Assembly (NCBI RefSeq): GCF_000384215.1
Contig: NZ_KB913032.1
Coordinates: 4,295,665-4,359,664, forward strand
DNA length: 64,000 nt
Reading direction: 5' to 3'
DNA from: Amycolatopsis alba DSM 44262
GTDB lineage: Bacteria > Actinomycetota > Actinomycetes > Mycobacteriales > Pseudonocardiaceae
Both the position numbers and the translations under genes were made by a program. The notes below the pieces were generated by a model. It ran no database searches. It was not told the origin of the DNA and was given only the letters and a program-made list of their open reading frames with translations. The number at the start of each line of letters is the position of its first letter. Within the stretch, counting starts at the first letter, position 1. This document shows positions 1 to 64,000 of this stretch, in pieces.

Positions 1-52
1 TTGCGAAAGCCACTTTCGCAACCTTCAACGTTGCGAAAGTGGCTTTCGCAAC
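1..52. repeat. Nested palindromic intergenic repeat, truncated by window edge
   Basis: Two 23-nt units (1-22, lacking its first base, and 30-52) separated by 7 nt. Each unit is a palindrome with arms GTTGCGAAAG and CTTTCGCAAC around a 3-nt centre (CCA in the first, TGG in the second), and the second unit is the exact reverse complement of the first. The element can therefore fold as two small hairpins or one large one. The same element occurs at 15803-15855. It lies downstream of menA, which is transcribed toward it, so it may act as a terminator; that role is inferred. Confidence 0.9.
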
Positions 53-213
53 CTCGGCTGGGCGGCCCTACCTCAGGTTCGCCGGATCACCAAAGGAGCA
101 AGGGACCTTTGCTATCGCCGGGGCCGTATCTTGTGGCTGCCTGGTGCCGCGACGGGCACGGGTAGTGGGTCGAAGCGGGAAACCCAAGGGATGAACGGTC
201 CGTTCAGCCCCGT

Positions 214-1083
214 TCAGAGCGTGAGGGCGACCGCGGTCAGGACCGCCCACCCCAGCATGGCGAATCCGGTGTCCCGCAGCGCCGGGATCAGCGCCCGCCC
301 CTGCGCGCCACCGCCGACGGCCTTGACCGACTTCAGCAGCAGCGGCGCGGTCAGCAGGCCCAGCAGCGCCCACGGCGTCACGAAGGCGAGCAGCACGCTC
401 ACGACGTACGGCACCGTGACCAGCACCAGGTAGAGCCTCCGGGTGCCCTTCTCGCCGAGCCGGGTGGCGAGTGTGCGCTTGCCGGACTCGATGTCGGTCG
501 GGATGTCGCGGAGGTTGTTGGCGGTCAGTACGCCGGTCGAGAACGAACCGACGGCGACAGCGCAGCCGAGCGCGGTCCAGCTGAGCTGTCCGGCCTGGAC
601 GTACACCGTGCCAAGCACGCCGGCGAGCCCGAAGAAGACGAAGACCGCGATCTCACCGAAACCGTAGTAGCCGTAAGGCTTCTTGCCGCCGGTGTAGAAC
701 CAGGCGCCGAGGATGCAGACCGCGCCCATCGCCAGCAGCCACCACAGGCCGCTGATCGCGACGAGCACGAGCCCGAGAACTCCGGCGAGCCCGAGAGCAA
801 CGAGAGCGGCCGCCAGGACCGCCTTCGGCTTCGCGACGCCGGAGCCGACCAGTCGCAGCGGGCCGACGCGGTTCTCGTCGGTGCCGCGGATGCCGTCGGA
901 GTAGTCGTTGGCGTAGTTGACACCGACGATCAAGGCCAGTGAGACCAGCAGCGCGAGAACCGATCGGGACCAGGAGAAGCCGTCGAGCGCGATCGCGGCG
1001 CCGACTCCGGCGACCACCGGCGCCACCGCGTTGGGCAGCGTCCGCGGGCGCGCCCCTTCGATCCATTCACCAGCAGTCGCCAT
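214..1083 (-). CDS. menA: 1,4-dihydroxy-2-naphthoate polyprenyltransferase MenA
   Basis: This membrane enzyme joins 1,4-dihydroxy-2-naphthoate to a polyprenyl diphosphate, giving demethylmenaquinone. The 289-residue product has about eight hydrophobic helices. Both UbiA-family aspartate motifs are visible: NDYSDGIRGTDENR near residues 60-72 and NNLRDIPTDIESGKRT near residues 190-205, which bind the Mg-diphosphate of the prenyl donor. Length is normal for the family. The ATG at 1083 is the only start that keeps the usual N-terminus (EWIEGARPRTLPNAVAPV). It is the most downstream of three menaquinone genes on this strand (menB, menE, menA), with a small secreted-peptide gene between it and menE. 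The family assignment is secure. Confidence 0.95.
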   Translation of the reverse strand: MATAGEWIEGARPRTLPNAVAPVVAGVGAAIALDGFSWSRSVLALLVSLALIVGVNYANDYSDGIRGTDENRVGPLRLVGSGVAKPKAVLAAALVALGLAGVLGLVLVAISGLWWLLAMGAVCILGAWFYTGGKKPYGYYGFGEIAVFVFFGLAGVLGTVYVQAGQLSWTALGCAVAVGSFSTGVLTANNLRDIPTDIESGKRTLATRLGEKGTRRLYLVLVTVPYVVSVLLAFVTPWALLGLLTAPLLLKSVKAVGGGAQGRALIPALRDTGFAMLGWAVLTAVALTL

Positions 1084-1176
1084 GCCGCCATTCTGGCCCT
1101 GGCCACTACCGGCCGGTATGCGGGGCTCGTCACCCGCTCGCGGTGCCGAGCCACCGCGAGCGGACGACGGGTCGCG

Positions 1177-1335
1177 CTACTTCAGGTTGTTGATCGTGTC
1201 TTCCAGGGTCCAGGTGAGTGTGCCGCTGTTCGGAACGGCGGTTTCCGGTTCGTCCGCCAGCGCGGGCCCGGCCAAAGCGACCAGGCCCATCGTGACGGCG
1301 GTGCAGGCCAATACTGTGCGTGTCCAGCGCGTCAT
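1177..1335 (-). CDS. Small secreted peptide, unknown function
   Basis: A 52-residue product starting at the ATG at 1335. Residues 1-27 form a clear Sec signal peptide (MTRWTR, hydrophobic core, then ALA for signal peptidase I), leaving a mature peptide of about 25 residues that is acidic and contains no cysteine. I do not recognise the family. It lies between menE and menA on the same strand, about 60 nt downstream of menE and about 90 nt upstream of menA. It may be a separate small gene or a decayed remnant of a larger exported protein; the intact signal peptide and G/C third-position bias favour a real gene. No function is assigned. Confidence 0.5.
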   Translation of the reverse strand: MTRWTRTVLACTAVTMGLVALAGPALADEPETAVPNSGTLTWTLEDTINNLK

Positions 1336-1397
1336 ACCTAGACGTAAACCCGTGGGTAATGATCGTGTCAACAACGTCCCGGTAATCGGTGGAGAAT

Positions 1398-2522
1398 TCA
1401 CGACCTTCGTAGGAGATTCCTGACGGCCGTCCTGTCGACCTTGCCGGGGCCTCGCAAGGGGAGCTCTGCGGCGAACTCGACCCGCTTCGGCGCGGCCGCC
1501 ACACCGGCCTCTTCGCGGCATGCCGCACGGAGCGAATCGACGTCGCAACCAGCGCCGACGACGAGCGCGACGACGGCCTCGCCCCACTCGGGGTCAGGTA
1601 CTCCGACCACGCACGCGTCCCGGATTCCGGGCTGCGCGGTCAAGATCCGTTCGACGGCGGCCGCGGCCACCTTCACCCCGCCGGTGTTGATCATGTCGTC
1701 AACGCGCCCGAGGATCTCCAACCGCCCGTCGGCCGACCACCGGCCGCGGTCGGAAGTCCGGAAGCGGCCGCCCTCGAAAGCCTCCGAAGTCAGGTCAGGT
1801 CGCAGTCGGTAGCCATGCGAGAGCACGTCACCCGTGATACACACCCGCTCTTCTTCGAGTTCGACGTGTACTCCGTCCAGCGGTACGCCTTCGTAGACGC
1901 AGCCGCTGGCGGTCTCGCTCATGCCGTACGCGGGGACGATCTTCACGCCCGCTTCGGCCGCGCGCTCGCGGAGCCCGGCGGTGGTCGCCGCGGCCCCGAT
2001 CACGATCGCGTCGAAGGCGCGGGCCGCCGCGAGCCCCGCGCCACCGGCGTCGAGCAGCCGTCCGAGCTGGGTCGGCACGAGAGCGGTATAGCGCGGCCCG
2101 TCCAGGGCGAGCAGCGGCGCGGCGGCCTCGGCGAAGTCGTCCGGCCGGAACCCGGAGGTGGGCATCGCGGCGGGCGTCGTCCCGGCCAGCAGCGAGCGGA
2201 CCAGGACCTGCAGTCCGCCGATGTACTGCGCCGGGGTCGCGAGCAGCCAGTGCCCCGGTCCGCCGAGGCGCGCGTGGGTGGCGTGCGCCGACGCGGCCAG
2301 CGCGGCGGCCGAGAGCAGGACGCCCTTCGGTTCGCCGGTGGATCCCGAGGTGGCGATGATCACCGCCGTCCCGTGCTCGGCCGGGCGTGTCGGCTCCATC
2401 GCGTCCCGCAGGGCGTCCGACGCGTAGGGGAGGACGGCCGGGCCGCCGCCGAGCGCCTCGGCCAATGCCGAGGTCAGCCCGGTGATCGACGCCGGACTCC
2501 CGTCCACCTCCACCGCACGCAT
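1398..2522 (-). CDS. menE: o-succinylbenzoate-CoA ligase MenE
   Basis: Activates o-succinylbenzoate to its CoA thioester via an acyl-adenylate, the step before MenB. The 374-residue protein is short for the ANL superfamily but typical of actinobacterial MenE. Visible motifs are the AMP-binding loop ATSGSTGEPKGVLLS (about residues 58-72), YGMSETASGCVYEG (A5 region, about 200), TSDRGRWSADGRLEILGRVDDMINTGGVKV (A7/A8 hinge, about 255-285) and the C-terminal catalytic lysine in GPGKVDRTAVR. The start is the ATG at 2522. It lies about 60 nt downstream of menB on the same strand and is probably cotranscribed with it. Identity follows from the family motifs and from the men gene context. Confidence 0.93.
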   Translation of the reverse strand: MRAVEVDGSPASITGLTSALAEALGGGPAVLPYASDALRDAMEPTRPAEHGTAVIIATSGSTGEPKGVLLSAAALAASAHATHARLGGPGHWLLATPAQYIGGLQVLVRSLLAGTTPAAMPTSGFRPDDFAEAAAPLLALDGPRYTALVPTQLGRLLDAGGAGLAAARAFDAIVIGAAATTAGLRERAAEAGVKIVPAYGMSETASGCVYEGVPLDGVHVELEEERVCITGDVLSHGYRLRPDLTSEAFEGGRFRTSDRGRWSADGRLEILGRVDDMINTGGVKVAAAAVERILTAQPGIRDACVVGVPDPEWGEAVVALVVGAGCDVDSLRAACREEAGVAAAPKRVEFAAELPLRGPGKVDRTAVRNLLRRS

Positions 2523-2581
2523 CCCGCCACCCTACGTCCGCCCCCGGATCGCGTTCAGCCCGCTAAACGCGATTTGCCTGG

Positions 2582-3505
2582 TCAGTAGTAGTAGGGGAAG
2601 GCCGACCAGTCGGGGGAACGTTTCTCCAGGAAGGAGTCGCGGCCTTCGACGGCCTCGTCCTGCATGTACGCCAGCCGAGTGGTCTCGCCGGCGAAGAGCT
2701 GCTGGCCGACCAGACCGTCGTCGGTGAGGTTGAACGCGTACTTCAGCATCCGCTGCGCGGTCGGCGACTTGCCGTTGATCGCCCAGGCCCAGTCCAGCGC
2801 CTCGGCCTCGAGCTCCGCGTGCGGGACGGCGGAGTTGACCGCGCCCATCGCCTGCATCTGCTCGGCCGTGTACTCGCGCCCGAGGAAGAAGATCTCCCGC
2901 GCGAACTTCTGCCCGACCTGCTTGGCCAGATACGCCGAGCCGTAGCCTCCGTCGAAGGAGCCGACGTCGGCGTCGGTCTGCTTGAACCGCGCGTGCTCGG
3001 CCGAGGCGAGCGTGAGGTCGCACACCACGTGCAGCGAGTGCCCGCCACCCGCCGCCCAGCCGGGGACCACGGCGATGACCACCTTCGGCATGAACCGGAT
3101 CAGCCGCTGGACCTCGAGAATGTGCAGCCGTCCGGCCCTGGCCGGATCGATCGTGTCGGAGGTCTCCCCGTCCGCGTACTGATACCCGGAGCGTCCGCGA
3201 ATACGCTGGTCACCGCCGGAACAAAACGCCCAGCCGCCGTCCTTCGGCGACGGGCCGTTGCCGGTGAGCAGGACGCAGCCGACGTCCGAGCTCATCCGCG
3301 CGTGGTCGAGCGCGCGGTAGAGCTCGTCGACGGTGTGCGGACGGAAGGCGTTGCGGACCTCGGGACGGTCGAACGCGACACGCACGACACGTTTGCCTGA
3401 GCGGCTCTCAGAGGAGCGGTGATAGGTGATGTCGGTGAAGTCGAAACCTTCGATCTCGGTCCACAAGGCGGGGTCGAACAGCTCGGAAACCTGGGCGTCA
3501 TCCAC
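2582..3505 (-). CDS. menB: 1,4-dihydroxy-2-naphthoyl-CoA synthase MenB
   Basis: Crotonase-fold enzyme that closes the second naphthoate ring by Dieckmann condensation of o-succinylbenzoyl-CoA. I place the start at the GTG at 3505 (VDDAQVSELFDPALW), giving 307 residues, because the frame further upstream runs into the divergent menD and its sequence is not MenB-like. Family features seen are FDRPEVRNAFRPHTVDEL, the oxyanion-hole segment WAFCSGGDQRIRG, PGWAAGGGHSLHVVCDLTLAS, and the conserved C-terminus ending SPDWSAFPYYY. A TATTCT hexamer lies a few bases before the GTG with no clear ribosome site, compatible with a leaderless or nearly leaderless transcript. It is divergent from menD across 57 nt. 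Confidence 0.94.
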   Translation of the reverse strand: MDDAQVSELFDPALWTEIEGFDFTDITYHRSSESRSGKRVVRVAFDRPEVRNAFRPHTVDELYRALDHARMSSDVGCVLLTGNGPSPKDGGWAFCSGGDQRIRGRSGYQYADGETSDTIDPARAGRLHILEVQRLIRFMPKVVIAVVPGWAAGGGHSLHVVCDLTLASAEHARFKQTDADVGSFDGGYGSAYLAKQVGQKFAREIFFLGREYTAEQMQAMGAVNSAVPHAELEAEALDWAWAINGKSPTAQRMLKYAFNLTDDGLVGQQLFAGETTRLAYMQDEAVEGRDSFLEKRSPDWSAFPYYY

Positions 3506-3562
3506 GTTTGGGAGAATAGGACGTGTGGCCGTGAGTCGTAGAGTGAAACCCGAGGTCTGCCG

Positions 3563-5239
3563 GTGAATCCTTCCACCGCGCAGGCAAGGGTCATCGTCGA
3601 CGAACTCGTCCGCAACACCGTCTCGCACGTCGTCCTCTGTCCGGGCTCACGCAACGCCCCGCTGTCGATCGCGCTCTACGACGCGGCGGCCGCCGGACGG
3701 CTCCAGTTGCACGTCCGCATCGACGAACGCGGCGCCGCCTTTCTCGCCCTCGGCATCGCCGCGCGCACCGGCCGCCCCGTCGCCGTGCTGTGCACCTCGG
3801 GCACCGCGGCCGCGAACTTCCACCCCGCCGTGCTGGAGGCCGACCGCGCGGGTGTCCCGTTGATCGTGCTGACCGCCGACCGCCCGCCCGAGATGCGGGC
3901 CGCGGGCGCGAGCCAGGTCATCGACCAGCATCAGCTCTACGGCAACGCCATCCGGTACTTCGACGAGCTCGCCGTCGCCGAACGCCGCGCCGGGCAGAAC
4001 TCGTACTGGCGTGGCCAGATCTGCCGCGCCTGGAACGCCGCGTACGGCGAGTGGCGGTGCGGGCCGGTGCATCTGAACATCCCGTTCCGCGAGCCGCTCG
4101 TCCCCGACATCAACGATGACGGCGAGTGGTACGAGTCACTCGAAGGGCGTCCTGACGGCGCTCGCTGGACCGAGCTCCCCGACTTCGGCGCGCTTCCCTC
4201 GTTCGTGGTGCCCTCGGCACGCCACGGCCTGGTCATCGCGTGCGACACCGGCGTGCAGGCCGCCAGCGAATGGGCCGAGCAGCACGGCTGGCCGGTCGTC
4301 TCCGAGACCGGCGGTATCGGGCTGGCAGGCGCGACGGCGATCTCGTCCGGCGCGTGGCTGCTCGGCGTCGAGGAGTTCATCTCGCGGCACAAGCCCGAGC
4401 AGGTCCTGTGCATCGGCCGTCCGACGGTGTTCCGGCAGGTCCAGCGGGTGCTGTCCGATCCGGACGTCGAGGTGCTGCTGGTCCGGCCCGATTCGGACTG
4501 GCCCGCGCCCGCGCACAACGTCCGCCAGGTCGGCCAGTGGTTCGACGAGCCGACCAAACCGGCCGATCCGGACTGGCTGGCCAGCTGGCAGCGTGCGGAC
4601 AAGGCGGCGTCTTCGGCGGTGGCCGAAGCGCTGGCGGCCGAACCGTGGCCGAGCGGGTTGCGCCTGGCCACCGAGCTGGTCGACGCCGTTCCGGAGGGGT
4701 CGCTGCTGGTCGTCGGCTCGTCCAATCCGACCCGTGACGTCGCGCTCGCCGGACGGCTGCGGCCCGACGTCCTCGTGCACCGCAACCGCGGCGTCGCCGG
4801 GATCGACGGCATGGTGTCGACCGCGATCGGCGCCGCGACCGTCCACAGGGGACATTCGTACGCCCTGCTCGGCGACCTGACCTTCCTGCACGACGCGAGC
4901 GGCCTGCTCACCGGGCCCGCCGAACAGCGCCCCGACCTGACGATCGTGGTGCTCAACGACGACGGCGGCGGGATCTTCTCCCTGCTGGAGCAGGGCGCGC
5001 CCGAGCACAACGCCGGTTTCGAGCGCGTTTTCGGGACCCCGCACGGCGCCGATCTCGGCGCGCTGTGCGCCGGTTACCGCGTCCCGCACGTCGTCGCCGA
5101 GACGCTCACGGAGTTTCGAGCGGCGCTGAAGCCCGCGCCGGGGCTGCGGGTGGTGGAGGTCCGGGTGGACCGAACGCGCCACCGCGAGCTGCACGCGCGA
5201 CTCCGTACGGCGGTTTCCTCCGCGGTGGGCGCTGTCTAG
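3563..5239 (+). CDS. menD: SEPHCHC synthase MenD
   Basis: Thiamine-diphosphate enzyme that adds a succinyl-semialdehyde unit from 2-oxoglutarate to isochorismate, the first committed step of menaquinone synthesis. The 558-residue protein starts at the GTG at 3563 (MNPSTAQARVIVDELV). It shows the Pyr-domain region with CPGSRNAPLSIAL near residue 27, RIDERGAAFLALGIA near 53, CTSGTAAANFHPAV and LTADRPPEMR, and the PP-domain ThDP/Mg motif GDLTFLHDASGLL followed by NDDGGGIFSLLEQ near residues 455-480. Length is typical of the family. It is transcribed divergently from menB, so the 57-nt gap probably holds both promoters. Confidence 0.95.
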   Translation: MNPSTAQARVIVDELVRNTVSHVVLCPGSRNAPLSIALYDAAAAGRLQLHVRIDERGAAFLALGIAARTGRPVAVLCTSGTAAANFHPAVLEADRAGVPLIVLTADRPPEMRAAGASQVIDQHQLYGNAIRYFDELAVAERRAGQNSYWRGQICRAWNAAYGEWRCGPVHLNIPFREPLVPDINDDGEWYESLEGRPDGARWTELPDFGALPSFVVPSARHGLVIACDTGVQAASEWAEQHGWPVVSETGGIGLAGATAISSGAWLLGVEEFISRHKPEQVLCIGRPTVFRQVQRVLSDPDVEVLLVRPDSDWPAPAHNVRQVGQWFDEPTKPADPDWLASWQRADKAASSAVAEALAAEPWPSGLRLATELVDAVPEGSLLVVGSSNPTRDVALAGRLRPDVLVHRNRGVAGIDGMVSTAIGAATVHRGHSYALLGDLTFLHDASGLLTGPAEQRPDLTIVVLNDDGGGIFSLLEQGAPEHNAGFERVFGTPHGADLGALCAGYRVPHVVAETLTEFRAALKPAPGLRVVEVRVDRTRHRELHARLRTAVSSAVGAV

Positions 5240-5347
5240 CCGATTTGCGTCTCAGTCCAGAGGGTAGGAACCCCTCCTTCGGACGTGTCTCCGTCATGAT
5301 CATCTGGATAGTTTCGAGCGCGCTGACAAATCCTGGGAGGATTCGCA

Positions 5348-6868
<1,521 letters not shown>

Positions 6869-6890
6869 CGGGTAGCGATACGCTCGCGGC

Positions 6891-7346
6891 GTGACGGCCA
6901 AAACGGAGCGGGTGAGGCGCATCGGGTGGTTTGCCGCCCTCGTTGTCGCCTCACTCGTCACCGTGCTCTGCGTCTCGCTGCTGTTCGCCGCCTTCCGCAA
7001 CGACAGCGCGATCGAAGCCCAGCTCGGCCAGGCGACAGCGCAGGTCGAGTCGGTGGCGTTCGACCGGACGATCATCAACTACGCCACCCCCGACGGCATC
7101 ATGCACAGCCCGTCCAACGGCGTGCTCTACCCGGCAGGCCTGGCCGCCGGGCAGCTGGTGAACATCGAGTACGACGTCGGCGACCCGGAACTCGCGCGGG
7201 TGGCCGGGCGCTCGGCGGCGAACACGCTGCTGCCGCTGGGCAGCATGATCTTCTTCACCTGGCTGATCGCCGGTCCGCTGCTGTGGTGGATCCGGCGGCA
7301 GCGGCTGGCCTACCGGCGCTCTCTCACCGAGGCGACCCCCGCCTGA
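6891..7346 (+). CDS. DUF3592-type small membrane protein
   Basis: A 151-residue membrane protein with one hydrophobic segment near residues 10-32 and another near 108-130, flanking an extracytoplasmic part that contains INYATPDGIMHSPSNGVLYPAGLAAGQLVNIEYDVGDPELARVAGR, the hallmark of DUF3592 proteins. A homologue is known between menD and the mgtA-type gene in mycobacteria, so the neighbourhood is conserved; its function is not known to me. The GTG start at 6891 is preceded by TACGCT (6879-6884) with 6 nt between, suggesting a leaderless transcript. Its stop codon overlaps the first unit of the 21-bp repeat array. Confidence 0.8.
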   Translation: MTAKTERVRRIGWFAALVVASLVTVLCVSLLFAAFRNDSAIEAQLGQATAQVESVAFDRTIINYATPDGIMHSPSNGVLYPAGLAAGQLVNIEYDVGDPELARVAGRSAANTLLPLGSMIFFTWLIAGPLLWWIRRQRLAYRRSLTEATPA

Positions 7347-7597
7347 TCACGCGAGTCCCGCCTCCAATCACGCGAGTCCCCCTTCCAATCACGCGTGTCG
7401 TCCGTCTGATCACGCGTGTCGTCCGGATCGGTCCGCGAGGCCGCTGTGCGGAATCGGCGAACTCGCGTGATCAGATGGACGACACACGTGATCAGGCGGA
7501 CGGCACGTGTGATCAGACGGACATCACACGTGATCAGGCGGCGAACTCGCGTGATCAGGCGGCGAACTCGCGTGATCGGAGGCGGAACTCGCGTGAT
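7346..7597. repeat. Inverted array of 21-bp repeats (4 forward, 7 reverse units)
   Basis: Core ATCACGCGAGT or ATCACGCGTGT recurs at 7346, 7367, 7388 and 7409, then the reverse-complement core (ACTCGCGTGAT and variants) at 7461, 7482, 7503, 7524, 7545, 7566 and 7587. Every step within each arm is exactly 21 bp. The 10-bp linkers are also partly complementary between arms: CCCGCCTCCA after the first unit pairs with TGGAGGCGGG after the last. The whole block fills the gap between two convergent genes and could form a long hairpin. A terminator or nucleoid-protein array is possible; function is unknown. Confidence 0.95.
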
Positions 7598-7609
7598 TGG
7601 AGGCGGGAC

Positions 7610-8440
7610 TCAGCCGACCGACTCCTGCCACCAGCCCAAGACCTCGTCGGCCACTCCAGGGGCCGCGACCAGGAGGGCGTCGACGGGGAGCGCCGCGTCT
7701 TCCCCGTGCCGGTCCAGCACCACGGCCCCCGCCTCGATGGCCAGCGCGACCGAGCCGGCGACGTCCCATTCGCGGTAGCTGTGCAGCACCGCCGCGGCCG
7801 CGTGACCCAGCGCGACCTGCGCGATCGCCAGTGCGGCCGAGCCGAGCACCCGGACCCCGGCGTGCGCGGCGGCGGCCCGTTCGATGAACTGGCCCATTCC
7901 CGGCCAGACGCCCTTGCGGGTGAGTTCGGTGCAGACGATCGCCCCGGCGGTCCCGCGGCGGTCGGTGAGCGTGATCGGCTTGCCGTTGGCACGGGCGCCG
8001 CGGCCGCGGGCGGCGGCGTAGATCTGGGCGCGGTAGGGGTCCGCGACCACGCCCACCACCGGTCCTGACGCGTCGATCAGGGCGAGGCTGTACGCGCACC
8101 AGGGGACACCGGCGACGTAGTTCGCGGTGCCGTCGACCGGGTCGACCACCCAGCGGTACTTGGCGACGTCGGCGCCGTGGTCGGCGCCGAATTCACCGCC
8201 GACGACGGGGATGCCGGGGAACTCGGCGGTCAGTACGCGGCGGGTGTGGCGTTCGAGGATGCGGTCCGTGTCCGTGACCCAGTCGAAGGGTGAGTCCCTC
8301 GGATCGGGCTGGGCGCCCCGGCCCGCGGTCGCGGTGATCACGTCGGTCGCGTCGTTGGCCAGCCGCCCGGCCACTTCGAGGGCCCTCGACAGCAGTCCGG
8401 GCTCGACGGGCTGAGGCGCCCTTGACGACAGGAGGGTCAT
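7610..8440 (-). CDS. Inositol monophosphatase family protein
   Basis: A 276-residue Mg-dependent sugar or nucleotide phosphatase of the IMPase/CysQ superfamily. The metal motif DPVDGTANYVAG lies at about residues 101-112, the upstream acidic site is GGEFGADHG, and the C-terminal WDVAGSVALAIEAGA holds the last metal-binding aspartate. The upstream motif usually reads GEE and here is GGEF, a small departure. Possible substrates are myo-inositol-1-phosphate, histidinol phosphate, fructose-1,6-bisphosphate or PAP; sequence alone does not separate them. It is convergent with the DUF3592 gene and divergent from the mannosyltransferase gene. Neighbouring GT4 enzymes would fit a phosphatidylinositol-mannoside role, but that is conjecture. 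Confidence 0.85.
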   Translation of the reverse strand: MTLLSSRAPQPVEPGLLSRALEVAGRLANDATDVITATAGRGAQPDPRDSPFDWVTDTDRILERHTRRVLTAEFPGIPVVGGEFGADHGADVAKYRWVVDPVDGTANYVAGVPWCAYSLALIDASGPVVGVVADPYRAQIYAAARGRGARANGKPITLTDRRGTAGAIVCTELTRKGVWPGMGQFIERAAAAHAGVRVLGSAALAIAQVALGHAAAAVLHSYREWDVAGSVALAIEAGAVVLDRHGEDAALPVDALLVAAPGVADEVLGWWQESVG

Positions 8441-8551
8441 GCCTGCCTAGTGTGGCCGAAACTGGTTTACGGAACACGACCTTGAGATGACATGTCGTCT
8501 GTTCCGTTTTTGTTGGCGTGGGCGTCACAACCGGATGCGAAAGTGATCGTC

Positions 8552-9670
8552 GTGCGAGTCGCGATAGTCACCGAAAGTTTCCTGCCCCAGGTGAACGGCG
8601 TGACCAACTCCGTGCTCCGCGTCGTGGAACACCTCCGCGACCGCGCGCACGACGTGCTGATCATCGCTCCTGGGCCGGGTCCCGCTGAGTATCTCGGCGC
8701 CCCGGTCGTGCGTATCCCCGCCCTCGACTTCCCTGGCGTGAACTCCCTCCCGGTCGGGGTGCCGACGCGGACGGTGCTCACCGCGCTGGCCGATTTCGGG
8801 CCGGACGTGGTGCATCTGGCGTCGCCGTTCGTGGTCGGGGCCCGTGGGCTCGCCGCGGCGAGACGGCTGAGGGTGCCGTGTGTCGCGGTGTACCAGACCG
8901 ACATCGCCGGTTTCGCCGCCGCGTATGGCTTCGGCCTCGCCGCCCGCGCGGCCTGGCGCTGGGTGCGGCGCCTGCACTCGCGGGCCGACCGCACGCTCGC
9001 GCCGTCGTCGGATTCGATGGAACAGCTGAAACTGCACGGGATCCCGCGGGTGCACCGCTGGGCGCGGGGTGTCGACATCGAGCGGTTTTCGCCGGTCCAC
9101 GCCGATCCCGCGTTGCGCGCCGAGCTGGCGCCGAACGGCGAACTGCTGGTCGGTTTCGTCGGCAGGCTCGCGCCCGAAAAGGAGGTCGAGCGGCTGACGG
9201 CGCTCGCCGGGGTCGACGGGATCCGCGTGGTCGTCGTCGGTGACGGGCCGGAGCTGCCGATGCTGCGCGAGCGGATCCCCGGCGCCGCGTTCCTCGGTGC
9301 CCGATACGGCGAAGAGCTTTCCGCCGCGTACGCGAGTTTCGACATCTTCGTCCACACAGGACCGCACGAGACGTTCTGCCAGGCCATCCAGGAGGCGATG
9401 GCGTCCGGGCTGCCGGTGCTCGCCCCGGACGCGGGCGGCCCGAAGGATCTGGTCCTGCCCGGCCGCACCGGCTACCTGCTGCCCGCGGACCGGGCCGGGT
9501 TCGCGACGGCGCTGGTGGACAAGGTGAACGACCTGCGCGACGACGCGCTGCGCGCCAGGCTGGGGGAGAAGGCGCGCAAGGTGGTGCTGGGCCGGACCTG
9601 GCCCGCCGTCTGCCGGGAACTCGTCGGCCACTACGAGGCGGTTCAGGGCAAAGTCGCTCGCGCGGCCTGA
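8552..9670 (+). CDS. mgtA: GT4 glycosyltransferase, MgtA-like GDP-mannose mannosyltransferase
   Basis: A 372-residue GT-B enzyme that in corynebacteria and mycobacteria transfers mannose from GDP-mannose to a glycolipid acceptor at the inner membrane. I place the start at the GTG at 8552 ([21 protein letters not shown]), which matches the family N-terminus; an in-frame GTG at 8543 is the alternative. N-terminal donor-independent motif [27 protein letters not shown], and the C-terminal EX7E motif [20 protein letters not shown] are seen. The order menD, DUF3592, mgtA, menG follows mycobacteria. The next glycosyltransferase starts 3 nt after its stop, so the two are cotranscribed. Confidence 0.85.
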
Positions 9671-9673
9671 CCG

Positions 9674-10777
9674 GTGCACATCGTCCAGCTCGCCAACTTC
9701 TACGGGCCACGCTCGGGCGGGCTGCGGACGGCGCTGCACCATCTCGGCGCGGGCTATGTGGCGAGCGGCCATCAGGTGACGCTCGTGGTGCCAGGGCAGC
9801 GCTATGCGGACGAGACGCTGCCGTCGGGAGTCCGCCGGTGTTCCCTTCCGGCACCGCGGATCCCCGGCACCGGCGGCTATCGCGCGGTCGATCCGCATCG
9901 GGTGCGCGCGGTGCTGAATCGCCTCGAACCGGACAGACTGGAAGTGTCCGACAGGCTCACGCTGCGCGGCATGGGTGTCTGGGCGCGGCGCAACGGCGTG
10001 CCCAGCATGGTGATCTCACACGAGCGGCTGGACAGGCTGCTGGAGCAGTTCCTGATGCCGGAGCCCGTCGCGCGGCGCGTCGCGGACGTCGCGAACCGGC
10101 GGATGGCGCGGCACTATGACACGGTCGTCTGCACGACGGGGTTCGCCCGCGCGGAATTCGACCGGATCGCCGCGCCGAACGTGCGGCGGGTCCCGCTCGG
10201 TGTCGACCTCACGACGTTCGCCCCGGCCCGGCGCGACGACGGCTGGCGGCACACGCTGTCCGGGAACGCGGACACGCTGCTCGTCCACTGTGGACGTCTG
10301 TCGCCGGAGAAGCACGTCGAGCGCAGCGTGGACACCGTCGCCGAGCTGACCGAGTCAGGACACCGCGTACGGCTCGTGATCGCGGGCGACGGGCCTCGGC
10401 GGCGAACGCTGGAACGCCGGGCGCGCGGGCTCCCGGTGACCTTCCTCGGTTTCCTCGCCGGACGCGGCGACGTCGCGCGCCTGCTGGCCAGCGCCGACGT
10501 CTCCCTCGCACCCGGTCCACATGAGACGTTCGGGCTGGCCGCGCTGGAGGCGCTCGCTTCGGGGACGCCGGTGGTGGTCTCGGCGTCGTCGGCGCTGCGG
10601 GAGATCGTCCGGCCGGGTTGCGGCGCGGCCGTCGACGATCTCGCCCCGGCGTTCGCGGGCGCGGTCACCGAGCTTTTGAAGAGACCAGAGATCGCCCGGC
10701 GTGCGGCGGCGCGGGCGCGCGCGGAGGATTTCGCCTGGCCACGATCGGTACAGGGAATGCTCTCCGCGCACACTTGA
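9674..10777 (+). CDS. GT4 glycosyltransferase
   Basis: A 367-residue GT-B glycosyltransferase starting at the GTG at 9674, 3 nt after the preceding glycosyltransferase. The N-terminal segment VQLANFYGPRSGGLRTALHHLGAGY and the C-terminal EX7E motif GPHETFGLAALEALASGTPVVV are typical of retaining family-4 enzymes, and VHCGRLSPEKHVERSVDTV is the inter-domain nucleotide-sugar region. No signal peptide or membrane segment is visible, so it should act at the cytoplasmic face. Close pairing with the MgtA-like gene suggests that the two act on the same glycolipid or sugar conjugate; acceptor and donor are not known. Confidence 0.85.
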   Translation: MHIVQLANFYGPRSGGLRTALHHLGAGYVASGHQVTLVVPGQRYADETLPSGVRRCSLPAPRIPGTGGYRAVDPHRVRAVLNRLEPDRLEVSDRLTLRGMGVWARRNGVPSMVISHERLDRLLEQFLMPEPVARRVADVANRRMARHYDTVVCTTGFARAEFDRIAAPNVRRVPLGVDLTTFAPARRDDGWRHTLSGNADTLLVHCGRLSPEKHVERSVDTVAELTESGHRVRLVIAGDGPRRRTLERRARGLPVTFLGFLAGRGDVARLLASADVSLAPGPHETFGLAALEALASGTPVVVSASSALREIVRPGCGAAVDDLAPAFAGAVTELLKRPEIARRAAARARAEDFAWPRSVQGMLSAHT

Positions 10778-10846
10778 TCACTTTGTATCTTCTTTGTACA
10801 ACCGGCATTCATCGTCCCCTCACGCCATCGAGCGAGAGGACGGCAC

Positions 10847-11617
10847 GTGAGGTTCGAAGTACTGGGAACGTTCAGCATCTCTTCCGGTTCGCGGTCGGTC
10901 CCGCTGCACGGCCGGATGAGAAGAACCCTCCTCGGCGTGCTGCTGGTCCGCGCGAACACCTACGTGCCCGTGAACGTGCTCACCGAGGCCCTGTGGGAGA
11001 GCCGCTGGGAGCCTCGCGCGGTGCCGAAGCTGCACTGGCACGTCCACAAGCTGCGGCAGGCCCTGCCCGAAGGCGACCGGCTCGGGTTCGACAACGGCGG
11101 CTACCGGCTGGAGGTCCACCCCGGCGAACTGGACGTCGAGACCTTCGAAACGCTCGGAAGCCAGGCGCTGAAGTCCGCGGACCCCGCGCAGCGCGCCTCG
11201 CTGATCCGGCAGGCCCTCACCCATTGGCACGGCGCGCCCTACGACGGCCTGGACGTCCCGCTGCTTTCGGACGAGACGATGCGGCTCTCGGAACACCGTC
11301 TGGTCCTGCTCGAAGAGCTCTACCAGGCCGAACTGGACCTCGGGCGGCACGCGAGCGCGGCCGTCGAGCTGACGGAGCTGGTGCGGCGGCATCCGCTGCG
11401 GCAGCGGGCCCAGTACCTCCTGATGGACGCTCTGTGGCGAGCCGGGCGCACGTCCGACGCGCTGGCGGCGTACCGGCGTGCGCGCCGGTTCTCGGTCGAC
11501 CAGCTCGGCCTCGAACCGGGGCCGGAACTGCGGGTGCTGGAGCGGAGGATCCTCGCCGGTGAGGTCGCGGGGGCCGGTGCGCACCGTGCCCCGGCGTTGC
11601 TTCACCGGACCAGGTGA
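10847..11617 (+). CDS. SARP/BTAD-family transcriptional regulator
   Basis: A 256-residue one-module regulator of the AfsR/SARP type. Residues 1-95 form the OmpR-like winged helix (MRFEVLGTFSISSGSRSVPLHGRMRRTLLG is split here as positions 1-30), including VNVLTEALWE and LHWHVHKLRQAL; residues 100-245 form the bacterial transcriptional activation domain (HWHGAPYDGLDVPLL, LRQRAQYLLMDALWRAGRTSDALAAYRRARR, LGLEPGPELRVLERRIL). It has no NB-ARC or TPR extension. The GTG at 10847 follows a GAGAGGA ribosome site. SARPs usually activate specialised metabolite clusters, but none is visible next to it, so its target is unknown. The 34-bp direct repeat and the island begin 35 nt after its stop. Confidence 0.88.
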   Translation: MRFEVLGTFSISSGSRSVPLHGRMRRTLLGVLLVRANTYVPVNVLTEALWESRWEPRAVPKLHWHVHKLRQALPEGDRLGFDNGGYRLEVHPGELDVETFETLGSQALKSADPAQRASLIRQALTHWHGAPYDGLDVPLLSDETMRLSEHRLVLLEELYQAELDLGRHASAAVELTELVRRHPLRQRAQYLLMDALWRAGRTSDALAAYRRARRFSVDQLGLEPGPELRVLERRILAGEVAGAGAHRAPALLHRTR

Positions 11618-11652
11618 ACCTACGGGGCGTCGCTTTGCTCCCGCTTGGCCGA

Positions 11653-11686
11653 AGTGTCTCAGCGGAGTCGGGTTAGTGTTCGGGGT
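11653..11686 (+). repeat. Left 34-bp direct repeat flanking the OLD-like island
   Basis: Begins AGTGTCTCAGCGG and ends TTAGTGTTCGGGGT. It is identical over all 34 positions to 13744-13777, and the identity stops sharply at both ends. The copy includes the same TAGTGT hexamer that serves as the menG -10 element, but here no start codon follows. It marks the left boundary of the A/T-richer segment. Confidence 0.95.
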
Positions 11687-11720
11687 CCCAGAAGCCCTGA
11701 ATCTGCCTAAGCAGTACGGA

Positions 11721-11755
11721 CCTCATAGCCGGAGCGGGATACTTCGGCTATGAGG
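11721..11755 (-). terminator. Hairpin directly after the OLD-like gene
   Basis: Arms CCTCATAGCCG (11721-11731) and CGGCTATGAGG (11745-11755) pair perfectly around a 13-nt loop. The stem abuts the stop codon of the minus-strand ATPase gene at 11756. There is no run of T residues after it, so an intrinsic terminator is likely but not certain; transcript-end protection is an alternative. Confidence 0.7.
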
Positions 11756-13468
11756 TTAGCGCAAGAATTCATCTACTGGCACTGCGGACAGAAGGCGCGC
11801 TACCTCCTCATTTACCCATTTTGCAAGGTCAACTGCGTGTTTGCCGACGCTTCCACTTTCTATAACTGCATCTGCGATCTTCTTCTTTATCGAGTTTAGC
11901 TCGCTCTTCTTGATCTCAAGGACTGGCTTTTTGCCTTTGTCTTCTAGAAGCATGTGAGCTTGAGCTGTCGATTCAATAAGGTCCTTGTCGAGATAGCGTT
12001 CGATACCTCTGAATGACTCGCCAAGAAGTGGATTAACGAGCTCCACGGGGGTTATTGCTGCCCCTGAGTATTCATGTGGAGAGATTACCTTTTGATATTG
12101 TGCAAGATCTTTTGTCTCCCAGTCGCGAAGGACTAGGACGGGAGCTATATTGGGACGAGAAGCCAATGCGCCCTTGTTGTATTTCAAGTACTGCAGAAGA
12201 GTGTCTCCGGCGGTACCTTCCCCGAAGATCTCGTCAGGTGCCACCAGGCGCCACCTTGGTCGGATGCCGCCCTCCTTTAGTGCCGCATTCAAATGAATCG
12301 CATCGAATGCGCCCTCGACTATGACCATTGGAAAATCTGAGTACTCAAGCAATGGATGGCGATAAGTTGTTATAGCAAGTCTGGTAGATCTGGTTAGAGC
12401 ATCGCGCGGCGTGAGCTTCTCTACGGTAGTGCCTGTATGTGGATGCGACGCAAGCCATGTTTGCGAAGCCACCCGGACAAACTCATCCTGATGAGTAGTT
12501 AAGAAGACTTGACGACGAGGATCTTGTGCATATTTGAAGAGGTCTTGCGCGAACCTGGTCCGAAGTCCGGCATGCAGGAAGGACTCGGGCTCCTCGATTG
12601 CCCAAATGCTTGCCTGGACCCAGCCAAACGCCCTTCCTCGGGAAACCCTATCGACCAGATCGAGAAAGTGAAGCAAAATGAATGATTGTGCGCCTGAGCC
12701 TTCGAACTCTGGCGAGCGGCCAGCTCCGTTTGATACGGATTGTATCGCCACATCGAAGGCAAGTTCGGCAAAATCAGTTGGAAGTGCCGGGTTTACCGAA
12801 AGGCTCTTAATTCCGGATCCGACGTTCTTGGAAACGTCGGATAGCATCTGTTCGCCGGTTCGAGAGAGGGCTAGCATGAGGTTGGCGACGTCGTCTTGCT
12901 TATAGGCTTGAGTGCCCTGCAGGCGTCTTACTAGTTCACTGCGCAATGGTTGCGCATATTGCTGGATTAGGTCGGCAGGACGTGCATGATTTGGAATATA
13001 TCTAAATGTTACCGCTCGCGTGAACAGTGCGAGGTTGGGAACCTGTGACGGGTCTGCATTCTGCAGTTTGTCAAGACTTGGGCCAAATGAAAACGAGTCT
13101 GCAATCCCTTGTCCTTGAGGGTCGATTGTCCAAGTTCTTTGGATCGCAATCTGATCTTTGAGACCGTGTTCTTTTAAAAAGTCTTCTTGCTTGCGTACTT
13201 TGAAGCCATCGGCTAGGTTGAATTCGACGCCTACTGAAATTAACTTCTTTTTTCCTTGAGGTGCATAATCGGAGAGATCTCTGCTCATGTCGACGTTAGA
13301 GTGTCGTTCATCGACCAGTCCGTTGAAGAACAGGTTCAGTGCGCGTAAAATATTTGACTTTCCTGAACTGTTGAGTCCAATGATCGGCACGTATCCTTCG
13401 ATGTCGTCCACGTTGAGATTTCGAATTGACCGAAAGCTTTCGACTCTTACGGTCTTTATTAGCCTCAT
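11756..13468 (-). CDS. OLD-like AAA ATPase-TOPRIM nuclease, candidate defence protein
   Basis: A 570-residue protein. N-terminal ABC-type ATPase: Walker A GLNSSGKS at residues 31-38, signature-like EGSGAQS at 256-262, Walker B with SIWAIEEPESF at 287-297 (Glu292/Glu293), and H-loop His326 in LTTHQDEF. The C-terminal part resembles TOPRIM nucleases of the OLD/GajA type: acidic Glu385 in VIVEGAFD and Asp449/Glu451 in LVLRDWETK, followed by GIERYL at 488-493. A GAGGGG ribosome site precedes the ATG. No helicase (GajB-like) or second nuclease gene accompanies it. Base composition is visibly more A/T-rich than all neighbours and it sits between perfect 34-bp direct repeats, so it was probably acquired. 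Phage defence is inferred from the family. Confidence 0.82.
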   Translation of the reverse strand: MRLIKTVRVESFRSIRNLNVDDIEGYVPIIGLNSSGKSNILRALNLFFNGLVDERHSNVDMSRDLSDYAPQGKKKLISVGVEFNLADGFKVRKQEDFLKEHGLKDQIAIQRTWTIDPQGQGIADSFSFGPSLDKLQNADPSQVPNLALFTRAVTFRYIPNHARPADLIQQYAQPLRSELVRRLQGTQAYKQDDVANLMLALSRTGEQMLSDVSKNVGSGIKSLSVNPALPTDFAELAFDVAIQSVSNGAGRSPEFEGSGAQSFILLHFLDLVDRVSRGRAFGWVQASIWAIEEPESFLHAGLRTRFAQDLFKYAQDPRRQVFLTTHQDEFVRVASQTWLASHPHTGTTVEKLTPRDALTRSTRLAITTYRHPLLEYSDFPMVIVEGAFDAIHLNAALKEGGIRPRWRLVAPDEIFGEGTAGDTLLQYLKYNKGALASRPNIAPVLVLRDWETKDLAQYQKVISPHEYSGAAITPVELVNPLLGESFRGIERYLDKDLIESTAQAHMLLEDKGKKPVLEIKKSELNSIKKKIADAVIESGSVGKHAVDLAKWVNEEVARLLSAVPVDEFLR

Positions 13469-13743
13469 CTACTACCCCTCGCGAACTGCATCCGGAACGA
13501 CCGACGAGGTTAGCTGCTGCCGTGTGACCTGCATCATCGGCTCTCCGTCAGGTGCGAGCCTAACGCGAATGGCTACTTCAAGTTACTGCATATGCACGAA
13601 GTGTGATATCGATGCGCGTTGCGCAATGTTGAACGTCAGCCCTGCGGCTCGTGTGCTGGCAGGGGCTTTATGAAACGCCTACTTCGCGTGCGCCGGTCGG
13701 GCGGAAGGTGCTGCCGCTTCGCGCTCAGCGAGGCTGAGTGCGC
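13469..13743. other. Island non-coding segment upstream of the OLD-like gene
   Basis: 275 nt between the ATPase start and the right direct repeat, of mixed composition. It probably holds the promoter of the minus-strand ATPase gene. A near-perfect hairpin (GCGCTCAGC, GAG loop, GCTGAGTGC) lies just before the right repeat at about 13718-13740. A 34-codon Cys-containing frame at 13569-13673 lacks a ribosome site and is not called. No integrase or transposase fragment was recognised. Confidence 0.5.
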
Positions 13744-13777
13744 AGTGTCTCAGCGGAGTCGGGTTAGTGTTCGGGGT
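13744..13777 (+). repeat. Right 34-bp direct repeat containing the menG promoter
   Basis: Identical to 11653-11686. Its last base is immediately before the menG ATG at 13778. Within it TAGTGT (13765-13770) fits the TANNNT -10 consensus and is separated from the ATG by 7 nt, so transcription could begin at or next to the A of the start codon. Confidence 0.92.
13765..13770 (+). promoter_or_regulatory. Putative leaderless -10 element of menG
   Basis: TAGTGT lies 7 nt upstream of the menG ATG, and no ribosome-binding sequence lies between them. No convincing -35 hexamer is seen, which is common for actinobacterial promoters. The hexamer is part of the duplicated 34-bp sequence. Confidence 0.55.
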
Positions 13778-14467
13778 ATGTCCCGAGCGAGTCTTGACAA
13801 GGATCCGCACGAAGTCGCCGCCATGTTCGACGACGTCGCGGACGGCTACGACCGCGCGAATTCGTTCATGACCTTCGGCTTCGATCGCCGTTGGCGCACC
13901 ATCACTGCGCGGGTGCTGGACGCCAAACGCGGCGAGAAGGTGCTGGACCTCGCGGCGGGCACCGGCGTGTCCACCGTCGAGTACGCGCGCAACGGCGCCT
14001 GGTGCCTCGCCGCGGACTTCTCGGTCGGCATGCTCAAGGCGGGCAAGCATCGCGGCGTCCCGATGGTGGCCGCCGACGCGTTGAGGCTGCCGTTCGCCGA
14101 CGACAGCTTCGACGCGGTGACCATCTCGCTCGCGCTGCGGAACTTCGTCGACACCAAGGCCGCGCTCACCGAGATCGCGCGCGTGGTCAAACCGGGCGGT
14201 CGCCTGGTGATCTGCGAGGTGTCGACGCCCACATTCCCGCCGATCCGGTTCCTGCACCGCAAGTTCATCCTGCGGCTGCTCACCTGGGTCGGCAGCCGGA
14301 CCTCGACGAACCCCGAGGCCTACTCCTACCTGGCCGAATCCATGCTGGCGTGGCCGGATCAGCGGACGCTGGGGGAGATCATCGCGAGCGCCGGGTGGAC
14401 CGAGGTGGAGTGGCTGAACCTCACGTTCGGCGTCGTCGCCATCCACCGCGCCAAAAAGCCCGCCTAA
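13778..14467 (+). CDS. menG: Demethylmenaquinone methyltransferase MenG (UbiE)
   Basis: Final step of menaquinone synthesis: SAM-dependent C-methylation of demethylmenaquinone. The 229-residue product starts [28 protein letters not shown] at the ATG at 13778. It contains the SAM-binding motif [16 protein letters not shown] near residue 50 and the UbiE signature [30 protein letters not shown] near residues 120-150. The frame is open further upstream into the island, but those codons are not UbiE-like and the ATG abuts the direct repeat. menJ follows after 10 nt. The insertion of the OLD-like island separates this gene from the upstream mgtA/SARP genes but leaves its own promoter intact. Confidence 0.94.
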
Positions 14468-14477
14468 ACTCGCGGCC

Positions 14478-15764
14478 ATGACACGTCGCAACCCTGACCA
14501 CGACGCCGAGGTCATCGTCGTCGGTGCCGGTCCGGCCGGGTCCACCGCCGCCACGTACCTCGCCCGCGCGGGCGTCGACGTGCTGCTGCTGGAGAAGACC
14601 GAGTTCCCGCGCGAGAAGGTGTGCGGCGACGGCTTGACCCCGCGCGGCGTCAAGCAGCTCATCGACCTCGGGATCGACACCAGTGAGGACGCGGGCTGGG
14701 TGCACAGCCGCGGTCTGCGGATCCTCACCGGCGAGCTGACGCTGGAACTCGACTGGCCGGACCTCACCAGCTACCCGCCCTACGGCGTCTCGCGGACCCG
14801 GCAGGACTTCGACGACCTGCTCGCGAAGACCGCGGTCAAGGCGGGCGCGCGGCTCTACGAGCGCACCACCGTCACCGGCGCGATCACCAGCCCCACCGGG
14901 CGCGTGATCGGCGTCGAGGCGAAGGTCGGCCCGGAGAAGACGCCGGTGAGCTACCGCGCTCCGCTGGTCCTGGCCTGCGACGGCGTGTCCGCGCGGCTCG
15001 CGCTGAGCGTCGGAATCCAGAAGAACGAGAAGCGCCCGATGGGCGTCGCGGTGCGGCAGTACTACAAGAGCCCGCGCCACGACGACCCGTTCATCGAGGG
15101 CCACCTGGAGCTGTGGGACCGCTCGGACCCGCGCGACCCCAAGCTCCTGCCCGGCTACGGCTGGGCGTTCCCGCTGGGCGACGGCACGGTGAACGTCGGC
15201 CTCGGCATGCTGTCGACGTCGGCCGCGTTCCGCAGCACCGACTACCGCGCGCTGCTGCGCCAGTGGCTCGACGGGACGCCCGAGGAATGGGGCTACCGCG
15301 AGGAGAACGCCATCGGCAAGGTCGGCGGCGCCGGTCTCCCGATGGGCTTCAACCGCACCCCGCACTACCGCGACGGCCTGCTGCTGCTCGGCGACGCGGG
15401 CGGCATGGTCAGCCCGTTCAACGGCGAGGGCATCTCGGCCGCGATGGAGTCCGCGCAGCTGGCATCGGAGTTCGTCGTGCAGGCGCTGGCGCGGCGCGAA
15501 GGACCTTCGCGCGAGCGTGCGCTGGAGGGCTACCCGCGCGCCGTCGGGGAGCTGATGGGCGGCTACTACCGGCTCGGCAACGTGTTCGCGAAGCTGATCG
15601 GGAAGCCGAAGGTCATGCACGCCGCGACGAAGTACGGGCTGCGGATCAACTCGATCCTTCCGTTGGTCTACAAGGGACTCTCGGGCTGCTACGACGCCAA
15701 GGGCGGGGACGGCGTGGACCGCCTCATCGCCGCTCTGGCGCGCGCCACTCCCACTCCGCGCTGA
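14478..15764 (+). CDS. menJ: Menaquinone reductase MenJ (geranylgeranyl reductase family)
   Basis: FAD-dependent enzyme that saturates one isoprene unit of the menaquinone tail. The 428-residue protein has an N-terminal Rossmann FAD motif VVGAGPAGSTAATYLARAGVDVLLLE at residues 12-37, the family segment PREKVCGDGLTPRGVKQL near residue 46, and the second FAD motif GLLLLGDAGGMVSPFNGEGISAAMESA near residues 295-320. The mycobacterial MenJ lies in the same neighbourhood, which supports the menaquinone role over archaeal-type lipid or chlorophyll substrates. The menG stop codon is part of TAAACT (14465-14470), 7 nt before this ATG, a possible internal leaderless promoter in addition to readthrough from menG. 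Confidence 0.9.
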   Translation: MTRRNPDHDAEVIVVGAGPAGSTAATYLARAGVDVLLLEKTEFPREKVCGDGLTPRGVKQLIDLGIDTSEDAGWVHSRGLRILTGELTLELDWPDLTSYPPYGVSRTRQDFDDLLAKTAVKAGARLYERTTVTGAITSPTGRVIGVEAKVGPEKTPVSYRAPLVLACDGVSARLALSVGIQKNEKRPMGVAVRQYYKSPRHDDPFIEGHLELWDRSDPRDPKLLPGYGWAFPLGDGTVNVGLGMLSTSAAFRSTDYRALLRQWLDGTPEEWGYREENAIGKVGGAGLPMGFNRTPHYRDGLLLLGDAGGMVSPFNGEGISAAMESAQLASEFVVQALARREGPSRERALEGYPRAVGELMGGYYRLGNVFAKLIGKPKVMHAATKYGLRINSILPLVYKGLSGCYDAKGGDGVDRLIAALARATPTPR

Positions 15765-15802
15765 CGCCGACTCCGCGCTAACGCACGCTCTTGCTCGGGG
15801 AG

Positions 15803-15855
15803 GTTGCGAAAGCCACTTTCGCAACGCTGAAGGTTGCGAAAGTGGCTTTCGCAAC
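15803..15855. repeat. Nested palindromic intergenic repeat, complete copy
   Basis: Units at 15803-15825 and 15833-15855, separated by GCTGAAG. Each is a palindrome with 10-nt arms GTTGCGAAAG/CTTTCGCAAC, and the two units are exact reverse complements of each other. It is the same element as at 1-52; the linkers differ (CTTCAAC there). Here it follows menJ and precedes the nuo regulatory region, consistent with a terminator for the menG-menJ transcript. There is no T tract. Confidence 0.92.
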
Positions 15856-16089
15856 GTCTCGCCGGGGGAGTCGCGCGCCCGCTCACCCCGGCTCCCACCT
15901 GCGCCGGACCACACGTCTGGACCAGTCACGGGTACTCCGGGCAGTGGTATCGGTCACAGGACAAACGTGGTCAAACGGACTCCCCGACTCGATCTTGAGA
16001 ACGACGTCGCAGGTCACCGGTACCGCACACGGGAAGAAACCGTACTGGCCGTGCGGTCAAGTTAGGGCAGCCTTATAGCACGGGGCCTA

Positions 16090-16119
16090 GGGACAAGAAT
16101 GTGAGTCACGTCCTACACT
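16090..16119 (+). promoter_or_regulatory. Candidate nuo promoter
   Basis: GGGACA (16090-16095) and TACACT (16114-16119) separated by 18 nt resemble -35/-10 elements of the principal sigma factor. The predicted start near 16126 would put both Rex-type sites at or just downstream of transcription start, a good position for repression. Confidence 0.45.
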
Positions 16120-16131
16120 CCCCCCATGCTT

Positions 16132-16147
16132 TGTGAATCGCTTCACA
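16132..16147. promoter_or_regulatory. Rex operator-like site 1
   Basis: TGTGAATCGCTTCACA, a perfect inverted repeat TGTGAA-N4-TTCACA. It matches the operator pattern known for the NADH/NAD+ sensor Rex in Streptomyces. Confidence 0.75.
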
Positions 16148-16161
16148 TCCTCGACGGGAGG

Positions 16162-16181
16162 CTTGTGAACTATTTCACAAG
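16162..16181. promoter_or_regulatory. Rex operator-like site 2
   Basis: CTTGTGAACTATTTCACAAG, a perfect 8-bp inverted repeat with a 4-nt centre that includes TGTGAA-N4-TTCACA. Its centre is 32 bp (about three helical turns) from that of site 1, so two Rex dimers could bind the same DNA face. Confidence 0.8.
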
Positions 16182-16206
16182 CAAGGGGGCCGTCATGCAC
16201 GGCCCG

Positions 16207-16225
16207 TAAGGGTTGCCTAACCCTC
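16207..16225. promoter_or_regulatory. Iron-box-like inverted repeat
   Basis: TAAGGGTTGCCTAACCCTC contains the perfect inverted repeat AGGGTT-GCCT-AACCCT. By my alignment it matches 12 of 19 positions of the DtxR/IdeR/DmdR iron-box consensus. A role in iron control of nuo is speculative. Confidence 0.35.
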
Positions 16226-16321
16226 GGCGGTGTGACCCAGGTGACTTAGGGTGCCGACCGAGGGAAGCGGTGAACCCCGACTCGAAAACCGCAGCGGCGC
16301 GGAAAGGATGGCGAAAACCCC

Positions 16322-16735
16322 GTGCTGATGTTGCCCGTGCTGGCCCAGGCGGACACCACGAAGGTGCCCAATCTGGACATGTACCTCCCCTTGGTCCTCC
16401 TGTTCGTCCTCGCGCTCGGATTCGCGGTGCTTTCGGTGCTGCTCGGCCCGCTCGTCGGCCCGAGCCGGGCCAACAAGGCGAAGCTCGCGGCCTACGAATG
16501 CGGCATCGAACCGTCGCCGCAGCCGGTCGTCGGCGGCGGCCGGATGCCGGTCGCGTACTACATCACCGCGATGCTGTTCATCCTGTTCGACATCGAGATG
16601 GTCTTCCTCTACCCGTTCGCGGTCTCCGCGGACGCGCTGGGCATGTTCGGCCTGGTGGAGATCGTGCTGTTCATCGCGACGGTCGGTTTCGCGTACGCCT
16701 ACGTATGGCGTCGCGGCGGCCTGGATTGGAACTAG
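16322..16735 (+). CDS. nuoA: NADH-quinone oxidoreductase subunit A
   Basis: Membrane subunit of complex I near the quinone-binding region. The 137-residue protein starts at the GTG at 16322 behind a GGAAAGGA ribosome site; an ATG two codons later is an alternative. Three transmembrane helices are seen (about residues 21-43, 78-98, 105-128). The loop between helices 1 and 2 holds KLAAYECGIEPSPQPV, the conserved segment with the Cys that lies at the quinone tunnel, and helix 2 has ILFDIEMVFLYP. First gene of the fourteen-gene nuo operon, six nucleotides before nuoB, and under the Rex-type operators. Confidence 0.96.
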   Translation: MLMLPVLAQADTTKVPNLDMYLPLVLLFVLALGFAVLSVLLGPLVGPSRANKAKLAAYECGIEPSPQPVVGGGRMPVAYYITAMLFILFDIEMVFLYPFAVSADALGMFGLVEIVLFIATVGFAYAYVWRRGGLDWN

Positions 16736-16741
16736 AGAAGC

Positions 16742-17290
16742 ATGGGCCTCGAAGAAAAACTCCCCAACGGCATCCTCCTGGCCAGTCTCGAAGGCCTGGT
16801 GAACTGGGCCCGCAAGAACTCGATGTGGCCCGCCACCTTCGGTCTCGCCTGCTGCGCGATCGAGATGATGACCGTCGGCGGTTCCCGCTACGACATCGCC
16901 CGCTTCGGTATGGAGCGCTTCAGCGCGACGCCGCGCCAGGCGGACTTGATGATCGTCGCCGGCCGGGTCACGCAGAAGATGGCGCCGGTGCTGCGCCAGA
17001 TCTACGACCAGATGGCCGAGCCCAAGTGGGTGCTGGCGATGGGCGTCTGCGCCTCGTCCGGCGGGATGTTCAACAACTACGCCGTGGTGCAGGGCGTCGA
17101 CCACATCGTCCCGGTCGACATGTACCTCCCCGGCTGCCCGCCGCGCCCCGAAATGCTGCTCGACGCGATTTTGAAGCTGCACGCCAAGATCCAGGACGAG
17201 CCGATCAACGCCCGCCGGGCCGCGATCCGCGCCGCCAGTGGTGAGCGCACCGAGCTGATCGCCTCCTCGATCAAGTACGCGAAGAAGTGA
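16742..17290 (+). CDS. nuoB: NADH-quinone oxidoreductase subunit B
   Basis: Peripheral-arm subunit that carries the terminal iron-sulfur cluster N2, which hands electrons to menaquinone. The 182-residue protein shows the four N2 ligands: the adjacent Cys37-Cys38 in LACCAIEMM, Cys103 in MGVCASSGG and Cys132 in [10 protein letters not shown]. Length and motifs match bacterial NuoB closely. The ATG at 16742 follows AGAGAAG. Its stop codon overlaps the GTG start of nuoC in the arrangement GTGA, indicating translational coupling. Confidence 0.97.
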
Positions 17291-18069
17291 GCGACGTGCC
17301 CGACGACAACACAGCCAACACTCCCGAAGTCCCCGAGACCGGCGGCGAGCAGTCGAGCGCGGACAGGCCCGAAGGCGGTCTCGAACCGCAGGGTGCCCGC
17401 CCGGCCGAGCCGGTCGTCACCGGTAAAGAGCGCCAGGGCATGTTCGGCGTGCGCGGCACCGGTGACACCTCCGGCTACGGCGGCGTCCGTCTCCCCGCGT
17501 ACAGCCCGCCCCCGGCGGAGCGCCCGTACGGCGGCTGGTTCGACGAATTCGCCGACGAGTTCTACGCGGCCTTGGCGGACAACAAGGTTCCGGCGAACGC
17601 GATCCTGCAGACCACGGTCGACCGCGGCGAGATCACCTTCTACGTCGCCCGCGAGCACCTCGTCGAGATCGCCAGGACCCTGCGCGACGACACCGGTCTC
17701 CGCTTCGAGCTGCTGAGCTCGGTCTCCGGCGTCGACTACGGCGTGGACGTCCCGCAGCGGCTGCACTCGGTCTACCACTTCACGTCGATGACCTACCGCC
17801 GCCGCATCCGGCTGGAAGTCACCCTCGACATCGAAGACCCGCACGTCCCGTCGCTGGTCGGGCTGTACCCGACCGCAGACTGGCAGGAGCGGGAAACCTG
17901 GGACATGTTCGGCATCGTCTACGACGGGCACCCGGCGCTCACCCGCATCCTCATGCCGGACGACTGGGACGGTCACCCCCAGCGCAAGGACTACCCGCTC
18001 GGCGGGATCCCGGTCGAATACAAGGGCGCGGAGATCCCGCCGCCGGACCAGCGGAGGTCTTACTCGTGA
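17287..18069 (+). CDS. nuoC: NADH-quinone oxidoreductase subunit C
   Basis: Peripheral 30-kDa-type subunit contacting NuoB and NuoD. The 260-residue protein has an N-terminal hydrophilic extension of about 75 residues rich in Glu, Pro and Gly, as in other actinobacterial NuoC, before the conserved domain. Family motifs are [41 protein letters not shown] and the C-terminal [19 protein letters not shown]. It is not fused to NuoD, unlike in Escherichia coli. Start GTG overlaps nuoB by 4 nt and the stop overlaps the nuoD GTG by 4 nt. Confidence 0.96.
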
Positions 18070-19406
18070 GCATCAGCGAGAACGCAGCAGAAGCAACGGA
18101 ACTCCCCGAAGCCGACTCGCGCGACACCACCGAAGGCCGCGTCTACACCGTTTCCGGCGGTGACTGGGAAGACCTCATCGAGGACTCCCGCCACGACGAG
18201 CGCATGGTCATCAACATGGGCCCGCAGCACCCGTCGACGCACGGCGTGCTCCGGCTCGTGCTGGAGATGGAGGGCGAGACCGTCACCCAGCTCCGCTCGG
18301 TCATCGGCTACCTGCACACCGGGATCGAGAAGAACTGCGAGTACCGCACGTGGACCCAGGGCGTCACCTTCGTGACGCGCATGGACTACCTCGCGCCGCT
18401 CTCCACCGAACTCTCGTACTGCCTCGGCGTCGAAAAGCTGCTCGGCATCCAGGCCCCGCGCCGGGCCGAGCTGCTGCGCGTGATGCTGCTGGAGATCAAC
18501 CGCATCGGCTCGCATCTGGTCTACATCGCCACCGGCGGGATGGAACTCGGTGCCACCACGGCGATGACGCTCGGTTTCCGTGAGCGCGAAGAGGTTCTGC
18601 ACCTGCTGGAGCACCTCACCGGTCTCCGGATGAACCACGCGTTCATCCGCCCCGGTGGTCTCGCGCAGGACATGCCGGACGACTACCAAGAGGTCGTCAG
18701 CGCGTTCGTCAAGACGATGGACGAGCGGCTTCCCTTGTACGACAAGCTCTTCACCGGTCAGCCGATCTGGCGCAACCGGCTCAAGGGCGTCGGATACCTG
18801 CCGGTCGACGCGTGCCTCGCGCTCGGTGTCACCGGTCCGGTGCTGCGCAGCGCGGGTCTCCCGTGGGACATGCGCAAGACCGAGCCGTACTCCCGCTACG
18901 ACGAGTTCGAGTTCGACATCCCGACCTCGACCGACGCGGACTGCTGGGCGCGGTACCTGATCCGGGTCGAGGAGATGCACCAGAGCCTGCGGATCATCAA
19001 GCAGTGCCTGAAGAAGCTCGAGCCGGGCCCGGTCATGGTCGAGGACAAGAAGGTCGCCTGGCCCGCGCAGCTCTCGCTCGGCAGCGACGGCATGGGCAAC
19101 TCGCTGGAGCACGTCCGCAAGATCATGGGCCAGTCGATGGAATCGCTGATCCATCACTTCAAGCTGGTCACCGAGGGCTTCAAGGTCCCGCCGGGCCAGA
19201 CCTACACGGCGGTCGAATCGCCGCGCGGCGAGCTCGGGGTGCACCTGGTCTCCGACGGCGGCACCAGGCCGCTGCGGGTCCACGTGCGCGAACCGAGTTT
19301 CGTGAACCTGCAGTCGATGCCGGCGATGGCCGAAGGCGGGCTCGTGGCGGACGTCATCGCCGCGATCGCCTCGATTGACCCCGTCATGGGGGGAGTGGAC
19401 CGATGA
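18066..19406 (+). CDS. nuoD: NADH-quinone oxidoreductase subunit D
   Basis: The 49-kDa-type subunit that, with NuoB, forms the quinone-binding chamber. The 446-residue protein has an N-terminal extension of about 45 residues before [25 protein letters not shown], whose His residues lie at the quinone head-group site. Also seen are [39 protein letters not shown] and the C-terminal [21 protein letters not shown]...[21 protein letters not shown] start at 18066 overlaps nuoC by 4 nt; the stop overlaps nuoE by 4 nt. Confidence 0.97.
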
Positions 19407-20140
19407 CCGCAGCACCTGAAGTGATCTTCGACGACGACATCGTCGCCAAGGCGCAGGACCTGATCTCGCGGTACCCGCAGTCGAGGTCGGCGCTGCTGCC
19501 GATGCTGCACCTGGTGCAGTCGGTGCAGGGTTACGTGAGCCAGGAGGGCATCGCCTTCTGCGCGAGCAACCTGGACCTGTCCGACGCCGAGGTCAGCGCG
19601 GTCGCGACGTTCTACACCATGTACAAGCGCCGCCCGTGCGGCGAGCACCTGGTGAGCGTCTGCACCAACACCCTCTGCGCGGCCATGGGCGGCGACGCGA
19701 TCTACAAGAAGCTCCAGACGCACCTCGGTTCCGAGGAGAAGCCGCTGGGGCACAACGAGACCGCGGGCACGCCGAACGAGCCCGGCTCGATCACCCTCGA
19801 ACACGCCGAATGCCTCGCGGCCTGTGACCTCGCCCCGGTCATCCAGGTCAACTACGAGTACTTCGACAACCAGACCGAGGACAAGGCCGTCGCGCTGGTC
19901 GACGCGTTGCAGGCCGGCAAGAAGCCCGCCCCGACGCGCGGCGCGCCGCTGTCGGACTTCAAGGGCGCCGAACTGCAGCTCGCCGGGTTCTTCCCGGAGG
20001 ACGCGCAGCAGTACCGCACGGACGTCGACGGTCCTTCGCAGGCCGTCGAGACCCTGCGGGGCGCGCAGGTCGCGCAAGACCGCGGCTGGACCGCGCCCGC
20101 CATGAAGGACGTGGCCCTCCCGGAAGTGGAGAAGAAGTAA
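19403..20140 (+). CDS. nuoE: NADH-quinone oxidoreductase subunit E
   Basis: Carries the [2Fe-2S] cluster N1a in the NADH-oxidising module. The 245-residue protein shows the thioredoxin-like domain with the four expected cysteines: [11 protein letters not shown] at about residues 88-98 and [13 protein letters not shown] at about 132-144. The first half has [17 protein letters not shown] and [15 protein letters not shown]. The C-terminal 70 or so residues (from about 175) are a hydrophilic tail not found in shorter homologues. ATG start overlaps nuoD by 4 nt; the TAA stop shares one base with the ATG of nuoF. Confidence 0.96.
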
Positions 20141-21420
20141 TGGCAGACCCCATCACTCCGGTCCTCACGAAGCGCTGGCTTTCGCCCAACTCCTGGACGA
20201 TCCAGTCCTACGAAGCCCTTGAGGGCTACACCGCGATCCGCAAGGCTCTCAAGGCCACTCCCGAGCAGATCGTCCAGCTGGTCAAGGACTCCGGCCTCCG
20301 CGGCCGGGGCGGCGCGGGCTTCCCGGCCGGCATCAAGTGGTCCTTCATGCCGCCGAACGAGGACAAGCCGCACTACCTGGTGATCAACGCCGACGAGGGC
20401 GAGCCGGGCACCTGCAAGGACATCCCGCTGATGATGGCGGACCCGCACTCGCTGATCGAGGGCTGCGTCATCGCCTCGTACGCGATGCGCTCGCACCACT
20501 GCTTCATCTACGTCCGCGGCGAGGCGCTGCACTGCATCCGCCGCCTCAACGCGGCCGTGCGCGAGGCCTACGACGCGGGCTACCTCGGCAAGAACATCCT
20601 CGACTCCGGATTCGACCTCGACATCACCGTGCACGCGGGTGCCGGGGCGTACATCTGCGGCGAGGAGACGGCGCTGCTCGACTCGCTGGAAGGCCGTCGC
20701 GGCCAGCCGCGGCTCAAGCCGCCGTTCCCGGCCGCCGCCGGTCTCTACGCGGCGCCGACCACGGTCAACAACGTCGAGACCATCGCCAGCGCGCCGTACA
20801 TCATCAACGGCGGCTCGGACTGGTTCCGCCAGATGGGCCGCGAGAAGTCGCCCGGCCCGAAGATCTACTCGATCTCCGGCCACGTCGAGAACCCCGGCCA
20901 GTACGAATGCCCGCTCGGCACCACGCTGCGCGAGCTGCTGGACATGGCGGGCGGCATGAAGGACGGCGTCCCGCTGAAGTTCTGGACGCCGGGTGGTTCG
21001 TCCACGCCGATGTTCACCAAGGAACACCTCGATGTTCCGCTGGACTTCGAGGGCGCGGCGGAAGCCGGGTCGATGCTGGGCACGACGGCCGTGCAGGTCT
21101 TCAACGAGACCGTTTCCGTGCCGTGGGCCGTGATGAAGTGGACACAGTTCTACGAGCACGAGTCCTGCGGCAAGTGCACGCCGTGTCGCGAGGGCACGTA
21201 CTGGCTGGCGCAGATCCTGGAGCGCATGGTCGAGGGCAAGGGCACCGAAGAGGACATCGACACCCTCCTCGACGTCTGCGACAACATCCTCGGCCGCTCG
21301 TTCTGCGCCCTCGGCGACGGCGCGGTCTCGCCGATCCAGAGCGGGATCAAGTACTTCCGGGACGAGTTCCTGGCTTTGTGTCAAGCAAACAAGCGCGAAT
21401 TGGTGGGGGCGCAGGCATGA
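20140..21420 (+). CDS. nuoF: NADH-quinone oxidoreductase subunit F
   Basis: Binds NADH, FMN and the [4Fe-4S] cluster N3, so it is the electron entry point. The 426-residue protein has [16 protein letters not shown] at about residues 52-67 (FMN site), [12 protein letters not shown] near residue 82, the NADH-binding [19 protein letters not shown] near residue 167, and the cluster motif [15 protein letters not shown] near residue 345 with a fourth Cys in [10 protein letters not shown]. All expected cofactor ligands are present. It overlaps nuoG by 4 nt (ATGA). Confidence 0.97.
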
Positions 21421-23885
21421 CGATCGCACCCGACAAGCCCGAAACGTCCACAGAGGACATTCCGGTTCCCGAGGGCCACGTCAAGCTGGTCATCGACGGT
21501 GAAACGGTCATCGCGCCCAAGGGCGAGCTGCTGATCCGCACCGCCGAACGGCTCGGCACGGTCATCCCGCGCTTCTGCGACCACCCGCTGCTCGACCCGG
21601 CTGGCGCCTGCCGCCAGTGCCTGGTCGAGGTCGAAATGGGCGGCCGTCCGATGCCGAAGCCGCAGGCCTCGTGCACCATGACGGTCGCCGACGGCATGGT
21701 CGTGAAGACCCAGCTGACCTCGGCCGTCGCGGACAAGGCCCAGCAGGGCGTGATGGAGCTGCTGCTCATCAACCACCCGCTGGACTGCCCGATCTGCGAC
21801 AAGGGCGGCGAGTGCCCGCTGCAGAACCAGGCGCTCGCGCACGGCCGCGCGGAATCCCGCTTCGTCGACACGAAGCGGACGTTCGCGAAGCCGCTGCCGA
21901 TCTCCTCACAGGTGCTCCTGGACCGGGAGCGCTGCGTGCTCTGCCAGCGCTGCACCCGGTTCTCCCGCGAGATCGCCGGCGACCCGTTCATCGAACTCCT
22001 CGAACGCGGCGCCCACCAGCAGATCGGCACCGCCGAGACCGCCGACGTGCTGGACCTGGCCTCCCGCACGACGTCGGGTGACCCGTTCCAGTCGTACTTC
22101 TCCGGCAACGTCATCCAGATCTGCCCGGTCGGCGCGCTGACGTCGGCCGCGTACCGGTTCCGTTCGCGGCCGTTCGACCTGGTGTCCTCGCCGAGCGTCT
22201 GCGAGCACTGCTCGTCCGGCTGTGCCGAGCGGACCGACTTCCGCCGCGGCAAGGTCATGCGGAAGCTCGCGGGCGACGACCCCGAGGTCAACGAAGAGTG
22301 GCTCTGCGACAAGGGCCGGTTCGGCTTCCGCTACGCCACCGCCGACGACCGCATCCGCCGTCCGCTGATCCGCAACGCCGACGGTGTGCTGGAAGAGGCT
22401 TCCTGGACCGACGCGCTGCGCGCGGCCGCCGCAGGGCTGGCCAAGGCACGTGACGGCAAGGGCGCCGCGGTGCTGACCGGCGGCAGGCTGACTGTCGAAG
22501 ACGCCTACGCGTACTCGAAGTTCGCGCGGATCGCCTTGGGCACCAACGACATCGACTTCCGCGCCCGCCCGCATTCGGCCGAGGAACTGGGCTTCCTCGC
22601 CGCGCACGTGGTCGGGACGACGCCGGAAAGCGGCGTCACCTTCGGCGAGATCGAGCGGGCGCGCACGGTGCTGTGCGTCGCGTTCGAGCCGGAGGACGAG
22701 GCGCCGATCGTGTTCCTGCGGCTGCGAAAGGCGGCCCGCAAGAACCGCACCCGCGTCGTCCACTTGGGACAGTGGACCACTTCGTCGGTCCGCAAGACCT
22801 TCGGTGAGCTGCTGGCCTGCGCGCCGGGCAGCGAAGCCGCCGCGATCGACGGCATCGCGCAGCACGCGCAGGACGTCGACCAGGCACTGACGTCGGAGGG
22901 CGCGGTGATCCTCGTCGGCGAACGTGCCGCCGAGGTCCCCGGCCTGTTCTCGGCCCTGCACCGGCTGGTGGAGCGCACCGGCGCCCGGCTCGCGTGGATC
23001 CCGCGTCGCGCGGGTGAACGCGGTGCACTGGAGGCGGGCGCGGCGCCGACGCTCCTGCCCGGCGGCCGTTCGGTCACCGACGCCGCGGCTCGCGCCGAGG
23101 TCGAAAAGGCTTGGGGCGTCGAGCTTCCCGCCGCCGCGGGCCGCGACACCACCGCGATCCTCAAAGCCGCTTCCGGCAACGACCTCGACGGCCTGCTCGT
23201 CGGCGGCGTCGACCCGGACGACCTGCCGGACCCGGACCTGGCCCGCCGCGCGCTCGAGAACGCGAAGTTCGTGGTGAGCCTGGAACTGCGGACCGGCGGG
23301 GTCACCGAGCACGCGGACGTCGTCCTCCCGATCGCCCCGGCGGTCGAGAAGGCGGGCAGCTACCTGAACTGGGAAGGCCGCCGCCGCGAGTTCGCCGTCA
23401 CCCTCGAAGGCACCGGCGCCCTGCCGGACTGCCGGGTGCTCGACACCCTCGCCGTCGAGATGGACGCGGACCTGTTCACCCAGACCCCGGCCGCTTCGGC
23501 AGCCGATCTGGCCAAGCTGCCCGGCAAGACCGAGCCCGCCACCTTCGAGCCGGTCGCCGCGGCGGCCGCGGTCGCGGGTGACGGCAAGGTCCTCCTCTCC
23601 ACCTGGCGGCAGCTGATCGACAACGGTTCGCTGCAGGACGACGAGCCGCACCTCAAGGGCACCCAGCGCGACATCGTCGCGAAGCTCTCGGCGAAGACCG
23701 CCGAAGGCCTGGGCGGCACCGTGAAGGTCTCCACCGAACGCGGTTCCATCACGTTGCCGATCGAGGTCGCGGACCTGCCGGACGGCGTCGTGTGGCTTCC
23801 GGGCAATTCCGACGGCTCGGCCGTCCGCGCCGCGCTCGCGGCCGGACATGGTTCGGCCGTTTCGCTCACCGGAGGTGAGAAGTGA
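21417..23885 (+). CDS. nuoG: NADH-quinone oxidoreductase subunit G
   Basis: Large iron-sulfur subunit of 822 residues. I start it at the ATG at 21417 ([20 protein letters not shown]); the frame is open for another kilobase upstream, but only because of the high GC and in antiphase with nuoF. Seen in order: [2Fe-2S] ligands [21 protein letters not shown], the His-Cys cluster region [19 protein letters not shown], the [4Fe-4S] motif [17 protein letters not shown], a further CEHCSSGC set (N7-like), and a long molybdopterin-oxidoreductase-like C-terminal domain without cofactor residues that I recognise. The stop overlaps the GTG of nuoH by 4 nt. Confidence 0.96.
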
Positions 23886-25222
23886 CTCCGTTGCTCAGCC
23901 AGATGCCGGACGCCGCCGAGCGGGCGGCGCTGCTGGCGGACGACCCGTTGTGGCTGATCCTGATCAAGACGGTCGTCATCCTGCTGATCGGCCCGATCCT
24001 GACGATCTTCCTGATCGTCTGGGAGCGCAAGGCCGTCGGCCGGATGCAGAACCGTCCCGGCCCGAACCGGGTCGGCCCCGGCGGCTACCTGCAGTCCCTG
24101 GCGGACGCGATCAAGCTGCCGTTCAAGGAACAGATCATCCCGGACACCGCCGACCGCAAGGTGTACTTCCTCGCCCCGGTCATCTCGGCGGTGCCCGCGC
24201 TGATCGCGCTGGCGGCGATCCCGTTCGGCCCGGTGGTCTCGATCTTCGGTGAGAAGACCGTGCTCCAGCTGGTCGACCTGCCGGTCGGCGTGCTGGTGAT
24301 CCTGGCCTGCTCCTCGATCGGCGTGTACGGCCTGGTGCTGGCCGGCTGGTCCTCCGGTTCGCCGTACCCGCTGCTCGGTGGGCTGCGCAGCGCGGCCCAG
24401 GTGATCTCCTACGAGATCGCGATGGGCCTGTCCATCGTCGGCGTGATCCTCTACGCCGGTTCGATGTCGACCTCGCAGATCGTCGAGTCGCAGCAGAGCG
24501 GCTGGTACTTCTACCTGCTGCTGCCGAGTTTCGTGATCTACCTGATCTCCATGGTCGGTGAGACCAACCGCGCCCCGTTCGACCTCCCCGAGGCCGAATC
24601 CGAGCTGGTCGGCGGTTTCCACACCGAGTACAGCTCGATGAAGTTCGCGATGTTCTTCCTCGCCGAGTACGTCAACATGGTGATCGTTTCGGCGTTCGCG
24701 ACCACGTTGTTCCTCGGTGGCTGGAAGTTCCCGTTCGTCGGCGCCGACCACGCGCTCAACCAGGGCTGGCTCCCGCTGCTGTGGTTCACCGCGAAGCTGT
24801 TCATCCTGCTGTTCGGCTTCATCTGGCTGCGCGGCACGCTGCCGCGGCTGCGGTACGACCAGTTCATGCGGCTGGGCTGGAAGGTCCTGGTGCCGGTCAA
24901 CCTGGTCTGGATCGTCGTGATCGTCACGGTCCGCGCGCTGCGGCGCCAGGAGGGCGGGCTGACCGTGCCGCAGATCCTCATCGGAGGCGGGGCCATCCTC
25001 GTCTTCCTGGTCATCGTGAGCATGCTGTTGCCGGACAAGAAGGTGCCGGAAGGCGACTACGTCCCGGTGACCGGCGGCGGGTTCCCGGTGCCGCCGCTCG
25101 ACCTCCAGGTTCCGGACAAGACTCCGCGTCAGAAGGCCATCGAGAAGGCCGAAGCCCGTGCTGCCAAGCGCAAGCCCGCGGCGGTTTCCAGTGGAAGGGA
25201 GGCCGGCGATGGGGATGTTTGA
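23882..25222 (+). CDS. nuoH: NADH-quinone oxidoreductase subunit H
   Basis: Membrane subunit joining the peripheral arm to the proton pumps and forming part of the quinone tunnel. The 446-residue protein has about eight transmembrane helices, the first near residues 24-45. The conserved motifs [21 protein letters not shown] (residues about 46-66) and [27 protein letters not shown] (about 220-246) are intact. The last 60 or so residues are a basic hydrophilic tail ([16 protein letters not shown]), common in actinobacteria. The GTG start at 23882 is coupled to nuoG. The end of the gene overlaps the start of nuoI by 14 nt. Confidence 0.96.
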
Positions 25223-25748
25223 TCCCATCAAGGGTTTCGGTGTCACCTTCGGCATGATGTTCAAGAAGGTCGCCACCGAGGAGTACCCGGAGGCGGGCGC
25301 CCCCGCCGCCCCGCGCTATCACGGCAGGCACCAGCTCAACCGGCATCCGGACGGGCTGGAGAAATGCGTCGGCTGCGAGCTGTGCGCGTGGGCCTGCCCG
25401 GCGGACGCGATCTTCGTCGAAGGCGGCGACAACACCGAAGAGGCACGCTTCTCGCCCGGTGAGCGGTACGGCGCCGACTACCAGATCAACTACCTGCGCT
25501 GCATCGGCTGCGGGTTGTGCGTCGAGGCCTGCCCGACCCGGTCACTGACGATGATCAACTTCTACGAGCTGGCCGACGACGACCGGCAGAATTTGATCTA
25601 CACCAAGGAAGACCTCCTCGCGCCGCTGCTGCCCGGTATGGAGCAGCCGCCGCATCCGATGCGGCTCGGCGAGAACGAGCAGGACTACTACGTCAACGGC
25701 CCGGAACTCGCCCGGCAGCCGGCTGAGCCGAAGGAGCCGGCCAAGTGA
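25209..25748 (+). CDS. nuoI: NADH-quinone oxidoreductase subunit I
   Basis: Carries the two [4Fe-4S] clusters N6a and N6b that link NuoG to NuoB. I start it at the ATG at 25209 ([20 protein letters not shown]) because a strong GGAAGGGAGG ribosome site sits just before it, inside the end of nuoH; this gives 179 residues. Both ferredoxin motifs are complete: [17 protein letters not shown] near residue 55 and [16 protein letters not shown] near residue 100. The stop codon overlaps the GTG start of nuoJ by 4 nt. Confidence 0.96.
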
Positions 25749-26590
25749 TCACGGCTTTCCTCGCGCAGACGGACGTCTCCGCCGGGATCACCACCGGCGA
25801 GACCATCGCGTTCTGGGTGCTCGGCCCGCTCGCGCTGCTCGGCGGCCTCGGCATGATCTTCTCCCGCAACGCCGTGCACTCGGCGCTGTGGCTGGTCCTC
25901 ACGATGCTGTGCCTCGGCGCGCTGTACATGATCCAGCAGGCGCCGTTCCTCGGCTTCACGCAGATCATCGTCTACACCGGCGCGATCATGATGCTGTTCC
26001 TGTTCGTGCTGATGCTGGTCGGCAGGGAGAGCTCGGACTCGGTCGTGGAAGTGCTGCGCGGGCAGCGGGTCATGGCGACCCTGCTCGGCATCGGTACCGG
26101 CGGGCTGCTCGCCGCGGGTCTCGCCCGCGCGCTGGCCAACGTCACCCCGGCGCTGCCGCGCGACCCGGCGAACCTCGACGGCGGCGGCCCCGGCGGGCTG
26201 GGACGGCTGATCTTCACCAAGTACCTGTTCCCGTTCGAGCTCACCTCGGCGCTGCTGATCACCGCCGCGCTCGGCGCGATGGTGCTGGCGTTCACCGACC
26301 GGCACGCCAAGGGCGGCAAGAAGTCGCAGAAGGAACTCGTCGTCGACCGGTTCACCGGCAAGCACGACAGGCCTTCTCCGCTGCCCGGCCCCGGTGTCTT
26401 CGCGACAGCCAACTCGGTCGCCACCCCGGCGCTGCTGCCGGACGGCTCGATCGCGCCGGAGTCGCTCTCGGAGATCATCGAGTCGACCTCGGCCTCGCAG
26501 CTGGAGAACGAGCGCAAGCAGGTGACCGGCTCGGAACCGGGCCCGGACGCCCACGCGCTCGTCGGCAAGAAAGAAGGGGACGAGGAATGA
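25745..26590 (+). CDS. nuoJ: NADH-quinone oxidoreductase subunit J
   Basis: Membrane subunit with about five transmembrane helices in residues 15-185. Conserved family segments are [39 protein letters not shown] (here spanning two helices, positions about 18-56) and [21 protein letters not shown] near residue 75, the latter holding the pi-bulge helix important for coupling. The 281-residue length includes a hydrophilic C-terminal extension of about 90 residues, as in other actinobacteria. GTG start at 25745 is coupled to nuoI, and the TGA overlaps the nuoK ATG by 4 nt. Confidence 0.95.
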
Positions 26591-26886
26591 CCCCGACCTA
26601 CTACCTGCTCCTGTCCGCGCTGCTGTTCGCCATCGGCGCGGTCGGGGTGCTGGTGCGCCGCAACGCGATCGTCGTGTTCATGTGCATCGAGCTGATGCTG
26701 AACGCGGCGAACCTGTCGCTGGTCACGTTCGCCCGGATCAACGGGTCGCTCGACGGCCAGGTGATGGCGTTCTTCGTGATGGTCGTCGCCGCCGCGGAGG
26801 TCGTGGTGGGGCTCGCGATCATCATGGCGATCTTCCGCACCCGGCGCTCGGCCTCGGTCGACGACACCAACCTGCTGAAGTACTAG
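26587..26886 (+). CDS. nuoK: NADH-quinone oxidoreductase subunit K
   Basis: Small membrane subunit of the proton-translocating arm. The 99-residue protein has three transmembrane helices (about residues 4-24, 29-52, 60-84), with the conserved glutamates in [12 protein letters not shown] (helix 2) and [11 protein letters not shown] (helix 3) that form part of the proton path. Start ATG at 26587 overlaps the nuoJ stop codon; the frame is open far upstream but without NuoK-like sequence. Length is exactly that of the family. nuoL follows after 12 nt. Confidence 0.96.
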
Positions 26887-26898
26887 GGAGCACCGAGA

Positions 26899-28797
26899 GT
26901 GACCGCATCATCGTGGCTGCTGGTGGCCTTTCCCGCCCTCGGCGCCCTGATCCTTCTGCTGGCCGGTAAACGAGCACGGGGCTGGGGACACCTCCTCGGC
27001 AGCGCGACCGTCTCACTGTCCTTCGTGTACGGCCTGATCCTCTTCTTCACCGCCGACACGAAGGCCATCGCGGACGTCAAGCTGTTCTCGTGGATCCCGG
27101 TCTCGGCGCTGCAGGTCGACTTCGGGCTCCGGATCGACGCGCTTTCGCTGACGTTCGTGCTGCTGATCACCGGCGTCGGCATGCTGATCCACTTCTACTC
27201 GATCGGCTACATGGCCGAGGACCGCGACCGCTCGCGGTTCTTCGCCTACCTCAACCTGTTCGTCGCCTCGATGCTGATCCTGGTGCTGGGCAACAGCTTC
27301 GTGACGCTGTACCTCGGCTGGGAAGGCGTCGGCCTCGCGTCGTACCTGCTCATCGGCTGGTACCAGGACCGCCCGTCCGCGGCCACCGCGGCGAAGAAGG
27401 CGTTCCTGATGAACCGCGTCGGTGACGTCGGGCTCGCGCTGGCGATCTTCCTGATGTTCAAGTACGTCGGGAGCACCGGCTACGCCGAGGTCTTCGGCGC
27501 GATCGACAAGATCCCGACCGGAGCCATCACCGCGATCGCAATCCTGCTGCTGCTGGGCGCCTGCGGTAAGTCCGGCCAGTTCCCGCTGCAGGCCTGGCTC
27601 CCGGACGCGATGGAGGGCCCGACCCCGGTCTCGGCCCTCATCCACGCCGCGACGATGGTCACCGCCGGCGTCTACCTGGTCGCCCGCGCGCACGAGATCT
27701 TCAACGCCACCCCGGACGGCCGCCTGATCGTCACCCTCGTCGGTACGGTCACGCTGCTGATCGGGTGCATCATCGGCTGCGCGTACGACGACATCAAGAA
27801 GGTCCTGGCCTACTCCACGGTCAGCCAGATCGGTTACATGATGCTCGCCGTCGGCCTCGGGCCGATCGCCTACGCGCTCGGCATCATGCACCTGGTGGCG
27901 CACGGTTTCTTCAAGGCCGGGCTGTTCCTCGGGGCCGGTTCGGTCATGCACGGCATGAACGACGAGGTCGACATGCGGAAGTACGGCGGGCTGCGCAAAC
28001 ACATGCCGGTCACCTTCTGGACCTTCGCGCTCGGCTACCTCGCGCTGATCGGCATCCCGCCGCTTTCGGGCTTCTTCACCAAGGACGCGATCATCGAAGC
28101 GGCGCTGAGCCAGGGCGGCTGGCGCGGCTGGGTGATGGGGGGCGCGGCACTGCTCGGCGCCGGGCTCACCGCGTTCTACATGACGCGCCTGATGGTGATG
28201 ACCTTCTTCGGCAAGGAACGCTGGAAGGAGATCAAGTCCAGCGACGGCCGCGACTTCCACCCGCACGAGTCCCCCGCGGTGATGAAGTGGCCGATGATCA
28301 TCCTGGCGATCGGTTCGATCGGCGCCGGCGCGTTCTTCGCCCTCGGTGACCGGTTCGCCGAATGGCTCTCGCCGGTGGTCGGCCCGCTCGAAGAGGGTGG
28401 CCACAGTGTCATCCCGCACGCGCTGGTCCCGATCCTCACCGTGGCGCTGTCCGTGGTGGGCGCGCTCGCCGCTTGGCTCTTCGTCGGTCGTAAGGAAGTT
28501 CCGGTGGAACGGCCAGAGCGGGTCTCCGCCGTGGTCAAGGCCGCGCGCAACGACCTCTACGGCAACACCCTGAACGAGACGCTGGTCGCCCGTCCGGGCA
28601 CCTGGCTCGCCCGCGCGCTGGTCTACGTGGACAACCGCGGGATCGACGGCGCGGTCAACGGCCTCGCCGCCGGGCTCGGCGGCGGATCCGGGCGCCTGCG
28701 CCGCCTGCAGACCGGCTTCGTCCGCTCGTACGCACTGTCCATGCTGGGCGGCACATTCCTGCTTCTGGCGGCACTCCTGCTGGTGAGGTTCTCCTGA
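26899..28797 (+). CDS. nuoL: NADH-quinone oxidoreductase subunit L
   Basis: Largest antiporter-like proton-pumping subunit, 632 residues, with about 15-16 transmembrane helices. Conserved features include [19 protein letters not shown] (the helix-5 Glu pair), [41 protein letters not shown] (positions about 222-262), [18 protein letters not shown] with the discontinuous-helix lysines nearby, and [18 protein letters not shown]. The C-terminal lateral helix region is present. GTG start at 26899 follows GGGAG. The stop shares a base with the nuoM ATG (TGATG). Confidence 0.96.
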
Positions 28798-30347
28798 TGA
28801 CCTGGGTTCTCGCATCCATCCTGCTGCCGCTGCTCGGCGCGGCGGTCGTCGCCGGGCTGAAGAAAAACGACCGCCTGGCGACGCTCACCGCGCTCGTGGT
28901 GTCCATCCTGACGTTCCTGCTGGTGATCCCGATGTGGGCGAGCTACGCGCCAGCCGGGGACCGGATCCAGCAGAAGACGTCGATGGACTGGATCCCGAAC
29001 TTCGGCATCCACATCTCGTTCGGCATCGACGGCATCGCGCTGGTGATGATCGCGGTCATCGGCCTGCTGGTGCCGATCGTGGTCGGCGCGCTCGGCCTGA
29101 CCGACAAGCTCCCGGCCGGGCGCTCGGCGGGCGGGTTCCTCTCGCTGATCCTGGTGCAGGAGGCGCTGACCATCGCGGTGTTCGCCGCGACCGACGTCTT
29201 CCTGTTCTACGTGCTGTTCGAGATCATGCTGATCCCGATGTACTTCCTGATCGGCGGCTACGGCGGCGCGAACCGGCAGTACGCGGCGGTCAAGTTCTTC
29301 CTGTACTCGTTCCTCGGCGGCCTGATCATGCTGGCCTCGGCGATCGGGGCGTACTCGCTGGCGTCGGACAAGCTCGGCAAGGGCACCTTCGACTGGGCCA
29401 CGCTCGTCACCGTCGTCCGCGACGCCCCGACAGGCACTCAGATCTGGCTGTTCCTCGGGTTCTTCCTCGCCTTCGCGATCAAGGCCCCTTTGGTGCCGTT
29501 CCACACCTGGCTGCCGGACGCCGCGGGCCAGGCGCCCATCGGCGTCGCGGTGCTGCTGGTCGGTGTGCTGGACAAGGTCGGCACGTTCGGGTTCCTGCGG
29601 TACTGCCTCCCGATGTTCCCCGAGGCCAGCAAGGAACTCGCGCCGTGGGTGCTGGTGCTCGCCGTCGCGGGTGTCCTCTACGGGTCGATCCTCGCGGCCG
29701 GGCAGCGCGACATGAAGCGGTTCATCGCCTACGTGTCGATCGCCCACTTCGGGTTCATCGCGCTCGGCATCTTCTCCTTCAACGAGCAGGCGATGGTCGG
29801 CTCGGTGTCGTACATGCTGAACCACAGCCTCGCCACCGGCATGCTGATCGTGGTCGTCGGGCTGATCGTGATGCGTGGCGGATCCACCAGGATCTCCGAC
29901 TACGGCGGCATGGCGAAGGTGACCCCGCTGCTCGGCGGGATGCTCCTCATCGCCGGTCTGTCCACGTTGTCCCTGCCCGGCACGAACTCCTTCATCAGCG
30001 AGTTCCTGGTGCTGCTGGGGTCCTTTGTGGACTATCCGGTGTACACGATCATCGCGACGGTCGGCATGGTGCTGGCCGCGGCGTACGTGCTCTGGCTCTA
30101 CCAGCGCGTCATGCAGGGCCCCGTCCGCGGTGACGCCCTTCTCGGCGCCGGCGGCGGCCCCGGCACGGCCATCGCTCCCGAACTCGGGGCGAAGAAGACC
30201 ATCAAGGACCTCGGCGGCAAGGAGATCGCGATCCTGGCGCCGATGGTCGTGCTGATCATCGCGCTCGGGTTCTATCCCAAGCCGGTGCTCGACACGATCA
30301 CCCCGTCGGTGCAGGCGACGATGTCGTCCGTACAGGGAGGCAAGTAA
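28797..30347 (+). CDS. nuoM: NADH-quinone oxidoreductase subunit M
   Basis: Second antiporter-like subunit, 516 residues, about 14 transmembrane helices. It shows FEIMLIPMYFLIGGYGGANRQYAAVKFFLYS (helix 5 Glu and following), FAIKAPLVPFHTWLPDAAGQAPIGVAVLLVGVLDKVGTFG, and RFIAYVSIAHFGFIALGIFSFNEQAM with conserved Lys and His residues of the proton channel. The ATG at 28797 overlaps the nuoL stop, so translation is coupled. nuoN starts 2 nt after its stop. Confidence 0.96.
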   Translation: MTWVLASILLPLLGAAVVAGLKKNDRLATLTALVVSILTFLLVIPMWASYAPAGDRIQQKTSMDWIPNFGIHISFGIDGIALVMIAVIGLLVPIVVGALGLTDKLPAGRSAGGFLSLILVQEALTIAVFAATDVFLFYVLFEIMLIPMYFLIGGYGGANRQYAAVKFFLYSFLGGLIMLASAIGAYSLASDKLGKGTFDWATLVTVVRDAPTGTQIWLFLGFFLAFAIKAPLVPFHTWLPDAAGQAPIGVAVLLVGVLDKVGTFGFLRYCLPMFPEASKELAPWVLVLAVAGVLYGSILAAGQRDMKRFIAYVSIAHFGFIALGIFSFNEQAMVGSVSYMLNHSLATGMLIVVVGLIVMRGGSTRISDYGGMAKVTPLLGGMLLIAGLSTLSLPGTNSFISEFLVLLGSFVDYPVYTIIATVGMVLAAAYVLWLYQRVMQGPVRGDALLGAGGGPGTAIAPELGAKKTIKDLGGKEIAILAPMVVLIIALGFYPKPVLDTITPSVQATMSSVQGGK

Positions 30348-30349
30348 CA

Positions 30350-31915
30350 GTGCACTTCTTGACTCAGGCGCCGGCGGTGCAGGTGCCGTCGATCGACTAC
30401 TTCGCCGTCACACCGATCCTGATCATCCTCGGGGCCGCGTGTGTCAGCGTGTTGTTCGAGGCCTTCCTGCCCAAGCACATGCGGTGGCCTTCGCAGGTTT
30501 TCCTGTCCCTGGTCGGGATCGGGGCGGCGGCCGTCTTCCTCGTCTGGTACGCCAGCTCGTCCGCGCCGAAGAACGGTGTCACGACCTTCAGCGGCGCGAT
30601 CGCCGTCGACCGGCCGTCGCTGTTCCTGTGGGGCACCCTGCTGGCGCTGGCGCTCGGCGCGCTCCTGCTGATCGCGGACCGTTCGGTCGAACCGGGCGGC
30701 GCGTTCGTCGCGCAGGCCGGTATCCGTCCCGGCACGGTCCAGGACCGCGCGCAGGTCGGCACCACCGGCATGCAGACCGAGGTCTTCCCGCTGACGCTGT
30801 TCGCGCTCGGCGGCATGATGGCGTTCGTCGCGGCCAACGACCTGCTGACCATGTTCATCGCGCTCGAAGTGCTGAGCCTGCCGCTGTACCTGATGTGCGG
30901 TCTCGCCCGCCGTCGCCGCCTGCTCTCGCAGGAATCCGCGGTCAAGTACTTCCTGCTCGGCGCGTTCTCGTCGGCGTTCTTCCTCTACGGTCTCGCGCTG
31001 CTCTACGGCTACGCGAACTCCGTGAAGCTGTCGGACATCGCCAACGCGGCCGCCGGTTCGGACCGTTCGGACACGCTGCTGTTCGCCGGGCTCGGGCTGC
31101 TCGCGGTCGGCCTGCTGTTCAAGGGTTCGGTCGGTCCGTTCCACACTTGGACCCCGGACGTCTACCAGGGCGCGCCGACCCCGGTCACCGCGTTCATGGG
31201 TGCCTGCACCAAGGTCGCCGCGTTCGGCGGGATCCTCCGGGTGTTCTCGGTGGCGTTCGAATCGACCAGCTGGGAATGGCGCGGCGTGCTCTGGGGCGTC
31301 GCGATCCTCTCGATGCTGATCGGCGCGGTGCTGGGCCTGACCCAGACCGACGTGAAGCGCATGATCGCCTACTCGTCCATCGCGCACGCCGGGTTCCTGC
31401 TCATCGGTGCGATCACGATGACCGAGGAAGGCCTGTCGAGCACGCTGTTCTACCTGCTGGCCTACGGCTTCACCACGCTCGCCGCGTTCGGTGTCGTCTC
31501 GCTGGTGCGGGACTCGAACGGCGAGGCGACGCACCTGTCCGCCTGGGCAGGGCTTGCGAAGCGGTCTCCGGTGTTGGCGGGCGTGTTCACGTTCCTGCTT
31601 CTCGCGTTGGCCGGTATCCCGCTCACCAGCGGTTTCGTCGGCAAGTTCGTGGTGTTCTCGGCGGCCCTGTCCGACGGGATGGCGCCGCTGGTCGTCGTCG
31701 CCCTGATCTTCAGCGCCGTCGCCGCGTTCTTCTACCTGCGGGTCATCGTGCTGATGTACTTCTCCGAGCCGGCCGCCGACGGCCCGACCGTCACCGTGCC
31801 CGGCGCGTTCACCACGACGGCGATCACGCTCGGCGTCATCGTCACGCTGGTGCTGGGCCTGGTCCCGGCGTTCGCCCTCGACTGGGCGGGCTCCGGCGGT
31901 TTCGCCCTCAAGTAG
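30350..31915 (+). CDS. nuoN: NADH-quinone oxidoreductase subunit N
   Basis: Third antiporter-like subunit and last gene of the operon; 521 residues, about 14 transmembrane helices. Family segments are FIALEVLSLPLYLMCGLARRRRLLSQESAVKYFLLGAFSSAF, LFKGSVGPFHTWTPDVYQGAPTPVTAFMGACTKVAAFGG and KRMIAYSSIAHAGFLLIGA. A hydrophilic insertion at about residues 105-150 (DRSVEPGGAFVAQAG and following) is larger than in Escherichia coli. The GTG at 30350 follows GGGAGG by about 11 nt. A strong intrinsic terminator begins 18 nt after the stop. Confidence 0.96.
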   Translation: MHFLTQAPAVQVPSIDYFAVTPILIILGAACVSVLFEAFLPKHMRWPSQVFLSLVGIGAAAVFLVWYASSSAPKNGVTTFSGAIAVDRPSLFLWGTLLALALGALLLIADRSVEPGGAFVAQAGIRPGTVQDRAQVGTTGMQTEVFPLTLFALGGMMAFVAANDLLTMFIALEVLSLPLYLMCGLARRRRLLSQESAVKYFLLGAFSSAFFLYGLALLYGYANSVKLSDIANAAAGSDRSDTLLFAGLGLLAVGLLFKGSVGPFHTWTPDVYQGAPTPVTAFMGACTKVAAFGGILRVFSVAFESTSWEWRGVLWGVAILSMLIGAVLGLTQTDVKRMIAYSSIAHAGFLLIGAITMTEEGLSSTLFYLLAYGFTTLAAFGVVSLVRDSNGEATHLSAWAGLAKRSPVLAGVFTFLLLALAGIPLTSGFVGKFVVFSAALSDGMAPLVVVALIFSAVAAFFYLRVIVLMYFSEPAADGPTVTVPGAFTTTAITLGVIVTLVLGLVPAFALDWAGSGGFALK

Positions 31916-31932
31916 TCCTGCTGTCGCGGAAG

Positions 31933-31961
31933 GCCCCCTCGCTGTCGTGAGGGGGCTTTTT
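31933..31961 (+). terminator. Intrinsic terminator of the nuo operon
   Basis: Stem GCCCCCTC (31933-31940) and GAGGGGGC (31949-31956) around an 8-nt loop, followed directly by TTTTT (31957-31961). It is the clearest rho-independent terminator in the window and marks the end of the fourteen-gene operon. Confidence 0.9.
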
Positions 31962-32013
31962 CGTGTCAGAGCGACGTCAGGATGGTGTCAGGCCGGGCCG
32001 CGATAGTTCCCTC

Positions 32014-32799
32014 ATGACTTCCTCCTCCTGGACCGGAATGCTCCCGGTCGAAGACACCCAGCTGGCCGTCACCGACACCGGCGGCACCGGCATCCCGGTC
32101 GTCTACCTCAACGGCCAGTTCGCGACCCAGGGCTACTGGAAGCGGATCCTCGCCGACCTGGGGACGGACTTCCGCCACATCACCTTCGACGAGCGGGCGC
32201 GCGGCAAGTCCGGTCGTTCGGCCGACTACTCCTTCGAAGCCGCCGTCCGCGACGTCGATGCCGTTCTCGCGGCCCGCGGAGTGGAGAAGGCTGTCGTGGT
32301 GGGCTGGTCCTACGGCGCGGTCGTCGCGGCGCACTGGGCCGCCCGCAACCCGGAGCGCACGCTCGGCACGGTCCTCGTCGACGGTGCCTTCCCGTACGAC
32401 TGGCTGGACGACGCCATGGAGGCGCGGATCCGGAAGCTGTTCAAGCGCCTGAACCTGTTCATGCCGCTGCTGCGCCCGACCGGCCTGGCGCCGCGCATGT
32501 CCGCCGCACAGCAGGCGGAAAGCAACATCGAACTCGGCAAACTCTCGCGGGAGTCCGAGCTGGGCCCGGTGCTCGACGGCATCACCGTCCAGACGCGCTA
32601 CGTCGTCGCTTCGGGAACTTCCTTGGGCAGCAAGGGTGACGAGCAGGAGCAGATCCGGACCAGCCTCGACGGCGTGACCGCCCGCAACCCGAACATCAAG
32701 GTGAGCGCGAAGGTCGAAAGCAACCACGGCGCGCTGCTGAAGAAGGACTTCCAGTCCATTTCGGCTGCGATCCGCGAGGTCGCCCACCTCGGGGAATGA
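32014..32799 (+). CDS. Alpha/beta hydrolase
   Basis: A 261-residue soluble alpha/beta-hydrolase. The start is the ATG at 32014 (MTSSSWTGMLPVEDTQLAV), since the open frame upstream lies within the terminator region. The nucleophile elbow GWSYGAV is at about residue 100, an upstream DERARGKSGRS matches the strand-4/helix region of the family, and the catalytic His is probably in VESNHGALLKK near the C-terminus. No signal peptide. Substrate is not predictable. An Scr1-like regulator gene follows after 32 nt in the same direction and may be cotranscribed. Confidence 0.85.
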   Translation: MTSSSWTGMLPVEDTQLAVTDTGGTGIPVVYLNGQFATQGYWKRILADLGTDFRHITFDERARGKSGRSADYSFEAAVRDVDAVLAARGVEKAVVVGWSYGAVVAAHWAARNPERTLGTVLVDGAFPYDWLDDAMEARIRKLFKRLNLFMPLLRPTGLAPRMSAAQQAESNIELGKLSRESELGPVLDGITVQTRYVVASGTSLGSKGDEQEQIRTSLDGVTARNPNIKVSAKVESNHGALLKKDFQSISAAIREVAHLGE

Positions 32800-32831
32800 C
32801 TTGCCGGGGCGCATCGGGCAGATTGCTGGCG

Positions 32832-33611
32832 ATGCCGAAACAGAAGCCCACACCCCAGGCGAGGGCGCTCGCCGAAGGACTTCGAGACGCGCGGAGGGCC
32901 GCCAGACTGGCCGCGACCGAGGTAGCGGACAAGCTGGCGTGGTCCCAGCCGACCATCAGCCGGATCGAGACCGGCGCGCGGGCGGCGTCGGCCGAAGAGG
33001 CGTCGGCGCTGCTGGCGGTCTACGGGGTCACCGGAGAGACGCGGGACGTGCTGCTCTCGCTGTCACGTGACAGCGGGCCCTGGTGGTTCGCGGATTTGTC
33101 TCTGCAGAGGAAAACCCTTGCGCAGTATGAAAAAGAGGCGGTGAAGATCGTCGAATTCGGCACCGTGCTCTTGCCTGGCCTGGTTCGGACCCCGTCTTAC
33201 GCGAGGGTTGTCGGTTCTCCCGTCGCGGCTGTCGAACGGCAGAAGAAGGTCGTCGCCTATATCGACGAAGGGGCGCTGCACCGTCAGGTCGGGGGGTCAC
33301 GGGTGATGGCGAACCAGCTCCGGCACCTCGTCTCGATGGCCGAACGCCCCAACGTCCAAGTACGGGTCATTCCCTTCGCGGCCGGAGCGCATCCCGGCGG
33401 CGCCTACGTTTTGCTGGAATTCGGCGACGCGCGTTCGGTGGTGTACTTGGAACATCGGCGATCCGGACTGTTCCTGCACCGCCCCGCCGACGTCGAACCC
33501 TATCTACAGTCCACTGTGGACGCAGTGGCGCTGGACCCCGCACGGTCGGTGCGCCTGATCGAGTCAGTGATCGAGGCCGGCCCGCAAGGCGGCCACCTTC
33601 TGGGCCAATAA
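32832..33611 (+). CDS. XRE-type regulator, Scr1-like with DUF5753 domain
   Basis: A 259-residue regulator. Residues 10-70 form an XRE helix-turn-helix (ALAEGLRDARRAARLAATEVADKLAWSQPTISRIETG is split across helices 1-3), and residues 80-250 match the DUF5753 sensor domain (VLLPGLVRTPSYARVV, VYLEHRRSGLFLHRPADVEPY). I chose the ATG at 32832 over the in-frame start 36 nt upstream because it gives the usual short basic N-terminus. Such regulators in actinomycetes usually stand next to a small DUF397 gene; none is seen here. Its 3' end overlaps the convergent EspG gene by 48 nt. Confidence 0.85.
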   Translation: MPKQKPTPQARALAEGLRDARRAARLAATEVADKLAWSQPTISRIETGARAASAEEASALLAVYGVTGETRDVLLSLSRDSGPWWFADLSLQRKTLAQYEKEAVKIVEFGTVLLPGLVRTPSYARVVGSPVAAVERQKKVVAYIDEGALHRQVGGSRVMANQLRHLVSMAERPNVQVRVIPFAAGAHPGGAYVLLEFGDARSVVYLEHRRSGLFLHRPADVEPYLQSTVDAVALDPARSVRLIESVIEAGPQGGHLLGQ

Positions 33612-34316
33612 CGTGGGCTCGCCGGGCAGGACGGTGATGTACCGGTTCCGGGGCGAACCGGTCACGTGCATGGCGACCCGTCCGGTGTCGAGGTCCAGAT
33701 ACGTCAGGCCGTCCACGGCCTCGGTGCGTTTTCCCCCGTCAGGACGCTTCGCCGCGGCGAAGAACCCGACGCCGAAATACGGCTGCTCGAAGACTTCGTC
33801 CAACCTCCGCGCTTCGCGGCTTCGCGATTCGGGTTCGTCGTAGAGTTCGTTTCCGGCGTCAAGCTTGAAATCGTCCTGAGGCAGGGAGAACGGCGCGAAC
33901 CGCGCCGGCGGGTACTCGGGCAGGTTCATCACGAGCGCCGCCGCGCGATCGGCGGTCCGCACTTCCTTCAGCCACACCCGGCTTCCCTCGCAGATCGCCG
34001 TCACCGCGGCCCGTCCGCGCACGGCCACGAGCACGCTGTACTGCTCCGCCTCCGTCCGCACCGTCGCGTAGTACTCGGTGTTCGGCCGGTCGAGTACGTG
34101 CAGCACGTCCTCGAAATCGCTGGTCAACCGCCTGCCCTCGGTGAACCCGAGCCCCCCGAGCTCCTCGAACGCCGCCCGGTCTTCGCCGTTCCGCGACGAC
34201 GGCGGCACATACCGCAGCCCGCCCGCGAAGATCAGATGCGGATCCCCGCAACCGGCGTGACGGAACGCGGTCAACAAAGTGTCGAGCGTGATCTCGACCG
34301 GGCGCGCGAGCACCAC
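33564..34316 (-). CDS. ESX secretion-associated protein, EspG family
   Basis: A 250-residue cytosolic chaperone-like protein of the type VII secretion system. EspG proteins bind the tip of PE/PPE-type substrate pairs and deliver them to the ESX membrane channel. Family features are an N-terminal ITLDTLLTAFRHAG, the central FEDVLHVLDRPNTEYYATVRTEAEQYSVLVAVRGRAAV and a C-terminal FAAAKRPDGGKRTEAVDGLTYLDLDTGRVAMHVTGSPRNRYITVLPG (positions about 185-232). A strong GGGGAGGGAG ribosome site precedes the GTG at 34316. It is downstream of a WXG-type protein gene on the same strand. No ESX membrane components are present in the window. Confidence 0.85.
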   Translation of the reverse strand: MVLARPVEITLDTLLTAFRHAGCGDPHLIFAGGLRYVPPSSRNGEDRAAFEELGGLGFTEGRRLTSDFEDVLHVLDRPNTEYYATVRTEAEQYSVLVAVRGRAAVTAICEGSRVWLKEVRTADRAAALVMNLPEYPPARFAPFSLPQDDFKLDAGNELYDEPESRSREARRLDEVFEQPYFGVGFFAAAKRPDGGKRTEAVDGLTYLDLDTGRVAMHVTGSPRNRYITVLPGEPTLLAQKVAALRAGLDH

Positions 34317-34343
34317 GTGTCTCCCTCCCCTGGGACTGTGGTG

Positions 34344-35669
34344 CTAGTTCTTCTTCTCGCCGATCACCGGCGGCATCGGCTTCTCGGTGTAGCCGCCGAA
34401 GGTCTCGTCCGGATCCGGGTTCTGGAGGTAGGCCGGAGCCTTCTTCTCCTTGTCCTCCTCGCCCTTCCCGCCGCGACCCGCGCCCGCCCCCATCGGCATC
34501 CCGTTCGCGCCGCCACGACCGGCTGCCCCGGCTGCCCCCGCCGTACCCCTGCCGCCGACGCCCTCGCCCGGCATCCCGGCGCCGCTCCGGCCACCCATTC
34601 CGGGCTGCCCCGCCGTGCCACCTGGGACGCCTCCTCGGAAGCCGCCGCCTGCCATTCCGGGCGCCTTGCCGCCCGTTCCCGGTGCTCCGGTTCCTGGCCC
34701 GCCGACCCCTGGCCCTCCGGTTCCCGGACCGAACGGGCCGTAGCCGGGCGGGAAGGTGCCGGGCGGGTTGTACGAGGCGGGAGGCCTGCCATTCGGCCCG
34801 AAGTCGAGGTTCGTCGCCGGTGGTACGACCGGTGTGGTCTGGGGCGGCGTGTACGAATTCGCGCGGGTGCCGTCGTCGGGCTGCTGGTGCGTGCCCGGCT
34901 GCTGGCCCGGCAGATGCTGGCCCGGTTGTGGGCCTTGTCCGGGCTGCGGACCCTGGCCCGGCTGCGGACCGCTGTCGGCGGGGCCGCCCTGCCCCGGTCC
35001 GGGCGCGCCGGTACCCGGCCCGTTCGGCCCACTCGGCCCGCCCGTGCCGCGGTAAGGCTCGCCGATACCGGGATCGCGCCTGCCGTCGGACCCGTCGCCG
35101 AACCCCTTCGCCGTCGGTTTCCCGGAGCCGCCGTCGTCCAGGGTGACGCTGCCGCCAGGGTCGGTGAGCTGTGCGTACTGGGCGGGCAGCTCGTCCCCGT
35201 TGGAAGTGCTGGCCGCGTGGTAAGTCGAGAAGGTATCGATGTTGTGCTGGCTGTCGTCCCGGTAGCTCTTTAACTTGTCGAAGTAGCCGACAGGCTTGCC
35301 CGCCATCAGGTCGAGCGCGTCCTGAGCGGTGGGCTGAGGCTGCGGCGGCACCGGCTTGACGGAGTTCTTCGCGGACCCGAACGCGTCCATCTGGGCTGTG
35401 ATGGCGTTCTGAGCTCGCGCCAGATGCATGGCGTCGTCCATCGATGCCTCGACGAGTGGCTTCGTCGCGGCTACGGCAGCGTCGCTGGCTCCGCCCTGCC
35501 AGCCCGAGGCGGTCTTCTGGGCGAGCGTCGTGAGCCGCTGCATGCGCTCTTGATGCCGCTTGGCCAGGTTGTAGGCACCTTGCTGAGCATCGGAGAGCGA
35601 GTCAGTGCCGTCGCCCTTCGTGATCTGCTCGTAGATCTGAGCGGCGGTGAGCGGTCCTTCGGCGGCCAT
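34344..35669 (-). CDS. WXG/PPE-like type VII secretion substrate with Pro/Gly-rich tail
   Basis: A 441-residue protein starting at the ATG at 35669; a TTG one codon earlier is less likely. Residues 1-130 are helical and contain Trp57-Gln-Gly, a WXG turn, consistent with an ESX-type helical hairpin (QRLTTLAQKTASGWQGGASD). From about residue 190 to 400 the chain is almost entirely Pro, Gly, Ala, Thr and Gln with many PGTGGPG-like repeats, and the last 45 residues are charged (GKGEEDKEKKAPAYLQNPDPDETFGGYTE). This layout resembles actinobacterial PPE-like substrates. Located between EspG and a lipoprotein gene with tight spacing, so it is the probable client of that EspG. Confidence 0.75.
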   Translation of the reverse strand: MAAEGPLTAAQIYEQITKGDGTDSLSDAQQGAYNLAKRHQERMQRLTTLAQKTASGWQGGASDAAVAATKPLVEASMDDAMHLARAQNAITAQMDAFGSAKNSVKPVPPQPQPTAQDALDLMAGKPVGYFDKLKSYRDDSQHNIDTFSTYHAASTSNGDELPAQYAQLTDPGGSVTLDDGGSGKPTAKGFGDGSDGRRDPGIGEPYRGTGGPSGPNGPGTGAPGPGQGGPADSGPQPGQGPQPGQGPQPGQHLPGQQPGTHQQPDDGTRANSYTPPQTTPVVPPATNLDFGPNGRPPASYNPPGTFPPGYGPFGPGTGGPGVGGPGTGAPGTGGKAPGMAGGGFRGGVPGGTAGQPGMGGRSGAGMPGEGVGGRGTAGAAGAAGRGGANGMPMGAGAGRGGKGEEDKEKKAPAYLQNPDPDETFGGYTEKPMPPVIGEKKN

Positions 35670-36274
35670 CAATTGCCCCCTCGGATGGTGGCGAGCACCC
35701 TGACTGCCGCTTGGCGCGCTGCATCACAGGGATCCTTGTGGCCGATGTTGGCCTCGGACTGCTCCAGCGAGATGCTGACCGTCTCGGTGTCGCTGGTTCC
35801 TAGCGCCACCGAGCAGCGGCCCTTGCTCGTGCGCTCATCCTTTGTGTCGTAGATGGTCAACGGGTACCCATCGATCGGCTCGATCGGTTCAACGAGCTCG
35901 TAAGCCTTCCCTTTGGCTTCGTAGACCTTTGCGGTGCCTCCGTCCGGTGACCTGCCGAAGATCACGTCAACTGTCGGCCGGGAAGAGGACGGGATGGACC
36001 ACATGCAGGCGGGGCCCGCATTGCCGTCCCGTGCCTTGTGATCCGTGGGGGCTCCGAGGAGCTCTTCAGCCTGGAGATCACTTAGCGAGTTGCAAGGTGC
36101 CTGTTTGAACCGTGCCAGGTCGATCGAGTTTTGGACTCTTGGCACGTCAGAAGCCGGATTCGCCGAGCTCGAGTTTGCTGCCCCGGTGGTCGGGTTAGGA
36201 GTGCCGTTGTTCGAGGGTGAGCACGCGGTGAGGACAAGCGTGATGGCGCTGACGAGAAGGATGGTGCGGCGCAT
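35669..36274 (-). CDS. DUF3558-type lipoprotein
   Basis: A 201-residue putative lipoprotein. The signal peptide ends in the lipobox LVLTAC (Cys18), so it should be anchored on the outer face of the membrane. The mature part has a Ser/Thr/Asn/Pro-rich linker of about 30 residues, then a domain with conserved Cys in FKQAPCNSLSDLQAEELLG, GPACMWSI, KGRCSVAL and HKDPCDAARQ, the pattern of DUF3558 proteins of actinomycetes. Its stop overlaps the ATG of the WXG protein (TGATG) and its start overlaps the stop of the upstream Esx-like gene by one base, so these three are translated from one message. Confidence 0.8.
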   Translation of the reverse strand: MRRTILLVSAITLVLTACSPSNNGTPNPTTGAANSSSANPASDVPRVQNSIDLARFKQAPCNSLSDLQAEELLGAPTDHKARDGNAGPACMWSIPSSSRPTVDVIFGRSPDGGTAKVYEAKGKAYELVEPIEPIDGYPLTIYDTKDERTSKGRCSVALGTSDTETVSISLEQSEANIGHKDPCDAARQAAVRVLATIRGGN

Positions 36275-36702
36275 CAGGCGATGCCCTTCGGCTGTTGGTT
36301 GATGACGGTTACGGCGTGGTCTTCAGCTGTGGCGTACTTACCGAGTGCGGCTATGTACTTGGCGGCCATGTTTTGACAATAAGTGATGCGCTGGTCAAGG
36401 GTTTCCATGAGCGCAGAGCCGGACTGTCGAGTGACTCCGGCGTTATCGCCGCTCGCATACTCCTGTCCTGGCGGCTGAGCCTTGGCGATCCGCCTCGCAT
36501 CGTTGAGGTCGGCCACGTACTCCTTGGCGAGGTCGGTCCACTCCTTCACCAGTTCGTGAAGGGTCGCCTCGTCGTACTTGAACCCCGCGCCTTCCGTGAC
36601 AGGCGTCCCGTACGAGCCCCCGGTGGGCCGGGCGACGATACCGAGGGCGTCGTTCCAGCGAATCCCTGGTTCATAAGTCGGCGACCCGTCAGGCATGCCC
36701 AT
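36274..36702 (-). CDS. Esx/WXG-like type VII secretion helper, unknown
   Basis: A 142-residue mostly helical protein. The region from about residue 45 to 135 (DEATLHELVKEWTDLAKEYVADLNDARRIAK and ALMETLDQRITYCQNMAAKYIAALGKYATAEDHAV) looks like two amphipathic helices of the ESAT-6/PE type. There is no exact WXG motif and no signal peptide. ATGs at 36702 and 36696 are both possible; the AGGGGT ribosome site fits the second slightly better. First gene of the cassette with the lipoprotein, the WXG/PPE-like protein and EspG. By position it may pair with the WXG protein as the secreted heterodimer; that is inference. Confidence 0.65.
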   Translation of the reverse strand: MGMPDGSPTYEPGIRWNDALGIVARPTGGSYGTPVTEGAGFKYDEATLHELVKEWTDLAKEYVADLNDARRIAKAQPPGQEYASGDNAGVTRQSGSALMETLDQRITYCQNMAAKYIAALGKYATAEDHAVTVINQQPKGIA

Positions 36703-37001
36703 GCACCCCTGACGCCTCGAACCGATCCCCGCTGAATGGCCGAAGCCGCCCCGAAGTCACCGTCGTCATATGCCCCTCCCGTGGCTACAAGGCGCGTCTC
36801 CCCGATGCACCCTGCGTAATCCGACGCCGGGAAGATTACCAGGGTTCCCGGAAGGGCGAACCCGACTGCATAAAGTCCCGTCCCTCACTGAATAGTGTCA
36901 ATGAACCTGGTGACTATCCGTGAAAACCGTTCAGGTGAACCTGGTCAGGGAAATCGGGTTCTACCTGGTAGTGGACACCCTGAATTCGCATACTCCGCGT
37001 A
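36703..37001. other. Divergent intergenic region between type VII cassette and lipoprotein gene
   Basis: 299 nt between oppositely transcribed genes, so it should hold both promoters. A perfect inverted repeat CAGGTGAACCTG lies at 36932-36943 and CCTGGT recurs nearby (about 36905, 36941 and 36965), which may be a regulator site. No small gene or structured RNA was recognised. Confidence 0.5.
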
Positions 37002-38147
37002 ATGAAGTTCCGAAGAGTGATTCTCGGCGCAGTGCTTGTCAGCCTGTTGGCGGCTTGTACGGATTCCGTCGATACACCCCCGCCGAGACCGCAGTTTCCG
37101 AAATGGCAGCCGAAACAACCGCGTCCCGCCGATCGTGACGAACAGGCTGTCGACGCGGCGTTGGCCGCCCTCGACTTCTGCGAGCTGATCGACCTGGCGG
37201 CCTACGACCGCAGGAAGGGCGGCAACCCCCGGCCCGTCACGCGCGAGCCCAAGGTGAAGGACGGCAGGAAGACGTGCACGCTCTACCGCGACGGTTACGA
37301 AGACCTCGTTTACGTCCAGGACATGGATCCGCAGTACACATCGCTCCGGAACGACGGAGCTGTCGTCGACCTGGGCGGGGTGAAGGCTTACCAGGTCGAA
37401 ACCCGTCGTGAGGGCATGGTCAGCGGCTGTGCGATCACGGTGCCGGTCAGCTTCCGGCGGGCGGTCAAGTTCGAACTCGGGATGAGCCGGAGCAAGGACT
37501 GCGGACTCCTCCGCGACTTCGCCACCGCCGGAGCCGCGAAACTTCCCCGTGACCTCGTCTACCCGCCCGGCGGCCAGGACAACGAGCGCGTCGGGGCTTG
37601 CGCCGACTGGGTCTCCAACACCAAAGGCGAGAACTGTGATCCGGCCACAAACGCGCAGGTGCCCACGGGCGCCGAGTTGATCCTCGCTGCCGGCGCCGCC
37701 GACCCGAACGTCGAATGCGCGGTGTTCCGCGACGCGGTCAAGAAGACCTTCGGCCAGGACTTCGAGCCGATCGCCACGCAGGGTTCCTGTTACTTCGTCG
37801 AGCCACGGCATCGGCTGCAGATCGAGGCCGGGGCCACCGCGAACGGCGGCGCGCCGGGGGAGTGGCTCGCGGATCCGAACAAGATCTACAAAGACCACCA
37901 TCAGGTCTCCTTCAGCGGCAATCCGGGTGTCACGTTCCGCTCGAAGGACGACCGCGAATTCTCCCTCTACGTCTCGCCGCTCGGCGACCTCGGCAAAGTA
38001 GGGCATGTCCGGCTCAGGATCTCGCCCCAGCAGGAGCGCGGGATCGACGACTGGGACCGCTCGAAGAGCGTTTCGGTGGTGGACGCCGCCAGGGCACACG
38101 CTGTGATGGAACTCGTGATGGCGACCCACTTTCGGACGCCCAGGTGA
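37002..38147 (+). CDS. Secreted lipoprotein with two Cys-containing modules
   Basis: A 381-residue putative lipoprotein, lipobox LLAAC with Cys19, followed by a Pro-rich linker (TPPPRPQFPKWQPKQPRP). Two modules of similar layout follow: one near residues 45-190 with DFCELIDLAAYD, KTCTLYRD, SGCAITV and KDCGLLRD, and one near 195-370 with GACADWVS, ENCDPA, VECAVFRD and GSCYFVEP. The Cys pattern recalls tandem DUF3558-like domains, but the family is not certain. It is divergent from the type VII cassette and lies 26 nt before the AAA ATPase gene, which appears to have its own promoter. Confidence 0.7.
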   Translation: MKFRRVILGAVLVSLLAACTDSVDTPPPRPQFPKWQPKQPRPADRDEQAVDAALAALDFCELIDLAAYDRRKGGNPRPVTREPKVKDGRKTCTLYRDGYEDLVYVQDMDPQYTSLRNDGAVVDLGGVKAYQVETRREGMVSGCAITVPVSFRRAVKFELGMSRSKDCGLLRDFATAGAAKLPRDLVYPPGGQDNERVGACADWVSNTKGENCDPATNAQVPTGAELILAAGAADPNVECAVFRDAVKKTFGQDFEPIATQGSCYFVEPRHRLQIEAGATANGGAPGEWLADPNKIYKDHHQVSFSGNPGVTFRSKDDREFSLYVSPLGDLGKVGHVRLRISPQQERGIDDWDRSKSVSVVDAARAHAVMELVMATHFRTPR

Positions 38148-38173
38148 CGCCCGCCGCGTCGTAAGCTTTCTCC

Positions 38174-39361
38174 ATGTACATCGAGCGGGTCCGGCTGGAG
38201 AACATCCGCGGCTTCAGCGGTGCCCGCGCCGTCGACCTCCGGCTGCCCGGCCCCGGCTGGGTGGTGCTCGCCGGGCGCAACGGCTCGGGCAAGACGTCGC
38301 TGCTGCGGGCCATCGCGGTCGCGGCGGCGCCGGACGTGGCCTGGGGGCTGCTGTCGGACGCGGGCAGCTGGATTTCGATGGACCAGACTTCCGGGTCGAT
38401 CGAGTTGTCGGTGATGCGCGAGGAGGGGCCCGCGCCGGTCGAGGTTCGCTGGCTCGACTCGGGTCTGCTGCCGATCTCCGGGCTTCCGCCGGGCCAGCCG
38501 TTCTGCGCGGCCTACGGGCCTTTCCGGCGGCTTGCGGGCGGCAGCGGTGAGGCCGAGTCGTGGATGCGGGGAGCGGGGTCGCTGGCGCGGATGGCGAGCC
38601 TGTTCCACGAAGACGCCTCGCTCGCCGAGGGGGTCACTTGGCTGATCAACCAGCATCTCCGTGCCCTGGAAGGAAAAGCGGGCGCGCGCGAGCTGAAGGA
38701 CACGGCGCTGGAGATCCTCGGTGACGGTCTCCTGCCCGGCGGCTACCGGATCCGGGACGTCGACTCGGACGGGCTCTGGGTCGAGTATCGCGGCGACCGG
38801 TTTCCGTTGCGCGAGATGAGCGACGGCTATCGCACGGTGACCGCGCTGGTGGTCGACCTGCTCAAACAACTCGACGTCGCGGGCCTCGATCACGAGAGTC
38901 CCGGTGTCGTGATCATCGACGAGGTCGACGCGCATCTCCACGTGTCGTGGCAGAAACGCATGGGGCCGTGGTTCAAGGCGCATTTCCCGCGGATCCAGTT
39001 CATCGTCACCACGCACAGCCCCTATGTCTGCCAGGCAGCCGACCCCGGCGGCCTCATCCGGCTTTCCGGGCCCGACGAGCAGGTCCCGCCGCGCGTGGTT
39101 TCCGAGGAGTTGTACGAGCGGGTCGTGTTCGGCAGCGGGGACGACGCCGTGCTGTCCGACCTTTTCGGACTGGACACGCCTTATTCGCCGCAGGCGGTCG
39201 AACTGCGGGAGCATCTCGCCGAGCTCGAGTTCCAGGTGGCTTCCGGGCGGGCGGACGCGAAGGGCGTCCGGGAATGGGAGCGCCTGCGCGGCATGCTGAG
39301 CAGCTCGCCGCCGAGCCGGGTGGACGAGGTGGCCAGGCGGTTCGAGGCCGACGATCGGTGA
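38174..39361 (+). CDS. AAA ATPase, PtuA-like (Septu-type pair)
   Basis: A 395-residue ABC/SMC-type ATPase. It begins MYIERVRLENIRGFSG, with Walker A GRNGSGKT at residues 34-41, signature MSDGYR at 215-220, Walker B VVIIDEVDAHLH at 245-256 and H-loop His281 in VTTHSPYV. No TOPRIM or nuclease domain is present in the remaining 110 residues. It overlaps the HNH nuclease gene by 4 nt (GTGA), so the two are coupled. An ATPase paired with a CxxC-type HNH enzyme is the Septu arrangement, although this ATPase is shorter than the best-studied PtuA. TAAGCT lies 6 nt before the ATG, suggesting a leaderless transcript. Confidence 0.8.
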   Translation: MYIERVRLENIRGFSGARAVDLRLPGPGWVVLAGRNGSGKTSLLRAIAVAAAPDVAWGLLSDAGSWISMDQTSGSIELSVMREEGPAPVEVRWLDSGLLPISGLPPGQPFCAAYGPFRRLAGGSGEAESWMRGAGSLARMASLFHEDASLAEGVTWLINQHLRALEGKAGARELKDTALEILGDGLLPGGYRIRDVDSDGLWVEYRGDRFPLREMSDGYRTVTALVVDLLKQLDVAGLDHESPGVVIIDEVDAHLHVSWQKRMGPWFKAHFPRIQFIVTTHSPYVCQAADPGGLIRLSGPDEQVPPRVVSEELYERVVFGSGDDAVLSDLFGLDTPYSPQAVELREHLAELEFQVASGRADAKGVREWERLRGMLSSSPPSRVDEVARRFEADDR

Positions 39362-40098
39362 TCGGGATCCGCCGGATCGCGCTGCCGGAGCGGGTGGTGG
39401 CCGATCTCGAAGACCTGACCGCGCGGATCCCTTCCGGTGACAGCAAAGAGGCGCGTCGACTCTGGCGGGTTTCCCGTACCGTACGGCGTTCTTTGCGGGC
39501 AGGACTGGACGTCATGGCCGCGGGCCGCGGTTACTGCATGTACTGCGGCGACAGCCTTGGGTCCACTGTGGACCATTTCGAGCCGATCGCGCGGAATCCG
39601 GGGCGCGCGTTCGACTGGCTCAACCACGTGCTCGCCTGCGAATACTGCAACAGCCACCACAAACGCGACCTGTTCCCGGTGGACGAAGACGGCAACAGCC
39701 TGCTGATCGACCCGACCGCCGAAGACCCGCTGGACCACCTGTTCCTGGTGCTGTCGATCGGGACCTACCGCGCGTTGACCGACAAGGGCGAGCAGACCAT
39801 CAAGGTGTGCGGGCTGAACCGCGCGCAACTGGCGCGCGGGCGGGAAACGGCGGTCAACCAGGTGAGTGCGCTCGTCGTGGGCTGGTGGACCGCGCGCGAA
39901 CTGGGGGACGACGCGAAGCGCCGCGCGATGGCCTGGACCCTGCTCGACCAGCCGCACGCCGACGTCCTCCACGCGATGCTCCGGCAGGCGTGGATGCCCG
40001 GAGCCCGCGCCGTGTTCCGGGCGGACGACGAGCTCATCGACCTGCTTCGCACCCCGGAACTCGCCGAAGACCTTCAGCTCTCCGGCGGTGCCGTGTAA
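39358..40098 (+). CDS. HNH endonuclease, PtuB-like
   Basis: A 246-residue HNH nuclease starting at the GTG at 39358 (VIGIRRIALPERVVADLEDL). The zinc-supported HNH core is complete: Cys60-x2-Cys63, Asp72-His73 in TVDHFEPIA, Asn89 in DWLNHVLAC, Cys94-x2-Cys97, and NSHHKRDLFP. The sequence around DHFEPIA...CEYCNSHHKRDLFP resembles the PtuB effector of Septu systems. The C-terminal 120 residues are helical and unassigned. Coupled to the ATPase gene by a 4-nt overlap; its 3' end overlaps the convergent SRPBCC gene by 25 nt. A defence role is inferred; a repair or housekeeping role for the pair is not excluded. Confidence 0.8.
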   Translation: MIGIRRIALPERVVADLEDLTARIPSGDSKEARRLWRVSRTVRRSLRAGLDVMAAGRGYCMYCGDSLGSTVDHFEPIARNPGRAFDWLNHVLACEYCNSHHKRDLFPVDEDGNSLLIDPTAEDPLDHLFLVLSIGTYRALTDKGEQTIKVCGLNRAQLARGRETAVNQVSALVVGWWTARELGDDAKRRAMAWTLLDQPHADVLHAMLRQAWMPGARAVFRADDELIDLLRTPELAEDLQLSGGAV

Positions 40099-40709
40099 GC
40101 GGCCAGGGTGGCGTCGGCACGTGTGCGGGCGGTGGCCGCGCCGGTTCCGGAGGCGACGTCGGCCTCGTACCAGGCTTCGTTGCTCAGGGTCATGAATCGC
40201 ACGCCCTCTTCGCTGGTCATCCAGGCCATGGCCGCTTCGGGGTCGGCGGCCTCGCCGGATTCGAGGTGCAGCGCGAGCCCGTTCAGCATCATGTCCCAGC
40301 CGATGCCGACGGCACCTGGCCCGAACTGGTTCCAGTGCTCGTTCGGGACGGCGGTGTGGTCGAGTTCGAACCGGGTGCGTCCGTCGGCCTCCGGGCTCAG
40401 CCGGACTTCGATCCAGCTGACGTCGCCGCCGTACTCCCAGGTCGCGGCGAAGCTCTTCGGCGGATCGCAGCGTTCGATCGTCCCGCCCGCGTTGCCTTCG
40501 AGCTGGTACTTGCCTCCGGCGCGCAGGTCGCCGCTGACCGGCAGGAACCACCGCGGGATGCGTTCGGGGTCGGTGCAGGCGTTCCAGAGATCGTCGATGC
40601 CGGTGTCGTAGACCTGGCTGACGGTCGCCGTCACCGCCTCGCCCGCTTCGACCACACGCTTGCCCAGCTTGCGCTGGACGGAGTCGATCTGGCTGGTCAC
40701 GTCGGCCAT
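40074..40709 (-). CDS. SRPBCC/AHSA1-family protein
   Basis: A 211-residue protein of the START-like superfamily. I start it at the ATG at 40709 (MADVTSQIDSVQRKLGKRVV), preceded by GAGGAGGG. Typical AHSA1 motifs are YDTGIDDLWNACTDPERIPRWFLPVSGDLRAGGKYQLEGNAGGTIERCDPPKSFAATWEYGG (spread over residues 38-100) and the C-terminal amphipathic helix region. These proteins bind hydrophobic ligands; in actinomycetes they are often partnered with an ArsR repressor, which is not next to this gene. A palindrome GCTTATATAAGC in the promoter region suggests a repressor acts here. Ligand unknown. Confidence 0.85.
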   Translation of the reverse strand: MADVTSQIDSVQRKLGKRVVEAGEAVTATVSQVYDTGIDDLWNACTDPERIPRWFLPVSGDLRAGGKYQLEGNAGGTIERCDPPKSFAATWEYGGDVSWIEVRLSPEADGRTRFELDHTAVPNEHWNQFGPGAVGIGWDMMLNGLALHLESGEAADPEAAMAWMTSEEGVRFMTLSNEAWYEADVASGTGAATARTRADATLAAYTAPPES

Positions 40710-40749
40710 CGGTGCCCTCCTCGGCTCGGTTGCGGCCAAGATATCAGCG

Positions 40750-40764
40750 TAAGCTTATATAAGC
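40750..40764. promoter_or_regulatory. Palindromic operator candidate upstream of SRPBCC gene
   Basis: The perfect 12-bp palindrome GCTTATATAAGC (40753-40764) overlaps a smaller one, TAAGCTTA (40750-40757). They lie about 40 bp upstream of the minus-strand SRPBCC start, where the promoter is expected, in an A/T-rich patch that stands out from its surroundings. ArsR-type repressors bind similar sites. Confidence 0.4.
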
Positions 40765-40771
40765 CAGAAGA

Positions 40772-40808
40772 GAAAAGGGGCGCCCGTGCAAGGCCGCGGA
40801 CGCCCCTT
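40772..40808 (-). terminator. Intrinsic terminator of the secreted-protein gene
   Basis: Read on the minus strand, the arms AAGGGGCG (complement of 40801-40808) and CGCCCCTT (complement of 40775-40782) pair around an 18-nt loop and are followed by TTCT. It lies 14 nt after the stop codon of the minus-strand secreted-protein gene. Confidence 0.7.
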
Positions 40809-40822
40809 CTCGGAGGGGTGGC

Positions 40823-41482
40823 TTACGGGGTGGGGGAGCAGGCCGTGCGCCCGAGGACCACTTCGCCGGTGATGTTCGACGCCGGTGCGAACTTGATCCG
40901 CAGCATGGTCAGCCCGATGCTGCCGTCACCCGGCAGCGTCTGCTCGTTGAAGATCGCTTCGGCGAGCAAGGTGCCGTTGGACTTGGTGATCGGCTTGACG
41001 TAGCCCACCGGCACCGGTGACGGCAGGGTGCCGATCCCGGTCGCGCCGCCGTAGGTCCAGCTCGCGTTCGTGTTGTTCTGGGTCGCCGTACAGCTGACCG
41101 AGTACGACCTGATCTTGATCCGCGGGCCGCTCGACGAGACCAGCGCCGACAGTTCGAAGTTCTCCCCCTTGGCCTCCGACTTCGTCGTGGTCACGTCGTT
41201 CGCGGGGTCGACGACGGTGGTCGTGCACGTCGACGTGCCGCCACCGAACGTGATCCCGGTCCTGCTCACGGCCCCGGACGAGTTGCTGGTCGGTCCCTCG
41301 ACCGCGCAGTCCGCGAGCGACGGGATCGAAATCGGCGCCGAGCTGCCCTTGGTGAAGGCGGCGGAGCCGAGCGAGGCAACGCCCGCGGGGTTCGCGGCGG
41401 CGGCCGGTGTCACCCCGGCGCCGAGACCTGCCAGCAGCAGCGCGCCGACCAGGCCGGCCCGGCTTGCGATGGTGATACGCAT
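40823..41482 (-). CDS. Secreted protein, choice-of-anchor-P-like
   Basis: A 219-residue exported protein starting at the ATG at 41482 (MRITIASRAGLVGALLLAG) behind GAGGAGGAAG. The signal peptide ends near residue 30 at PAAAA. The mature domain is Ser/Thr/Gly-rich and beta-rich, with Cys residues in LADCAVEG, STCTTTV, SVSCTATQ and RTACSPTP that could form two disulfides. The pattern resembles actinomycete proteins annotated as choice-of-anchor P; I see no sorting signal or membrane anchor. Function unknown. It is followed by its own terminator, so it is probably a single-gene unit. Confidence 0.7.
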   Translation of the reverse strand: MRITIASRAGLVGALLLAGLGAGVTPAAAANPAGVASLGSAAFTKGSSAPISIPSLADCAVEGPTSNSSGAVSRTGITFGGGTSTCTTTVVDPANDVTTTKSEAKGENFELSALVSSSGPRIKIRSYSVSCTATQNNTNASWTYGGATGIGTLPSPVPVGYVKPITKSNGTLLAEAIFNEQTLPGDGSIGLTMLRIKFAPASNITGEVVLGRTACSPTP

Positions 41483-41629
41483 GGGCTTCCTCCTCACGTG
41501 ACGGAGAGCGAGCCGGATCGGCCGTTCTTCCTTTGTGATCACTATCTGCGTGTCGGATTCGACCGTTGCGTGCGTGACGGTCGTTTCACTCGACCGTGGA
41601 TCATGGACACCCATTGGATATTCGGATTC

Positions 41630-41641
41630 GTATCCGGATAC
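41630..41641. promoter_or_regulatory. Palindromic operator candidate upstream of DUF6204 gene
   Basis: GTATCCGGATAC is a perfect 12-bp palindrome, and CGGAT-TCGT-ATCCG overlaps it. It ends 7 bp before a TATATT hexamer (41649-41654) that itself is 7 nt before the ATG, so a bound repressor would cover the -35 region. Confidence 0.45.
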
Positions 41642-41661
41642 AGGTCTGTATATTCGAACGC

Positions 41662-41967
41662 ATGCCGACCTACCGCGTCCTCGTCAACGGCAAGTTCGAC
41701 CATCCGGACGCCGACACCCGCGCGAAGCTCCTCGCCGAGCTGGATCGGCACCAGGCGATCGGCTTCACCGAGGAGGGCCTGTTCACCTACAGCGCGCACC
41801 TCGGCGCGTTCACCTATCGCGTCACGCTGCAAGGCGAAGAGGAACGCGACGTGCTCGACGAGGCCGAGCTGAAGGTCATGGAGCTGCTGGAAGCGAAGGG
41901 TTACCCGTATCGCGACGTCGCGGGGAAAGCGACCTGCATGGACGACATCAAGATCCGCCGCCGCTGA
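41662..41967 (+). CDS. DUF6204-family small protein
   Basis: A 101-residue soluble protein starting MPTYRVLVNGKFDHPDADTRAKLLAELDRH at the ATG at 41662. The internal segment EGLFTYSAHLGAFTYRVTLQ and the C-terminus CMDDIKIRRR match the small actinobacterial family DUF6204, whose function is not known to me. No signal peptide or membrane segment. TATATT lies 7 nt before the ATG and no ribosome site is visible, so the message is probably leaderless. A palindromic operator candidate lies just upstream. It is convergent with the zinc-peptidase gene, 10 nt away. Confidence 0.75.
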   Translation: MPTYRVLVNGKFDHPDADTRAKLLAELDRHQAIGFTEEGLFTYSAHLGAFTYRVTLQGEEERDVLDEAELKVMELLEAKGYPYRDVAGKATCMDDIKIRRR

Positions 41968-41977
41968 ACCCGGAGCT

Positions 41978-42928
41978 TCAGGAGACCTCGTTCGCCGGTG
42001 CGGCGAAGGTGTTGCACGCCGACGTGTCCTTCGCGTTCAAGCCTCGCTTCCGCCACAAAGCCGAGCTCTTCGACGAGCCATGGGTGTCGCTGTCCTCGAA
42101 CGTGCTTTGCCTGAGCTGGGTGACCATCCCGGCGCCGATCGAACCGCGGCCCGCGGCGTTGGCGAGGAACATCGCGCCGAAACAGTCGGCCTGCAGTTCG
42201 AGCCGCCTGCTCAGGTCGAGGATCTTCGCTCGGTCGCCGTCCGCCTCGCCGTAGAGCATGTCGTGCTTCGAGAGGATGCCGGATTGCTCCTGGACGTGGT
42301 GCCCGTACTCGTGCGCGAGCAGGAACAGCTGCGTCAGGAGGTCGGGCCCGCCGTCCGCGAGCTGCCTCGGCAGCGGGACGAAGATCGTCGCGCCCTCCCC
42401 GCAGTAGAAGCCCAGAGCCTCCTCCGGAGGCGGCGGAGGACCACAGGCGGTGTTCTTGACGTCCTCGGCGTTGACTGTGACCGGGATCCGCGGTTCGCCG
42501 ACCTGGGTCAGGACCGGATGCCACGCCCGCTCCAGGCAGGGGATCAGCGCCAGGTAGAACGCCTCCAGTTGCTCCTTCGTGCCGCGAAGCCTGGGCAGGT
42601 CGCAGGTCACCTTCGGCATCGTCGCGCCGGGAGCGACGATCGGGTTGGCCGCCGTCTCGTACTTACGGGTCGGCACCTCCGGTCGTGACGACGGCGACGG
42701 CGTCACAGGTGTCACGGACGTGGTGGTGGGGGTCGGCGGCCGGGATTGGACGGCGCCCGCCTTCGACTCCTTCATGCCGCCCACCACGAGCACGGCCACC
42801 ACCAGCATCACCGCCATGAACACGGCGAAGAGGACGACGGTGATCCACACCGTCGAACGCTGCTCCCGGTGGTCTTCGGCGGGAGGCGCCCACGCCGGTC
42901 TGTCGCCGGAATCGTCCGGTCTTTCCAT
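41978..42928 (-). CDS. Membrane-anchored neutral zinc metallopeptidase
   Basis: A 316-residue protein of the putative neutral zinc metallopeptidase family (YpfJ-like). A hydrophilic N-terminus of about 25 residues is followed by one transmembrane helix (about residues 27-50) and a Pro/Thr/Ser-rich linker, placing the catalytic domain outside. The zinc motif HEYGHHVQ lies near residue 214 and the downstream family motif ELQADCFGAMFLANA near residue 252 supplies the third ligand. Length and layout agree with actinobacterial members. It is divergent from the polyprenyl synthase gene. Substrate unknown. Confidence 0.85.
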   Translation of the reverse strand: MERPDDSGDRPAWAPPAEDHREQRSTVWITVVLFAVFMAVMLVVAVLVVGGMKESKAGAVQSRPPTPTTTSVTPVTPSPSSRPEVPTRKYETAANPIVAPGATMPKVTCDLPRLRGTKEQLEAFYLALIPCLERAWHPVLTQVGEPRIPVTVNAEDVKNTACGPPPPPEEALGFYCGEGATIFVPLPRQLADGGPDLLTQLFLLAHEYGHHVQEQSGILSKHDMLYGEADGDRAKILDLSRRLELQADCFGAMFLANAAGRGSIGAGMVTQLRQSTFEDSDTHGSSKSSALWRKRGLNAKDTSACNTFAAPANEVS

Positions 42929-43081
42929 GGTGTTCCCCCAGTTCGTGCCAAGGTCGGCAGGATACGCGGCGGGGGTGTCATGTTCGTCACCGTTTCCCCT
43001 GGACAGCAGGTCAACAGGGCTCAGCGGGTAGCCACTACGCTGGAAGCAATCCCGAACGGTGTCAAAGAGAGCGGAGCCGAC

Positions 43082-44113
43082 GTGTCTGTGTCTTCACCTG
43101 CCCCAGGTGGTGCCATCGAGGACCTGCGCGCGTCCGTCGGGCTCCAGATCGCCGACGAACAGCTCCTGCGCACCCTCGCGACCGGTCTCGCCGAGGTCGA
43201 GACCCTGCTCCGCGACGTCGTCCGCAGTGACGTCAAGGCCGTCGAGGACGCCGCTTCGCACCTGGTCGAGGCGGGGGGCAAACGTTTCCGTCCGCTGTTC
43301 ACGCTGCTGTCCTCGCAGTTCGGGCCGAAGCAGGGCGACCAGGTGGTCACCGCCGCCGCGGCGGTCGAGCTGGTGCACCTCGCGACGCTGTACCACGACG
43401 ACGTGATGGACGAGGCGACGATGCGCCGCGGCGCGGAAAGCGTCAACGCCCGCTGGGACAACACCATCGCCATCCTGACCGGCGACTTCCTGTTCGCGCA
43501 CGCCTCGCGGCTGGTCGCGGACCTCGGCACCGACGCGGCCCGGATCATCGCCGAGACCTTCGGCGAGCTGGTCACCGGCCAGATGCGTGAGACGGTCGGC
43601 CCGGCCGAGGGCGACGACGCGGTCGAGCACTACCTCACGGTCATCGCGCAGAAGACCGGCTCGCTGATCGCGACCTCCGGCCGCTTCGGCGGGATGATGT
43701 CCGGCGCGCCCGATCACTACATCGACGCGCTCCGCCGCTTCGGCGACATCATCGGGACGGCGTTCCAGATCTCCGACGACGTCATCGACATCGCGTCCGC
43801 CTCGGACGAGCTCGGCAAGGCGCAGGGCACGGACCTGCGCGAAGGTGTCCGCACGCTTCCGATGCTGTACGCGCTGGCCGACCCGGCCACCGACCCGCGC
43901 CTGGTCGAGCTGCTGTCGGGGCCGATCTCCGACGACAAGCTCGTCGCCGAGGCCCTGGACCTGCTGCGCGCCTCGTCCGGACTCGAACGCGCACGCGAAA
44001 CTCTTTCCGACTACGCTCGTCGGGCGCGTGCCGAGCTCGCGGCGCTGCCCGCGTCGCCCGCACGGGACGCCTGCGAATCGGTCGCCGACTACCTGGTCGC
44101 GCGAACGCATTGA
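43082..44113 (+). CDS. Trans-polyprenyl diphosphate synthase
   Basis: Makes a long-chain all-trans prenyl diphosphate; by context it supplies the menaquinone side chain to MenA, like the mycobacterial grcC1 product. I start it at the GTG at 43082 (VSVSSPAPGGAIEDLRASVG), giving 343 residues; an in-frame ATG at 42980 is less likely because a TACGCT promoter hexamer lies between (43036-43041). First Asp-rich motif YHDDVMDEA follows LHLATL at about residue 100; the second, FQISDDVIDIAS, is near residue 225. GGKRFRP and TGQMRET are also intact. The chain length made is not predicted. An acidic membrane-protein gene follows after 15 nt. Confidence 0.9.
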   Translation: MSVSSPAPGGAIEDLRASVGLQIADEQLLRTLATGLAEVETLLRDVVRSDVKAVEDAASHLVEAGGKRFRPLFTLLSSQFGPKQGDQVVTAAAAVELVHLATLYHDDVMDEATMRRGAESVNARWDNTIAILTGDFLFAHASRLVADLGTDAARIIAETFGELVTGQMRETVGPAEGDDAVEHYLTVIAQKTGSLIATSGRFGGMMSGAPDHYIDALRRFGDIIGTAFQISDDVIDIASASDELGKAQGTDLREGVRTLPMLYALADPATDPRLVELLSGPISDDKLVAEALDLLRASSGLERARETLSDYARRARAELAALPASPARDACESVADYLVARTH

Positions 44114-44128
44114 CAAAGGGCGGGTTGG

Positions 44129-45460
44129 ATGTCCATTTTCGGACAGGTTTGGCTGTGGAGTCTGCTGGCGTTCGTCGTCGGCGCGCTGCTCACCTGGCTG
44201 GTGCTGGTGATCCCGGCGCGCAAGCGCATCCGTGAGCTGGAAAGCTCGTTGGCCGCCTCGCACGTCGAGACGTCCCGGCTGCCCGCCGGGGTGAGCCTCG
44301 GCGCGGGTGCCGCGGCCGTCGCGGGCGGAACCGCGTACCTCACGAAGCCGTCGCACGACGAGCTGGACGAGGAGTTCGCGGCCGCCGAGAAGCCGGCGCC
44401 CGCGTACCCCGAGACGCTCACCGAGCACGAGCCCGCGCAGCAGTGGACCGAACCGGAACCGGTCGAGGAGCAGGCTCCGGAACCTGTCGAGGACGTCGTC
44501 GAGGAGCCCGTCGCGGCCGCGACGCAGACCTTCGAGCCCCAAGACAAGCACGAAGACAAGTACGAGGCCGAGTACCGCACGGAGCCCCAGGCGGACCTGG
44601 AGCCCGAGCCGGAGCCGGAGCAGGCGGCCGAACGGACGCAGTACATCCCCGCCGCGCAGCCGGAGCCGGAACCCGAGCCCGAGCCGGAGAACCCGTACGC
44701 CGCGGCGGCGACCGAGTACCTCCAGCCCGCCTCGAAGCTGGACGTCGAACTCGAACCGGAGCCCGAGCCCGAGCCTCTGCCGGTCCAGCCGGTCGAAGCG
44801 CCGTACCGGTCCCGCCTGGAGATCCAGCTGGACCCCGAGGGCGCCGAGTCGCAGCCGGAGCCGGTGTCGCTGTTCAGTCCCGCGTCGCGCGTGGACACGG
44901 AGCAGCCGCCCGCCGAGACCAACTGGTTCGAGCGGGAAGAAGAGCTCCACGACCCACCCGCGTACGCCTTCGGTTCCGACGAGGAGGCGCAGGCAGGCCT
45001 TCTCGACTCGGAGCCCGAGACACCCGCCGAAGCCACCCAGGTGCTGCCCAAGCGCACGCCGAGGGGAGCGGTGCGCGGCGGTTTCGAGCCGCCCCAGCCG
45101 ATCCAGCCGTCGATGCGGGCGATCGAACGTCGTGAGCCGGAACTGTCCGGTGGGCAGAGCGGTTCGCTGTTCGAGCCCGCCGTCCAGCCGGGTGACGCGA
45201 TGCCCGCCCCGGAACCGCCGCCCGCGCGCCAGGCCGCCGCTCCGGTGGCCGAGTCCGTTCCGCCCGGCCCGTTCGGTCCCGGTTCGGCGATGCCGCGGCC
45301 GGGCGGTGGCCGTCCCGCCGACGACTTCGCGGTCAAGGCCAGCGTGACCGCCCTGCGGTACTGCACCGAAGAGTCGCCCCAGTTCCCGAAGATGGTCGCG
45401 GAGGTCTGGTTCCGCACCGCCGCCGACGCGGAGCGCGTGGGCTTCCGTCCGCTCACCTGA
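44129..45460 (+). CDS. Membrane protein with Glu/Pro-rich tail and sunset-like C-terminus
   Basis: A 443-residue protein with one N-terminal transmembrane helix (about residues 10-30) followed by basic ARKRIRE, so the tail should face the cytosol by the positive-inside rule. Residues about 90-240 are rich in Glu-Pro repeats (EPEPEPE). The last 45 residues (FAVKASVTALRYCTEESPQFPKMVAEVWFRTAADAERVGFRPL) resemble the sunset domain seen at the end of some actinobacterial membrane proteins. Function unknown. It begins 15 nt after the polyprenyl synthase gene and is probably cotranscribed with it. The ATG is preceded by AAAGGGCGGG. Confidence 0.7.
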   Translation: MSIFGQVWLWSLLAFVVGALLTWLVLVIPARKRIRELESSLAASHVETSRLPAGVSLGAGAAAVAGGTAYLTKPSHDELDEEFAAAEKPAPAYPETLTEHEPAQQWTEPEPVEEQAPEPVEDVVEEPVAAATQTFEPQDKHEDKYEAEYRTEPQADLEPEPEPEQAAERTQYIPAAQPEPEPEPEPENPYAAAATEYLQPASKLDVELEPEPEPEPLPVQPVEAPYRSRLEIQLDPEGAESQPEPVSLFSPASRVDTEQPPAETNWFEREEELHDPPAYAFGSDEEAQAGLLDSEPETPAEATQVLPKRTPRGAVRGGFEPPQPIQPSMRAIERREPELSGGQSGSLFEPAVQPGDAMPAPEPPPARQAAAPVAESVPPGPFGPGSAMPRPGGGRPADDFAVKASVTALRYCTEESPQFPKMVAEVWFRTAADAERVGFRPLT

Positions 45461-45518
45461 AGTACATGAAGGCCCCCTTCCTTGCGCCAGGCGCAAGGAA
45501 GGGGGCCTTCATGTACTT
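45460..45518. repeat. Perfect 29-bp inverted repeat between convergent genes
   Basis: Left arm 45460-45488 and right arm 45490-45518 are exact reverse complements over all 29 positions with a single central base. The arms include AAGGCCCCCTTCCTTGCGCC and its complement. It starts within the last base of the stop of the upstream gene and ends 8 nt before the stop of the convergent korB gene, so it is placed to act as a bidirectional terminator. There is no T tract. Confidence 0.95.
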
Positions 45519-45526
45519 CTGACTAG

Positions 45527-46591
45527 CTACACGACCGTCCAGGTGTCCTTACCGCGCAAGAGCCCTTGCAGGTCCGGCTTGCGGGTCGCGCGGGCCTCTT
45601 CGACCTGGGCGCGGGCCTGGTCGTCGTAGGTGGGCCGCTCGACCTGCCGCAGGATGCCGGTCGGCACGTGGTTCAGGTTCTGGTCACCGATCCGAGAAAG
45701 TGCGAACGCGTACGCCGTGTCCTCGATCGTCGGGTCGTGCACGACGAGGTTCTCCTCGCCGATGTTCGCGACCTTCCCGACTTCCAGCCCGGCGAAGCCG
45801 CCGCGCGTGACGCCGTACTCGCCCTGCGGCCCGAACTTGATCGGCTCGCCGGACTGCAGCGGGATCAGCCGGGTGGCGGCCTCGTCCTTGTCCTTGAGGA
45901 CGTCGAACGCGCCGTCGTTGAAGATCGGGCAGTTCTGGTAGATCTCCACCAGCGCCGACCCGCGGTGCTTCGCGGCGGCCTCCAGCACCTCGGTCAGGCC
46001 CTTGCGGTCCGAGTCGAGCGCGCGGCCCACGAACGACGCTTCGGCGCCGATCGCCAGCGAAAGCGGGTTGAACGGGGTGTCCACCGAGCCCATCGGGGTG
46101 GACTTCGTGACCATGCCCGGCCCCGACGTCGGCGAGTACTGGCCCTTGGTGAGACCGTAGATCCGGTTGTTGAACAGCAGGATCTTGATGTTCACGTTGC
46201 GCCGCAACGCGTGGATCAGGTGGTTGCCGCCGATGGACAGCGCGTCGCCGTCACCGGTGACGACCCACACCGACAGATCCGGCCGCGCGGTCGCGAGCCC
46301 GGTCGCGATCGACGGCGCGCGGCCGTGGATCGAGTGCATGCCGTAGGTGTTCAGGTAGTACGGGAACCGGGACGAGCACCCGATGCCCGAGATGAAGACG
46401 ATGTTCTCGCGCTTGAGGCCGAGCGTCGGCAGGAACGACTGCACGGCGTTGAGCACGACGTAGTCCCCGCAGCCGGGACACCAGCGGACCTCCTGGTCCG
46501 ACTTGTAGTCCTTCGCCTTCTGCGGTTCGGTTTCGGCCGGGACGAGGTCCAAGCCACCGAGTGTAGGAATCCCCAGGTCTATCGCGGTCAC
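45527..46591 (-). CDS. korB: 2-oxoglutarate:ferredoxin oxidoreductase beta subunit KorB
   Basis: Thiamine-diphosphate and [4Fe-4S]-bearing subunit of the CoA- and ferredoxin-dependent 2-oxoacid oxidoreductase. The 354-residue protein shows RWCPGCGDYVVLNAV near residue 37 (two cluster Cys), GIGCSSRFPYYLNTYGMHSIHGRAP near 70, and the ThDP/Mg motif GDGDALSIGGNHLIHALRRN near 113 followed by NNRIYGLTKGQYSPTS. This two-subunit type (KorAB) is the oxygen-tolerant enzyme of actinobacteria that can replace 2-oxoglutarate dehydrogenase. The ATG at 46591 overlaps the korA stop by 4 nt. It ends next to the 59-bp inverted repeat. Confidence 0.93.
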   Translation of the reverse strand: MTAIDLGIPTLGGLDLVPAETEPQKAKDYKSDQEVRWCPGCGDYVVLNAVQSFLPTLGLKRENIVFISGIGCSSRFPYYLNTYGMHSIHGRAPSIATGLATARPDLSVWVVTGDGDALSIGGNHLIHALRRNVNIKILLFNNRIYGLTKGQYSPTSGPGMVTKSTPMGSVDTPFNPLSLAIGAEASFVGRALDSDRKGLTEVLEAAAKHRGSALVEIYQNCPIFNDGAFDVLKDKDEAATRLIPLQSGEPIKFGPQGEYGVTRGGFAGLEVGKVANIGEENLVVHDPTIEDTAYAFALSRIGDQNLNHVPTGILRQVERPTYDDQARAQVEEARATRKPDLQGLLRGKDTWTVV

Positions 46592-48495
46592 TTCGCCGCC
46601 TCCGTACTGGTGATGATCTCCGTGAACACGCCTTGCAGCTCCTCCGCCTTGAAGGGCAGCCCGGCGACCTTCGTGTACGACTTCACGTCGACGAGGTACT
46701 TGGCCCTCAGGAGCATCGAAAGCTGGCCGAGGTTCATTTCAGGGACGACCACGGTGTCGTACGAACGGAGTACGTCACCGAGGTTGCCGGGGAACGGGTT
46801 GAGATGCCGCAGATGCGCCTGCGCGATCGGCATGCCCTCCTTGCGGACCCGGCGGCACGCGGCGCCGATCGGTCCGTAGGAGGAGCCCCAGCCGAGTGCG
46901 AGCACCCTGGCCTTGCCGCCGCTCGGGTCGTCGACGACGAGGTCTCCTACGTCGATGCCGTCGATCTTGGCCTGGCGCAGGCGGACCATCTTCTCGTGGT
47001 TGTCCGGGTCGTAGGAGATGTGGCCGGTCTTGTCGGCCTTCTCCAGCCCGCCGATCCGGTGCTGCAGACCGGCCGCGCCCGGCACCGCCCACGCGCGGGC
47101 GAGGGTCTCGGGATCGCGGACGTAGGGCCAGAACTCCCCGGAGCCGTCCTCGGCGTTCGGCTCGGTGGCGAATTCCACCCGCAGGTCCGGCAGCTGCTCG
47201 ACGTCCGGGACCAGCCACGGCTCAGAGCCGTTCGCGATCGCGCCGTCCGACAGCAGGAACACCGGCGTGCGGTACTTCAGCGCGATCCGGGTGGCTTCCA
47301 TCGCCGCGTCGAAGCAGTCCGCGGGGGACAGCGGCGCGACGATCGGTACCGGGGATTCGCCGTTGCGGCCGAACATCGCCTGCAGCAGATCGGCCTGCTC
47401 GGTCTTGGTCGGCAGCCCGGTCGACGGGCCGCCGCGCTGGACGTCGACGACGACCAGCGGCAGTTCGGTCATCACGGCGAGGCCGATGGCCTCGGACTTC
47501 AGCGCGACACCGGGCCCGGACGTCGAGGTGACGCCCAGCGCGCCGCCGTAGGAGGCGCCGAGCGCCGCGCCGATCCCGGCGATCTCGTCCTCGGCCTGGA
47601 AGGTGAGGATGCCGTAGTTCTTGTGCTTGGACAGCTCGTGGAGGATGTCCGACGCCGGGGTGATCGGGTACGTGCCCAGCAGGATCTGCAGGCCGGACTG
47701 CTGCCCGGCGGCGACCAGCCCGTAGGCCAGCGCGGTGTTCCCGGTGATCTGGCGGTACGTGCCCTGGTTCAGCTTCGCGGGCGCGACCTCGTACGTCGTC
47801 GCGAACGACTCCGTCGTCTCGCCGTAGTTCCAGCCGGCGCGGAAGGCCAGGATGTTGGCCTCGGCGATGTCGGCCTTCTTCGCGAACTTCTCGCGCAGGA
47901 ACCGTTCCGTGCCCTCGGTGGGCCGGTGGTACATCCAGGAGAGCAGCCCGAGCGCGAACATGTTCTTCGCGCGTTCGGCGTCCTTTTTGGACAGTCCGGT
48001 CGCTTCGAGCGCGCCTCTGGTCAACGTCGACATGGCCACCCGGTGGACTTGATAGGCCGAAAGGGTGTCGTCGTCGAGGGGGTCGTTCTCGAAGCCGACC
48101 TTGACCAGGTTCCGCTTCGTGAACTCGTCGGTGTTGAGGATGATCGTCCCACCGGACGGGACATCGGCGAGGTTGGCCTTCAGCGCGGCGGGGTTCATGG
48201 CGACCAGGACGTCCGGCCGGTCGCCCGGTGTCAGGATGTCGTAGTCGGCGAAGTGCACCTGGAAGCTCGAGACGCCGGGGATGGTGCCCTGTGGTGCGCG
48301 GATTTCCGCGGGGAAGTTCGGCATGGTGGACAGGTCGTTGCCGAAGGCGGCCGCTTCCGAGGTGAACCTGTCGCCCGTCAGCTGCATGCCGTCACCGGAG
48401 TCGCCGGCGAACCGGATGACCACCCGGTCCAGCTTGGCGACCTCGGTCGGCCTGACGGCCGACAAGGAGCCGTTGCCGTTCGCACTCGTGCTCAT
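46588..48495 (-). CDS. korA: 2-oxoglutarate:ferredoxin oxidoreductase alpha subunit KorA
   Basis: Fused gamma-alpha subunit of 635 residues, starting at the ATG at 48495 (MSTSANGNGSLSAVRPTEVAKLDRVVIRFAGDSGDGMQLTG). Residues about 25-200 form the gamma domain (DGMQLTGDRF, PNFPAEIRAPQGTIPGVSSFQVHFADYDI); from about 215 on is the alpha domain with ISGNTALAYGLVAAGQQSGL-like sequence, YPITPASDILHELSKHKNYGI and GVTSTSGPGVALKSEAIGLAVMTELPLVVVDVQRGGPSTGLPTKTEQADL. No ferredoxin-like cysteine domain is present, as expected for this type. Coupled to korB. The electron acceptor, a ferredoxin, is not encoded nearby. Confidence 0.93.
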   Translation of the reverse strand: MSTSANGNGSLSAVRPTEVAKLDRVVIRFAGDSGDGMQLTGDRFTSEAAAFGNDLSTMPNFPAEIRAPQGTIPGVSSFQVHFADYDILTPGDRPDVLVAMNPAALKANLADVPSGGTIILNTDEFTKRNLVKVGFENDPLDDDTLSAYQVHRVAMSTLTRGALEATGLSKKDAERAKNMFALGLLSWMYHRPTEGTERFLREKFAKKADIAEANILAFRAGWNYGETTESFATTYEVAPAKLNQGTYRQITGNTALAYGLVAAGQQSGLQILLGTYPITPASDILHELSKHKNYGILTFQAEDEIAGIGAALGASYGGALGVTSTSGPGVALKSEAIGLAVMTELPLVVVDVQRGGPSTGLPTKTEQADLLQAMFGRNGESPVPIVAPLSPADCFDAAMEATRIALKYRTPVFLLSDGAIANGSEPWLVPDVEQLPDLRVEFATEPNAEDGSGEFWPYVRDPETLARAWAVPGAAGLQHRIGGLEKADKTGHISYDPDNHEKMVRLRQAKIDGIDVGDLVVDDPSGGKARVLALGWGSSYGPIGAACRRVRKEGMPIAQAHLRHLNPFPGNLGDVLRSYDTVVVPEMNLGQLSMLLRAKYLVDVKSYTKVAGLPFKAEELQGVFTEIITSTEAAK

Positions 48496-48785
48496 AGGAC
48501 AGGGATTCCCTCTCTCCCGACGTGCGTCGTCCCCGGCAGTGCCGGAGATCGGCGTGCCTCGCCCGGCGATGTCGGCCAGGTCACAGGTGCCATGTCCCGA
48601 GGTTAGTCCTCGGCACACTTCCCAGGTTGCCCCAAAAAGGGTCTGGACCTACTCCTCGAGTGTCCTGAGCTCGGCGCTGAGCGGGGGTTTTCCGGTTTAT
48701 GTGTTACCGATGGTAACGGTTAAGGATGCGCCCCGATTGTGAGGCGTATCTCCTTCCAGCGTAGTGAAGTCCGGTCGAGGATCGG
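48496..48785. other. Intergenic region upstream of korA
   Basis: 290 nt between korA (start) and the enoyl-CoA hydratase gene (end), both on the minus strand, so it should hold the korAB promoter. A CCGGCA-G-TGCCGG inverted repeat lies at about 48529-48543 and GTTACC-GAT-GGTAAC at 48703-48717; both are possible regulator sites. No gene or structured RNA recognised. Confidence 0.5.
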
Positions 48786-49538
48786 TCATTGGCCGGTCAT
48801 CGCCGCCCGCAACCTGGTGAGCCGTTCGAGGAACGCGGGTGCGGTGAGTGACGCGAGTTGCGGCTCGATCTCGGCGTCGACGGCGGCCGAATGGTCGGTC
48901 AGTGACGCGGTGTGCCGGAGCGTCCGCTTCGTCGCCAGCAGGACGTCGCGCGGGGCACCGACGGCGGGTTTCGCCAGTTCACGGGCGGCCTCGACCAGAT
49001 CCCCCTCGACGAGCCGGAGCGCGAGCCCGGTTTCTACAGCGGCTTCGGCGCCGACGACTTCGCCGAAGAGTGTCATCGCCGCGGCCTTCTGCGGTCCGAC
49101 GAGCCGCTGGATCATCCACGTCATCCCGCCGCCGGGATGGATGCCGAGATCGAGAAATCTGGCCACGAACTTCGCCTTCGGTCCCACGATGCGGACGTCC
49201 GCGGCGAGTGCGAGGTTCAATCCGGCGCCGACGGCCGCGCCGCCGACCGCGGCGATCGTCGGCAGGGAACAGTGCGCCACCGAGAGAAATCCGTCATAGA
49301 TAGCGCGGAGCCCGTCTTCCCGCGCGGTGGCGAGCGTGTCCAGGTCCGCGCCCGCGCAGAAGGCGGGCGGCGCACCGGTGACGACCAAGGCGTGGACACT
49401 CTCGTCGGCTTCGGCGCGCGCGACGGCCGCTGCCAGCTGCGCGGACAGGTCGAGGGTCAGGGCGTTGCGGGTCGCGGGGGCGTCGATGGTGAGCACGGCG
49501 ACGCCGCCGTCGTGGCTGGAGCGGATCTGATCGGTCAC
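48786..49538 (-). CDS. Enoyl-CoA hydratase/isomerase family protein
   Basis: A 250-residue crotonase-fold enzyme. I start it at the GTG at 49538 (VTDQIRSSHDGGVAVLTIDAP), 13 nt after the Lrp-type gene; longer forms run into that gene. Oxyanion-hole segments are FCAGADLDTLATAREDG near residue 64 and AVGGAAVGAGLNLALAADVRIVG near residue 97; LDLGIHPGGGMTWMIQRLVG follows, where the usual catalytic Glu positions are partly replaced (GIHPGGGM), so hydratase chemistry is not assured. Same operon as the Lrp/AsnC regulator. Substrate unknown. Confidence 0.85.
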   Translation of the reverse strand: MTDQIRSSHDGGVAVLTIDAPATRNALTLDLSAQLAAAVARAEADESVHALVVTGAPPAFCAGADLDTLATAREDGLRAIYDGFLSVAHCSLPTIAAVGGAAVGAGLNLALAADVRIVGPKAKFVARFLDLGIHPGGGMTWMIQRLVGPQKAAAMTLFGEVVGAEAAVETGLALRLVEGDLVEAARELAKPAVGAPRDVLLATKRTLRHTASLTDHSAAVDAEIEPQLASLTAPAFLERLTRLRAAMTGQ

Positions 49539-49551
49539 GGAGCCGAGGGTG

Positions 49552-49998
49552 TCACGCTTCCGGGGTCGGCGGTCGCTCCAGCAACCGGGAAAGCACGACG
49601 GTGGAGACCGTGCGGTCGACGATCTCCAGCCCGCGCAGCCGCTCCAGCGCGGTCTCCAGGTGATGGATGTCCGACGCGCGCAGGTGGACGATCGCGTCGG
49701 CCGCGCCGGACACCGTGTAGGCCGCGACGACCTCCGGCAACGGCTCCAGCCGGGCACGGATGCGGGCCGGGGTGATGTTGCCGTTGCAGGTCATCTCGAC
49801 GAACGCCTCGGTGCCCCAGCCCAGCGCCTCGGGGTCCACGACCGCGGTGAACCCGCGCAGGACCCCGGTTTCGAGCAGCCGGTCGACCCGTCGTTTCACC
49901 GCGGGCGCGGACAGGCCGACGACTTTGCCGATGTCGGCGTAGCTGGATCTCGCGTTGGCCATCAGGCATGAAACGATTCGCTGGTCGATGGTGTTCAC
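49552..49998 (-). CDS. Lrp/AsnC-family transcriptional regulator
   Basis: A 148-residue regulator. Helix-turn-helix at residues about 18-50 (ARSSYADIGKVVGLSAPAVKRRVDRL) and an AsnC/RAM ligand-binding domain after residue 60 (AVVDPEALGWGTEAFVEM, VVAAYTVSGAADAIVHLRASDIHHLETALERL). I choose the GTG at 49998; a TTG two codons upstream (50004) is an alternative. It is transcribed divergently from the dimethylargininase gene, a frequent pairing in actinomycetes where the regulator responds to amino acids such as arginine or lysine and controls the neighbour; the effector here is not known. The enoyl-CoA hydratase gene follows in the same operon. Confidence 0.88.
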   Translation of the reverse strand: MNTIDQRIVSCLMANARSSYADIGKVVGLSAPAVKRRVDRLLETGVLRGFTAVVDPEALGWGTEAFVEMTCNGNITPARIRARLEPLPEVVAAYTVSGAADAIVHLRASDIHHLETALERLRGLEIVDRTVSTVVLSRLLERPPTPEA

Positions 49999-50048
49999 AC
50001 GCAATGTTTAGCAGGTATGTGCGCAGCGAACAGCGATTGATTGCGGAA

Positions 50049-50067
50049 TTAGGTGAGCCTTACCCTT
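50049..50067. promoter_or_regulatory. Iron-box-like site overlapping the ddaH promoter
   Basis: TTAGGTGAGCCTTACCCTT matches 13 of 19 positions of the DtxR/IdeR/DmdR consensus by my alignment, including the TTAGGT-AG left half and CT-ACC in the right. It overlaps TACCCT (50061-50066), a -10 hexamer 6 nt before the ATG at 50073. An Lrp-type site is an alternative reading. Confidence 0.45.
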
Positions 50068-50072
50068 CGGGT

Positions 50073-50918
50073 ATGCCGGAACTGGAGCAGCAGCCCCGTG
50101 TACCCACGACGCGCCGCTACCTCATGTGCCCGCCGCGGTACTTCGCGGTGGACTACGTCATCAACCCCTGGATGGATCCGTCCGTCCCGGTCAGCGTCGA
50201 CACCGCGATGGCGCAATGGACCGAACTCCGTGACACCTATCGACGGCTCGGCCATACGGTCGAGGAGATCGACGCCCAGCCAGGGCTGCCGGACATGGTG
50301 TTCGCGGCGAACTCCGGCACCGTCGTCGACGGCCGCGTCCTCGGCTCGCGGTTCCGCGCCCCGCAGCGCACCGCCGAGGCCGAGCACTTCCGCCGCTGGT
50401 TCGTCGAGCACGGCTACCGCGACATCACCATGCCCGAGAAGATCAACGAAGCCGAAGGCGACTTCGCCTGGACCGGCAAGATCCTGCTCGCCGGCACCGG
50501 CTTCCGGACCGACCCGGCCGCGCACGCCGAGGCGCAGGAGGTCCTTGGTGTCCCGGTCGTCTCGCTGCGGCTGATCGACCCGAGCTACTACCACCTCGAC
50601 ACCGCGCTGTTCGTGCTCGCCGAGGCCACCGACACCACGTCCGCGCAGATCGTCTACTACCCGGAGGCCTTCTCGGCCGGGTCACGCAAGGTGCTGGAGC
50701 GGATGTTCCCGGACGCGGTAATCGCGGACCGGGCCGACGCGGAGTGCTTTGGGCTGAACGGGGTGTCCGACGGCCGCAACGTCGTCCTGCCGGTCGAGGC
50801 GACCGGGTTGGCGGCGCGGCTGACCGAACGCGGCTACGAAGTCGTCTTCCTGGACATTTCCGAGCTCAGGAAGGCCGGCGGCGGCCCGAAGTGCTGCACC
50901 CTGGAGATCCGCAAGTAA
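50073..50918 (+). CDS. ddaH: Dimethylargininase (dimethylarginine dimethylaminohydrolase)
   Basis: Hydrolyses methylated arginine to citrulline and a methylamine; bacterial homologues may also act in arginine catabolism. The 281-residue protein starts at the ATG at 50073 (MPELEQQPRVPTTRRYLMCPPRYFAV). It has the five-fold beta-alpha propeller signs of the guanidino-modifying enzymes: DMVFAANSGTVVDGRVLGSRF near residue 75, EAEGDFAWTGKILLAGTGFRTD near 128, the active-site His in SYYHLDTALFVLAE near 172, and the nucleophilic Cys near the end in AGGGPKCCTLEIRK. All catalytic positions are present. It is divergent from an Lrp-type regulator and seems leaderless with TACCCT upstream. Confidence 0.9.
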   Translation: MPELEQQPRVPTTRRYLMCPPRYFAVDYVINPWMDPSVPVSVDTAMAQWTELRDTYRRLGHTVEEIDAQPGLPDMVFAANSGTVVDGRVLGSRFRAPQRTAEAEHFRRWFVEHGYRDITMPEKINEAEGDFAWTGKILLAGTGFRTDPAAHAEAQEVLGVPVVSLRLIDPSYYHLDTALFVLAEATDTTSAQIVYYPEAFSAGSRKVLERMFPDAVIADRADAECFGLNGVSDGRNVVLPVEATGLAARLTERGYEVVFLDISELRKAGGGPKCCTLEIRK

Positions 50919-51009
50919 TCCGTTCGTGGACACTTCGCTGGATTGTGTAACTACTCCATTCGCCAACTCGATTAATCGGGAAACACACTCGGTCCCGAAT
51001 GAGGCGCGG

Positions 51010-51666
51010 ATGGTGATCCTGGCGATTGGCGGCGTGGGCAGGCCCGTGCGCGCGCTCGATCCAGGCGAAAACGAAACCTGGGTGACGGTCGACCAGTTCG
51101 AGCGTGTGCTCGACACGGTGGCCGGACGGGACGACGTCGGGCTCACGTTCGACGACGGCAACGTGTCCGACGTCGAGATCGCGCTCCCCAAACTGGTGGA
51201 GCGCGATCTCACGGCGGAGTTCTTCCCGCTGGCGGGCCGGATCGGCCAGCGGGGCTTCGTCGACGCCGACGACGTCCGGAGCCTGACCGACGCGGGGATG
51301 TCGATCGGTTCGCACGGCTGGGAGCACCGTGACTGGCGGCGGCTCGACGGCAGGCACGCCCGGCGCGAACTCGAAGCCGCGCCGAAGCTGATCGAGGATC
51401 TGAGTGGGAAGCCCGTGCGCGCGTACGCGCCGCCGTTCGGCGCCTATGACCGGCGGGTGCTCGGCAGGCTCCGGCGTTCCGGTGCGACGAGGGTCTACAC
51501 GACCGGGGGTGGCGAGGTGTCGCGCGACAGCTGGCTGCGGCCGCGGACCGAGATCCGGCACGACGTCGATCAGGATTGGATCGACAGCGTCCTCGGTGAG
51601 CGGGACGGCCTGTACCGCCGAGCGGGACGGATGATGGCGCGAGTCGTCAGGCTTGCCCGCTTTTGA
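51010..51666 (+). CDS. Polysaccharide deacetylase (NodB-like)
   Basis: A 218-residue carbohydrate esterase-4-like protein. I start it at the ATG at 51010 (MVILAIGGVGRPVRAL); a longer form from 50926 adds a sequence without family similarity. NodB motifs are GLTFDDGNVSD near residue 45 (motif 1 with the catalytic Asp) and SIGSHGWEHRDWRRLD near residue 100 (metal-binding His pair), then YAPPFGAYDRRVLGRLRRSGATRVYT. No signal peptide or membrane anchor is apparent, so it may act on a cytosolic or lipid-linked sugar. It lies upstream of a chitosanase gene and within 3 kb of the exopolysaccharide cluster. Confidence 0.82.
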   Translation: MVILAIGGVGRPVRALDPGENETWVTVDQFERVLDTVAGRDDVGLTFDDGNVSDVEIALPKLVERDLTAEFFPLAGRIGQRGFVDADDVRSLTDAGMSIGSHGWEHRDWRRLDGRHARRELEAAPKLIEDLSGKPVRAYAPPFGAYDRRVLGRLRRSGATRVYTTGGGEVSRDSWLRPRTEIRHDVDQDWIDSVLGERDGLYRRAGRMMARVVRLARF

Positions 51667-51783
51667 CCGATTTTCGTTGCGTAGTTGGAAAACAACACCC
51701 CGCTAGCTCTTGAGCCTGCCCGTGACTGGCTGCATCCTGAGCACCTTCGGTAAAGAAACCTTATTAACTAAGGGGTGCACGGT

Positions 51784-52470
51784 ATGCGGAAGTTGCTCCT
51801 GTTCTCGGCGATGGTGGTGGCCGCAGGACTGGCCCCCGCCGCGGTGGCCGTGGCCTCACCGGCGACCTCGGCCGCGCCTGTCTCCGTTCAAGCGGGCCCG
51901 ACAGCTCAGCAGCTGCTGGCGAAGACCACCAGCTGCAAGCAGGTCTCGAACGGCAAGTACAAGACCGACGAGGAAACCGGCCGGACCATCGCGGTCTGCG
52001 ATGCGGGCAGCGCCGTGTTCTGGAAGGCCGACATGGACGTCGACTGCGACGGGCAGCCGACCCCGCGATGCAACAAGAACACCGACCCGTGGTTCCAGGA
52101 CGGCACCGCGTACCCGCGCTCCGACGGCAAGGCGCTGATCGCCGACCAGACGCCCTACATCGTCGTGCCGAGCATCAGCAGCACGTGGAACTTCGAGAAG
52201 GCCGGCCTCAAGGGGGCCGGATCGTGCGCGGTGATCTACAACAACAAGGTGCTGTACACCGTCATCGGCGACACCGGCCCGAAGGACATCATCGGCGAAG
52301 CTTCCTACGCGGCAGCGAAGGCGTTGGGCATCAACCCGGACCCGGCGAACGGCGGCGTCGACTCCGGGGTCACCTACATCTGCTTCAAGAACTCGAAGGT
52401 GACGCCGACCGAAGACCACAACAAGGCGACCTCGGTCGGCGAAGGCCTCGCCGCGAAGTGGGTCGGCTGA
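51784..52470 (+). CDS. Secreted GH75 chitosanase
   Basis: A 228-residue exported chitosanase of glycoside hydrolase family 75. It begins at the ATG at 51784 with AAGGGG 9 nt upstream; the signal peptide ends near residue 33 (SPATSAAPV). The mature protein has the family pattern FWKADMDVDCDGQPTPRCNKNTDPWFQ, PYIVVPSISSTWNFEKAGLKGAGSCAVIYNNKVLYTVIGDTGPKDIIGEASYAAAKALGINPDPANGG (spread over residues 118-190), where the Asp of GDTG and the Glu of GEAS are the probable catalytic pair. It degrades chitosan, so it acts outside the cell. Followed by a perfect 17-bp hairpin. Confidence 0.88.
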   Translation: MRKLLLFSAMVVAAGLAPAAVAVASPATSAAPVSVQAGPTAQQLLAKTTSCKQVSNGKYKTDEETGRTIAVCDAGSAVFWKADMDVDCDGQPTPRCNKNTDPWFQDGTAYPRSDGKALIADQTPYIVVPSISSTWNFEKAGLKGAGSCAVIYNNKVLYTVIGDTGPKDIIGEASYAAAKALGINPDPANGGVDSGVTYICFKNSKVTPTEDHNKATSVGEGLAAKWVG

Positions 52471-52488
52471 CGAAAGTCTTTGTACGGC

Positions 52489-52523
52489 AACGGCCCCGGA
52501 GCGGAATCCGCTCCGGGGCCGTT
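52489..52523. terminator. Bidirectional terminator between chitosanase and SdrD-like genes
   Basis: Left arm 52489-52505 and right arm 52507-52523 are exact reverse complements (17 bp, AACGGCCCCGGAGCGGA on the left) with one central base. It lies 18 nt after the chitosanase stop and 14 nt after the stop of the convergent gene, so it can end both transcripts. Confidence 0.85.
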
Positions 52524-52537
52524 CGTCGTTCAGCACA

Positions 52538-53953
52538 TCAGCCGGAGATCACCTTGATCTTCCACTCGGCGTTGTGGGGCGCCGCGTAGTGGTGGACGGC
52601 GGGGTCGCCGGCCGCCCGCCACGGAGCGGCGGGGCGGAGCGTGTACTCGCCGACAGCGACGTCGACGAAGGTGGCGAAACCGTTGGCGTCCGTCTGTGCG
52701 AGGGAAACCAGCTGCTCGTCGGCCGAGTACGTGTACAGGGAGACGGCCGTGCCTGCCAGCCCTTCGCCGGGGTCAAGGGTCCCGTTCTCGTTCCGGTCCA
52801 CCCATACCTGGCCACGGACGTCGCCGCGCTTTCCCGGCACCTTGCCTTCGGCTGACGGACGCGGACCGGCGAGTTCGGTCGTGCCGCTGAACTCGCACTC
52901 GAGGAAGGTCCTGCCGAAGTCGATCGCGTTGTCCGGAACCTTGCTGGAGAAGGTGAAGACCTTGCTTTCACCCACGGCCAGCGCCCCGGTCCGCGAAGAG
53001 CCGAACGCGCCCCACTGTTCCTGCGGGATCTTGAGGTTCGTGCCGAAACCGAGAGGATCGTCGCAGGTCGCGTAAAGGCCGGACAGCGGACGGGTGCCCT
53101 TGTTCGTCAGCGTGACGGTGGCCGTGGCCGTCTCGCCGATCGTGTAAGTCGTCTTGTCGAGTGCGATGCTCGCCTGAAGTGACTCGGTGAGCGGACGGAC
53201 GCCGCGAATGTTCACGGCCAGGTTCCCGTCGCCTCCGTCCAGGCGCAGCACCTGGTACGTCGGTAAGTACCAGCCGTCGGGGCCGTGCTGGATGCGCAAC
53301 CCTCGCTGGGGGCCGACCGGAACCGCGTCGAAGGAGAAGCGCCCGTCCGGACCGGTGACCGTGACCAGCTCGTTCGGCAGGTCGAACGACTCCACTCGCA
53401 CCGTGAGCCCGGCGAATCCTTCGCCGGGACCGGCCACGCCGTCGCCGTTCGCGTCACCGTAGACCTGACCCGCGACCCGCTCGGTGGTGTCCAGCGGGAC
53501 CAGTGCCACCAGAACGTCGACGGTGTTGTCCGAGAGGTCGGTGTCGGCCGCGGCCTGCACGCTGATCCGCACCAGCGGATTGCCCGCCTCAGTGGTCCAG
53601 ACCTTGCCGGTCAGGCGGTAAGTGCGGCTTTCGCCCGGCTGGAAGGACGCTCCTGGGCCGTCGAAGCGCAGATCGCCCAACGAGTTCGAGTCGTATGCGT
53701 AATACGGGCCGCTCTGGGTGCTTCCCTGCGCCCGAACGCCGGTCGCCGGGGCATCGCCGGTATTGGTGACCTGGAGGTCGATCGGGATCGTGTCACCGCG
53801 CAGCCACCGGCCCTCGGCGGCCACCGCGGTGATCTTGAGGTTCGGGCCGGGCGCGGCGGACGCGGGCGCGGCGGCCACCGTCCCGGCGAGCGTGAAGGCC
53901 ACTGTCAGCGCTCCGAGACCACGGATCGCTCTGCCGGACAAGGTTCTTCGCAT
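52538..53953 (-). CDS. Secreted SdrD B-like/CARDB-like repeat protein
   Basis: A 471-residue exported protein starting at the ATG at 53953 (MRRTLSGRAIRGLGALTVAF) behind GGGGGAA. Signal peptide ends near residue 35 (PASAAPGPN). Beta-sandwich modules alternate: a CARDB-like segment near residues 40-140 (DLQVTNTGDAPATGV), an SdrD-like one near 150-215 (VAGQVYGDANGDGVAGPGEGFAGLTVRV), a second CARDB-like one near 265-370 (ATVTLTNKGTRPLSGL), and a second SdrD-like one near 385-450 (VRGQVWVDRNENGTLDPGEGLAGTAV). The D-x-N-x-D loops may bind calcium. No LPXTG or membrane anchor is seen, so it is probably free or loosely bound. Possible cell-surface or matrix role; function unknown. Confidence 0.8.
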   Translation of the reverse strand: MRRTLSGRAIRGLGALTVAFTLAGTVAAAPASAAPGPNLKITAVAAEGRWLRGDTIPIDLQVTNTGDAPATGVRAQGSTQSGPYYAYDSNSLGDLRFDGPGASFQPGESRTYRLTGKVWTTEAGNPLVRISVQAAADTDLSDNTVDVLVALVPLDTTERVAGQVYGDANGDGVAGPGEGFAGLTVRVESFDLPNELVTVTGPDGRFSFDAVPVGPQRGLRIQHGPDGWYLPTYQVLRLDGGDGNLAVNIRGVRPLTESLQASIALDKTTYTIGETATATVTLTNKGTRPLSGLYATCDDPLGFGTNLKIPQEQWGAFGSSRTGALAVGESKVFTFSSKVPDNAIDFGRTFLECEFSGTTELAGPRPSAEGKVPGKRGDVRGQVWVDRNENGTLDPGEGLAGTAVSLYTYSADEQLVSLAQTDANGFATFVDVAVGEYTLRPAAPWRAAGDPAVHHYAAPHNAEWKIKVISG

Positions 53954-54267
53954 CGATTTCCCCCTGGAGAACAGGTGGGACGCGTGGTCCGCCCTCGTGA
54001 CGGCCACCCCCACGGCGTTCATCGTTGACTAGATCGAACTTAGAGGGCGAAGTGTCCGATTGGCCAGTGGATGACCAACTGCTCTCCCCGTCCTAATCGA
54101 GACGAAACCCTTACGCTCACCCTGTAGCGTTTCGCGCCCTCCGAGCGATGGGTAATTCCCTTGCCGCACAGGCATTCCGCCAAAAGTAGGCGACTTGCGG
54201 ACGCCGGTAACGAACCCGGTCCGTCCGCCGACCAACGGGCAGCGGAATGCGGCTGGAGGAATTCGTC
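53954..54267. other. Divergent intergenic region before the exopolysaccharide cluster
   Basis: 314 nt between the SdrD-like gene and the AlgD-like gene, transcribed apart. TACGCT (about 54116) and TAGCGT (about 54126) hexamers separated by 8 nt form a small inverted repeat ACGCT/AGCGT and may be -10 elements for the two directions. The 54196-54250 segment is GC-rich with no recognised structure. No gene seen. Confidence 0.4.
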
Positions 54268-55584
54268 ATGAAGATCAGTGTCTTCGGGCTCGGTTACGTC
54301 GGTTGTGTGTCGGCGGCGTGCCTTGCCGGGCGCGGGCACGAGGTCGTCGGGGTGGACGTGAACCCGGTGAAGATCGACCTCATTTCCGGGGGCAAGGCGC
54401 CGGTGGTCGAAGAACGCATCGGGGAACTGACCGCCGAAGTGGTCGCCCAAGGCAAGCTGAGAGCGACCACCGACGTCAGACAGGCGATCGCGGACAGCGA
54501 AGTCTCCCTGATCTGCGTCGGTACCCCGTCGGCGCCGAACGGCAGCCTGTCGACGGCGTACCTGGAGCGCGTCGCCGAGGAGATCGGGGAGGCGCTCAGG
54601 GACAAGGCCGAGCGGCACACCGTCGTCTTCCGCAGCACGATGCTCCCCGGCACCTGCCTGGACCTGCTCGTACCCATCCTCGAGAAGTCGTCCGGTCTCA
54701 CCGCCGGCGTCGACTTCGGGGTCGCGGTGAACCCCGAGTTCCTGCGCGAGGGGAGCAGCGTCAAGGACTTCTTCGACCCGCCCAAGACCGTCATCGGCGA
54801 GCTCGACCCGGCCAGCGGTGACGTCGTCGCGGCGCTTTACGAAGGGCTTCCCGGCGAGGTCTTCCGTGTCGCGATCCCGGTCGCCGAGATGACGAAGTAC
54901 GCCGACAACTCCTTCCACGGCCTCAAGATCGGCTTCGCGAACGAGCTCGGCGCCATCTGCCGCGCACTGGGGCTCGACTCGCACCAGGTGATCGACGTCT
55001 TCCTCTCCGACCGCAAGCTCAACATCAGCCCCGCCTACCTCCGCCCTGGGTTCGCTTTCGGCGGCTCGTGCCTCCCCAAGGATCTGCGCGGCCTGGTCTA
55101 CGCGGCGCACCGCGCGGACGTCGCCGTCCCGATCCTTTCGCATGTGCTGCCCTCCAACGACGAACACCTCCAGCGTGCCTTCGATCTGGTCGCGCACACC
55201 GGGAAACGCAAGATCGGGCTGTTCGGCCTGTCCTTCAAACCGGGCACCGACGACCTCCGCGAGAGCCCGCTCGTCGAGCTCGCCGAACGGCTGCTCGGCA
55301 AGGGTTACGACCTCCGCATCTACGACGCCAACGTCAGCCTTTCCCGGCTGATGGGCGCGAACCGCGAGTACATCGAGGGCAGGCTGCCGCATCTCGGCCA
55401 GCTGCTGGCCGGTTCCATCGACGAGGTCCTCGACCACGCCGAGGTCTCCCTCATCGGCTGCAACGACCCGGACGTCCTCGCGGCGCATCCGGTGGGCGGC
55501 GGCCGCACCATCATCGATCTCGTCCGCGTACCCGACGCCGACCGGCGCCGGGCTGAAGAGGGATATGTCGGCCTTGCCTGGTAA
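54268..55584 (+). CDS. Nucleotide-sugar 6-dehydrogenase, AlgD-like
   Basis: NAD-dependent four-electron oxidation of a nucleotide sugar to its uronic acid, probably GDP-mannose to GDP-mannuronate. The 438-residue protein starts at the ATG at 54268, 7 nt after GGAGGA. Rossmann motif FGLGYVGCVSAACLAGRGHEVVGVDVN at residues 5-31, VGTPSAPNGSL near 91, NPEFLREGSSVKDFFDPPKTVIGE near 155, and the active-site Cys in FAFGGSCLPKDLRGL near residue 268. Many segments (FKPGTDDLRESPLVELAERLLGKGYDLRIYD) follow AlgD more closely than UDP-glucose dehydrogenases; donor specificity is still inferred. First gene of the exopolysaccharide cluster; overlaps the GT4 gene by 20 nt. Confidence 0.87.
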   Translation: MKISVFGLGYVGCVSAACLAGRGHEVVGVDVNPVKIDLISGGKAPVVEERIGELTAEVVAQGKLRATTDVRQAIADSEVSLICVGTPSAPNGSLSTAYLERVAEEIGEALRDKAERHTVVFRSTMLPGTCLDLLVPILEKSSGLTAGVDFGVAVNPEFLREGSSVKDFFDPPKTVIGELDPASGDVVAALYEGLPGEVFRVAIPVAEMTKYADNSFHGLKIGFANELGAICRALGLDSHQVIDVFLSDRKLNISPAYLRPGFAFGGSCLPKDLRGLVYAAHRADVAVPILSHVLPSNDEHLQRAFDLVAHTGKRKIGLFGLSFKPGTDDLRESPLVELAERLLGKGYDLRIYDANVSLSRLMGANREYIEGRLPHLGQLLAGSIDEVLDHAEVSLIGCNDPDVLAAHPVGGGRTIIDLVRVPDADRRRAEEGYVGLAW

Positions 55585-56752
55585 AGCTCTCATTCTCGTC
55601 GAGAACCTTTCCGTCCCCTTCGATCGCCGCGTCTGGCAGGAATGCCAGACACTCCGCGACGCCGGCTGGGAAGTCCACGTCATCTGTCCACAAGGGACGA
55701 AACGGGACACCGAAGCCGAAGTCACCATCGACGGCGTCCACATCCTGCGGTACCCGCTGAAGGCCGCCACCGGCGGTCCGGCGGGGTACGTCCAGGAGTA
55801 CGGCTCCGCGCTGTGGCACACGCTCCGGCTCGCCCGCAAGGTCGGCCGCGTGGACGTGGTGCACGCCTGCAACCCGCCGGACATGCTGTTCCTCGTCGCG
55901 CTGTACCTCAAGCGCCAGGGCGCGAAGTTCATCTTCGACCAGCACGACCTCTGCCCCGAGCTGTACCTTTCACGTTTCGACCGCGGCGAGGACCTCCTCT
56001 ACCGCGCGGTCTGCGCGCTGGAGCGCCGCACCTACAAGACGGCCGACGTCGTCATCGCGACCAACGAGAGTTACAAGGACGTCGCCGTGAAGCGCGGCGG
56101 CAAGTCGCCGGACGACGTCTTCGTCGTGCGCAGCGCGCCCGTGGTCGAGCGGTTCCACATGGTCCCCGCCGAGCCCGAGCTGAAGAGGGGCAAGCCGCAT
56201 CTGCTGGCATACCTCGGCGTGATGGGCCCGCAGGACGGCGTCGACTACGCCCTGCGCGCGCTCGCTTCGCTGCGTGACGCCCTCGGCCGCACGGACTGGC
56301 ACGCCGTGTTCATCGGCTCCGGCGACGCTTTCGACGCCATGGTGGCGTTGTCCAAGGAACTGAAGCTCGACGACCAGGTCGAGTTCACCGGCCGCATCTC
56401 CGACGAGGATCTGCTGCGCTACCTGTCCTCGGCCGACGTGTGCCTGTCACCGGATCCCCTGAACCCGCTCAACGACGTGTCGACCATGAACAAGATCATG
56501 GAGTACATGGCGATGAGCCGTCCGATCGTCTCCTTCGAACTGCGGGAGGCCAGGGTCTCGGCCGGGGAGGCCGCGCTGTACGCGCCGGCGAACGACGAGC
56601 CGGAGTTCGCGAAGCTGATCGCGCATCTGCTCGACTCGCCGGAGGAGCGCGCGAAGATGGGCGAGCTGGGCAGGGCGCGCGTCGCCGGTCCGCTCTCCTG
56701 GGAGAACTCCCAGAAAGCCCTGCTCGCGGCCTATGCGGCCGCCGTCCGTTGA
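55565..56752 (+). CDS. GT4-family glycosyltransferase, exopolysaccharide cluster
   Basis: A 395-residue GT-B enzyme. It starts MSALPGKALILVENLSVPFDRRVWQECQTLRDAGWEVHVICP, typical of WbuB/WcaL-type glycosyltransferases that act on lipid-linked sugars, and has HACNPPDMLFLVALYLK near residue 97, FIFDQHDLCPELYLSRF near residue 120 and the C-terminal region DPLNPLNDVSTMNKIMEYMAMSRPIVSFELREARVSAGEAALY near residues 298-340, where Asn-Lys-Met-Glu replaces the EX7E motif as in this subgroup. The gene overlaps the preceding dehydrogenase by 20 nt. Donor unknown. Confidence 0.87.
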   Translation: MSALPGKALILVENLSVPFDRRVWQECQTLRDAGWEVHVICPQGTKRDTEAEVTIDGVHILRYPLKAATGGPAGYVQEYGSALWHTLRLARKVGRVDVVHACNPPDMLFLVALYLKRQGAKFIFDQHDLCPELYLSRFDRGEDLLYRAVCALERRTYKTADVVIATNESYKDVAVKRGGKSPDDVFVVRSAPVVERFHMVPAEPELKRGKPHLLAYLGVMGPQDGVDYALRALASLRDALGRTDWHAVFIGSGDAFDAMVALSKELKLDDQVEFTGRISDEDLLRYLSSADVCLSPDPLNPLNDVSTMNKIMEYMAMSRPIVSFELREARVSAGEAALYAPANDEPEFAKLIAHLLDSPEERAKMGELGRARVAGPLSWENSQKALLAAYAAAVR

Positions 56753-56864
56753 TCGACTTCCCGATCGCGTTTTGAACAAGACTCGCGCAAACCTGTAACC
56801 AACATCGCGGTCGCTCCGACGGGATTGATGCTGCACCCGCACGCACCGATGGGAGATCCCGGCT

Positions 56865-58172
56865 TTGACTGACGACACGGTGCGCCTGTCGATGATCGGA
56901 CAGGTTCTGCGCGGGCGATGGCGGACCCTGGTGGTCCTCGCCTTGCTCGGCGCCTTGCTCGGCGCGGGATCGTCGGTGATCCTTTCCCCCGGCTACCGGA
57001 CCTCGTCCAGCGTGCTGCTGCAGGGCCCGCGCCAGGCGGACGAACTGCTCACCCAGGCCGAGGTGGCGACCAGTTCGGTCGTGCTCGACCGGGCCGCCGC
57101 CGCTCTCGGGGACGGTGAGACCGGCGCCGACCTGCGGGACAAGGTGGCCACGTCGGTCGCACAAGGCAATGTCATCACCATCGGGGTCACCGGTGACACC
57201 GCCGAACAGACGCAGCGGACGGCCGACCAGATCGCGAACGAGTTCGTGAAGTACTCGACGCAGATCATCGCCGGTTCCGGTGACGCCGCGGTCCAGCTGG
57301 CGCAGGAACGCCGCGAGACACTGCGGCAGCAGGTCGCGCAGACGAACCAGCGGATCAGTGAACTCTCCACGAAGGTCAACGAAGGCAAGACGACCGTCGA
57401 GAGTGTCCAGCTCCGCACCGAACTGCAGGGCCTGCGCACGTCGATCGAGTCGGCCATGTCCAGCCTCAACGCGGCCGACACCGCCAGCGGGCTCGGCAAC
57501 ATGGTCGTGATGGGTTCGGCCGAGCTGCCGTCCGCGGGCGCGGCGCCCACGCTGCCGCAGCTCGCCCTCGGCGGCGCGGCGCTGTTCTTCATCATCGGCC
57601 TGTTCGGGCATCTCTTCACCGCCCGCACCGACCGGCGGCTGAAGGACGAGGAAGAGATCGCCGCGGCGATCGGCGCCCCGGTGCTGGCCACCTTCGACGC
57701 CGTCGAGGCACGGCCCGCCGCGAAGACCCTGCGCGCCAAGCTCCTCCGTGACGACAGACCGTGGAACATCCCGCGGGTCGACGTCTACGCCGACGAGATC
57801 GACGTCGACGTCCACTACGAGCGGCTGGCTTCCCGGCTCCCGGACCGGCGGCTGCTCATCGTGGCCGCCGATGACGATCACGCCGGGCAGGCGGCCGCCG
57901 AACGGCTCGCCGCCCTCACCGGCCGGTGGTGCACCGTGGTGACGGTTTCCCCGGTGCGGCCCGTCATCGAAGACACCGACGCCGAGGGGATCGTCGTCGT
58001 GGCAGGCCTCGGTTCCCGGTCCGCCTGGGAGCTGGTCGGGATGGCCGAAGCCGTCGCCGACGCCGGTCTCGCCGTGGCGGGCGCCGTGCTGATCCGTCCG
58101 GTCCGGCCGACGCGCACCCGGTCCGGCACCGCCACCCCTTCCGACCACGAAGCTCTGGCAGGTACCGCGTGA
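56865..58172 (+). CDS. Wzz-like chain-length protein with decayed P-loop domain (copy 1)
   Basis: A 435-residue polysaccharide co-polymerase-like protein starting at the TTG at 56865, with GGGAG upstream. Two transmembrane helices (about residues 20-40 and 225-247) bracket an extracytoplasmic region with a coiled-coil-like part (QERRETLRQQVAQTNQRISELSTKVNEG). The cytosolic C-terminal domain resembles a BY-kinase fold, but the Walker A position reads LLIVAADDDHAGQAAAERLA at residues 330-349, without the GxxxxGK[ST] loop, so ATP-dependent kinase activity is unlikely. Its stop overlaps the GTG of the second Wzz-like gene by 4 nt. It probably controls polymer length or export in the membrane. Confidence 0.8.
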   Translation: MTDDTVRLSMIGQVLRGRWRTLVVLALLGALLGAGSSVILSPGYRTSSSVLLQGPRQADELLTQAEVATSSVVLDRAAAALGDGETGADLRDKVATSVAQGNVITIGVTGDTAEQTQRTADQIANEFVKYSTQIIAGSGDAAVQLAQERRETLRQQVAQTNQRISELSTKVNEGKTTVESVQLRTELQGLRTSIESAMSSLNAADTASGLGNMVVMGSAELPSAGAAPTLPQLALGGAALFFIIGLFGHLFTARTDRRLKDEEEIAAAIGAPVLATFDAVEARPAAKTLRAKLLRDDRPWNIPRVDVYADEIDVDVHYERLASRLPDRRLLIVAADDDHAGQAAAERLAALTGRWCTVVTVSPVRPVIEDTDAEGIVVVAGLGSRSAWELVGMAEAVADAGLAVAGAVLIRPVRPTRTRSGTATPSDHEALAGTA

Positions 58173-59953
58173 CCAGCGCCGAAAAGACCAAATCCGAACC
58201 GCTCATCGACCTGCAGCGGCTGGTCGTCTCGATCAGGAGACGGCGTCGCCTCTGGGCGGCGACCGCCCTGCTGGGGCTGATCGCCGGCGGCCTGGTGGCG
58301 ATGCTCCTGCCGTCGCCGCCCACCGCGGTGGCGCAGATCCTCGTCATCCACCCCGACGACTCGCCGACCGACAGCGGAACGCTGATGCGGACCGACGTCG
58401 CCGTCCTCAAGACCACGAAGACCGCCGGTGAGGCGCTCAAGAAGCTGAACAGCACGCAAGCTCCGGAGGAGTTCCTCAAGGACTACGACGGGCTCGGGCT
58501 GACGAACAACGTCCTCCAGCTGACGGTCAAGGGCAAGACCAGGGACGAGGCGCTGGCCCGCGCGCAGGCGATTTCCGACGCGTTCATCACCGAGTACGTC
58601 GGCCGCAACCAGGCAGCCGCGGCGGCGCAGCAGAAGGCTTTGCTCGATCAGCGGAACCAGGCGCAGAACGAGCTCACGCCGATCGAAGCGTCGATCGTCA
58701 CCGAAGAGGCCAAGGGCCGCAACGCCAACCCCGCGCAGCTGGAACGGCTGTACTCGCGCCGGGCACAGCTGACCTCCAAGATCTCCGACTACGACGGCCG
58801 CGCGCAGGAAGCGGGCATCGGCACGCCGAAGGTCGCCGCCGGGACGCAGATCGTGGACGCGCCGCGGATCCTGCCGAAGTCGTTGCTCAAGACCCTCGGC
58901 ACCGACATGGGGGTCGGTCTCGCGCTCGGGCTGCTCACCGGGCTGGGGCTCGCGGCCATCCTGAGCGTGATCAAGGACCGGCCGGTGCTGCGCCGGGAGA
59001 TTTCGCGGCACCTCGGCGCCTCCGTCATCGCGCAGCTGCCCAAACCGCCGCGGTTCCTGCGGCGTTCGCGGGCGGTCACCCGGCGGCAGCGGGTCGCGGC
59101 GACCCTGGTCCGCGCCGTCCGGCAAGAGGGCGGTTCGGTGTCGCTGCTCGACCTCGGCGCCCGCAAGGTCACCGCCGAGCTCGCCGTCGACATGGCGCGC
59201 GAACTGGCCGGGAAGGGGCCGGTTTCGCTCGTCGACGACCTGCCGAAGGCGAACCTCCGCGAGCTGGCGGGTGACGGCCCGATCCAGGTGCTGGACCGCG
59301 CCGACGCGCCGGTGGCAGGCAAGGAACGCCGCATCGGCGTCGGCTCGATCGAGCCGGGCACGGCGTGGACCGACATCGAATTCCTCGGTGAGGAGACGAT
59401 CCTCGTCGTCCGCACCGCGCACGCGAACACCGAATGGCTGCACACCGTCGCCCGTCAGCTGGCGGACCGGCGCATCCCGGTCATCGGGGTGGTCGTGGTG
59501 GATCCGGATCCGCGTGACCACACCGACGGGACGTTGTGGGACGGCCTGCACACCGCGTTGCGCGGACGGGCAGGCGCCGTGCCGGAACCGGTGCCCGTGC
59601 CCGCGCGGCCGGTGATGACCGCGCGTCCGGTGGCGCCCGCCCGCCCGGTGGCGCCGGAGCGCAAGGTCCTGCCCGAGCGGAAGGCCGCGCCGGAACGACG
59701 GGTGCCGCGTCCCGCGCCGAAGCCGGTCGAGATGTTCCCCGAGGACACTCCGGTGCGGCGGCTCTCCACGGTGGCGCCGGTCGAGACGGACGCCGAGCGC
59801 ACCGTCGAGCGGGTGCTGGAGCCGCCTCGAGAGAAGAAGACCGCGCGACGTCGTCCACCGACGCCGTACAAGCGGCCCGAGGACCACGACAACGCCGATC
59901 AGCCGACCAAACGATTCTCACCTGTGTCACCGGATAACGCCGAAGCGCTTTAA
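58169..59953 (+). CDS. Wzz-like chain-length protein with decayed P-loop domain (copy 2)
   Basis: A 594-residue protein starting at the GTG at 58169, coupled to copy 1. Wzz layout: helix 1 about residues 29-50, a periplasm-side region with ILVIHPDDSPTDSGTL and a coiled coil (QQKALLDQRNQAQNELTPIEASIVTEEAKG), helix 2 near residues 245-270. The cytosolic domain (about 310-475) keeps the BY-kinase-like ending IPVIGVVVVDPDPRDHTDGTLWDGL but has VSLLDLGARKVTAELAVDMA at the Walker A position, so no nucleotide-binding loop. The last 120 residues are Pro/Arg-rich and disordered. No separate kinase gene is in the window. Role in polymer length or export is inferred. Confidence 0.8.
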   Translation: MTSAEKTKSEPLIDLQRLVVSIRRRRRLWAATALLGLIAGGLVAMLLPSPPTAVAQILVIHPDDSPTDSGTLMRTDVAVLKTTKTAGEALKKLNSTQAPEEFLKDYDGLGLTNNVLQLTVKGKTRDEALARAQAISDAFITEYVGRNQAAAAAQQKALLDQRNQAQNELTPIEASIVTEEAKGRNANPAQLERLYSRRAQLTSKISDYDGRAQEAGIGTPKVAAGTQIVDAPRILPKSLLKTLGTDMGVGLALGLLTGLGLAAILSVIKDRPVLRREISRHLGASVIAQLPKPPRFLRRSRAVTRRQRVAATLVRAVRQEGGSVSLLDLGARKVTAELAVDMARELAGKGPVSLVDDLPKANLRELAGDGPIQVLDRADAPVAGKERRIGVGSIEPGTAWTDIEFLGEETILVVRTAHANTEWLHTVARQLADRRIPVIGVVVVDPDPRDHTDGTLWDGLHTALRGRAGAVPEPVPVPARPVMTARPVAPARPVAPERKVLPERKAAPERRVPRPAPKPVEMFPEDTPVRRLSTVAPVETDAERTVERVLEPPREKKTARRRPPTPYKRPEDHDNADQPTKRFSPVSPDNAEAL

Positions 59954-59966
59954 GGAGCGAAAACAG

Positions 59967-61874
59967 ATGTGCGGCATCGCAGGGGCCTACTTCTGGCCGG
60001 ACGGAGGACCGCTCACCGATCGGCTCACGAAGATCCTCGCCCATCGCGGACCCGACGGTTCGGGCCGGTACGACCACCGGGCAGGCGAGGGTGAAGTCCA
60101 CTTGGGACACCGTCGGCTGTCGATCGTCGACCTGACCGAGACCGGCGCGCAGCCGATGGTCAAGGACGGGCTCGCGCTGACCTACAACGGCGAGCTGTAC
60201 AACTCGCCGGAACTGCGCAAGGAACTCGAAGCCGCCGGTGTGCGCTTCCGGGGGACCTCCGACACCGAGGTCGTACTGGAGGCCTGGCGCAAATGGGGCA
60301 CCGAGGGCCTGCACCGGCTGCGCGGCATGTTCGCGTTCGGCGTCTTCGACGAGCGCACCGGCGCCCTGACCCTGGTGCGGGACCAGCTGGGCATCAAACC
60401 GCTCTTCCTGGTGCGCCGCGGCAAGGGCGTCGCGTTCGCGTCCGAGCTGAAGGCGCTCGCCGCCGAACTGGGCGGCTCGCTGACCGTCGACGACACCGCG
60501 CTCGTCGCGTCCCTGCTCTACTACTGGGTCCCGGACGGCCGCTGCGCGTTCAGCGAGGCCGAGAAGCTGCCGCCGGGCAGCTGGGCGCGGTTCCGGCCGA
60601 ACGGCGACGTCGAACGCGGCACCTTCTGGTCGCTGCGCCAGGTGGCCGAAGACGGCGCCGCGTACGAGGGCGAGTTCGACCTCAACGCCGTCATCGAGGA
60701 CTCCACGCGCAAGCACCTGATGGCCGACGTCCCGGTCGCGACGTTCCTCTCCGGCGGCCTCGACTCCAGCTACCTGACCGCGCTCGCCGCGCGCGAGCAG
60801 CCGGGGATCTCCGCGTACACCATCGGTTTCCGGGCCGAGGACGCGAAGTTCGAGGCGATGCCGGACGACCTGATGTACGCGAAGAAGGTCGCCGCGAAGT
60901 TCGGTGTCGACCTGCACGAGATCGAGATCGCGCCGCAGGTGCTGGACCTGCTGCCGCGGATGACGTATCACCTCGACGAGCCGATCGGCGACCCGGCGGC
61001 GATCAACAGCTACCTGATCTGCACCGCCGCCCGCGAGGCGGGCGTCAAGGTGATGCTCTCGGGCATGGGCGCGGACGAGCTGTTCGCCGGGTACCGCAAG
61101 CACCTCGCGAACAAGATCGCCGTGCAGTACCAGCGGGTTCCCGGTCTCGTCCGCCGTCCGGTCGAGTCCCTTGTGGACAGACTGCCGGTGGCGACGTCGA
61201 AGCGTGGGTTCCGCTCGGTCCGGTTCGCCAAGCGGTTCCTCTCGTTCGCGGAACTGCCGGAGGAGACCGCGTTCCGGCGCAGCTACACGATGTACGATCA
61301 GGCCGAACTCGCCGGGCTGCTGAACCCGGACCTCGCCGGCGCCGTCGACGACGTGATCACCGAGCACGCGGACACCTACCACGACAACACGCTGTCGGAC
61401 TTCGTGAACCGCATGTGCCTCGCCGATTCCCGGCTCTTCCTGCCGGGGCTCAACCTCACCTACACCGACCGGTCCAGCATGGCGGCCTCCACCGAGGTGC
61501 GCACGCCGTTCGTCGACATCGAGGTCGTGAAGGCCGCGTTCCGGATCCCCGGTGACAAGAAGATCGTGAAGCGCCAAGGGAAGATGGCGCTGAAGGAAGC
61601 GGCGCTGTCGATCCTCCCCGCCGAGATCGTGCACCGGCCGAAGGGCCTGTTCAGCGCGCCGCTGCGGGCCTGGATGAGCCGCGACCTCGCGCCACTGGTG
61701 CGCGAGGTGACGAACGAAGGTGAATTGGTGAAGGCCGGGTTCCTCCGCCGTGAGGCCCTGCAGAAGCTCGTGGACGAAGACGCGTCCGGGCAGCAGGACC
61801 GGTCCAAGCACCTCTGGCACATCTTGACCCTCGAGTACTGGTACCGCGGCGCCGTCGCGGCCCGGACCACCTGA
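59967..61874 (+). CDS. asnB: Glutamine-hydrolysing amidotransferase, AsnB family
   Basis: A 635-residue AsnB-type enzyme. The N-terminal glutaminase domain starts MCGIAGAYFWPDGGPL (Cys2 nucleophile) and contains LAHRGPDGSG, HRRLSIVDLTETGAQPM and LTYNGELYN. The synthetase domain has the ATP PP-loop FLSGGLDSS near residue 263, ADELFAGYRKH near residue 373 and GLFSAPLRAWMSRD at about 568. Such enzymes in polysaccharide clusters amidate sugar carboxyl groups rather than aspartate; with the AlgD-like dehydrogenase in the same operon, uronamide formation is plausible but not shown. A GGAGCG ribosome site precedes the ATG. It lies 13 nt after the Wzz-like gene. Confidence 0.87.
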   Translation: MCGIAGAYFWPDGGPLTDRLTKILAHRGPDGSGRYDHRAGEGEVHLGHRRLSIVDLTETGAQPMVKDGLALTYNGELYNSPELRKELEAAGVRFRGTSDTEVVLEAWRKWGTEGLHRLRGMFAFGVFDERTGALTLVRDQLGIKPLFLVRRGKGVAFASELKALAAELGGSLTVDDTALVASLLYYWVPDGRCAFSEAEKLPPGSWARFRPNGDVERGTFWSLRQVAEDGAAYEGEFDLNAVIEDSTRKHLMADVPVATFLSGGLDSSYLTALAAREQPGISAYTIGFRAEDAKFEAMPDDLMYAKKVAAKFGVDLHEIEIAPQVLDLLPRMTYHLDEPIGDPAAINSYLICTAAREAGVKVMLSGMGADELFAGYRKHLANKIAVQYQRVPGLVRRPVESLVDRLPVATSKRGFRSVRFAKRFLSFAELPEETAFRRSYTMYDQAELAGLLNPDLAGAVDDVITEHADTYHDNTLSDFVNRMCLADSRLFLPGLNLTYTDRSSMAASTEVRTPFVDIEVVKAAFRIPGDKKIVKRQGKMALKEAALSILPAEIVHRPKGLFSAPLRAWMSRDLAPLVREVTNEGELVKAGFLRREALQKLVDEDASGQQDRSKHLWHILTLEYWYRGAVAARTT

Positions 61875-61889
61875 TCGCTGAGGAGCGAC

Positions 61890-64000
61890 GTGAAGCAGGT
61901 AGTGCAGAACTACAAGAGCGGGGAGCTGGCGCTCCTCGACGTCGAAGTTCCCGCGTGCAAGCCGGGAGGTGTGCTGGTCCGCACCGCTTATTCGCTGATT
62001 TCCACCGGCACCGAGATGATGAAGGTGTCCGAGGCGAGCCTTTCCCTGGTGGGCAAGGCGAAGGCACGGCCGGACCAGGTCGCGAAGGTGATGCAGAGCG
62101 TCGCGACCAACGGGCTCGGCGCCACCTACCGCAAGGCGATGAACAAACTCGACTCGTACACGCCGCTGGGGTACTCGCTGTGCGGTGTGGTCGAGGAGGT
62201 CGGCGCGGGCATCCACGACGTCGCCGTCGGGGATTACGTGGCGTGCGCCGGGAACGAGCACGCGCTGCACGCGGAACTGAACTGGGTGCCCAAGAACCTG
62301 TATTCCAAGGTGCCCGACGGGGTCGATCCCCGGCACGCCGCTTTCGGCACGGTCGGTTCGATCGCGATGCAGGGTGTCCGCCAGGGTGAACCGCAGATCG
62401 GCGACATCGCGCTGGTCATCGGCCTCGGCCTGATCGGCCAACTGGTCGTGCAGCTGCTGGTCGCCTCCGGGGTCCGCGTGGTCGGCGTCGACCCGGACCC
62501 GTCGCGGTGCGCGCTCGCCGAGCAGCTCGGTGCCCTGAAGTGCGGCGACCCGTCGTCCGGCGTCATCGACACAGCGGTCGCGGAGATCAGCTCCGGGCAC
62601 GGCGTCGATCAGGTGTACCTCGCCGCGGGCGGCAGCACGAACGAGCCGGTGGAACTGGCCGCGAAGCTGGCCCGCGACCGCGGCCGCGTGATCGACATCG
62701 GCAAGTGCTCGCTGAACCTGCCGTGGAACGCCTACTACGAAAAGGAACTCGACGTCCGGTTCTCCCGCTCGTACGGCCCCGGTCGCTACGACCCGGAGTA
62801 CGAACTCGAGGGCCGCGACTACCCGATCGGCCAGGTCCGCTGGACCGAGCGCCGCAACCTCGAATGCGTCGTCGACCTGATGGGCAGCGGCCGTCTCGAC
62901 GTCGAGCCGCTGATCTCGCACGTCTCGGAGTTCTCCGACGCCGTCGAGACGTACCGGAAGCTGAACGAGGGCGAGCTCAAGGCCGTCGCGGTGCTGTTCG
63001 AGTACGAGAAGCGGGCCGCCGCCGCGAACGAGCAGGTCACCTCGGTTTCCGTGCCGAAGACGGTGACCGCGCGAGCGATGCCGAAGTCCGGCAACGTGCG
63101 GATCGGCTTCATCGGTGCCGGCAACTACGCGTCCTCGATGCTCCTGCCGCATCTGACGGAGATGGAGGGCGTCGACCTCACCGAGGTCGTCACCACCTCC
63201 GCGCTCTCGGGCGCGAACGCCAAGCGCAAGTTCGGCTTCGCCCGCGCCACCACCGACCTCGATACGATGCTCGACGATTCCTCGATCGACGCCGTGTTCA
63301 TCGTGACCCGGCACAGCTCGCACGCCGAGCTGACCAGGCGGGCGCTGCTCGCGGGCAAGGCCGTCTTCGTCGAGAAGCCGCTCGCGCTGTCGGAAAAGGA
63401 ACTCGAGGTCGTGCTCGGCGCGATCGAGGAGTCCGGCAACGACCGGCTGCAGGTCGGGTTCAACCGCCGGTTCGCCCCGCTGCTGAACGAGTCCGTGCTC
63501 CACTTCGGCCCGCGGATCGGCCCGGCCTCCGTGCGGTACCTGGTCAACGCCGGTCAGCTCGACGCCGGCAGCTGGTACAACCAGGCCGACAGCGAGGGTT
63601 CCCGCTTCGCCGGTGAGGGCGGGCACTTCATCGACACGGTGAGCTGGCTGCTGGGCGCCGACCCGGTCTCGGTGTACGCCACCGCGACGCCGGGGCACCA
63701 GGACCTGCAGATCCTGCTGCGCTACCCGGACGGCTCGACCGCGTCGATCGCGTACACCACCAGCGGTTCGTCGGCGTTCCCCAAGGAGACGATCGACGTC
63801 ACCGCCGACGGCAAGGTGCTGAAGTTCGACGACTTCGCGCGCGCTTCGGTGTTCGGCCGCAAGAAGTGGGCCAGCTCCCGGATCCCCAAGGGCCGGGACA
63901 AGGGCCAGGCCGCCGAGCTGGAAGCGTTCGTGAACGCGCTGAAGACCGGGGTCGCGATGCCGGTGTCGGTCGAGTCCCTCGTCTCGACGACGCTGGCCAC
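61890..64000 (+). CDS. Bi-domain oxidoreductase: zinc-type alcohol dehydrogenase fused to Gfo/Idh/MocA (partial)
   Basis: Runs off the window end; 703 codons are visible from the GTG at 61890, which follows AGGAG. The N-terminal half (to about residue 375) is an MDR/zinc-type dehydrogenase: SLISTGTEMMKVSEASLSLVGKAKARPDQV, GYSLCGVVEEVGAGIHDVAVGD, and NAD motif VIGLGLIGQLVVQLL near residue 172. From about residue 395 begins a second Rossmann domain, VRIGFIGAGNYASSMLLPHL, followed by EKPLALSEKELE near residue 494, of the Gfo/Idh/MocA type, and VGFNRRFAPLLNESV. This fusion is common in actinomycete surface-polysaccharide clusters next to AsnB and heparinase-like genes. Probably oxidises or epimerises a sugar nucleotide; specificity unknown. 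Confidence 0.85.
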   Translation, partial: MKQVVQNYKSGELALLDVEVPACKPGGVLVRTAYSLISTGTEMMKVSEASLSLVGKAKARPDQVAKVMQSVATNGLGATYRKAMNKLDSYTPLGYSLCGVVEEVGAGIHDVAVGDYVACAGNEHALHAELNWVPKNLYSKVPDGVDPRHAAFGTVGSIAMQGVRQGEPQIGDIALVIGLGLIGQLVVQLLVASGVRVVGVDPDPSRCALAEQLGALKCGDPSSGVIDTAVAEISSGHGVDQVYLAAGGSTNEPVELAAKLARDRGRVIDIGKCSLNLPWNAYYEKELDVRFSRSYGPGRYDPEYELEGRDYPIGQVRWTERRNLECVVDLMGSGRLDVEPLISHVSEFSDAVETYRKLNEGELKAVAVLFEYEKRAAAANEQVTSVSVPKTVTARAMPKSGNVRIGFIGAGNYASSMLLPHLTEMEGVDLTEVVTTSALSGANAKRKFGFARATTDLDTMLDDSSIDAVFIVTRHSSHAELTRRALLAGKAVFVEKPLALSEKELEVVLGAIEESGNDRLQVGFNRRFAPLLNESVLHFGPRIGPASVRYLVNAGQLDAGSWYNQADSEGSRFAGEGGHFIDTVSWLLGADPVSVYATATPGHQDLQILLRYPDGSTASIAYTTSGSSAFPKETIDVTADGKVLKFDDFARASVFGRKKWASSRIPKGRDKGQAAELEAFVNALKTGVAMPVSVESLVSTTLA

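Follow-up and report, generated by a model that had tools for sequence, protein, structure and literature searches.

How did a foreign gene come to lie directly before menG in the chromosome of Amycolatopsis alba DSM 44262, framed by two copies of what is probably the menG promoter? We addressed this question in a 64-kb stretch of the genome (hereafter the window, from whose first base all positions are counted). Positions 11653-11686 and 13744-13777 form a perfect direct repeat of 34 bp, and the copies bracket 2,057 bp with a G+C content of 51.3%, versus 67.9% in the window. The original prediction had described such repeats around an A/T-richer island of about 2.06 kb with one gene, and this description holds, except that the left edge of the repeat possibly lies up to 3 bp further out. 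Extension to the left by three bases gives a 36/37 match (CGA versus CGC), so the duplication may have spanned 37 bp, with one base altered afterwards. On the right, the identity breaks off abruptly (CCC versus ATG). The features of the locus are as follows.

10847..11617, plus strand: SARP-type regulator gene, left neighbour in the host (BTAD domain PF03704, E 2.4e-35; its tail adjoins menG in 16/29 relatives)
11653..11686, plus strand: left copy of the 34-bp repeat, with TAGTGT at 11674-11679; putative orphan menG core promoter (in relatives it runs on without a break from the left host flank)
11687..13743, no strand: inserted foreign DNA, 2,057 bp, 51.3% G+C (absent from all 16 relatives with a SARP-menG junction)
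11719..11757, no strand: strong hairpin directly past the stop codon of the OLD-like gene, a possible terminator (86-nt minus-strand stretch folds with z -3.4, 0/200 shuffles as stable)
11756..13468, minus strand: gene for an OLD-like ABC-ATPase with a putative TOPRIM nuclease, 570 aa (profile, alignment and structure comparisons)
13469..13743, no strand: non-coding right end of the insert, 5' of the OLD-like gene (base composition, ORF reading, end search)
13720..13742, no strand: hairpin with a 10-bp stem that abuts the right repeat copy (51-nt stretch, z -2.6, 1/200 shuffles as stable)
13744..13777, plus strand: right copy of the 34-bp repeat, putative menG core promoter region (exact repeat)
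13765..13770, plus strand: TAGTGT, putative -10 element of a leaderless menG mRNA (TANNNT 5-7 nt before the ATG in 29/29 relatives)
13778..14467, plus strand: host gene for a menG-like methyltransferase of the UbiE/COQ5 family (PF01209, E 5.6e-53; match in 98/100 relatives, maybe not all of them orthologues)

A single foreign insertion between the SARP gene and menG

The menG region, used as a query against 100 relatives, matched 98 of them, and we read the loci of this genome (G000) and of 29 relatives. The tail of the SARP gene adjoins menG in 16 of the 29 (L003-L018). None of these 16 contains the insert DNA; between the end of the SARP gene and the menG ATG, each has the segment once, in many cases in a diverged form. 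The 13 other relatives (L019-L031) have different upstream neighbours and thus have no bearing on the empty-site question. The flanks of the insert are co-linear with those of the relatives. We conclude that foreign DNA was inserted once between the SARP gene and menG, in this lineage. The identical pair of repeat copies is seen in one genome. The original prediction had proposed that an alignment of this junction would reveal either an empty site or other cargo between the same repeats; the empty site is there in 16/16 relatives, and other cargo in 0/16. No sign of present mobility was seen. One of the 16 (L014, genome G019) has 53 bp extra, a different spacer sequence that brings its own TAGATT before the menG ATG. 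By eye, these 53 bp resemble the sequence upstream of menG in L028.

The composition of the inserted DNA supports a foreign origin, as had been proposed. Its overall G+C is low and its single ORF has a third-position G+C of 49%, deviating from menG (92%) and the SARP gene (89%). The ORFs of the insert include no integrase or transposase, in line with the first reading, and comparison of its first and last 120 bp uncovered no terminal inverted repeats (at most 6 bp of one end, on the plus strand, match the other end in reverse complement). The two non-coding ends match nothing in any other of 80 genus genomes, and the insert has no nucleotide match among plasmids and phages. No tRNA was detected in the 64-kb window, and Rfam yielded no matches for positions 10500-15000 at E values up to 1. 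The left junction is free of microhomology, and the right junction has only 2 bp, interrupted by a mismatch.

With up to 3 mismatches allowed, the 34-mer has two matches in the window (0 in each of 100 dinucleotide-preserving shuffles), and the two repeat copies are the only matches in the whole 9.81-Mb single-contig genome (0 for a reversed-pattern control). A common dispersed repeat, named at the outset as a finding that would speak against a mobile cassette, was therefore rejected. The pair is also the longest exact direct repeat (at least 20 bp) of the window, followed by a local tandem of 28 bp. Elsewhere in the window, short repeats in a tandem-like arrangement, with exact copies of 20 and 28 bp, occupy positions 7455-7578. 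Two palindromes arranged back to back occur at positions 1-53 and again, 15.8 kb away, at 15800-15858, with exact copies of 22-23 bp; among the loci scanned (L002-L039), L006 and L015 have this pair too.

Origin of the repeat and the menG promoter

We aligned the joined site of G000 (insert removed) with the 16 SARP-menG relatives. The median identity of the 34-bp segment is 68%, whereas the SARP tail reaches 96% and the first 200 bp of menG reach 97%. No two of the 17 segments are identical (0/136 pairs), and the G000 version accordingly equals none of the other 16, with L005 and L006 coming closest (33/34 each). Among 130 loci, the exact 34-mer is confined to those derived from G000. When 34-bp windows were slid along the locus, 102 of 3,324 were less conserved than the repeat segment, and other intergenic stretches (15769-15802, 15830-15863 and 10663-10696) are equally or more variable. 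By these comparisons the segment changes fast, though it is not unique in that. The 35-bp spacer from the SARP stop codon to the repeat (11618-11652) has a median identity of 94% and is better conserved than the menG promoter region next to it (68%).

Two identical copies of the lineage's own version are what a duplication at insertion predicts. Moreover, because the segment is variable and lineage-specific, an incoming element is unlikely to have brought a 34/34 match with it. The repeat is host-like, and on sequence grounds it is best read as duplicated host DNA spanning the putative core promoter of menG. The duplication very probably arose at the moment of insertion.

The right copy ends one base before the menG ATG, and its TAGTGT ends 7 nt before the ATG, in agreement with the coordinates first proposed. 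TANNNT is found 5-7 nt before the menG ATG in 29/29 relatives (5 nt in L014), despite their differing upstream neighbours. For M. tuberculosis, TANNNT is described as the common -10 motif and no -35 motif was found, while leaderless mRNAs are put at about a fifth to a quarter of genes (PMC3898074). Taken with the placement of TANNNT, this pattern suggests that the core promoter of a probably leaderless menG mRNA lies within the 34 bp. The same account reports that leaderless mRNAs are almost absent among M. tuberculosis respiration genes, which by analogy speaks against a leaderless menG.

As the -10-like element lies inside the right copy, menG would have been left with a core promoter after the insertion. 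The left copy has the same element and no start codon at the matching place, and is thus a putative orphan promoter. Both consequences had been part of the original prediction, and both are supported. The left copy faces the 3' end of the OLD-like gene on the opposite strand, where it meets the strong hairpin at about 11719-11757.

The OLD-like gene and its relatives

The 570-aa protein had been called an OLD-TOPRIM protein. Pfam confirms the first half of this name: the N-terminal part is an ABC ATPase (PF13175, 70.4 bits with a cut-off of 32.1; PF13304, 58.7 with a cut-off of 27). The TOPRIM half stays putative, as no Pfam TOPRIM model matched at E 0.001. Across 20 aligned relatives, G31, G36 K37 S38 and E292 E293 are invariant, and we take these residues to be Walker-type ATPase motifs. 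In the C-terminal part E385, D389 and D449 are invariant and E451 is near-invariant in the same alignment; they presumably stand where a TOPRIM active site is expected. Structural alignments with GajA and TsOLD extend over the C-terminal half, though at an rmsd >13. In VIA-align, SMC and Rad50 heads rank above OLD proteins, over residues 1-366 only. Neither a GajB-like helicase nor a reverse transcriptase partner was found, the insert having one credible gene and the SARP gene and menG as neighbours. The gene probably encodes a single-gene (Class 1-like) OLD protein of anti-phage defence or DNA quality control. We consider an anti-phage function reasonably likely.

The gene is sporadic. A protein search of the genus at E 1e-10 found it in 4 of 80 genomes, and only G000 and A. 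saalfeldensis (G034) share a close version (62%); the matches of the other two are partial and at 27-28%. At E <= 1e-60 it occurs in 4 of 390 genomes of the family and in 3 of 397 of the order. In a large protein database, 412 of 7,998 scored candidates passed 1e-20, and the cluster of the insert protein itself comprises two sequences on two contigs. Proteins related to it are encoded on 9 plasmid records and 1 phage record, all with <30% identity. Viral contigs contributed 26 loci; the broad matches among them are at 23-28%, and two that are short or partial reach 39% and 56%. Such a scattered distribution is expected of a horizontally moved defence-like gene.

The relatives of the gene differ in their settings. 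In G158 (probably Actinomycetospora termitidis; 47%) it lies in a 4.03-kb island (L084:4075-8233) bounded on one side by tRNA-Val(cac) and on the other by a copy of the 3' end of this tRNA (100 bp, 93%); a phage-integrase remnant is located alongside. In G273 (probably Lentzea atacamensis; 68%) it lies about 1.2 kb from an integrase remnant, and no tRNA was found in 13 kb. The stretch beside the Lentzea copy (L083:4001-4775) matches many places in 24 genomes of the genus, often several per genome. Comparison of A. saalfeldensis with its empty neighbour G009 revealed that about 95 bp were replaced by about 2.2 kb, with no duplication. We tested eight loci for bracketing repeats (G000, L032, L033, L034, L035, L083, L084 and L104), each against 20 single-base shuffles; L033 offered only 349 bp on its left side, and L104 1,500 bp on each side. 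An exact repeat above the shuffled maximum brackets the gene only in G000 and in L084 of G158. We infer from these differing settings that the family has no one shared way of insertion and that the 34-bp duplication belongs to the G000 event.

Routes of entry and comparison with known systems

The explanation that we favour, and hold to be somewhat likelier true than false, is a one-off capture of foreign linear DNA at a staggered double-strand break, with duplication of the promoter. The incoming DNA, about 2.06 kb long and with a single OLD-like nuclease gene, would have entered once between the SARP gene and menG. The staggered break would have left two 34-nt single-stranded ends, whose filling-in would have been followed by Ku-dependent end joining to the foreign DNA. 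The host sequence duplicated in this way would reach from the last base ahead of the menG ATG to about -34, a length of 34 bp or, at the utmost, 37 bp. In this scheme menG would keep a full core promoter on the right, and the left copy would become an orphan promoter facing the 3' end of the foreign gene. As insertions that did not copy the -10 element would cost menG expression, the survivor would be one that did copy it.

The lack of transposon ends, recombinase and useful microhomology, together with a host duplication of 34-37 bp, fits fill-in and blunt joining. The host G000 has two Ku genes that score above the cut-off; of 14 control genomes, one gave a match. We know of no bacterial precedent for a 34-bp fill-in duplication, and the work on tandem duplications that we found is eukaryotic. 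Against a capture, two related genes were located within or close to islands with integrases, so this cargo is known to travel by recombinases, and the nearest tested relative, that of A. saalfeldensis, was inserted with no duplication. We attribute the joining to end joining rather than to an enzyme of the element only tentatively, at a little below an even chance.

The two relatives with integrases nearby lend some weight to site-specific integration, in which the 34 bp would be the attL/attR core of a small island moved by a tyrosine integrase that acted in trans or was lost. Direct repeats flank the insert while the empty site has a single copy, as in att-type integration, and the 47% and 68% relatives stand near integrase remnants, the former in its tRNA-Val island. 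The original prediction had taken the repeat for such an attachment core. As a leading reading we rejected this, because the segment is a fast-changing promoter region rather than a conserved tRNA-like target (median 68%, 0/16 identical), and the G000 copies fit the local lineage. Since the insert has neither an integrase nor a DNA match to plasmids or phages, and the window has no tRNA, we regard this route as unlikely. We regard as equally improbable an origin by replication template switching, in which a strand would leave the host past the promoter, copy foreign DNA and rejoin 34 bp upstream, or by partly homologous recombination with donor DNA from a relative already bearing the arrangement. 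Either would produce the same final structure, and one-sided events of these kinds are plausible. However, the junctions have no clear microhomology, and none of the 16 relatives with the junction has the arrangement.

Could the insert instead be the non-autonomous passenger of a transposase acting in trans, one that leaves a very long target duplication? DDE enzymes do generate long duplications: the IS1202 subgroup is described as making target duplications of 16-28 bp, with family members bearing terminal inverted repeats (PMC10132070). The 34-37 bp found here exceed that range, and the insert lacks terminal inverted repeats and has ends that match nothing else in the 80 genus genomes. Transposase duplications >28 bp are found in other families. 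A transposon proper was rejected since no ends were found, and a passenger in trans seems quite unlikely to us. Less likely by some way would be an enzyme of a new kind, acting in trans with a staggered cut of about 34 bp on end-less single-gene cargo and preferring short leaderless promoters. If it existed, each insertion would copy a whole core promoter and so do no harm to the gene downstream; this would be a novel insertion chemistry, in which the length of the duplication corresponds to that of a promoter. An assembly or sequencing artefact is the most improbable of all, as the genome is one contig with a completeness of 100, the 570-aa ORF is intact, the flanks are co-linear and the protein cluster has two sequences on two contigs.

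The locus is a clean, dated-looking case of a single defence-like gene that entered the chromosome with a 34-bp duplication of a putative host promoter, and with neither recombinase nor transposon ends. It shows how an incoming gene can settle 1 bp ahead of a conserved one and still leave the latter with a promoter. Leaderless mRNAs, with a core promoter of only about 35 bp, would make such a landing easy. If end joining made the insertion, long target duplications could reveal other captures in Ku-bearing bacteria.

The cargo belongs to a known kind, and its framing by a promoter duplication is unusual. Among insertions, the tRNA-integrated island of G158 shares with G000 the gene family (47%) and the direct repeats on both sides; the repeat of the island is the tRNA-Val 3' end, copied over 100 bp at 93% next to an integrase remnant, whereas in G000 it is a promoter segment with no integrase. 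The IS1202 subgroup shares the long direct target duplication and the empty site in relatives, but the insert has neither transposase nor terminal inverted repeats and its duplication is longer. Among defence systems, the Class 1 OLD proteins (P2 Old, T. scotoductus OLD and E. coli YbjD/OldB) are encoded by single genes, as is the insert protein. Unlike them, the latter has no sequence match among PDB chains at E 0.001 and no Pfam TOPRIM match, and among the 25 PADLOC matches listed only the ATPase part is spanned. Its best structural likeness by Foldseek is to effectors of Class 2 and 3 OLD, namely GajA of Gabija (8u7i_A, E 1.5e-18; 8x5i_D) and Retron-Eco8. It differs from both systems in having no partner gene in the insert, and it scores far under the cut-off of the NCBIfam Eco8 effector model (41.2 versus 250 bits).
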